This document shows, one piece after another, positions 1-38,183 of a stretch of DNA of 38,183 nt. The notes beneath the pieces are model-generated. The model was not told the DNA's origin. It worked only from the letters and a program-made list of their open reading frames with translations, and searched no databases. Made by a program: the position numbers and the translations under genes. Source of the DNA: Desulfobacterales bacterium (GTDB lineage: Bacteria > Desulfobacterota > Desulfobacteria > Desulfobacterales > UBA5852); assembly GCA_030065275.1 (NCBI GenBank), contig JASJCV010000003.1, positions 1-38,183 on the forward strand. The letters run 5' to 3'. Position 1 is the first letter of the stretch. The number at the start of each line of letters is the position of its first letter.

Positions 1-174
1 GCCGTGCACCGGTCAGGCCGCCAAAGCCATTAAGCCGCTGGCGCTTCTATGCCAGCCAACCCTTTGGCCGTCGGCCGGCAGCCTTCCCCGCCCGGCCTTG
101 CCGCCTCGTTTGCGGCAGTGGTTTCAGGGCGCTCGATCGGCAAGGCCGCGGCACGTGATCCGGCAGGTTCATTC

Positions 175-612
175 TCAGGCCGGGCCCGACACCACCGCCA
201 GGGTGACCATGGCCTTGGCCACCCGCACCTGTTCCTGTTGGTCGTTTTCGCAGAAGACTTCGGATTCTGTAAAAATCAGGCGTCTTCCGGCTTTGAGGAC
301 CCGGGCGCGGCAGTGGAGCCGAATGCCGCGGGCCGCGCGCATCAGACTGATCTTGATATCGGTCGAGAGAACGTAGTGACCGGCCGCCACCAGCGAGGCG
401 CCGGCCGTTCCGGCCGTGTGGTCGGCCACGGTGGTCAGCACCCCGGCATGCACGAAACCGTCCTGCTGCTGGTGGCGTTGATCGAGATCCAACTGCGTCC
501 GACAGTGGCCGGGAGTGACATCGACGAGGGTCATGCCGACCGCGGTAATGAACGGCGCCTGCCGGAAGACGCGGTTGATTTCGGTCTGGTAGTCGGGATT
601 GCGCGGTTTCAC
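175..612 (-). CDS. PaaI-family hotdog-fold thioesterase
   Basis: 145 aa ORF MKPRNPDYQTEINRVFRQAPFITAVGMTLVDV...HQQQDGFVHAGVLTTVADHTAGTAG...; the HGG-like HAG/DHTAG hotdog motifs fit PaaI thioesterases. Confidence 0.88.
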   Translation of the reverse strand: MKPRNPDYQTEINRVFRQAPFITAVGMTLVDVTPGHCRTQLDLDQRHQQQDGFVHAGVLTTVADHTAGTAGASLVAAGHYVLSTDIKISLMRAARGIRLHCRARVLKAGRRLIFTESEVFCENDQQEQVRVAKAMVTLAVVSGPA

Positions 613-840
613 GGGCTCTATCGCTTGTGGGCTTGGTGGTGCGTCGCTGCGGACGCAAATGGGTCCTACCTAAGCGATCGCTCCTCAAATTGCAACCGCA
701 CTTCGGCAGGCCATTGCTTCTCCCGGTGGCACAGCGAGGGCGAACGATCGGTGTGCCTCACCCCCCGGGAACGGTTGCCGAAATCGTGGCCGCCCCGTCT
801 TGACCCACCGGGCTGGCCTAGTCCCCTTCCGGGATGAGCG

Positions 841-2046
841 CTAAAGCAGGCGCCAGAGCGACGCCGCGGGTCGGCCGGCTTTGAAGCGGCCGTACCAGCG
901 GCACAGCGGGAAGAGCAAGACCAGACCCGCCAGCCAGAAGCCCAGCATCGCAACTTGTGACACGCCGGCCGGAACGATCCACCCCATCAGGCCGTAGAGG
1001 TAGAGATGCAGGACGTAGAAGAAGAACGGGCTGCGCCCGAACACTGCCAGCCAGGCCAACCCCTGGCCGCCCCAACGGCTTAGGAGTCCCAGCAGCAGCG
1101 CATTGACGCTCAGGGTCAGAAGAACGAAAGTCAGGCTGGGCGGATATTTGGTGACATTCAGAAAACCGATCCAGCCCACCTGCGGCGGATGGAAATTGCC
1201 GAAGCCCCCGATGCCGCGGAGGATGACAAACCCGGCCAGAAGAATGCCGGCGGCCACCAGGGCCTTGCCGGACAGATCATCCGGGCGCCGAATCGCCCTG
1301 CGCCCCAAGAGGATGCCCAGGCCTGTGATGCCCAGCCAGGGGATCACGGGGTAGAAAACCATGATGAAACCGCTTCTTCCTGGTATCTGCAGCATGCGCA
1401 CCCAGGCTGGATGGTCGACGCCGAAGGCCGCCGGACCGGGAGTGGCCCACGCGGTCGCCATTAGCGCGGTCAGGCTGATGCCCGCCACGGTGGCCGCGGG
1501 CAGACGGATCGCCAACGACCAGATAAGCATGGCCGCACCCAGTGCGAAAAGCACGCCCAGATAAATGGCCAGGCCCTCACCGCTGCCCGGTATCGGTCCG
1601 CCCCGGCCCACGAAGGTTCCGGGCACACCACGGACGAACGCCAGGCCCCAGGCCGGGTTTTCGATCAAAACCTGGGCGGCGACCAGTATCATGCCGCGCA
1701 ACATGAAAAAACGGCGCAGGCGCGCAGGCGGCCAGCCAGCCGAACGGCGGCTTTCGGCCAGCATGGCCATGCCGGCGCCCATCAGTACGAAGAAGCCCGG
1801 CGCACAGATGTGGGTTGCGACCCGCAGGACAAAAGGCAGAGCGTCGGCATAGTCCGGCAGCGAAGTTCCCCAGAATTCGCGTGAATGCATACGGGCAATG
1901 AAATAGCTGGCATGGTCGAGGGCCATCAACACCATGATGGTCCCCCGCAGTTCATCCAACGCGGCGATCCGGCGGGGGGCGGGTGCTGTTGAGGACGGCC
2001 GGACGCCAGGGGGATCGTATGGCCGGGCGCTGCCCATGGGCATCAC
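841..2046 (-). CDS. Multipass membrane protein, DUF1624 / heparan-alpha-glucosaminide N-acetyltransferase-like
   Basis: 401 aa, many hydrophobic helices; RIAALDELRGTIMVLMALDHASYFI and the C-terminal FFFYVLHLYLYG segment are typical of this acyltransferase-like family. Confidence 0.82.
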   Translation of the reverse strand: MMPMGSARPYDPPGVRPSSTAPAPRRIAALDELRGTIMVLMALDHASYFIARMHSREFWGTSLPDYADALPFVLRVATHICAPGFFVLMGAGMAMLAESRRSAGWPPARLRRFFMLRGMILVAAQVLIENPAWGLAFVRGVPGTFVGRGGPIPGSGEGLAIYLGVLFALGAAMLIWSLAIRLPAATVAGISLTALMATAWATPGPAAFGVDHPAWVRMLQIPGRSGFIMVFYPVIPWLGITGLGILLGRRAIRRPDDLSGKALVAAGILLAGFVILRGIGGFGNFHPPQVGWIGFLNVTKYPPSLTFVLLTLSVNALLLGLLSRWGGQGLAWLAVFGRSPFFFYVLHLYLYGLMGWIVPAGVSQVAMLGFWLAGLVLLFPLCRWYGRFKAGRPAASLWRLL

Positions 2047-2412
2047 ACCGGCCGACAGTGGGCCAGCCCCTTGGACGTGCCGTTGAAATGGTGGAGATCA
2101 GAGACCCCGCTGCGCCACGTGCGATTCCACGCGTGGGCCCTGAATCGATCTGCGAAAACGGCCGCCGGGTCGTTCCCGGCCGGCTCTAGGGCCTGTGGGG
2201 GGATCAGCGGGGGGCGCCGGGAAGTGTTGGAAAATGCGCCGTCGGGCGCCTGCCGAGTTGGTTTTGCGCGTGTGGTCATGGTCCGTCCACCGGATTGCAA
2301 GGGTGTGTCCGCTTTGAACCGATTCGATTGCACGGCACCATCCTGGGTCTGACCGACGCCATCCGGCCGGGAAATGATAAAGACTGACCTTCGTGATGCC
2401 GCTTGTCCGGCT

Positions 2413-2883
2413 TCAATCCGGCGGGGGAGGGAGGAGGCCGGCGTAAAGACCCGGGTCGGAACCCGGAATCGGCATGGCCCCGACCGTGCGTCGAAAGAAG
2501 TGTTCCGATTGCACCCAACCCACGACGGCATAAGCATAACCAATGGCATGCATGGCTTCCAGAGCGGCCAGCAGCAATGCCCGGCCCAGCCCCTGGCGTT
2601 GATATGCAGGCGCCACGCCGATGGGGCCCAGCATGCCACGGGCGGTGGCGTCGTAGACGCAGAATCCGGTCAGCGCTTCGGCCTCGTGGGCGATAAAGCA
2701 GCTCACGGGCAGCCGGGAGAAAGTGATCTCGCACTCGGCGGCCCAACCGGCCCCGAACGTGCGGTGCACCCAGGCCGCCACAGCGGTCCGTTCCGACGCC
2801 AGGGCGCGACGCACCACCAGGCTGCCGGGCGGGCGCTGAACGCGATCCGGCAGTGCGTAGAGTTTGACGAGCATGTCGGTCAT
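2413..2883 (-). CDS. GNAT-family N-acetyltransferase
   Basis: From ATG at 2883: MTDMLVKLYALPDRVQ...GMLGPIGVAPAYQRQGLGRALLLAALEAM; contains the acetyl-CoA-binding Q-x-x-G-x-G/A loop. Confidence 0.85.
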   Translation of the reverse strand: MTDMLVKLYALPDRVQRPPGSLVVRRALASERTAVAAWVHRTFGAGWAAECEITFSRLPVSCFIAHEAEALTGFCVYDATARGMLGPIGVAPAYQRQGLGRALLLAALEAMHAIGYAYAVVGWVQSEHFFRRTVGAMPIPGSDPGLYAGLLPPPPD

Positions 2884-2911
2884 GGCGGTCGATGGCTTGC
2901 GCGATAAGCGC

Positions 2912-3202
2912 TCAGTGGTACTGTTCGTTGGTAAAGGCCCGCGAAGCGCGTGCCATGTAGTCTTCCATCGAATTGAAAATGAAGTACTGCTGAACGCTGT
3001 CCCAGGCCAGGGCCGTGCGTACGCCGGCCACCCAATCGTTCGCAGATGCCCCCTCGGCAAAATCGCCGATCAGGAAAGCCCGGCCCCCCTGAACCTCGAA
3101 TACGGCGTTTTCCAAGAGGACGCCGTCGTCGGGCGATCGGCCCATGAGGTAGATCAGGACGATCTTGTCGGTGAAATCGGGAAAGGGCATCATGGTTTCC
3201 AT
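2912..3202 (-). CDS. Small conserved-looking hypothetical protein
   Basis: 96 aa ORF METMMPFPDFTDKIVLIYLMGRSPDDGVLLENAVFEVQGGRAFLIGDFAEG..., globular composition, same strand as the GNAT gene just downstream. Confidence 0.6.
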   Translation of the reverse strand: METMMPFPDFTDKIVLIYLMGRSPDDGVLLENAVFEVQGGRAFLIGDFAEGASANDWVAGVRTALAWDSVQQYFIFNSMEDYMARASRAFTNEQYH

Positions 3203-3729
3203 AGAGGCTCCTGATCTGGCGGTTGGCAGTCGGCCGGCAAAACTGGCGGCAGGCCGCTTGACACCAGGACTCTATGCCATCCCGGCGATGAAGTCCAGAG
3301 GGATCGCTCAGGTCCGCATTTCAGGTTGTCATCGCTGTGGGTCGGTCTTAGGTTGACAATGTCAATAAACACCATGCCTGGATGCGGCCGCTGTAAGTTT
3401 TCCGGCGCCCCATGCCAATCGCTTCCAGTTTAGAACGTTTCACAGCTGCCCTGAAATGTATTGCCGCATCAGAAGCAAGAAGATCAATCATTGAAGCAGC
3501 GGTTCGTTTCGACTGTTGGTCAAGGCTTTTGTTCAATGACGGTGTTCGCCGTTGAGGGTATCGCCGACCAGGCATGATTTTGCTTCCTTAGCACGCGTTC
3601 GGCGACGACATTCGTTTGACCCCTTCGTCAACCAACGCTTCGAGCTGCGCGGTGAATCGCTTGAGCGACGGAAAATCAGCGTGCAACCATGTCCATCAAA
3701 GTTCAATGCCATTGAGAGGAGGGAATCGC

Positions 3730-4416
3730 ATGACAGTCAAGGTCACCTGGTACAGTCACGCCTGTCTGATGATCGACACCGGCGACGCCAAACTGATCGT
3801 GGACCCCTTTCTGACCGGCAACCCGCTGGCCCCGGTCACGGCCGACGAGGTGCCGGCGGATTATATTCTGGTCTCCCACGGACACGGCGATCACGTGGGC
3901 GATACGGTCGCCATTGCCAAGCGCACCGGGGCTACGGTCATATCGAATTTTGAAATCCATAACTGGCTGGTGGGCCAGGGTCTGGAAAAGGTTCATCCCC
4001 AGCACATCGGCGGCGGTTTCGACTTTCCCTGGGGACGGGTCAAACTGACCATCGCCCACCACGGCTCATCGCTGCCGGACGGATCCTACGGCGGCAACCC
4101 CTGCGGTTTTCTTTTCTACATCCAGGGATGCAAGATCTATCATGCCTGCGACACGGGTCTGTTTTACGACATGAAGCTGATCGGGGAGGAAGGCATCGAC
4201 CTGGCCGTTCTGCCCATCGGCGACAATTTCACCATGGGGCCCGAGGACAGCCTGCGGGCCGTGCGTTTGATCGACCCCCGCCAGGTGCTGCCCATCCATT
4301 ACGACACGTTCGATGTCATCCAGCAGGATGCGGCCGCCTGGAAAACCCGCGTCGAGGACCAAACGGCGGCCCGGGTGGCGCTTCTCAAGCCCGGCGAGAC
4401 GCTGGATCTCTTCTGA
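3730..4416 (+). CDS. Metal-dependent hydrolase, UPF0173 family (metallo-beta-lactamase fold)
   Basis: MTVKVTWYSHACLMIDTGDAKLIVDPFLTGNP...ILVSHGHGDHVGDTVAIAKRTGA; HGHGDH motif; ATG preceded by a GAGAGGAGGG-like SD. Confidence 0.93.
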   Translation: MTVKVTWYSHACLMIDTGDAKLIVDPFLTGNPLAPVTADEVPADYILVSHGHGDHVGDTVAIAKRTGATVISNFEIHNWLVGQGLEKVHPQHIGGGFDFPWGRVKLTIAHHGSSLPDGSYGGNPCGFLFYIQGCKIYHACDTGLFYDMKLIGEEGIDLAVLPIGDNFTMGPEDSLRAVRLIDPRQVLPIHYDTFDVIQQDAAAWKTRVEDQTAARVALLKPGETLDLF

Positions 4417-4639
4417 GCAGCGGCCTGCCGACGGCAGGGATCGACGCCTTGATATTTGTCCGGCCTTCTGATTTATAGGATTGGGCGCATCGGCGACCTG
4501 ACCCCGTCCCATCGGGATCATTGTGTTTTTTCCGGGTGATCCATGTGGCGGCGGGTGCGTTCCATGCGAACTTCGACAACGCGGCTCATCATTTCGTCTG
4601 CAATCCTGATGAGCCGCATCAGAAAGGACAGATCAGCTC

Positions 4640-5641
4640 ATGGGAACGACGACGGCGGCCATTACGGGGGTTAACGCCTGGGTGCCGGATGATGTGCTGA
4701 CCAATGCCGAACTGGCCACCATGGTGGATACGAGCGACGAATGGATCACCACCCGCACGGGCATCAAGGAACGGCACATTCTCAAAGGTAAGGACCAGGG
4801 GACTTCGGTGATCGGCATCGAAGCCGTCAGAGGGCTTCTGGCCAAAACCGGCACCGATCCCGGTGAAATCGACCTGTTGATCTGCGCCACCACCACGCCG
4901 GACATGCTGTTCCCGGCCACGGGCAATATCATCACCAACGCCGTGGGCGCGGTCAATGCCTTCAGCTACGATCTGCAAGCCGGATGCTCCGGCTTTCTCT
5001 TCGCCCTGACCACGGCGGCCCAGTATATCGTCACGGGTCACTGCCGCAAGGCGGTCGTGGTGGGGGCGGACAAGATGTCCGCGATCATCGATTACCAGGA
5101 CCGCGCCACCTGCATCATCTTCGGCGACGGTGGCGGGGCGGTTTTGCTGGAGCCTTCGGGTGAGGCGTTGGGGGTGCGTGACGCCCTGCTGCGTTCGGAC
5201 GGCTCCGGTGAACCCTACCTGCACATGAAAGCCGGCGGCAGCCGGCGCCCGCCATCTATGACCACTGTCGAGGCCCGCGAGCACTATGTCTACCAGGAAG
5301 GCTCCACCGTATTCAAGTTCGCGGTAAAGAACATGGCCCAGGCGGCCTACGAAATCATGACCCGCAACGGCCTGAGCGCCGAAGACGTGGCCTATCTGGT
5401 GCCCCACCAGGCCAACAAGCGCATCATCGACGCCACAGCCGAGAAGATGGGCCTCGGTCCTGAGAAGGTCATGCTCAACATCCACAGATATGGCAACACC
5501 ACCAGCGGCACGATTCCTCTCTGCCTACACGATTACGAGAAGCAGCTACGCCGGGGGGACCATCTCGTCCTGGCGGCCTTCGGGGCCGGTTTTACATGGG
5601 GGGCCGTGTATCTGCGTTGGTCTTACGACAGCGCGCAGTGA
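4640..5641 (+). CDS. fabH: Beta-ketoacyl-ACP synthase III
   Basis: 333 aa; DEWITTRTGIKERHI, LQAGCSGFLFAL (active-site Cys), VPHQANKRIIDA, HRYGNTTSGTIPL are FabH signatures. Confidence 0.95.
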   Translation: MGTTTAAITGVNAWVPDDVLTNAELATMVDTSDEWITTRTGIKERHILKGKDQGTSVIGIEAVRGLLAKTGTDPGEIDLLICATTTPDMLFPATGNIITNAVGAVNAFSYDLQAGCSGFLFALTTAAQYIVTGHCRKAVVVGADKMSAIIDYQDRATCIIFGDGGGAVLLEPSGEALGVRDALLRSDGSGEPYLHMKAGGSRRPPSMTTVEAREHYVYQEGSTVFKFAVKNMAQAAYEIMTRNGLSAEDVAYLVPHQANKRIIDATAEKMGLGPEKVMLNIHRYGNTTSGTIPLCLHDYEKQLRRGDHLVLAAFGAGFTWGAVYLRWSYDSAQ

Positions 5642-5748
5642 AAGGGCTTGGTGACAGGATTATCCGATGTTCGATCCATCCGCGTGCGGCAGGAACACCG
5701 CGGCAATCGGGCGGCGCCGCTGGTGGAAGCTTGTATCGCCCGGCCGGC

Positions 5749-6042
5749 CTACCATTCACTCCGGGCGACTTCGTGCACCCTGGAATCCTTTCCCAGTCTT
5801 ACGGTAACACGGTCGCCGACCATCAGGCCCTTCAACCGCTCCGGATCGATACCATAGATCACGACGACCGACCCTTGGCTTTGGCTCAAGAGCAGATCGC
5901 CGGTGATCGGGCTGATGGTCAGAATGGTCCCCTCGACCAGGCGTTCCGGAGGATTATCGGCCGGCACCGGCCCGGCGGCGATCGCGCCTAACGCGATCAG
6001 CAAAATGACGACCACCCAGATGGGGATTCTCAGCCTTTTCAT
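5749..6042 (-). CDS. Small exported protein with N-terminal signal/anchor, unknown function
   Basis: 97 aa MKRLRIPIWVVVILLIALGAIAAGPVPADNPPERLVEGTILTISPITGDLLLSQSQGSVVVIYG...; SD-like GGAGGG upstream of ATG; overlaps the receiver gene by 89 bp. Confidence 0.65.
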   Translation of the reverse strand: MKRLRIPIWVVVILLIALGAIAAGPVPADNPPERLVEGTILTISPITGDLLLSQSQGSVVVIYGIDPERLKGLMVGDRVTVRLGKDSRVHEVARSEW

Positions 6043-6511
6043 AGATACCCTCCACTTTGAACTTGGCCCGATGCAATGATTCCCGGAAGCGCTGCGTCCT
6101 GGCCGTCGGCGTTTTGCAGGGCGCCGGGCGCTCTCCGGGCGGGCAGGCCTCGAGCAGGGCCACTTCCTGAACGGCCCTCAAAAAAGCCGTACGCGTAAAC
6201 GGTTTGTGAAGCACGCCCACCGGATGGCAGCGCTGCTCCATCTTGAGGCTGGCCAGATAGGGCGCTGAATTGCCGGTTATATAGAGGGTTCGCACCATGG
6301 GCGCGTGGCGCCTGATGGCGTGCATCATTGCGATCCCGTCCTGCCAGGGCATTTCGATATCGGTGACCACCAGGTCCGGACGCATGTTCAGAAATTGGTT
6401 GTAACCGAGAACACCATTGCTGGCGATGAACACTTCATGGTTTTCCTGGGATAGAATCGCTTCGATAACGGAAAGAATAACGGTGTTGTCGTCAACGATT
6501 AGAATCTTCAT
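5954..6511 (-). CDS. Single-domain response regulator receiver protein with C-terminal tail
   Basis: MKILIVDDNTVILSVIEAILSQENHEVFIASNG...PDLVVTDIEMPWQDGIAMM...LYITGN...VLHKPF: D/D, Asp, T, K receiver residues; SD AAAGGAG upstream. Confidence 0.88.
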   Translation of the reverse strand: MKILIVDDNTVILSVIEAILSQENHEVFIASNGVLGYNQFLNMRPDLVVTDIEMPWQDGIAMMHAIRRHAPMVRTLYITGNSAPYLASLKMEQRCHPVGVLHKPFTRTAFLRAVQEVALLEACPPGERPAPCKTPTARTQRFRESLHRAKFKVEGIYEKAENPHLGGRHFADRVRRDRRRAGAGR

Positions 6512-6574
6512 AACCGGGCTCCTTTCGAGCAGACAAAAAGGTTGGCCGTTCCCTGCATTTCCATTTTGTTATTC

Positions 6575-6590
6575 AGCAAATTATGTGCCG
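6575..6590 (-). promoter_or_regulatory. Sigma-54 (-24/-12) promoter upstream of the receiver gene
   Basis: Minus strand reads CGGCAC-ATAAT-TTGCT (consensus TGGCAC-N5-TTGCW), about 65 bp upstream of the ATG at 6511. Confidence 0.7.
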
Positions 6591-7084
6591 TTTTTGCAAC
6601 AATCTGAAATCATTATTTATATTGACTTTGTTGCGGCAAATAAGGTGTTCAAATTGATTGAAAAACCCTTCAAATGGAGGGCGGCTATCATGCCAAAATT
6701 TCTATAAGACATAGAAATAATTCAGTATATTTGAATATGCATGGATTAGTCTGCATGGGGCGTACGATTAAATGCACGCCTCATGCTGGAGTGGTTGGCA
6801 TTTCGGTCGCCGAGGGATGCCGATACCGGCATGCCGATCGTCGATTGAGGACCTCCAGCCCAAACCTTCTTCCATATCGGTAGGTTGTATGCGCCTCGCC
6901 AAAAAGCCGCCGAAGCGATCCGAAGCCCCCGGCCGGCGACTTCCTCAAGGCATCCGTCACAGCGCTGCGGCCCGCCGCGCTTGGAAACCTGTAGGGCCAA
7001 GCCTGCAGTGCCTCAAACCGTCCAAACACCCAATAAATCAAAATATACTAATGATTATAATGATTTAAATTGGATCCAGCCCTT

Positions 7085-7100
7085 TGGCACCCTCTTTGCT
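7085..7100 (+). promoter_or_regulatory. Sigma-54 (-24/-12) promoter upstream of the small exported protein gene
   Basis: TGGCAC-CCTCT-TTGCT, a complete match to TGGCAC-N5-TTGCW, 125 bp upstream of the ATG at 7225. Confidence 0.82.
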
Positions 7101-7224
7101 CTACTCTATTGGCGTTCGAGACGGGACGCCTGGGGGCCTGTTCAGACAATCCCGGGAAGTGAGCGGTCCACGGCAGGATTCCGTCGGTACTCCAGACAAC
7201 GAAATATATACAAAGGAGGTCGAA

Positions 7225-7524
7225 ATGGGTAACTTCATGAAAGCATTAGTGGTGCTCTTGGCCCTGGGTTTGGTGGCGACATGGTCCGTATGGGCCAGCG
7301 ATCAGGTCAGCCAGGGGGAAGCCGTTGAAGTCACCGGCACCGTGCTCGAGAACGGTCAGCTGCAGGATGATACTGGACAGACGCATATGCTCGCGAAGGA
7401 TGAAGAGACAATGGAGTTGATGAGCCATGTGGGCGCCAAGGTTCAGATCAAAGGTACGCTGATCGAGCAACCCGAGGGCGAACGCGTCATCAAAATTAAA
7501 TCCTACCAGGTGGTAAAACCTTAG
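7225..7524 (+). CDS. Small exported protein, unknown function
   Basis: 99 aa from ATG 7225 with SD AAAGGAGGT: MGNFMKALVVLLALGLVATWSVWASDQVSQGEAVEVTGTVLENGQLQDDTGQTHML...; clear signal peptide. Confidence 0.8.
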   Translation: MGNFMKALVVLLALGLVATWSVWASDQVSQGEAVEVTGTVLENGQLQDDTGQTHMLAKDEETMELMSHVGAKVQIKGTLIEQPEGERVIKIKSYQVVKP

Positions 7525-7602
7525 CCACCTTTCCCATCCGGGATACCCCGGCGGGCGGGGGCTGGCGCCGCGAAGACGGTTCGGCCTCCGCCCGCTGCCA
7601 TT

Positions 7603-9009
7603 TCAGCCGTTACGAAAAGTTTTCGGATCAAGGCCGTGTTTTTTAAGCAGGTTGTAAAAGTCGGCCCGGTATTTGCCCGCCATTTTGGATGCCTGGCTGA
7701 TATTGCCGCGGGTCGATTCCAGTAGCTTGGACAGATAGTTGCGCTCAAAGTCCGCCTTGGCATCCTTGAGCGGCAGGACGGTATTGCCGGCCGGGACCTG
7801 AAACGGATGGCGTAAAATGGCCTGGTCTCGAATCGATGCGCTGTCGGACAGGGCCACGGCACACTCGATCGTATTCTCCAGTTCGCGCACATTACCGGGC
7901 CAGGCGTAGGTCATCAGTTTGCGCATGGCCGCGGCTGAAAAACCCTTGATGTCCTTGGACATGATCCGGGCATACTTCTCCAGAAAGTGCCTGGCCAGCA
8001 GCGGGATATCTTCCCGGCGTTCGCGGAGTGTCGGCAGTTTGATCGGGATCACGTGAATGCGATAGAAGAGATCTTCCCGGAAAGTGCCTTTATGAATTTC
8101 GGTTTCCAGGTGTTTATTGGAGGCCGCGATAATCCGTATATCCACGTTGACCGTCTTGCGGCCGCCAACAGGAAAAAAAGCGCGCTCCTCCAAAACCCGC
8201 AGAAGCTTTACCTGCATGCTCGACGGCATCTCCGAAATTTCATCCAGAAAAAAGGTGCCGCCATGGGCTTCCGCCATCAGGCCCTTGCGGTTGCGGTCGG
8301 CACCGGTGAAAGCCCCCTTTTCGTATCCGAACAATTCGCTTTCGAGCAGCGTTTCAGGTATGGCGGCACAGTTGATGGCCACAAAGGGCCCCTCGCGGCG
8401 TGGGCTGCACATGTGCAGGGTTTTGGCGATCAGTTCCTTGCCCGTCCCGCTCTGGCCCTCGATGTAGACGCTCGATTCGGACTGCGCGGCCTGAGATACC
8501 TGATCCAGGACGCCCTGGATGGCGGCGCTGCGGCCGATGATGTTTTCAAAGCTGTAAGCGTCCTTGACCATGCTGCGCAGGCGATGAACCTCCTGGGACA
8601 GGCGCTGCTGCTCCAGGGCTTTTTCGACCTGTACCAGAAGCTCGCGGCCTTCGAAGGGTTTGGTCAGGTAACCGAAGGCCCCCCGGCGCATGGCGTCGAC
8701 AGCGGTTTGGATGGTGCCGTAGGCTGTCAAGATGATGACCGGGAGGCCGGGATGGACTGCGTGCACGGTTTCCATCAGTTCGATACCGTCGCTATCCCCA
8801 AGCCTGAGGTCCAGCAGCACGAGGTCAAAGGCTTGGGTTTCCAGAAGACGTCGGACGTCGGCGGCGTCCGCCGCCGTGGACACGGTATAGCCTCCTGAAA
8901 GCAGCCGCATCTCGAGCACCTGCAGAATGTTCGGATCGTCATCGACCGCCAGGATGTGACGCCCTGAGCGATCGTTCGTCGATTGGTGTTCGCGAATATT
9001 AGGCATCAT
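7603..9009 (-). CDS. glrR: Sigma-54-dependent response regulator, GlrR/QseF-like (receiver-AAA+-Fis HTH)
   Basis: 468 aa; receiver ILAVDDDPNILQ..., Walker A GQSGTGKE, GAFTGA loop (KGAFTGADRNRKG), C-terminal HTH; ordered after a kinase and a lipoprotein as in glrK-qseG-glrR. Confidence 0.88.
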   Translation of the reverse strand: MMPNIREHQSTNDRSGRHILAVDDDPNILQVLEMRLLSGGYTVSTAADAADVRRLLETQAFDLVLLDLRLGDSDGIELMETVHAVHPGLPVIILTAYGTIQTAVDAMRRGAFGYLTKPFEGRELLVQVEKALEQQRLSQEVHRLRSMVKDAYSFENIIGRSAAIQGVLDQVSQAAQSESSVYIEGQSGTGKELIAKTLHMCSPRREGPFVAINCAAIPETLLESELFGYEKGAFTGADRNRKGLMAEAHGGTFFLDEISEMPSSMQVKLLRVLEERAFFPVGGRKTVNVDIRIIAASNKHLETEIHKGTFREDLFYRIHVIPIKLPTLRERREDIPLLARHFLEKYARIMSKDIKGFSAAAMRKLMTYAWPGNVRELENTIECAVALSDSASIRDQAILRHPFQVPAGNTVLPLKDAKADFERNYLSKLLESTRGNISQASKMAGKYRADFYNLLKKHGLDPKTFRNG

Positions 9010-9045
9010 GTCGCTTTTTGGGTGCCGAAATGGCCACCGGTGATC

Positions 9046-9570
9046 CTATTCCAAAGAAAGGTCAACGGCCTTGAGACGCTCCAGACGTTTTTCCATCCGG
9101 CGCAGATCCGCCTTGCGGGCCTCAATTTCCTGCTGCAGGCGATCGTTGTCGCTCTGCAGCGTTCCACACGCCTCCAGCTGGGCGTTGCGTTCGTCCAGCA
9201 AGCCGATCCAAACGGTCGCGTCGACCGCCAGGGGCGATTCCGGGTGTTCCTCGGCGACCCGCTGAAAGTAATTTCTGGCCGCTGGGAGACTGCGGGCCGG
9301 ATTGCGTTTGTCAGCGGCCACCATGCCGGCAAGATACAGTCTTCGGGGGTCGGCGGGTGCGTCCGCCCGATCCGGAATCGGTGCCAGAAGTTGTGCGGCG
9401 CAGGCGAAATCCTGTAGCCGCCGGCAGGCTTCCACCTGCTCAAACCGGATTTCGATGGGCGAGATCGGCGCCTGATCATGGGCGCAGCCGCCGATGAGGA
9501 AGAATCCCGTCACGCCAACGGCAAGGTGAAACAGAAAGTGCTGCCTTGTCCCAACCGGCTCTCGGCCCAT
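9046..9570 (-). CDS. QseG-like lipoprotein lying between the kinase and regulator genes
   Basis: 174 aa; MGREPVGTRQHFLFHLAVGVTGFFLIGGCAHD lipobox-like sequence, repeat-like helical middle, coiled-coil C-terminus. Start codon uncertain because it overlaps the kinase end by 61 bp. Confidence 0.72.
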   Translation of the reverse strand: MGREPVGTRQHFLFHLAVGVTGFFLIGGCAHDQAPISPIEIRFEQVEACRRLQDFACAAQLLAPIPDRADAPADPRRLYLAGMVAADKRNPARSLPAARNYFQRVAEEHPESPLAVDATVWIGLLDERNAQLEACGTLQSDNDRLQQEIEARKADLRRMEKRLERLKAVDLSLE

Positions 9571-10964
9571 AACTTTCCTCCGTGCGCGGCAACGATATGC
9601 TTGGTGATCGAGAGGCCCAGTCCGGTGCCGCGTCCGGTTTCATGGCCGACGTCGATGCGGTGGAATTTGTCGAAGATGTTGTCGAGCTGATCGGCGGGAA
9701 TCCCGCATCCCGCATCCACCACCCGGACAAGCAGTCCGTCGCCGTTGTCCGGCGCGAGTGAGGCTTCGATGCGCACGGCCCCGCCAGCCGAAGAGAATTT
9801 CAAGGCATTGCCGATCAGGTTCTCCAGAACCTGGTGAATCCGTTCGCCGTCGGCCGCTACGGCCGGAAGACTCTCAACTGGCTTGATTTCCAGCGCAATG
9901 TCACGTGAAATGGCGATGGGGGCCAGTTTCAGGACGCTGGCGCGCAGAATTTCAAGTAAATCGAGTGGTGCGATGACATAGTCCATCATGCCGGCTTCCA
10001 TGCGGGAGAGATCCAGCATTCGGTTGACGGAGGCGATCAATCGGTCGCATTCGTCCTTGACGATGGCCAGAAGCTGGCGCTGGTGCCCGGGCTCCCGGCG
10101 GAAGCGATCCTCCTCCAGGAGGCTGCTGGCCTCCTTGATGGCGGTCAGGGGGGTTCGCAGTTCGTGCGAAACATGGCGGATAAAGTCTTCTTTCATGGCA
10201 TTCAACTCGCCCAGGCGCAGGCACATGGAATCAAAATCCCTTGACAGGGATGCAATTTCAGGCGGCGCCTCGATCGGGGGCAGTGGTTTAAAGCGGCCGG
10301 CGGCGACCTCGCGGGTCTTGCGCTGCAGCCGCTTGATCGAACGGTTGATGCTGCGGGCGTTGCCAAAGGAGACCAGCAGGCCGATGACGACACCGATCAG
10401 CACGGCGGCCACGCTGGTGCGGACCACGTTGGCGCTGATCCGGCTGGAAAGCGCGATCTTGGCGTCGCGCGCCCGGCGCGCCCGGCTGATCAAATGTTGC
10501 AAATGCTGCCTCAGGGCGTCGATCATTTCGCCCGTAAGGGTCGCTTCGACGCCGTCGACTGTTTCCTCGCTCCCCGCAGCGCGTTGACGCTCCTGTTCGA
10601 CGCGGTTGAAATACGCCTGGCTCAGCCGCGCGATGGGTGCCACCTGTTGGACCATGTCTCCAGCGCTGGCCAGATGCCGTAAGCGGTCCTGAATGCTCTT
10701 GTGCGCTTGGTGTATTTCTTCGAAACGCCGGTAAAAAGCCTCGTCCCGGGTCACCAGATAACGTTTTTCGAAGCGCACCAGCGATGCCGTGGATTCGCTC
10801 AACGCCTCGCCCAAACGGATGATTTCGCTGTCCACGTGGGCCACTTTTTGAATGATGACATTGAGCCGATTGAGCTGAACCGAAACGAAGACCCCTACGG
10901 CCACCAGCACCAGCATGAATACGAGGTAGCCCGACATCAGACGTTGAAAAAGGGGCAAGGGCAT
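9510..10964 (-). CDS. glrK: Membrane sensor histidine kinase, GlrK/QseE-like
   Basis: From ATG 10964: MPLPLFQRLMSGYLVFMLVLVAVGVFVSVQLNRLN..., second TM, HAMP, FIRHVSHELRTPLTAIKEASSLL (H box), NLIGNALKFS (N box), GRGTGLGLSITK (G box). The longer ORF (to 12146) is antisense read-through. Confidence 0.88.
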   Translation of the reverse strand: MPLPLFQRLMSGYLVFMLVLVAVGVFVSVQLNRLNVIIQKVAHVDSEIIRLGEALSESTASLVRFEKRYLVTRDEAFYRRFEEIHQAHKSIQDRLRHLASAGDMVQQVAPIARLSQAYFNRVEQERQRAAGSEETVDGVEATLTGEMIDALRQHLQHLISRARRARDAKIALSSRISANVVRTSVAAVLIGVVIGLLVSFGNARSINRSIKRLQRKTREVAAGRFKPLPPIEAPPEIASLSRDFDSMCLRLGELNAMKEDFIRHVSHELRTPLTAIKEASSLLEEDRFRREPGHQRQLLAIVKDECDRLIASVNRMLDLSRMEAGMMDYVIAPLDLLEILRASVLKLAPIAISRDIALEIKPVESLPAVAADGERIHQVLENLIGNALKFSSAGGAVRIEASLAPDNGDGLLVRVVDAGCGIPADQLDNIFDKFHRIDVGHETGRGTGLGLSITKHIVAAHGGKLWAESRLGQGSTFCFTLPLA

Positions 10965-11276
10965 GCTGTATTCCCACCAGCAAGGATCGCGCCAGACCAA
11001 CCGCCCTGAAGGGGTGGTAAATAAATATTTGAATATACTTGTAATTTTTTGTGATGCCAATGAGGTCCAAGCGGTTTTTAAAAGCCCGGCGGACAGAAAA
11101 TTGCACAAAAAAATACTAAAAATAAACGGTTGCGCACATCCGGTGCTAACAGAACACGGGGACAAGACGGTCGGAGCGGCGTTGCCGCCGCCGGATGACT
11201 CCGGCAAACGATCGCCGCGCCCAAAAAAAGGCTCAGGGCGCGCCGTCAATCCACGGCGGTGCGGGAAAGGATCCAT

Positions 11277-12248
11277 ATGGCGTCGGTCAGGGTCATTGCA
11301 CGTTACGTATTGGTCATAGGTATTCTCGCAGGGGGGCTTGTACCGGGGGGGTGTCAGCCAACGCCCCCATCGGCGCAGGCGCCAGCCCCATCTCCGCAAA
11401 TTCCCGTTCGACAGACGGGCCTGATCGCGGCTGCAGATCTCATCGAAACCAGCGGTATGGCTTCTGCGCGCCGCGAAGCCGACCTGCTTTGGATGGTCAA
11501 CGACGGCGGGCATGCGCCTTGCCTTTTCGCCGTGCGATCGGATGGCGCTGACCTGGGACGCGTGACCGTCGAGAGGGCGCGCAATGTAGACTGGGAGGAT
11601 CTGGCCGGTTTTGAATGGGAGGGACAGGCCTTGATTCTGATTGCGGATGTGGGCGACAACCGTGCCGTGCGGGACGCCGTCCACATTTACGTGGTCGCGG
11701 AACCGACCCGACGGCCGGACGGCGGTTTTCCCGCGCAGGTGGACATTGCCTGGCAGTTTGCCTTTCGCTATGAGGACGGCCCGCGTGATTGTGAAGCGGT
11801 CGGGGTCGACACACGGCGCGGGACGATTCTTCTGGTCACCAAACGCACCACCCCGCCCCAGCTCTATTCCCTCCCCTTGCGGCCGGAAGCAGGCGTACCC
11901 GTCGTGGCCCGAAGAATCGGCACGCTGCCCCGGATTCCACCCCCGACCGCAACCGATCGGGTGCGCTATCCGCGCTTCGGGAAATTGTTTTCCCAACCCA
12001 CCGCCATGGATATCCGGCACGACAACCGCCTGGCGGTGGTCATGACCTACAAGGACGCCTATCTTTTCTCGCGCCTCAATGGTGAAAGGTGGGCGGACGC
12101 CTTTTCGCGTATCCCCCAGACTGTGGCCATTCCCCATCTCAGGCAAAAGGAAAGCGCCTGCCTGACGCCCGACGGCCGCAAGCTCTATATTACCACCGAA
12201 AAACGCCCGACCCCGCTATTGGTGGTTGATCTTGGGTCCAACCCCTAG
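11277..12248 (+). CDS. Predicted lipoprotein/exported protein of unknown function
   Basis: MASVRVIARYVLVIGILAGGLVPGGCQPTPPSAQAP... signal with GGC, low-complexity linker, then ETSGMASARREADLLWMVNDGGHAPCLFAV, repeated beta-rich segments suggestive of a propeller. Confidence 0.72.
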   Translation: MASVRVIARYVLVIGILAGGLVPGGCQPTPPSAQAPAPSPQIPVRQTGLIAAADLIETSGMASARREADLLWMVNDGGHAPCLFAVRSDGADLGRVTVERARNVDWEDLAGFEWEGQALILIADVGDNRAVRDAVHIYVVAEPTRRPDGGFPAQVDIAWQFAFRYEDGPRDCEAVGVDTRRGTILLVTKRTTPPQLYSLPLRPEAGVPVVARRIGTLPRIPPPTATDRVRYPRFGKLFSQPTAMDIRHDNRLAVVMTYKDAYLFSRLNGERWADAFSRIPQTVAIPHLRQKESACLTPDGRKLYITTEKRPTPLLVVDLGSNP

Positions 12249-12625
12249 ATCGTTTCTTTCGCGCCGGACGACCATTCGCAGCCATTTCCGCCGGGATGCC
12301 CCGATTCAGCAGGACGGCGCGTCATTGCCATTTCCAAGGGGCGCCAGGCGTTCAGACGCCGAAAAAACACCTTGCCCCTGACCCCAGCCCGGTCCTCAAG
12401 CGGCAGCCGCCGACCGGGCCGAGGGCCCATTCTGCGCCGATGACGATCTGCCGAGCGTTTTGTCCTGCACCCTTCCAAAGTACGGGGCGCAACCCCGCCA
12501 CAGGAAGAAATGGTGTTGAGCTGCTTTTTGACGCAAATGAACGGGCTTTGGTGCGGTATACGCTTTCGGCCGGGAAGGCGCCAAGGCGTGGGTTGCGGGT
12601 TGCCGGACGCCGCCCTCGCCCGGGG

Positions 12626-13021
12626 TCAGTCGAAATCGATGCCGACATCGGGAATGGCTTTCAGGTTTTTTTCCCGGTCGACGCACACCAGGTGGATTTC
12701 GGCCTTAACGGCGGCCTTGCCCGCCCCCGGTCGCCAGGCTTCCTGATGCCAGACCAGCCGGTAGTCGCTGTCCTTGCGCACGGTGGAGACGATGTCCAGG
12801 GTGTCACCGAATTCGGCGCCGTCCAAAAACTGGATGTCGGCTTTGTAGACCGCAAAGCCCAGCCCCATTTCTTTCCACAGGGCCACCAGGGCCGCCGGGC
12901 CGATCACCCCTTCCCGGGCGCGTTCGAAGTATTTGAGGTAATTGGCGTGGTAGACCACGCCGGAGTGGTCGGTGTCTTCGTAGTAGACCTGGACGGGTTG
13001 GTGGTAGGTTTTAGTTGGCAT
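12626..13021 (-). CDS. YbgC/FadM-type acyl-CoA thioesterase (hotdog fold)
   Basis: 131 aa MPTKTYHQPVQVYYEDTDHSGVVYHANYLKYFERARE: canonical YEDTDxxGVVYHANYLKYFERAR signature. Confidence 0.93.
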   Translation of the reverse strand: MPTKTYHQPVQVYYEDTDHSGVVYHANYLKYFERAREGVIGPAALVALWKEMGLGFAVYKADIQFLDGAEFGDTLDIVSTVRKDSDYRLVWHQEAWRPGAGKAAVKAEIHLVCVDREKNLKAIPDVGIDFD

Positions 13022-13059
13022 GCGTTTTTTCCAACGGTGTAGATCGAAGAGGTTTTGGG

Positions 13060-13302
13060 CTATTTATCAATTCCAATTTTCTCCATCACTATCTCTGAAG
13101 TTTCGAAGGTTGCTGACCAGCGTGTGATACCGTTTTCGTCACAACACTCCAGTTAGTATCCTACGGCAGGTTCGGTATATATTTCCACCATGGTAGCTAT
13201 ATCCACCCGCTTTGGTGTTGGCATCGGCTTCTCGGATCTCACTTCTGCATCAAAGGAGCAAACCTCGACGATCCTAACGGTATCGTATTGTTTGAACTTC
13301 AT
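13060..13302 (-). pseudogene. DUF4926-like small protein gene interrupted by in-frame TAA
   Basis: Minus-strand reading: MKFKQYDTVRIVEVCSFDAEVRSEKPMPTPKRVDIATMVEIYTEPAVGY*LECCDENGITRWSATFETSEIVMEKIGIDK*; both halves in one frame resemble a DUF4926 protein. Not in the supplied ORF track. Confidence 0.5.
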
Positions 13303-13424
13303 CGTTATGCTCCGGCTCGTGCCTTAAGGTCATAGAATTCATTGGGCACTTGGATAATAATTCATCATCTTTACGGTTAATCAGAGGCATTGTTTCTGAC
13401 TAATGAACTTCTTTCTGGTAAAAA

Positions 13425-13456
13425 GTTCATTTTCTTCCACGTGGAAGAAAACGAAC
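13425..13456. repeat. 32-bp near-perfect palindrome
   Basis: GTTCATTTTCTTCCAC|GTGGAAGAAAACGAAC; 16-bp arms, one mismatch, no spacer. Confidence 0.8.
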
Positions 13457-13744
13457 CAAAAGAAGACGCCCTTGCCCCGCTTAACCCCGCGCGTCGTCAA
13501 ACCGGATGATGAAGCGGCGCCTCATGCCGCCAAGCGGCGTTGCAACGCTCGATCGGGTGCTCACAATCTGGCGATTGCTGCGCGCCTCTCTTCACCTTGC
13601 GCCTTGCCTGACAACATGATGCTTGCTTCAGCAACCGGTTTCTCGTTCGGAGCAAAGGGATTACACTGCAGATCCATGATACGCTATCAGTCATCCCTTG
13701 AGTGTAATTGGTATTTTCTTTTCAATGTCGCCAAATTGATTCAC

Positions 13745-13870
13745 CGGCGGATGTGTAAAAGGCCCGCGAGCAAGGCTTGCTAAGTCCGAGGAGCGAGGCG
13801 TACTTCACGTACGCCGCAACGACGAGGGCTTTGCGTAACGCTGCACTCGGGTCTTTTACGCATCCGCCGC
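13745..13870. repeat. MITE/REP-like element, copy 1
   Basis: Terminal inverted repeats CCGGCGGATGTGTAAAAGGCCCG / CGGGTCTTTTACGCATCCGCCG(C), internal hairpin GGCGTAC-TTCAC-GTACGCC, core CGCAACGACGAGGGCTTTGCGTAACG shared in inverse orientation with 17526-17648. Confidence 0.75.
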
Positions 13871-14532
13871 TATTGTCGGGCCACGACAAAGAGCCCGATA
13901 TGCGCCATCAGGTTGGCTGCCATCCTGGCCGGCAGACGCCGGCGCCACTTGTTGAGGATCAGGTAGTGCTCGGATTCGATCTTCAAGCGCTCTTCGCGGC
14001 AGAAGGCCCGAAAATCCTTGATGGTCAGCACCCGGATGTTGGGGGTATTGTACCATTCAAATGGCAGCGCCGGCGACTTGGGAGCCCGGCCGCCGAAGAA
14101 GATGCCGGTGCGCAGCGACCAGTGGCCGAAATTGGGAAAACCCACGATGCCGTAGCGGCCGATGCGCATCATTTCCCGCAGCACGACCTGCGGGTGCTTG
14201 ACCACCTGAAGGGTCTGGTTGAGGATCACGTAGTCGTAGGCGTTGTCGGCGAAATCCGCGAGACCCTCGTCCAGATCGCCCTGGTAGACCGGAAGCCCCA
14301 GAGCCATGCCACCCATCAGGCGCGCACCGTCGATGTCCACACCCCGTCCGCGGACTTTCTTGCGCGCCACCAGCGCCCCCAGAAGAGAGCAGTCCCCGCA
14401 GCCCAGGTCCAGCACATGCGCCCCCTCGGGAATGATCGCCGTGATCAGATCCCAGTCGGTCTGGCTCAGGGTATTGACGTAACTGACGCTGCGGCGTTCG
14501 CTATTCAAGCGGCTGACTCCTTTGGCTGCCAT
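13870..14532 (-). CDS. metW: MetW methyltransferase-like protein
   Basis: WDLITAIIPEGAHVLDLGCGDCSLLGAL...KVRGRGVDIDG...YDYVILNQTLQVVKHPQVVLREMMRIGRYGIVGFPNFGHW; overlaps metX. Confidence 0.92.
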   Translation of the reverse strand: MAAKGVSRLNSERRSVSYVNTLSQTDWDLITAIIPEGAHVLDLGCGDCSLLGALVARKKVRGRGVDIDGARLMGGMALGLPVYQGDLDEGLADFADNAYDYVILNQTLQVVKHPQVVLREMMRIGRYGIVGFPNFGHWSLRTGIFFGGRAPKSPALPFEWYNTPNIRVLTIKDFRAFCREERLKIESEHYLILNKWRRRLPARMAANLMAHIGLFVVARQ

Positions 14533-15655
14533 CCAGAAATGCGGTGGCGATCTGCGTGAGGCGCTTGGTTTCGATCAGGAAGGCATCGTGCCCGTGGGGC
14601 GAGTCGATGTCAACGAAAGACACGTCCCGGTCGTTGGCGATCAGCGCGCGAACGATCTCTTTGGACTGGGCCGTGGGAAAGAGCCAGTCCGAGGTGTAGG
14701 AGATGACCAGGTAGCGGGCCGCCACCGCGGCAAACGCGTCCTTGAGCGGCCCGTAGGTCCGGACGATGTCGAAATAGTCCATGGCCTTGGTGATGTAGAT
14801 GTAGCTGTTGGCGTCGAAACGTTCGGTGAAGCGGGTGCCCTGGTGATTCAGGTAGGATTCCACCGCGAATTCGTTGCGGATGTCGTAGCTCAGGCGGTCG
14901 GCGGACTGCAGCCGGCGACCGAACTTGTGGTTCAGCGAAATCTCGGACAGATAGGTGATGTGGGCCACCATGCGGGCGCTGGTCAGACCGCGCAGGGGCC
15001 CGGGGGTGCCGTAATAGTGACCGCCCTGCCAGTCGGGATCGCTGGTGATGGCGTGCCGCCCGACGGCATTGAAGGCGATGCCCTGGGTGGAGAGTTGGGC
15101 GCCGGCGGCGATGCAGATCACCGTGTGCACCCGCTCGGGGTAACGCAGCGACCACTCCAGGGCCTGGAATCCGCCCATGGACCCGCCCACCACACAAAAA
15201 AGCCGCTCGATGCCGAGGTGATCCACCAGGTGCCTCTGGGCGGTGACCATGTCGCCAATGGTGATCAGCGGGAAGTCGCTGCCGAAGGGCTGGCCAGTGT
15301 CGGGATTGGTACTGTTGGGGCCGGTGGAGCCCTTGCAGCCGCCGATCACGTTGGCACAGATCACCCAGTAGCGGTCGGTATCGAAGGCCTTGCCCGGTCC
15401 GATCATGGGATCCCACCAGCCCACGCGCGTATCGTGGGGGTCGTGGATGCCGGCCGCATGGGCGTCGCCGGAGAGGGCGTGGCAGACCAGGATGGCATTG
15501 CTGCGCGACGCATTGGGTTCGCCGTAGGTTTCGTAGACCAGTTCGACGGGGCTCAGGGTGCGGCCCGAATCAAGCACCAGAGGCGCCTCCTGCCCTCCGA
15601 AGATGAATTGCCGGGGTTTGACCCGGCCGACCGATTGCCGTTCGATGAACATCAC
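14501..15655 (-). CDS. metX: Homoserine O-acetyltransferase
   Basis: LVYETYGEPNASRSNAILVCHALSGDAHAAG...VVGGSMGGFQALEWSLRYPERV...; alpha/beta hydrolase MetX motifs. Confidence 0.95.
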   Translation of the reverse strand: MMFIERQSVGRVKPRQFIFGGQEAPLVLDSGRTLSPVELVYETYGEPNASRSNAILVCHALSGDAHAAGIHDPHDTRVGWWDPMIGPGKAFDTDRYWVICANVIGGCKGSTGPNSTNPDTGQPFGSDFPLITIGDMVTAQRHLVDHLGIERLFCVVGGSMGGFQALEWSLRYPERVHTVICIAAGAQLSTQGIAFNAVGRHAITSDPDWQGGHYYGTPGPLRGLTSARMVAHITYLSEISLNHKFGRRLQSADRLSYDIRNEFAVESYLNHQGTRFTERFDANSYIYITKAMDYFDIVRTYGPLKDAFAAVAARYLVISYTSDWLFPTAQSKEIVRALIANDRDVSFVDIDSPHGHDAFLIETKRLTQIATAFLDGSQRSQPLE

Positions 15656-15688
15656 CTGTTTCCCGTCGTCCGATTGACTGCGGCGTAT

Positions 15689-16987
15689 TCAAACCTTGCA
15701 GGCCACGCCGGTTTCCAGGGCCTGGTCGAGATCGGCGATGATGTCTTCGACGTCTTCGATGCCGATGCTCAGCCGGATAAAGTCCGGCGTGACGCCGGCC
15801 GCCCGCTGCTCCGCTTCGCTCAGTTGTTCATGGGTGGTCGACGCCGGATGAATCACCAGGCTCTTGGCATCGCCGATGTTGGCCAGGTGGCTGACGAGGT
15901 TGAGACTTTCGATGAACTTCACGGCCGATTCCCTGCCGCCGCGGATGCCGAAACCCACCAGGGCGCCCTGGCCCCGGGGCAGGTATTTTTCCTTCAGGTG
16001 GGCGGTCTCCGCGGAGGCCAATCCGGGATAACGCACCCAGTCGACGCATCCGTGGTTTTCGAGAAACCGGGCCACCTCAAGGGCATTGTTCGAGTGGCGC
16101 TCCATGCGCAGGTGCAGGGTCTCGAGTCCCTGGAGAAAAAGCCAGGCATTGAAGGGGCTCATGGCGGCGCCCATGTCCCTCAGCCCCAGCACCCGGGCCC
16201 GCAGAATGAAGGCCAGGTCGCCAAATGTCTCGACAAATTTCAGACCGTGATAGGCCGGGTCGGGAGCGTCGAATTCCGGGAAACGGCCGGAGTTCCCCCA
16301 ATCGAAATGGCCTGAATCCACAATCAGCCCGCCGATCGAGGTGCCGTGCCCGCCGATAAACTTGGTGGCCGAGTGCACCACCACGGCGGCGCCGTGTTCG
16401 ATCGGACGGCACAAATAGGGCGTTGTGACCGTATTGTCCACCACCAGCGGAACGCCGTGGCGCCGGCCGGCGGCGGCAATCCCTTCGATATCGATGATGT
16501 CCAGTTTGGGATTGCCGATGCTCTCGACGAAGAAGGCCCGGGTCCTGTCCGTGACGGCCCGCTCCCAGGCGTCGATGTCGTTGGGGGCGACATATTTCAC
16601 CTGTATGCCCAGCCGGCTGAAGGTGTGGGTGAAGAGACTCACCGTGCCGCCGTACAGGTCGGTGGACGCTACGATTTCGTCCCCGGCCTTGGCCAGCGTC
16701 AGCACGGTCAGGGTTTCGGCCGCCTGTCCCGAAGCCACCGCCAGCGCGGCCGTCCCGCCCTCCAGTTCGGTGATGCGCTGCTCGAGGGCATCGGTGGTGG
16801 GGTTCATGATACGTGTGTAAATGTTGCCGAACTTGCGCAGACCGAAGAGATCGGCCGCATGCTGGGTGTCCTCGAAAACGTATGACGAAGTCTGATAGAT
16901 GGGGATGGCCCGTGAAAGGGTTTGGCTGTCGGGCGCATGTCCGGCGTGGATGGTGCGGGTTCCGAATCCCTGGTCGTTTTCACTCAT
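15689..16987 (-). CDS. metY: O-acetylhomoserine aminocarboxypropyltransferase (sulfhydrylase), PLP-dependent
   Basis: From ATG 16987: [40 protein letters not shown]...[21 protein letters not shown]; Cys/Met metabolism PLP signature. The upstream extension in the ORF track crosses the riboswitch and terminator. Confidence 0.93.
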
Positions 16988-17030
16988 AGCATTGGCCTCC
17001 GTTCGCTGTCCGGTCTGCAATAAAAAAACC

Positions 17031-17055
17031 TCTCGCAAGGGAGAGGCTTCGATCC
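17031..17055 (-). terminator. Rho-independent terminator of the SAM riboswitch
   Basis: Minus strand CCTCTCCCTTGCGAGAGG followed by TTTTTTTA, between aptamer and metY start. Confidence 0.85.
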
Positions 17056-17070
17056 ATTTGAAGCGTGACC

Positions 17071-17160
17071 TCATGTTTCCCATGACGGGCTGGATTTGGC
17101 ACCTTTTGGTCAGGTTGCCGGGCGGTCTTCAGGCCAGATCCCTCGCGCCACTCCACATGA
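17071..17160 (-). ncRNA. SAM riboswitch (S-box/SAM-I-like) upstream of metY-metX-metW
   Basis: Minus strand TCATGTggagtggcgcgagggatctggcctgaagaccgcccggcaacctgaccaaaaggtgccaaatccagcccgtcatgggaaACATGA: GAGGGA..CCCGGCAACC..GGTGCCAAATCC core with complementary P1 ends TCATGT/ACATGA. Confidence 0.92.
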
Positions 17161-17280
17161 AAATTATTTTCGTAACAATATGCGTCTTCGGCGGAATGTC
17201 AAGAATCTTCGGTGATGAATGCCTCGGACGTGGCCCGCGCATTGACTTCGACCCAATGGGCTGGTAAAAGATCGAACTCT

Positions 17281-17458
17281 ATCGAGCGGTAACGGAACAC
17301 GGTGTGAAACCGTGACGGACCCGCCGCTGTGATCGGGGACGCAGGGCCGCGCCACAACGGTCACTGCCTGGCGCTGAATCGTGATTGGCACGGACGGTAG
17401 CCACGCGGGAAGACCGGCCCCTGCGAATGAGCCGAAAGTCAGAAGACGACCGCTCGAT
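17281..17458 (+). ncRNA. Cobalamin (B12) riboswitch
   Basis: GGTGTGAAACCGTGACGGACCCGCCGCTGTGATCGGGGA ... GCCACgcGGGAAG ... GAATGAGCCGAAAGTCAGAAGAC; closing helix ATCGAGCGGT (17281-17290) pairs perfectly with ACCGCTCGAT (17449-17458). Confidence 0.95.
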
Positions 17459-17479
17459 ATGCCAAGGACCTGATGGTAA

Positions 17480-17525
17480 AGGGCTCCTGGGGTCATCCAC
17501 GACCCGGGAAGCCCTTTTTTATTTT
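17480..17525 (+). terminator. Rho-independent terminator downstream of the cobalamin riboswitch
   Basis: AGGGCTCCTGGGGTC-ATCCAC-GACCCGGGAAGCCCT followed by TTTTTATTTT. Confidence 0.85.
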
Positions 17526-17648
17526 GACGCCCTCGGAAAAAACCCGATGGCGGCGTTACGCGAAGCCCTCGTCATTGCGGCTTGCCGTAACTAGGCCGCA
17601 CGCCTCGGGTGTCTGCGGCCGTCGCTCGAAATTTTTATAAGACCGTCT
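17526..17648. repeat. MITE/REP-like element, diverged copy 2 (inverse orientation to copy 1)
   Basis: GGCGTTACGCGAAGCCCTCGTCATTGCGGC matches the reverse complement of copy 1 (GCGTTACGCAAAGCCCTCGTCGTTGCGGC); imperfect ends GACGCCCTCGGAAAAAA / ATTTTTATAAGACCGTC. Confidence 0.68.
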
Positions 17649-17707
17649 GATGTATGACCGTGGCGATTTTTTCTTATTTGCATCCCTTGGAAAAGGATGG
17701 TGGTCCT

Positions 17708-18691
17708 ATGAGCAAGCCGTCGGTTCAAGTCGTTGAAATCGGCCGTTTTGAATTCAGGGAGATGCCGGTTCAACCTCCTGGCGATGACGAGGTTTTGATT
17801 TGCGTTGCGGTGACGGGGCTTTGCCGCACGGATCTTAAAATCGTCCGCGTGGGCCATCGGGATCTGGTCCTGCCACGCGTTCCGGGCGAGGAGGTCGTCG
17901 GCACGGTTGAGGCCCTGGGCCGCCGCGTCGAGGGGCTTGCCGTCGGCGAGCGTGTCTATGTCTACCCGGGGGTGTGGTGCGGTCGGTGCCCGGCCTGCCG
18001 GGCCGGGGCTGAAAATCTCTGCCGCGAAATGCAGATCATGGGATTCCACCGCGACGGTGGTTTCGGGCCCCATGTCACCGTTCCGGCCAAGAGCGTGATA
18101 CCGCTTCCGGACGGTCTCGCGAACGACGAGGCCGTGTTGGCCGAGCCGCTCTCCTGTGTCCTGAACGCGCTCGAACTTGGCCGCCTCCAGACCGGCGAAA
18201 CCATCGGTATCTGGGGCGCCGGCCCGGCCGGCACGCTGCTGGCGCGGGCGGCGCGGGCGCTCGGCGCCCGGCCCGTCAACATTGAACCGGACCGTCGCCG
18301 AAGGGAATTGGTCGGCGGGCGGGAGACGCCCGGGGAGGAGCGCTTCGATGTCGCCGTCGTGGCCGTGGGCGCCCCTGACGCCTACCGGGCGGCGCTCGCC
18401 CATCTGGCCCCGCGGGGCCGCCTGGTGGTGTTTTCCGGGTTGCCGCCGGCGGACGACCGACCGGCTGTGAGCTTTAACCAACTGCATTATCTTGAGCAGA
18501 CCCTGGTGGGGGCCTACGGTTGCAGTTACCGTCACGGTCAGGACGCCCTTGAGCTGATCGCAGACGGCCGTGTGCCGGTCGGCGACATGATCTCCCATCG
18601 TCTGCCCCTGAAACGACTGGACGAGGCCCTGACGCTCGTGGAGGAACGGGCCGGCATGAAAATACTTCTCGACCCCTGGCAGGAGGACTGA
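17708..18691 (+). CDS. Zinc-dependent alcohol dehydrogenase-like (MDR) protein
   Basis: MSKPSVQVVEIGRFEFREMPVQPPGDDEVLICVAVTGLCRTDLKIVRVGHRDLVLPRVPGEEVVGTVEALG...CGRCPACRAGAENLC (structural Zn Cys), GIWGAGPAGTLLARAARALGA Rossmann motif. Confidence 0.88.
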   Translation: MSKPSVQVVEIGRFEFREMPVQPPGDDEVLICVAVTGLCRTDLKIVRVGHRDLVLPRVPGEEVVGTVEALGRRVEGLAVGERVYVYPGVWCGRCPACRAGAENLCREMQIMGFHRDGGFGPHVTVPAKSVIPLPDGLANDEAVLAEPLSCVLNALELGRLQTGETIGIWGAGPAGTLLARAARALGARPVNIEPDRRRRELVGGRETPGEERFDVAVVAVGAPDAYRAALAHLAPRGRLVVFSGLPPADDRPAVSFNQLHYLEQTLVGAYGCSYRHGQDALELIADGRVPVGDMISHRLPLKRLDEALTLVEERAGMKILLDPWQED

Positions 18692-18697
18692 CGTCGC

Positions 18698-19840
18698 ATG
18701 CACGCCGAGGAATCGATCAAACGTTTTGGCCGCTACATTCAAAGACTGATCAACCGGGAGGATCTGAGCCGCACCGAAAGCTACACGCTTTTCTGCCAGC
18801 TCCTGAATGACGAGCAGCCCGATCTGCAGCAGGGCGCCTTTCTGGCCGCCCTGGCGGCCAAGGGCGAAACCCCGGATGAAATCGCCGGGGCCTGGCAGGC
18901 GATCTACGAACGGGACACGGTGCGGACCGAAGGCCATCTGGGAACGCCGCTGGTGGAGAACTCGGGCACCGGCATGGATGCCCTCAAGACCTTCAACGTC
19001 AGTTCGGCCGCTGCGGTGGTGGCGGCGGCCGGCGGGGTACGCATGGCCCGCCATGGTGCGCGCGCCCTGACCTCCAGTTGCGGCACCGTCGATCTGCTCG
19101 AGGCGGTGGGCCTCGATGTCGAATGCGACGTGGCCACCGTGGCCCGCAGCATTCGCGAGACCGGCATCGGGCTGTTCAACGGTATGAGTCCCGCCACCCA
19201 TCCCCGGGCCCTGGCGCGGATTCTCTCCCAGATCCGCTTCGGCTCGACCCTCAACATCGCCGCCTCGCTGGCCAGCCCCTGCCGGCCGACCCACGGCCTG
19301 CGCGGCGTCTACAGTGAAAATCTGATCGCACCGGCGGCCACGGTCATGAAGGCTATTGGCTATCGGCGGGCGCTGGTGGTTCACGGTCTGGACGCCGAGG
19401 GCCGTCGGGGCATGGACGAACTCTCGAATCTGGGCATCAGCCGGGTACGCGAAATCCACGCCGACGGCGTGGAGACCACGTTTACCCTGGTGCCCGAGGA
19501 TGTGGGCCTGCCGCGACGTGAGTACGCCGAGATTGCCGCCACCGGCGATCGCTCGAAGGAGGCCGTGCGCTTTCTGCAAACGGTCGGGGGGGTTGAAAGG
19601 GGCGGCTGCGAGGAAATCACCTGCCTGAACGCGGGGGCGCTGTTCTACCTTGTGGATCAAACACCCCGGCTGGCCGAGGGCGTCCGGCGCGCCCGCGCCC
19701 TGATCCGCGAAGGCCGGGCCCTGAGGAAAATGGTCCACTGGGTGGCCACCCAGGCCGATGCCGCCGGAGAGGGCATCCGGCGGCTGCAGTCCGTGGCCGA
19801 CCACGCCGGGCTGGGTCCGGCCGTGAGGGCCGCCCTTTGA
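18698..19840 (+). CDS. Anthranilate phosphoribosyltransferase-like (TrpD paralog) protein
   Basis: 380 aa; VENSGTGMDALKTFNVSSAAAVVAAAGGVRMARHGARALTSSCGTVDLLEAVGL aligns with TrpD GTGGD...TFNIST...KHGNR...S-GSADxLEALG but with substitutions at signature positions. Confidence 0.82.
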   Translation: MHAEESIKRFGRYIQRLINREDLSRTESYTLFCQLLNDEQPDLQQGAFLAALAAKGETPDEIAGAWQAIYERDTVRTEGHLGTPLVENSGTGMDALKTFNVSSAAAVVAAAGGVRMARHGARALTSSCGTVDLLEAVGLDVECDVATVARSIRETGIGLFNGMSPATHPRALARILSQIRFGSTLNIAASLASPCRPTHGLRGVYSENLIAPAATVMKAIGYRRALVVHGLDAEGRRGMDELSNLGISRVREIHADGVETTFTLVPEDVGLPRREYAEIAATGDRSKEAVRFLQTVGGVERGGCEEITCLNAGALFYLVDQTPRLAEGVRRARALIREGRALRKMVHWVATQADAAGEGIRRLQSVADHAGLGPAVRAAL

Positions 19841-19861
19841 CCGGAAGCTCCGGCGGGGCGC

Positions 19862-21022
19862 TCAGGGCGCTTCGTCGCTCCAATCCCCGCGTCGCGCGGT
19901 CAGGAGCGCCGCCGCGAGCATGATCAATCCCAGCCCGGCCAGGGCCGGGAAAAAACTGCCCGCGTAGTCGTAGGTGTAGCCGGCCGCCAGCGGGGCCAGG
20001 GCCGCCGGGATGTTGGCCGAAAACAGCCAGCCGTAGATCTGCCCCACATGGTCCGCGCCCCAGATGCGCGCCGTCGTGGACGCGTAGATCACGAGCACCC
20101 CTCCGTAGTTCAACCCGGTCAGGATGGCGAAGGCCCAGAGCCCTGCGGCGGTGTCCAGGATCAGTGGGGCCGCCAGCAGAATGCCGGCCTGAGCCAGCAG
20201 GTTGGCGCGGATCATGCCATCGGTGGTGCGACGGTCGAACTGCCAGCCCCATCCGACACGGCCGGCCGCGTTGGCCAGCGCGAACAGCGCCACGGCGGCC
20301 ACGCCGGCGGCGGCTCCGCCGCCGGTCTGAAGATCCTTGAGATTGGCATTGACGGCGAAACCAGCGGCCAGCCCGGCGCCCATGGCCGCATAGAGCCGCC
20401 AGAAAAACGGCGTGCCGATGATCCGCTTCAGGGGCAACGGCCGTGGGCGTTCGGCTTCCGTGCCCGGCGGGTTGGCCATGCAGGCCCCGGCCGCCGTCAC
20501 CAGCACCATAAACCCGGCCCCACAGGTGGCGAAAACCGCATAGGGGGTCAGCCCCAGGCGGTGCATCATCACCCCCCCGATCTGACTTACCACAGCCGCT
20601 CCGCCACCGAAGCCCGCCACGGCGATACCGGTCACCAGGCCTTTGTGCGCCGGAAACCAGCGAATACAGGTGGCGATGGGCACGATATAGGCGAATCCGG
20701 CCCCGACGCCCGCCAGAAGACCGATCCCCAGCGCTGTAAATGCGAAGTGCAGGGGGCCCAGCGCGGCGAGCAGCCAGCCGCTGCCGAAGAGCACGCCGCC
20801 CAGCATGGCGCAGCGCCGCGGCCCCAGGCGCGGCAGAAAACTGCCGGCCAACACCATGGTGGCCGGAAAGGCGAAGTAAAAAAGGGTGAACGGCAGCTGG
20901 GCGGTGCCCTGCAGCACACCGGTCAGTGCCCTTAGCGGCTGGACATAGATCGACCAGGAGTAGGTCGCGCCCAGGCACATTTGCATGATGACCGCCGCTG
21001 CGAGGATCAGATAGCGGTTCAT
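19862..21022 (-). CDS. MFS transporter, OFA (oxalate/formate antiporter)-like family
   Basis: MNRYLILAAAVIMQMCLGATYSWSIYVQPLRALTGV...; 12-TM pattern with the OFA-type GATYSWSIYVQPL start; 4-bp overlap with the upstream regulator. Confidence 0.88.
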   Translation of the reverse strand: MNRYLILAAAVIMQMCLGATYSWSIYVQPLRALTGVLQGTAQLPFTLFYFAFPATMVLAGSFLPRLGPRRCAMLGGVLFGSGWLLAALGPLHFAFTALGIGLLAGVGAGFAYIVPIATCIRWFPAHKGLVTGIAVAGFGGGAAVVSQIGGVMMHRLGLTPYAVFATCGAGFMVLVTAAGACMANPPGTEAERPRPLPLKRIIGTPFFWRLYAAMGAGLAAGFAVNANLKDLQTGGGAAAGVAAVALFALANAAGRVGWGWQFDRRTTDGMIRANLLAQAGILLAAPLILDTAAGLWAFAILTGLNYGGVLVIYASTTARIWGADHVGQIYGWLFSANIPAALAPLAAGYTYDYAGSFFPALAGLGLIMLAAALLTARRGDWSDEAP

Positions 21023-21726
21023 TGACGGCGGCTGAAGAAGTCGATGACGAAGGAGATGTGATTGCGCATGGCGTCGTAGGCATCTTCGGGATCACGGCGG
21101 CGAATGGCATCGAAGATGGCTTTGTGCTGCTGAATGATGGTCTCGATGTTTTCCGGGACCTGGTAAAGGTGGAGCAGGTTCTCGCGAATCCCCATATGCA
21201 GAAAATCGGAGACATTCTTCATGATGTAGATCTGCAACGGGTTTTTGGTGGCGGCCGCAATGGCCATGTGAAAGGCCAGATCGCCCTCGGTGCCCAGCCC
21301 GCCGGAACTGATATCGCGTTCCATCTCGCCGATGGCCTTTTCGATGGCCTCGAGTTCGTCCGCATCGATACGCTGGGCGGCCAGGGAGGCGGCGGTACAT
21401 TCGATCCCCATGCGCATTTCCAGTAAATCGATGAGGCTCGCATCCTGGGTTTCCATGACCGTGGCCAACGGAATTTGAACCGCTTCGTCGATGGGGCGCA
21501 CGAAGGTCCCCTGCCCCTGGCGTTGCTCCAGAAAACGCAGGGTTACCAGCTTGTTGATGGCTTCGCGGACGGAATTGCGGCTGACATTCAGGGCTTCGGC
21601 CAACTCGCGCTCGGTCATGATCTTCTGGCCGGGCTGGTAGTCGCCCCGGAAAATCAGCTCCCGCAGCTGGTCGAAGACCTGATCGGAGATACGTTTGGGT
21701 TGGATCGGTTTGAGTTCTATCTTCAT
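21019..21726 (-). CDS. FadR-subfamily GntR transcriptional regulator (FCD domain)
   Basis: RISDQVFDQLRELIFRGDYQPGQKIMTERELAEALNVSRNSVREAINKLVTLRFLEQRQGQGTFV wHTH plus C-terminal FCD helices. Confidence 0.93.
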   Translation of the reverse strand: MKIELKPIQPKRISDQVFDQLRELIFRGDYQPGQKIMTERELAEALNVSRNSVREAINKLVTLRFLEQRQGQGTFVRPIDEAVQIPLATVMETQDASLIDLLEMRMGIECTAASLAAQRIDADELEAIEKAIGEMERDISSGGLGTEGDLAFHMAIAAATKNPLQIYIMKNVSDFLHMGIRENLLHLYQVPENIETIIQQHKAIFDAIRRRDPEDAYDAMRNHISFVIDFFSRRQ

Positions 21727-23012
21727 GGGTCAAGGGCCTCGGCCACAAGTTCGACGGGATGGCGGACAGCGACCGCCGCACCGGCCTGCGAGAGCATGTC
21801 GGAGATTTGAATCATGCAGGCCGGACATCCTGTCGCCAGCACATCGGCCCGGGTATCCATGATCTGGGCCGCTTTTTTCGTGCCGATTTGTTTGGAAATC
21901 GCGTAGTGCTGCAAGTTAAAGCTTCCGCCCATACCGCAACACCAGTCGGATTCAGCCATCTCTGCAAGCCGGCAACCGGGGGTCGCCTGAACAAGGTCGC
22001 GCGGCGCGCTGAACACTTTGAGGCTTTTTTTCAAATGGCAGGGATCGTGGTAGGTCACGCGGCGGGGGATTTCGGGGGCGTCCGCCGGCGGGCTGTAGTT
22101 GACCTCCGCGGTCAGGAACTGATTGATGTCCATGGTTCGCCGGGCCAAGCGCGCGGCGGCTTCACGCTGGCGCTTGGCGGCCATGCGGGGCCAGATCTCG
22201 TGGATGGTCGCCGTGCAGGTGGCGCAGGCCGTTACCAGCCGATCGAATTCGCCGGCTTCAAACAGGCTCAGGTTGTGATCCAGCAGTTTGTGAAAGGTGT
22301 CCAGATCTCCGCTGGAGAGGGCCGGAATGCCACAACAGCCCTGATTTTCGGGTAGAAAGACACCCACCCCGCAGTGGTCCATGACTTTGAGGGTGCTGTG
22401 GGCGATATTGGGAAAGAGCTTGTCGATGAGACAGCCGGTAAAAACCGCGACCTTGCGGCCGGAGGCACCCGCCGGGCGATCGACGGAAGGCACCTGACGA
22501 TGAAAGGGAACTGGTGCCAGGGGGCGGAAATGGCGATCCTGGAGCAGGGGCGACATGACCCGGGCACAGGATGTCCCGATGATGTCATTGACCGGGCGGC
22601 TGAAGATGCGCTGGAACCGGGCCCCCCATTCGGTCAGTCGATCGAAAAGCGACGGGTTGGCCAGCATGCCGCGCAGAACCAGCCGCTTGGTCGGTGGCAG
22701 CCCCATGAAACCGGTGAGGATGGCCCGGGCTTTGAGGAAGATCTCCTGCACATCGACCCCGCTGGGGCAGTTGGCCGCGCAGGAGCCGCACAGCAGACAT
22801 TTGTTGAGCCGCGCGTAAACCCCTTCCGGGTCGTCGAAAATGGATTCCATCAATCCGCTTAACAACGCCAGTTTGCCGCGGGTCACGTCGGCCTCCCGTC
22901 CCGTCTGGTCGAACACGGGGCAGACCGATTGGCACATACCGCATTTCATACAAACGACCAGTTGATCTTCTAACTCCCGCATCAGGCGGGCCAGTACTTC
23001 CATTGAGGCCAT
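21723..23012 (-). CDS. glcF: GlcF-like (Fe-S)-binding subunit of a 2-hydroxyacid dehydrogenase
   Basis: CMKCGMCQSVCPVF and CLLCGSCAANCPSG 4Fe-4S motifs; two CCG-type domains (GCCGIPALSSGD, CCGMGGSFNL). Confidence 0.9.
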   Translation of the reverse strand: MASMEVLARLMRELEDQLVVCMKCGMCQSVCPVFDQTGREADVTRGKLALLSGLMESIFDDPEGVYARLNKCLLCGSCAANCPSGVDVQEIFLKARAILTGFMGLPPTKRLVLRGMLANPSLFDRLTEWGARFQRIFSRPVNDIIGTSCARVMSPLLQDRHFRPLAPVPFHRQVPSVDRPAGASGRKVAVFTGCLIDKLFPNIAHSTLKVMDHCGVGVFLPENQGCCGIPALSSGDLDTFHKLLDHNLSLFEAGEFDRLVTACATCTATIHEIWPRMAAKRQREAAARLARRTMDINQFLTAEVNYSPPADAPEIPRRVTYHDPCHLKKSLKVFSAPRDLVQATPGCRLAEMAESDWCCGMGGSFNLQHYAISKQIGTKKAAQIMDTRADVLATGCPACMIQISDMLSQAGAAVAVRHPVELVAEALDP

Positions 23013-23016
23013 AGCG

Positions 23017-24414
23017 TTATTCTTTCACCGCGATGATTTTGCCCGGGTTGAGGATCTGGTTGGGATCCATGGCGCGCTTGATCCGCTGGGAGAAGAGAAT
23101 CGTGCCCGCGCTGGTCTCTTTTTCAAGATAGCGTGACTTGGCGATGCCGGTGCCGTGCTCACCCGAGAGGGTGCCCCCCATGGCGAGGGCTTCATCGAAA
23201 ATCGCATCGATCGCTTTTTCCACCCGTTCCCACTCGGCCCGATCACGCCTGTCCGTCAGAATCGTGGGATGCAGATTGCCGTCGCCGGCGTGACCGAAGG
23301 TACCGATGGTCAGATCGTAGCGTTCGGCGATATGCTGGATGGCGGTCACCATATCCGGTATCCGACTGCGGGGCACCGTGGCGTCCTCCAAGACCAGCGT
23401 GGGCTTCAGCTGGGCCAGGGCCGAAAGCGCTGCCCGCCTGGCCGCCCAGACGCGGTCGCGTTCGGCGGCATCCTGCGCCATGCGAATCGATGTCGCCCCC
23501 TTGGCGCGGCATAGGGACTCAACGCGCGCCGCGTCTTCTTCGACCTGGGACGGATGCCCGTCCAGTTCCACCAGCAGCATGGCGGCCGCCTCCTTGGGCA
23601 GACCCGCTTTGCTGAAATCTTCCACGGCCCGGATCGTAAAATTGTCGAGGAACTCGAGGGTTGCCGGAACAATCCGGTCGGCAATGATGGCGGCCACGGT
23701 TTCGGAGGCCTTCTCCAGGGAGTCGAAAACCGCCATGAGGGCCCTGCGGTGGGCCGGCAGCGGGATCAGTTTGAGGACGATCTCGGAAAACACGCCCAGC
23801 GTGCCCTCGGAGCCCACCATCAAACCGGTCAGGTTATACCCCGTGGCGCATTTGACCGTGCGGGATCCGGACTTCACCAAATGACCTTCCACGTCGAAGA
23901 AACTGACCCCCATGACGTAGTCCCGCGTCACACCGTATTTCAATCCGCGCAGACCGCCGGCATTTTCGGCCACGTTGCCGCCGATGGTGGACACGGCCTG
24001 GCTGCCGGGGTCGGGCGGGTAGAAGAGCCCTTTGGCTTCCACGGCGGCGGCCAGCTTGGCCGTAACCACGCCGGGCTGGACCACGGCATACATATCGGCT
24101 TCATTGATTTCGAGGATGGTATTGAGGCCGTTGGTTACGATGACCACGCCTCCGGGCAGCGGCACCGTGCCGCCGCTCAGGTTGGTGCCGGCGCCCCGCA
24201 CCGTCAGCGGCAGGCCGTTGTCGTTGCACAGCCGGACGGTCCGGCCCAGCGCTTCGACCGTGGTGGGCCGGACAATGAGGCCGGGCCGAACCGGATCAAC
24301 CACCGCCGCATCATACGAATAGACGTGCAGGTCCGATGCGTCGGTCCAGACGTTTTCCCCGCCGACGACGGTTTTGAATTCTTGGACAAGTTTATCAGCG
24401 ATCATCTCGGCCAC
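23017..24414 (-). CDS. glcD: FAD-linked oxidase, GlcD-like 2-hydroxyacid (glycolate/D-lactate) dehydrogenase
   Basis: RPTTVEALGRTVRLCNDNGLPLTVRGAGTNLSGG, GGNVAENAGGLRGLKYGVTRDYV, TFGHAGDGNLHPTIL, LSGEHGTGIAKSRYL. Confidence 0.93.
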   Translation of the reverse strand: MAEMIADKLVQEFKTVVGGENVWTDASDLHVYSYDAAVVDPVRPGLIVRPTTVEALGRTVRLCNDNGLPLTVRGAGTNLSGGTVPLPGGVVIVTNGLNTILEINEADMYAVVQPGVVTAKLAAAVEAKGLFYPPDPGSQAVSTIGGNVAENAGGLRGLKYGVTRDYVMGVSFFDVEGHLVKSGSRTVKCATGYNLTGLMVGSEGTLGVFSEIVLKLIPLPAHRRALMAVFDSLEKASETVAAIIADRIVPATLEFLDNFTIRAVEDFSKAGLPKEAAAMLLVELDGHPSQVEEDAARVESLCRAKGATSIRMAQDAAERDRVWAARRAALSALAQLKPTLVLEDATVPRSRIPDMVTAIQHIAERYDLTIGTFGHAGDGNLHPTILTDRRDRAEWERVEKAIDAIFDEALAMGGTLSGEHGTGIAKSRYLEKETSAGTILFSQRIKRAMDPNQILNPGKIIAVKE

Positions 24415-24682
24415 CCTTGAAAGAGAAATACATCTGCCGGGTTATGGTCAATTGGCGCATCAACAGGCTGCCTGGGCGCGTGCCGGTAGATCCCATCGCG
24501 ACCCGGCCGCCTTCGATGCCGCCCGCCCATGCCGGGTCGGCCGGCGGCAGGTCCGCCAGCGTATCGCGATGGCCCGGTTGTCGGGCCCCGCCATGACGAC
24601 GGGCGAATCCGACGATAGCGCTGCCGCCGATTGCCCCGCGGACACGCGGTCATCGGAGCCGATGCGGCGTGGCTGGCCCGGA

Positions 24683-26029
24683 TCAAGACGCCCCGAAAAA
24701 GAGTGCCGGCAGCCAGGTCGTCAGGGCCGGGAACATCACCAGGATCGCCAGCCCGATGAGCTGCAGAATGACAAAGGGCATGATGCCTTTGTAGATGTGC
24801 ATCATGGTGTATCCCTGAGGAGCGACGCCGGCGAAGTAAAACAGGGCATAACCGAAAGGCGGCGTGACGAAAGAGGTCTGCAGGTTGACGCACATGAGCA
24901 GCGAGAACCACAGCGGGTTGAACTCCAGCTCCAGGACGATGGGCATGAAAATGGGGACGGTGATCAGCAGGATCGCGGCCCAGTCGATGAACATGCCCAT
25001 GAGGAAGACGATGACCATCATGATGGCCAGCACCACCCAGCGGTTGAGCCCGGAGCCGATCATCAGGTCGGCCACCACGTCGCCGCCGCCCATGCTCAGA
25101 AAGACGGTGCTGAAAAATTTCCCGCCGATGAAGAGCATCATCACCATGGCAGTGGTCTTCATGGTGGCGAAGGCGGATTCGCGGATGACCGTCCAGTTCA
25201 TCTTCTTGTTGAAGACCGCCAGCAAGGCCGCCCCGCCGGCGCCCAGCCCCGCGGCTTCCGTAGGCGTGGCGATGCCGGCCAGAATGGTCCCCATCACGGC
25301 CAGGATCAGCGCCAGAGGCGGGATCAGGGACTTGAGGGTCATGCCCCACTTCTGCGCCGTGCTCCAGCTTTTGGCCTCATCCTTGGAAATCGGTGGGCCC
25401 AGTTCCGGGTTGAGATTGCAGCGGATGAAAATATAGAGGAAATAGAGGCTGGCCAGAATGAGGCCCGGGAAGATGGCACCGGCGAAGAGATTGCCCACCG
25501 AGGTTTCCTTCAGGCCCGTCAATCCGCCGTAGACCACCATCATGATGCTGGGCGGGATCAGGATGCCCAGGGTCCCGGCCGAGCAGATAATGCCGCTGGT
25601 CATCTCTTTCTGGTAGCCTTTGTTCAGCAGGGCCGGCGTGGCCAGAAGGCCCATGGCCACCACGGACGCGCCGATAATGCCGGTGGTCGCGGCGAACACC
25701 GTACAGACGACGACGACCGCCAGTCCCAGTCCGCCTTTAAGCCCGCCCAGCACGATGTAAAGAGCGTCGAACAGCTGCTCGGCCACCTTGGAGCGGTCCA
25801 GCAGCTGGGCCATGAGGATGAACAGAGGAATCGCCACCAGCACATAGTTGTTCATCAACCCCCAGGTGTTGTTGGCAAACATGTCGAACAACGCGGCCAC
25901 GTTCCAGCCATTGTCGATCAGTCCGAAGAGCACGGCGACACCGCCCAGACAATAGGCTAGCGGCAGTCCCGTGACAATCGTGGCAATCAACACCACGAAC
26001 ATGGCAATGGTCATAAATTCGAGACTCAT
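24683..26029 (-). CDS. dctM: TRAP transporter large permease subunit
   Basis: 448 aa multipass; GVAVLFGLIDNGWN, ...GIIGASVVAMGLLATPALL..., IPPSIMMVVYG: DctM family. Confidence 0.93.
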   Translation of the reverse strand: MSLEFMTIAMFVVLIATIVTGLPLAYCLGGVAVLFGLIDNGWNVAALFDMFANNTWGLMNNYVLVAIPLFILMAQLLDRSKVAEQLFDALYIVLGGLKGGLGLAVVVVCTVFAATTGIIGASVVAMGLLATPALLNKGYQKEMTSGIICSAGTLGILIPPSIMMVVYGGLTGLKETSVGNLFAGAIFPGLILASLYFLYIFIRCNLNPELGPPISKDEAKSWSTAQKWGMTLKSLIPPLALILAVMGTILAGIATPTEAAGLGAGGAALLAVFNKKMNWTVIRESAFATMKTTAMVMMLFIGGKFFSTVFLSMGGGDVVADLMIGSGLNRWVVLAIMMVIVFLMGMFIDWAAILLITVPIFMPIVLELEFNPLWFSLLMCVNLQTSFVTPPFGYALFYFAGVAPQGYTMMHIYKGIMPFVILQLIGLAILVMFPALTTWLPALFFGAS

Positions 26030-26057
26030 AGGATGCTCCGTCTTTTTCGGCCGTGAT

Positions 26058-26564
26058 CTAGGTCGCCGATTTTTCGGTGAGGGTTTTCACGTTTTTCAGC
26101 ACGGTGGAAAGCCCCTGGACGACCAGGAGCAGAAAACTGAGGGCCATGACGATTTTATAGGGCCATATCCGGGGCGCCCAACTTGTGGAGTTGAGCTCAT
26201 TGGTGATTGTGGCCGTGTGGGCAAATTTGAACGCGCCCCAGGTCATCAGGCCGTAGACCGGCATGAAAATGATCAGATAACCGGCGATCATGACGACGGC
26301 CTGCACCTTGGCGGGCATTCGTGAGGTGACAATGTCCACCCGGACGTGCCCCTGGGCATGCTCCATATACGAGAGCCCCAGCATGTAGTGCATGCCGTAA
26401 GCAAAGGCCGTGGCCTCGAATCCCCACACGGTGGGGGCGTTGAAGGCATAGCGCATGAGAACTTCGTACAGGACGATAAAGAGCAGCGGCACGATCAGAA
26501 ACGAAGTGAGCTGCCCCTGCTTTTCGACCAGGAAGTCAATGCCTTTGATGATCGTGTTCAGCAT
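26058..26564 (-). CDS. dctQ: TRAP transporter small permease subunit
   Basis: 168 aa four-TM protein directly upstream of the large permease; VLMRYAFNAPTVWGFEATAFAYGMHYMLG is typical of DctQ. Confidence 0.88.
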   Translation of the reverse strand: MLNTIIKGIDFLVEKQGQLTSFLIVPLLFIVLYEVLMRYAFNAPTVWGFEATAFAYGMHYMLGLSYMEHAQGHVRVDIVTSRMPAKVQAVVMIAGYLIIFMPVYGLMTWGAFKFAHTATITNELNSTSWAPRIWPYKIVMALSFLLLVVQGLSTVLKNVKTLTEKSAT

Positions 26565-26668
26565 TTCCTTCGACTCCTACGGCTTGGGTTGGTGGATAGA
26601 TGAGAGGCCCGGCGACACGGTGCATCGCCCGGGCCTCTCGCTCGCGTTAACCGTCAGCAGGCAGATTG

Positions 26669-27817
26669 CTACTCGGTGGTACGTCCGCCGACAAAGGTTT
26701 CGTACGGCCAGGGCGTCACCCCGCTGCGGGCGTCGCGCCAGTCGGCGAAGGACTCGATAAAGGCTTCCTGGGAGTCCATCACCTTTTTGACATCAGGATG
26801 TTTGGCTTTCAGCGCATCGATATATTCCTTGGTGGTCTTGCGGAATTCGATGATGGCTTCTTTATCCATCTTGACGATTTCCACTTTTTCCTTGAAGCGA
26901 CGGATCGCTTCGGCATTCAGCGCGTTGATCCAGTTGTAGGACCACAGCTGGGTTTCCTTGGCGGCAATGTCCAGGATCCAGCGGTAGTGCTCGGGCAGTT
27001 TGTCATAGGCGTCCTTGTTGAAGAACAGGGCGCACTGGATACCGGGCTGGTGGACGCCGGGCTGGATGGCGTATTTGGTGATTTCGTCAAATCCCATGGG
27101 GTAGTTGATGGCCGGGGAGGAAAACTCGGCCGCGTCGATCACGCCACGCTCCAGGGCCAGGTAGACTTCGCCGCCGGGCAGGGGGCTCACCGAGGCGCCC
27201 AGATTGTTCATGATGTCCATATACCAGCCGGGGGTGCGCACGCGCATGCCCTTGTAGTCTTCCATCTTGGTGGCGCGCTTGTTGGAGAAGAGGCCCATTT
27301 CCTGGCCGCACTGGCCGCCGGGCAGAGCGACGAGGTTGAACTTGCCGTAAAGCTCGTTCATCATTTCAGCGCCGCCCTTCTCATACAGCCAGATGTTGTA
27401 GCCCTCGCCGTCCAGACCGAAAGGCACCGAAGCAAAGGCCACGAAGGCCTCGTTCTTGCCCTTCCAGTAGCCGGGCCAGTCGTGTCCGGCCTGGGCGGAG
27501 CCTTTGCTTACCGCGTCGAAACTCTGCATGGCCGGCACCAGCTCCCCGGCCGAAAAGGGTTTGATGTCGAACTGGCCGGCGGTGAGCAGGCGCACCGTAT
27601 CGCAAAAATGGGTGGCAATGTCATAGAAGAGCAGGCCTTTGGACCAGGGCATGACCATTTTCCAGCGCACTTTTTCGGTGGATGGCTCGAACTTCACGCG
27701 TTTGGCCATATCGTGCCGCGGATCGCTTCCGAATTTTTCACGCTTGGCGTGGGCGGCGCTGGTCAGCAGGCACAAGGTCAATAAAAGGCTTAAAACGATA
27801 ATGAAGGATTTTTTCAT
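26669..27817 (-). CDS. dctP: TRAP transporter substrate-binding protein
   Basis: Signal peptide MKKSFIIVLSLLLTLCLLTSAAHA; KMEDYKGMRVRTPGWYMDIMNNLGASVSPLPGGEVYLALERGVIDAAEFSSPAINYPMGF, TAXI/DctP-type (YiaO/DctP) signature. Confidence 0.93.
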   Translation of the reverse strand: MKKSFIIVLSLLLTLCLLTSAAHAKREKFGSDPRHDMAKRVKFEPSTEKVRWKMVMPWSKGLLFYDIATHFCDTVRLLTAGQFDIKPFSAGELVPAMQSFDAVSKGSAQAGHDWPGYWKGKNEAFVAFASVPFGLDGEGYNIWLYEKGGAEMMNELYGKFNLVALPGGQCGQEMGLFSNKRATKMEDYKGMRVRTPGWYMDIMNNLGASVSPLPGGEVYLALERGVIDAAEFSSPAINYPMGFDEITKYAIQPGVHQPGIQCALFFNKDAYDKLPEHYRWILDIAAKETQLWSYNWINALNAEAIRRFKEKVEIVKMDKEAIIEFRKTTKEYIDALKAKHPDVKKVMDSQEAFIESFADWRDARSGVTPWPYETFVGGRTTE

Positions 27818-27975
27818 GACGGGAACTCCCTCCTACTAAAATTTAGGTTCAAATTCTCTTAGCGGATTGCAACAACGGTGGAACAGCCGCGGCCGGCTTG
27901 GACTGTTTCCTCACCTCCTTTCATCAGGGCCGTCACTAAACCGGATTGAACGCTTGAATCAGATCAATTGTTCTA

Positions 27976-27986
27976 TGGTCCTACCA
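27976..27986. promoter_or_regulatory. FadR/PdhR/GlcC-type operator at the head of the dctPQM-glcDF operon
   Basis: TGGTCCTACCA (TGGT-N3-ACCA), lying just downstream of a minus-strand promoter-like TTGACT (28020-28025)-N17-TAAAGG (27997-28002). Confidence 0.65.
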
Positions 27987-28411
27987 ATTAGAGGGACCTT
28001 TAGTTTAGTGATAGGGCAAAGTCAATAATTAATTTGCAAGCTCCAGACAATGAATCGTATTCAGGGCCGATCAATGGCGCTTCGGGTGCCTATGCCGCCG
28101 TTTGCAGGTCGCGTTCCAACCGATCAGGAGGAACCGAGAGGGAAATGGAACGTGCTTCGGTGGCGACCGGGCCAAATCGGAAATTACCGCGTTCCGCCGA
28201 TACTGCCGACGATCCGGCGTCTTGCGTAAAATGAGGCTTGTCATGGCCGCCCGGGCCAAAGGAAAAGGTCATACCATTTTCAGTGGACCATGGGTCGTTC
28301 CATTGGTGCTTTGCAATTACAGGACCAACCGCATCGAGGCGAGCGGGCGGCGAACGAGACCGTTTATGCTTATATTTTCAATTGTTTCGCATGGACTTTA
28401 TAATTTGGGGT

Positions 28412-28468
28412 GGACAGGTGTCCGCCCAATTATGTAGACATAGGGCTACATGTCGCATTTAGGCGACA
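28412..28468. promoter_or_regulatory. Cluster of three dyads upstream of the PAS-sigma-54 activator gene
   Basis: GGACA-GG-TGTCC (28412-28423), TGTAG-N8-CTACA (28433-28450), TGTCGC-N6-GCGACA (28451-28468). Confidence 0.55.
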
Positions 28469-28673
28469 ATCGTCGGTGGCCGCAGCCCCTTGGGGTCGCC
28501 GGAAAAACGGTTTTGCAAACAATTGTTTTTCAGACGGTCCCTCAATCGACTCGAGCCCAAGGCTCGGCGGACACCGATACGAGCTGACGCGTTGCCGTCG
28601 GCCGCCCTGACGGGGCGAAGGGCAACGCTGCCAGCGGCCTTCGCGGTGACCATCCTCCAGGGAGACGGGGTCC

Positions 28674-30074
28674 ATGCCCAGGACGCAGGCCAACGCCAGC
28701 CGGGAAATCCGGCGCAAGCTGGAGTTGTTTCAACTGATCTTCGACAGCATTCACAACGGTGCCATGGTGACCGACGCCGCCGGTGTGGTAACGCACCTCA
28801 ACAAGCCTTATGCCCGGTTTTTGGGGCTTAATATTTCGGAGAACATTGGCCGGCACTGCACCGATGTCGTCGAAAACACCCGGATGCACATCGTGGCGCG
28901 GACGGGTGTTGCCGAGATCAACCAGATTCAGAAGATCCGCGGCCAGAACATCCTGGTTCACCGCATCCCCATCAAACGGGACGGCCGGGTGGTCGCCGTC
29001 CTGGGGTTGGTGATGTTCCAGGATGTGGGCGAGGTGGTGCGGCTGGCCAAAAAACTGCGCCATCTCGAGTCGCAGGTCAGACGCTACAAAGAGGAGCTCA
29101 TGGCGCTGCGCTCGACGCGTTATACCCTTGAGAGCATCATCGGCAACAGCCGTGCCATCGCCGATCTGAAACAGGAGGCGCTGGTCGCGGCCGGCAACAC
29201 CTACCCGGTCCTGATCGTGGGTGAGAGCGGCACGGGCAAAGAACTTTTCGCCCAGAGCATTCATCACGCCAGCACGCGCCGAGGGCGCCCGTTTGTCCAG
29301 ATCAATTGTGCGGCCATCCCCAAAGACCTTCTGGAATCCGAATTGTTCGGCTACGAGGGCGGGGCCTTTACGGGCGCCCGGTCGGCCGGCAAGCCGGGAA
29401 AGTTCGAACTGGCCCACGGAGGAAGCATTCTCCTGGACGAAATCGGCGATCTGCCGCTGGAAATGCAACCCAAGCTGTTGCGTGTGCTCGAAGAAAAGGT
29501 CTTCGAACGCGTGGGCGGCAATGCGGTGATCCAATCCGATTTCCGGCTGATGGCCGCCACGAACCAGAATCTCGAGGTGCTCATCGCCAAGGGCCGTTTT
29601 CGCAAGGACCTCTTCTACCGCCTGAACGTGATGTCGCTGATCATTCCGCCCCTGGCGGCACGTCCCGAAGATATCATCCCCATTGCCCGTCATCTGCTGC
29701 GCCAGGCGACAGCGGCATCGCCCGGCGATGAGATCCGGCTGAGCCCGAAAGCGATCAACGCCTTGCTGGCCCATGACTGGCCGGGCAACGTGCGGGAGCT
29801 CTCCAACGTGATGGACCGTGCGCTATCCACCATGCGGGGTGATGTCATTCGGCTGCGGGACCTGCCCTTCCCCTTGAAACGCACAAGGTCCAGCGCCGGT
29901 CAGGCCCCGGTAACCCCGATCCGTGACGTCCAGGCTCGGGTCGAGCGAGACGCCATCATCAATGCCCTGCGGCAGACCGGCAACAACAAGGCTCGGGCCG
30001 CCGCATTGCTCGGCATTCACCGCACCCTGCTTTACAAGAAAATGAGCCGGTATGCCATTCCCCTCAAACGCTGA
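28674..30074 (+). CDS. Sigma-54-dependent transcriptional activator with N-terminal PAS domain
   Basis: 466 aa; PAS FQLIFDSIHNGAMVTDAAGVVTHLNKPYARFLG, Walker A GESGTGKELFA, GGAFTGAR loop, C-terminal Fis-type HTH. Confidence 0.93.
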   Translation: MPRTQANASREIRRKLELFQLIFDSIHNGAMVTDAAGVVTHLNKPYARFLGLNISENIGRHCTDVVENTRMHIVARTGVAEINQIQKIRGQNILVHRIPIKRDGRVVAVLGLVMFQDVGEVVRLAKKLRHLESQVRRYKEELMALRSTRYTLESIIGNSRAIADLKQEALVAAGNTYPVLIVGESGTGKELFAQSIHHASTRRGRPFVQINCAAIPKDLLESELFGYEGGAFTGARSAGKPGKFELAHGGSILLDEIGDLPLEMQPKLLRVLEEKVFERVGGNAVIQSDFRLMAATNQNLEVLIAKGRFRKDLFYRLNVMSLIIPPLAARPEDIIPIARHLLRQATAASPGDEIRLSPKAINALLAHDWPGNVRELSNVMDRALSTMRGDVIRLRDLPFPLKRTRSSAGQAPVTPIRDVQARVERDAIINALRQTGNNKARAAALLGIHRTLLYKKMSRYAIPLKR

Positions 30075-30104
30075 ATGTCTCCGATTTGCTACATTCCCCC
30101 AGGC

Positions 30105-32123
30105 TCAGCTGTCGGCTTTAGCGTCTTTGAGGGCGGCTTCGGCTTCCTCGCGGGTTTCGTAGATGTGCGCCGGCATCGCGCGCTCCTGGAGCGCTTCGCC
30201 GATTTTCATTCGCATAAATGTGCTCGTGGTGTAACGGGTGACACCGGAGTAAAAGCGCTCGACGATCCCTTTGACCATAACGGTGTAGGCTTCCATAAGC
30301 TCCGGTGAAATACTGAAGTTGTCATAGTTGACCACGGCATAGACCCGTTGGCCGATGGGCTCGAGGACTTCGGCCACGGCCCGCCGCACCGTTTCAATGT
30401 CTTCCTGGGAGCGAATCGCCAGCCCTTCGAAATTGACGAAGAACAGGTTGTCCTGCGGGTCGTAGACCAGGCGTTTTTCGAGGGGCAGGGCGAATAAATC
30501 TTCATTGAGCCCCATGGGCGCCGCCCGGAAGATCCTGACATCCATGAGCGCCGGCGTGCCGTCGATGACCGGCGCGAATTCCATTCGCTGTAGAATGTCC
30601 TTCTCGATATCCACGCCGGGGGCGACTTCGATCAGTTCCATGCCCGCCTCGCTCAAACGGAAGACGCAGCGTTCGGTGACGTACAGCACCGGCTGGTGCT
30701 TGGATACCGCATAGGCGCCGGAGAAGGTGACGTGCTCCACCTGCTGGACGAATTTGATCACCCGGCCTTCCTGATCGATGGACAGCACGCCGTCCTGCAC
30801 GGAAACCTTGAGGCCGCCGGCGGTGAACGTCCCCACGAAAATAACTTTTTTGGCCTTCTGGCTGATATTGATGAAACCGCCGGCACCGGCCAGTTTGGGC
30901 CCGAATTTGCTGACATTGAGGTTGCCGCTGGCATCCGCCTGGGCCAGGCCGAGGAAGGCCAGATCAAGCCCGCCGCCGTCGTAGAAATCGAACTGCGAGG
31001 GCTGATCGATCAAGGCCTCCGTATTGGTGGCCGCCCCGAAATTGAGTCCCCCGGCTGGCAGGCCGCCAATGACGCCGGGCTCCGCGGTGAGGGTCAGAAA
31101 ATCGATGATCTTCTCTTCGTTGGCCACGCTGGAGACCCCTTCCGGCATCCCGATGCCCAGATTGACCACACTATTGGGCACCAGCTCGAAGGCCGCCCGC
31201 CGGGCGATGATCTTGCGGTCGCCCATCGGCATGGGCGGCAGCGACTGCACCGGCACCTTGATTTCACCGCTGAACGAGGGGTCGTAACGGGTGCCGAAGG
31301 TCTGCCAGTGATGCTCAGGGGGGGACACCACGACGCAGTCGACCATGATCCCGGGGATCTTGACCTGACGCGCGTTCAGGGTTCCCGGTTCGGCCACACG
31401 CTCGACCTGGACAATGACGAATCCGCCGGAGTTGCGGGCGGCGGTGGCGATGGCTAAAGCCTCCAGGGTCAGGGCCTCTTTTTCCATCGTGATGTTGCCG
31501 TCGGTGTCGGCCGTCGTGCCGCGCAGAATCGCGACGTTGACGGGCATGGTCCTGTAGGCCAGATAATCCTGGCCGTCGAACTGGATCCGCTCCACGATGT
31601 CGCTGGTGGTGCGGGCGTTGATCTTGCCCCCGCCGTTGGCCGGATCGACAAAGGTGCCCAGGCCCACCGAGGTGATCGTGCGCGGCTTGCCGGCCGCGAT
31701 GTCCCGGAACATGTGGGAGATGACGCCCTGCGGGAGATTGTAGGCTTCGATCTTGTTGTCCATGGCCAGCTTCTGAAGTTTGGGCACCAGGCCCCAATGC
31801 CCGCCGATCACACGGGATACAAGGCCTTCCCGGCCCAGATGGTTGAGGCCGCGGTTCTGGCCATCGCCCTGCCCGGCGGCGTACATCAGGGTCAGCCCCC
31901 GGGGGCGTCCGGTTTCTTCGAAATACGTTTCCAGCGCGATCGCCACGTACTCGGGAAAGCCGGTCCCCACGAACCCCCCGGTGGCGATCGTGTCGCCGTC
32001 GCGGATAATCTGAACGGCCTCTTCGGGGCTGACGATCTTGTTCTTGCGCACGCGGTCCGGGGGCAAATCAGAAAGCACCGGGTGGGTCCGGCGGGTTTGG
32101 GGACGGCTCGATTCAGCAGTCAT
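30105..32123 (-). CDS. Fused acyl-CoA:acetate/3-ketoacid CoA-transferase with C-terminal extension
   Basis: From ATG 32123 MTAESSRPQ...[35 protein letters not shown]; second half [28 protein letters not shown]-terminal ~130 aa extension beyond the transferase domains. Confidence 0.9.
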
Positions 32124-32322
32124 GGGCACCTCCCTGCGGATCATGGGGTTGGATGTGGGTCGAACGCGATGTTAAAACGATGCTGTGCGAGTCGGGCACG
32201 CTGGCGCAAAGTTTCGGCCCGAGTCGCCCAGCCGTCGATTTTGCGGATGACTTCGATGGCTTGTCTTTAGGGCGCAGCACGTGATTGACGGGCGCTTGCG
32301 CTCTTGGCTGTTCCGGCCGTGA

Positions 32323-33108
32323 CTACCCCCGCGAGCCCAGCCGCAGGCCGCCGTGAATGAAGTAGACATCACCGGCCAGCGCCTCGTTGCGAAAGATCTC
32401 GCAGGCCAGGGAAGCGATCTCTTCCGGGTCGATCAGGCGGCCAATGGGAACATCACCCAGGATCCGCTCCAGCGCCTTGGCGTTCATATTCTCTACAAGG
32501 GGTGTGCGGACGTAGCCCGGCGCGATGGCCACACAGCGGATGCGGTCGGCCAGTTTGCGGCGGAAGAGTTCGGCCGTGATCACCTTGGGCATGACCGACA
32601 TGGCCGCCTTGGTCGAGGAATAGTTGATCTGGCCGGCCGTGCCCAGCGAACCGGTCGAGGACACCAGACAGATCAGCCCGCGGCAGTCGTTGTTGATCAT
32701 CTGCTCCAGGCATTCGCGCACCGTCAGGAAAACACCGGTCAGATTGATATCCACCACCCGCTGGAACTGCTCGAGGGACATTTTGCCCTTGACCTTGCCG
32801 GTTTCACGGTCGGTGGCCACCAGCAGGCCGTCCATGATGATGCCGGCAAAAGGCGCGACCAGGTCGATGCGTCCATAGGTCTCGATGGCCAGGGCGGCCA
32901 GTTTCTGGTTGTCCGCTTCTTTGGTCACGTCGCAGGGGACGGTGACGACATCGCCTTCCAGGTTTTCTTTGGCCGCATCGAGGGCCTCCTCGGAAATATC
33001 GGCCAAAACGACTTTGCCGCCCTGTCCAAGCCAGTATCGGGCCACGGACAGACCGATTCCGCTACCGCCGCCGGTAATCACGGCAACTGCATTCTTTGTC
33101 TCCAGCAT
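32323..33108 (-). CDS. Short-chain dehydrogenase/reductase (SDR)
   Basis: AVAVITGGGSGIGLSVARYWLGQGGKVVLADIS, catalytic S...YSSTK (INYSSTKAAM), C-terminal FIHGGLRLG. Confidence 0.93.
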   Translation of the reverse strand: MLETKNAVAVITGGGSGIGLSVARYWLGQGGKVVLADISEEALDAAKENLEGDVVTVPCDVTKEADNQKLAALAIETYGRIDLVAPFAGIIMDGLLVATDRETGKVKGKMSLEQFQRVVDINLTGVFLTVRECLEQMINNDCRGLICLVSSTGSLGTAGQINYSSTKAAMSVMPKVITAELFRRKLADRIRCVAIAPGYVRTPLVENMNAKALERILGDVPIGRLIDPEEIASLACEIFRNEALAGDVYFIHGGLRLGSRG

Positions 33109-33169
33109 GATAGGCCTCCTTGGCAATGGGGAAATGATCTAGAATGATAATGGTACGCAAAGCGCGTGA

Positions 33170-33185
33170 TGCAAGCCGTGTTCCA
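33170..33185 (-). promoter_or_regulatory. Sigma-54 (-24/-12) promoter upstream of the SDR / CoA-transferase genes
   Basis: Minus strand TGGAAC-ACGGC-TTGCA (consensus TGGCAC-N5-TTGCW), about 62 bp upstream of the SDR ATG. Confidence 0.7.
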
Positions 33186-33293
33186 CACCCTGCGTCCAGA
33201 AAGCCGAGAAATGGTTCTCCCGCGATATTCCTGAGGGGCATCGGGTGACATCGATCGGCGGCGGAAGAACCTCCGGATCCCTTTTGTGGCGAT

Positions 33294-33313
33294 GTGTATC
33301 AGATTGGCGACAC
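33294..33313. promoter_or_regulatory. Candidate sigma-54 enhancer (UAS)
   Basis: GTGTATC-AGATTG-GCGACAC (minus strand GTGTCGC-N6-GATACAC), similar to TGTCGC-N6-GCGACA next to the activator gene; about 110 bp upstream of the -24/-12 element. Confidence 0.45.
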
Positions 33314-33366
33314 TTCGATCTTCATCCGCCAGGCCGGCCTTCCGGACGCACCGGTTCCGCAATCGT

Positions 33367-34398
33367 CTACGGCACCGGACTGCGCATGGCGCCGCCTGCG
33401 AAGCGCTCGGTCAGCAGCGCCGTACAGATGACGGCGATGGCCATTATCTGCCATAAGGTCACCGGCTGGTCGAGAAAGAAGAAGGCCAGGCCGGTGGCAA
33501 TGACCGGTTTGAGAAAGAAGAGATAGCTGCCGCGGGTAATGTCCGGTACGGCCGCCAGGCCGCCCAGCCACAGGAACTGGGTTATCGTGGTATTCCAGAG
33601 GGCAATGGTCAGCAGGGCGGCCCATTGCTGCGGCGGGCGGGCAAAAAGGGTCAGCGGATTGACCCACAGGGACCAGATCACCCCCACCACGCCCCACAGG
33701 CCGAGGGCCCCCAGAAACATGGTGATCGCGGTGATACGCAGGACACCGTATGTGCCGATGAGCGGGCGGATCATGACGGTGTAGGCGGCGATCACCACCG
33801 TACACCCCAGCACCATCACGATACCGATCAGGTTTTCGGGTCCGCCCGTCAGGCGCGCCAGGTAGCCGTCCGTGATCAGGAGGGCGACGCCCGTCATGGC
33901 GCCCAGGGCGCTGATCCGCTTGGCAGCGGAAAAGGGCTCGCGATTCAGCCACTGGTTGGCCAGGCCGACGCCGACCGGAATCGTGACCACCATTGTGGCC
34001 ACCTGGGGTACCGTGGCGAAGTCGAGCGCCCGGTGGTAGAGCAGAAACCCCAGGGTCACGCCGAACAGGGCCAGCCCCACAAGCTGGGGGCCGTGGGTCC
34101 GGAAGGGGGCGATCAGGTCGCGCGACGCCGGAAAAACGAGGCACAATAGCACCAGCCCCAGCCCGCCCAGCAAAAACCGCCAGACCGAGAGTTCCGGCCC
34201 GGCTACCTCGGAGAGCACGGCCACGAATTCGGTCGAGGCATGGCCGGCCACACCGATCAAGACCGCCAAATAGGCCGCCGTGGACGATCGGTGCCACAGC
34301 CCCATCAGCAGCGGCCTGTCATTGCGAGGCAGGCGCGGGGGCGCATCAGGATTGAATTCCGTATGGGCATGGCCGGCCGCCGTTTGTTTCGGAACCAT
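33367..34398 (-). CDS. DMT-superfamily transporter (EamA)
   Basis: 343 aa, ten hydrophobic helices; STEFVAVLSEVAGPELSVWRFLLGGLGLVLL and GSYLFFLKPVIATGLAFFFLDQPVT are EamA-like. Confidence 0.85.
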   Translation of the reverse strand: MVPKQTAAGHAHTEFNPDAPPRLPRNDRPLLMGLWHRSSTAAYLAVLIGVAGHASTEFVAVLSEVAGPELSVWRFLLGGLGLVLLCLVFPASRDLIAPFRTHGPQLVGLALFGVTLGFLLYHRALDFATVPQVATMVVTIPVGVGLANQWLNREPFSAAKRISALGAMTGVALLITDGYLARLTGGPENLIGIVMVLGCTVVIAAYTVMIRPLIGTYGVLRITAITMFLGALGLWGVVGVIWSLWVNPLTLFARPPQQWAALLTIALWNTTITQFLWLGGLAAVPDITRGSYLFFLKPVIATGLAFFFLDQPVTLWQIMAIAVICTALLTERFAGGAMRSPVP

Positions 34399-34413
34399 GA
34401 TCGGCCTGGCCGC

Positions 34414-34950
34414 TCACGTCACTGGGGCGCCTTGTCCACTCTGGAGTTTGGCCTGCATGGCCTTGACCAGTTCCTGGTGCCGGTAATTGTCGGGATCGAG
34501 GTCCAAGGCCCGCTGGCCCCACATGAGAGCGCTGGTGTAGTCGGATTGCTGCCGGTAATTCTCGGCGATGGCGTAGAGCAGGTGCTGCGCGGGCGAGCGG
34601 CGACGGGCGTCCGGGATGGACAGGGCCTTGCGGAAATCCTCAATGGCCCGGTCGTGCGCCTTCTGGACGGTCAGGCAGCTGCCCCGCCCGATCAGGCTCT
34701 CCTCGTCCCAGGCATCCAGCGTCAAGGCCCGCGTGTACATGCCCACGGCCAAATCCAGGTCCCCCTCGACCTCGTGGATTTTGCCCATGTAGAAATAGGC
34801 GTTGTCGCCGTCGCGGTGGCGATAGCCCGGGTCCAGATCGATGACCTGCCGAAAGGCGCGCACCGCCCCGACACCGTCGGGTTTCTGGAAACAGCGGAGG
34901 CCTTCTTCGAACCAAGCCTCAATCGATTCGGGTGTTTGTCGTTGCCTCAT
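34414..34950 (-). CDS. Tetratricopeptide repeat protein
   Basis: 178 aa; repeated ...AVRAFRQVIDLDPGYRHRDGDNAYFYMGKIHEVEGDLDLAVGMYTRALTLDAWD..., TPR periodicity. Confidence 0.83.
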   Translation of the reverse strand: MRQRQTPESIEAWFEEGLRCFQKPDGVGAVRAFRQVIDLDPGYRHRDGDNAYFYMGKIHEVEGDLDLAVGMYTRALTLDAWDEESLIGRGSCLTVQKAHDRAIEDFRKALSIPDARRRSPAQHLLYAIAENYRQQSDYTSALMWGQRALDLDPDNYRHQELVKAMQAKLQSGQGAPVT

Positions 34951-35221
34951 CAGCCCCCCCCTGAAAAAATTGGCGTTGGGTTACTCTGATCACGGTGGGG
35001 ACGGAAAAGCAACAACGTTATGTGCCTGTCTTCAAGCGCGGCGTTTATGTGCCATCGGCGTGTCGCGATGCCACAAGACTCCAGGTTAAAGATAATGCGG
35101 CGCGCTGACGATAACCCCACAAGAGTTCCTTCGGCATTGAATCCGGCCTTAGGTCAAGGGGGCGCGTTGGACATGCCAATCAATCACAAGGGTTTCGTTT
35201 AGCATCCTGAGCGACGTCCAT

Positions 35222-38002
35222 ATGCCTTTTGAAACCATCACGCTATCATCCGCAGGATCGCTTACGGTTGCGGCGCTGTGCCTGACGTTTGCCCTTTTCC
35301 AGGGGGTTGTGGCCTGCAAGCGGCCGGAGTTCGGCTGGAACCGCTGGGGAGCGGCCATGTCGCTCTTGACGGCGGTCTATGCCGTGGCCGTCTTTTTCCA
35401 GTTCAATCTGCCGGCCGGCGACCTCACCCGTTTTTGCGAAAAGGTGCAGTTCTCGGTCTTCATCCTGCTGGTCGATGCGCTTTACCGCTTTACGGCCACG
35501 TTCCTGGGCCGCAGGGACCGCCGGCTCCTGCGGGTCTTGCCGTTGGTGACCGTCGTTTGTCTGACCCTGATCTGGTTTACCGAGCTCGTTGTGGCCACGA
35601 CATTCGTGCAGCGCGAATTTCTCTGGAACCCCCGGCCCTATATCGAACCGGACCTGGGCCCGCTGGGTGTGGCCTACCTGGCTCTGGTCTTTGCGCTGGC
35701 CATGGCCGTCGTGCTCATCTGGTGGGGGCCGGCGCGGCGCAAGCTGACAGGGGCGCGCGAATTCGTGGCCTGTTTTTTCGTCTGGGCCCTTCTGGGGCTG
35801 CACGACATCCTGGCCACCGTGGGCATGCCCACGGTGCAGTTTCTGATGGAATTCGGCTTTCTGGGGTTTTCCGTGTCGTTGATTTCCATCACCATCCGCA
35901 AACATGTCGAGCTGTTCGCCACCGTCGAGGAAAACGAGCAGGCCCTTAAGAAAACCAAGGAAAGCCTGGAGCGGCGCGTGCGCGAGCGCACGGCCGCCAT
36001 CGCGTCTTCCAACCGGGATCTCAAGGCCGAGATCCGCGACCGCAAACGCGCCGCCAAGAAGCTGCGCGAAAGCGAGGAAAAATTCCGTACGCTGATCGCC
36101 AATATTTCCGACGTGATCATTATCCTCGACCGGGAAGGCACGGTCCGCTATATCAGCCCCAACCTGTCGCGGCATTTCGGTTGGGAGCCCCGGGATCTGC
36201 AGGGGAAGAAATTCCATGAAACCGTTCATCCCGACGATTGCGGCATGGTCCAGCGCCAGGTGGCGGACCTGATGGACCAGCCGGAGCGGACCCTGACCCT
36301 GGCCTATCGTTACCGGACCCCTGACCAATCCTACCTCCACATCGAGCTGACCCTGGTCAACCTGCTCGCCATGCCCCGGATTCGCGGACTGGTGGGCAAT
36401 TTCCGCGATGTTTCCGACCGGATCGCTTCGGAGCGGACCCTCAAGCGGGCTCAGGCCATCGCGCACGTGGGCAACTGGGAACTCGATCTGGGCACCCGGA
36501 CCATCGAGGGCTCGGAGGAATGGTGCCGGATTTTCGGACTCGTCGATAGCGGTGCCGGATTTGCTCTCGAGACCGTGCAGGCCTTGATCGAGGAGGAGGA
36601 TCGCCGCGAGGTGCGCCGCCGGCTCGACGCCCTCGTTTTCAAGGGGCAGGACTACGACGTGACTTACCGGATACGGCGGGCCGGCAACGACGAACCGGCC
36701 TGGATTCATTCCCGCGCCGAGCTGATCGGCGCGACCGGCGGGGCCGCCCGGATTTCCGGGGTGATCCAGGACATCACGGCCGCCAAACAGGCGGCCGCCG
36801 AAAAGGCCCAACTGGAAAACCAGCTGCGACAGGCCCAGAAGATGGAGTCCCTCGGCACCCTGGCCGGGGGCATCGCCCATGATTTCAACAACATTTTGTC
36901 ACCGATCATCGGTTTTGCCGAGATGACGGCCGAGGATCTGCCGGCCGACAGCCAGGCCCGCGCCAACATGGGCGAAATTATGAAGGCCGGGCGGCGCGCC
37001 CAGGAAATGGTCCAGCAGATCCTGACCTTCAGCCGCCACAACAACCAGGAACGCAAACCGGTGCAGGTCGCCCCCATCGTTCAGGAATCGCTCAAGCTGA
37101 TGCGTTCGTCCCTGCCGTCCACCATCGATGTACGGCCCCATATCGGCGATGAAGACGGCTTCGTCATGGGCGACACCACCCAGATTCACCAGATGATCGT
37201 CAATCTGTGCACCAACGCCTACCACGCCATGCGCGCGTCGGGCGGCGCGCTGAATGTCTATTTGGATGAAGCCCTCTTCCAGGCGCCGCACGAGGTGCCG
37301 TTGGCGGGCATGGCCCCCGGTCGCTACACGCGCATCCGGATTCAGGATTCGGGGCACGGCATTGCGCCCGATGTGCTGGAGCGCATCTTCGAGCCCTACT
37401 TCACCACCAAGGCGCCGGGGGAGGGCACCGGCATGGGGCTCTCGATGGTCCACGGCATCGTCATGAACCACAACGGCTTCATCGACGTCGCCAGCACCGT
37501 GGGCGAAGGCACGACCTTCAGCCTCTTCCTGCCCCAGATTCTCCACACGGACGAGACCTCCATCAATGAAACCACGAGTTTTATCCCCGTGGGCAACGAA
37601 CGTCTTCTGCTGGTGGACGACGAGGAACAGCTTCTGAACATGCAGTGCCAGATGCTGGAGCGCCTGGGCTACGAGGTTACGGCCACCAGCAACAGCGTCG
37701 AGGCCTTGAATCTTTTCTGCCAGAACCCGGAAGGCTTCGATCTGATGATCACCGATCAGACCATGCCGAACCTCACCGGCGGGGAGCTTGCTGCCCAGGT
37801 CCTGCACATCCGCGATGACCTGCCCATCATTCTCTGCACCGGTTTCAGCGAGTCGCTCTCGCCGGAGGCCGCATCCGAGATCGGCATCCGCCACTACTTG
37901 CACAAACCCATTCCCCTCAAAGCACTGGCCCGCACCGTACGGATCGTTCTCAACGACGGTTTTCAATCCGAGCCATCGCGTCCCCAGGCCGACTGCGCCT
38001 GA
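35222..38002 (+). CDS. Hybrid sensor histidine kinase: N-terminal 7TM region, PAS domains, HisKA/HATPase, C-terminal receiver
   Basis: 926 aa; ~7 hydrophobic helices, coiled coil, two PAS domains ([20 protein letters not shown]...), [24 protein letters not shown] box, [16 protein letters not shown] box, [14 protein letters not shown]...[12 protein letters not shown] receiver. Confidence 0.95.
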
Positions 38003-38084
38003 GCCGCGCCCGCGCGCCCAATCCGATCGCAGACACCCCCCCCGGACGGCGCATGGCCATCCGACAAAAAAATGCGCCCGGGAG

Positions 38085-38127
38085 TTGACGAGATATATCT
38101 TATATCTATATTGTGAGCAAATGCTCA
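38085..38127 (+). promoter_or_regulatory. Promoter with two overlapping palindromic operator candidates; target gene beyond window
   Basis: TTGACG (38085-38090)-16 bp-TATATT (38107-38112); spacer holds AGATATA-TCT-TATATCT; start region holds TGAGCA-AA-TGCTCA (38114-38127). Confidence 0.6.
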
Positions 38128-38183
38128 AAATTGTGCGGTCACGAATGCCGTGTTCCGCACCGCGTCACCCAGTCACCGAAAGG

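Follow-up and report, generated by a model that had tools for sequence, protein, structure and literature searches.

The analysis of a 38-kb window, the whole stretch of DNA studied (38,183 nucleotides of a Desulfobacterales bacterium), points to a GlrK-QseG-GlrR-like three-component system, the regulator of which very probably activates in a direct manner both divergent sigma-54 promoters located at 6575-7100. This suggests that an envelope-sensing switch that activates a small RNA in E. coli would drive here a stand-alone receiver and two exported proteins of small size. The genes concerned (Table 1) had been described in an initial annotation as encoding a 99-aa exported protein (p99), a receiver (REC) and a 97-aa exported protein (p97), and these open reading frames were found as described, the export of p99 and p97 being predicted solely from their signal peptides. 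The GlrR-type bEBP proposed at 7603-9009 also corresponded to an open reading frame of the minus strand, encoding a GlrR-like protein.

Table 1. Features located in the window. Positions of enhancers and IHF-like elements are relative to the -24 box of the promoter indicated.
Feature	Coordinates	Strand	Sequence	Characteristics
p97, 97-aa protein with signal peptide	5749..6042	-		overlaps REC 3' end; kept in 4 of 5 relatives
REC, receiver-domain protein, 185 aa	5954..6511	-		PF00072, E 5.6e-18
sigma-54 -24/-12 element for REC-p97	6575..6590	-	CGGCACATAATTTGCT	1 mismatch; recurs in four relatives
IHF-like element	6596..6610	-	ATTTCAGATTGTTGC	-20 of REC -24 box; 9.9 bits, matrix from other genera
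Candidate GlrR enhancer	6655..6672	.	TGAAGGGTTTTTCAATCA (minus-strand reading)	-82 of REC -24 box; 13.9 bits; 2/1000 shuffles as good; window rank 1
Second candidate GlrR enhancer	6738..6755	.	TGCAGACTAATCCATGCA (minus-strand reading)	-165 of REC -24 box; 11.7 bits; window rank 2
Candidate GlrR enhancer	6990..7007	.	TGTAGGGCCAAGCCTGCA	-95 of p99 -24 box; 11.3 bits; 4/1000 shuffles as good; window rank 3
Weak IHF-like element	7054..7068	+	ATTATAATGATTTAA	-31 of p99 -24 box; only 5.1 bits
sigma-54 -24/-12 element for p99	7085..7100	+	TGGCACCCTCTTTGCT	0 mismatches; recurs in five relatives
p99, 99-aa protein, signal peptide and predicted OB-fold	7225..7524	+		translation; structure model; strong Shine-Dalgarno AAAGGAGGT
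GlrR-like response regulator	7603..9009	-		receiver, AAA+ with GAFTGA, Fis-type HTH; aligns with E. coli GlrR over 450 aa at 47% identity
Lipoprotein	9046..9570	-		QseG-like position and C-terminal motif
GlrK-like histidine kinase	9510..10964	-		HAMP, HisKA, HATPase; family profile vs E. coli GlrK 155 bits
-24/-12-like element	10979..10994	-	TGGCGCGATCCTTGCT	directly 5' of kinase ATG; without enhancer dyad

Two -24/-12 elements had been annotated between these genes, one at 7085 on the plus strand pointing to p99 and another at 6590-6575 on the minus strand pointing to REC and p97. The former was recovered as an exact match and the latter with one mismatch, and the outward-facing, back-to-back disposition claimed for the pair agrees with the elements and with the flanking ORFs. 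A -24/-12 match on its own is weak evidence; with up to two mismatches 24 matches were seen in the 38-kb window versus 20.4 expected, and an exact match appeared in 17 out of 200 shuffles of the window. When the 713-bp intergenic stretch was shuffled 2000 times, an exact site together with a second site at no more than one mismatch never appeared. Conservation is stronger evidence for both promoters than these shuffle statistics. In a sample of six genomes of one family, including the window's own genome, the p99 gene is convergent to glrR in all five relatives and preceded by its -24/-12 element at no more than one mismatch (TGGCACTCTCCTTGCT, TGGCACCCTCCTTGCT, TGGCATCAGCTTTGCT, TGGCATCGCCTTTGCT, TGGCACTGAGCTTGCA), and the receiver gene has its own element, with two mismatches at most, in four of them (CGGCACGGATATTGCC, CGGCATGTTTATTGCT and TGGTATGCCTTTTGCT, the last one twice). 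The initial annotation had named as refuting an absence of the promoters from relatives that carry these genes; the check found them conserved. The hallmarks of predicted sigma-54 promoters are present, with GG at -24, GC at -12, standard spacing, conservation in orthologues and an rpoN gene found in the window's genome. In one relative (L059, genome G002) the p99 frame, at 1155-1424 of the minus strand, breaks off after its first half with the promoter intact, suggesting a frameshift or an assembly error.

The initial annotation had not included the enhancer dyads, the IHF-like element and, just upstream of the kinase start codon, a third -24/-12-like element. Side-by-side reading of the regions upstream of the promoters has revealed a recurrent imperfect 18-bp dyad with the consensus TGTAKG-N6-CMTACA (palindromic matrix). 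The matrix was trained on 31 sites, which came from 16 out of 21 promoters belonging to other genera and families. The window genus contributed no promoters to it, a hold-out that is not fully blind because the seed consensus was picked by eye from a printout containing the window. The dyads are often paired, mostly at about -93 and -171 counted from base 1 of the -24 box; of 31 promoters, 25 have a site scoring 10 bits or more at the near position and 17 have one at the far position. Among 38,166 positions of the window, the three top-scoring ones are all located between the two promoters, at matching positions, the p99 promoter having a single dyad and the REC promoter two. These window sites, with 11-14 bits, are weaker than those of other families (15-24 bits), and their outer bases are degenerate (TGT/TGA/TGC ... 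GCA/TCA/GCA); the order-wide consensus fits the TGT-N12-ACA geometry.

A composite pattern of promoter plus dyad gave 46 matches in 195 genomes of the order versus 2 for the reversed pattern. These matches were commoner in genomes with this GlrR (19/37 vs 21/158, Fisher p 2e-6), an association diluted by several low-scoring matches that resemble chance and are apparently within genes. When the composite search and the matrix were applied to the window's genome only these two promoters were left, although further targets are possible because the assembly is 81% complete. The E. coli site TGTCN10GACA was also considered, but upstream of all the promoters it gave no full match and only three at 7/8 bases, and its composite produced 17 matches in the 195 genomes versus 7 for the reversed control, a much weaker result than that of the dyad. 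Exact-palindrome counting failed to recover the dyad motif because its sites are imperfect, and an AACCT-N14-AGGTT repeat noted early was abandoned, the dyad being preferred.

Most promoters have an element of the form WWTCARNNNGTTA, resembling an IHF site, at about -31; where the near enhancer stands at -82 rather than -93, the element lies at about -20. The whole arrangement thus seems to shift together, by roughly one turn of the helix. With one mismatch at most to the IHF consensus, elements were present in 13 of 31 promoters, versus a shuffle mean of 6.4 and a maximum of 12.

The best NCBIfam match of the regulator is GlrR (NF011695), with 483.5 bits, and the protein is termed GlrR-like because this score is below the equivalog cut-off of 763 and the glmY target is absent. 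A close GlrR was found in 37 of the 195 genomes; the order kinase-lipoprotein-regulator was present in the window and at most of the additional loci retrieved, many of which have strong -24/-12 elements no more than a few hundred bases away from glrR. In the mechanism proposed, the lipoprotein would pass the envelope state on to the kinase, which would phosphorylate the GlrR-like regulator, and the regulator would occupy the 18-bp dyads, the one at 6990 serving p99 and those at 6655 and 6738 serving REC-p97. Bending of the DNA, probably by IHF, would bring the regulator to the sigma-54 RNA polymerase, and p99, REC and p97 would then be made, p99 and p97 being small proteins of the envelope that act beyond the cytoplasm and REC perhaps accepting phosphate as a side branch or a sink. 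The sequence shows the promoters and the dyads, where they lie and that they are conserved, and at this level the regulatory wiring is well supported; the signal, the actual binding of the dyads by this regulator, the use of IHF and the functions of p99, p97 and REC are inferred.

The alternative that deserves most attention, although unlikely, is that the promoters are genuinely sigma-54-dependent but controlled by another bEBP, with the closeness to glrR being incidental. The window's genome holds many bEBP-like candidates, and the sigma-54 promoters of many p99-family genes at other places lack the dyad, some of these genes having other bEBP genes as neighbours. The dyad, however, adjoins glrR in many families, conforms to the E. 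coli GlrR geometry and is associated with genomes carrying this GlrR, and together with the location of the three best window matches between the promoters this supports the link of GlrR to both promoters that had been put forward in the initial annotation. It is far harder to credit that both -24/-12 matches arose by chance, a possibility close to negligible in spite of the lack of enrichment of the motif at two mismatches or fewer and of its exact occurrence in shuffled windows, because the elements are kept in five and four relatives, the dyads are correctly placed, and most p99-family loci carry the element. In 29 of 33 p99-family loci (including at least one duplicate) it was found at no more than one mismatch within 420 bp upstream, in a few cases at about 300-420 bp, whereas the controls gave 0 (reversed) and 1 (reverse-complement).

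Another reading is that the p99 promoter chiefly makes a regulatory RNA, a GlmY-like analogue contained in the leader of about 113 nt, with p99 being secondary. The activation of the small RNA glmY by E. coli GlrR and the length of the p99 leader speak for it, but this explanation is very improbable considering that a full Shine-Dalgarno sequence precedes p99, that p99 is conserved as a protein, that unrelated proteins follow the same promoter type in other families, and that no GlmY RNA was matched in the Rfam scan of 5600-11500. At 6753-6803 of the minus strand the MS2 operator hairpin of Rfam was matched below threshold (27.3 bits versus a gathering threshold of 40), probably by chance.

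The proposed direct activation of both promoters by the GlrR-like regulator resembles most closely the E. coli GlrK-QseG-GlrR system (QseE-QseG-QseF) with glmY and rpoE, which has the same kinase-lipoprotein-bEBP gene order. The regulators are 47% identical and the kinases are homologous end to end (155 bits for the alignment of the kinase-family profile with E. coli GlrK). E. coli GlrR (QseF) binds, aided by IHF, to TGT-N12-ACA sites upstream of glmY (PMC6075780); three sites are found there, each an 18-bp dyad, and in the window candidate dyads of the same length likewise lie upstream of neighbouring sigma-54 promoters, together with IHF-like elements. Autoregulation of GlrR through the dyad was discarded since no dyad is present at the -24/-12-like element of the kinase, in agreement with E. 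coli (PMC6075780). Differences were observed in the inner dyad bases, TGTAKG here and TGTC in E. coli, and in the recognition-helix region, GKYRADFY in the window regulator versus GRNRTEFY in E. coli GlrR, and the change in the helix would fit the change in the bases. The lipoprotein of the window type is similar to QseG in a short C-terminal motif only, and the predicted output consists of exported proteins and a receiver, unlike the glmY output of E. coli. The system is thus a GlrR-like variant of GlrK-QseG-GlrR that is predicted to work alike but misses the GlrR cut-off and the glmY target.

Clusters of qseEGF have been published for Gamma- and Betaproteobacteria and Acidithiobacillia (PMC12691602), so that the present findings would extend a known envelope-sensing switch beyond the groups where it was reported; they also provide an enhancer code for a GlrR-like regulator that is open to testing, and bring up an uncharacterised family of small exported proteins nearly always under predicted sigma-54 control. 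A search of the open literature, with subscription papers outside its scope, gave no account of this regulon. In Desulfovibrio vulgaris, sigma-54 response regulators such as DVU1419 and DVU3381 bind palindromic sites, also beside their own genes, and their targets are hypothetical or related to envelope stress (PMC3333781, PMC4641369). DVU1419, which has an 18-bp motif, is set apart by its operon with an Hpt protein and by its other targets.

The p99 protein, modelled from its single sequence, shows the strand order b-b-b-a-b-b with pLDDT 82-90 across most of the mature part. OB-folds are barrels of five strands in which a helix separates strand 3 from strand 4. Matches of p99 in the PDB are largely OB-folds, although weak (best E about 0.01), with PF01336 below its cut-off, and the model also matches weakly NlpE, the E. 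coli Cpx activator. The structure prediction of p97 gave no usable model (pLDDT 54).

The GlrR dyad was found at about a dozen p99-family loci, the rest being without it. The p99-family genes distant from glrR (L185-L205) mostly have strong sigma-54 promoters and no GlrR dyad, and some dyad-less genes of the family adjoin genes for other bEBPs. At other places the genes that follow the dyad encode receivers, an outer-membrane-like protein, an MreB-like protein and exported proteins that share a GGGCFIATAA motif, all of them named by sequence reading. At five loci (L085, L090, L092, L096 and L112) sigma-54 elements downstream of glrR are followed by exported proteins with the motif GGGCFIATAA(F/Y)GS, and in another genome (L155, G071) a paired GlrR dyad with a sigma-54 element lies ahead of the MreB-like gene. 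A broader interpretation, about which doubt slightly prevails, is that the p99-family OB-fold exported proteins are a general sigma-54-dependent envelope output of the order, served by different bEBPs for different copies, GlrR being only one of them; the GlrR enhancer and the recognition helix would have evolved in concert, and the genes under control (OB proteins, receivers, CFI-box proteins, an MreB-like protein) would have been exchanged between families with the promoter architecture kept constant.

With respect to the sensor side, the kinase-lipoprotein pair is consistent with the sensing of an envelope signal. No significant profile match was obtained between the lipoprotein and QseG over the full length, and in most families the lipoprotein C-terminus, LKxIDLxIEEKKR, aligns with the QseG segment LTDIERQLSTRK. 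Residues L209 and R219 of Salmonella QseG are required for QseE binding (PMC12691602), and their spacing would place both in this segment. The lipoprotein of the window ends in LKAVDLSLE, the basic C-terminal pair being missing in the window genus. The start of the lipoprotein gene overlaps the kinase 3' end (9510-9570). Of 30 loci, 21 have an overlap of 61 nt and most others come near that, so that the signal peptide is encoded by the stretch for the kinase C-terminus in a different frame. The -24/-12-like element at the kinase ATG, which would yield a nearly leaderless mRNA, is kept within the family (L054, L055, L056 and L058).
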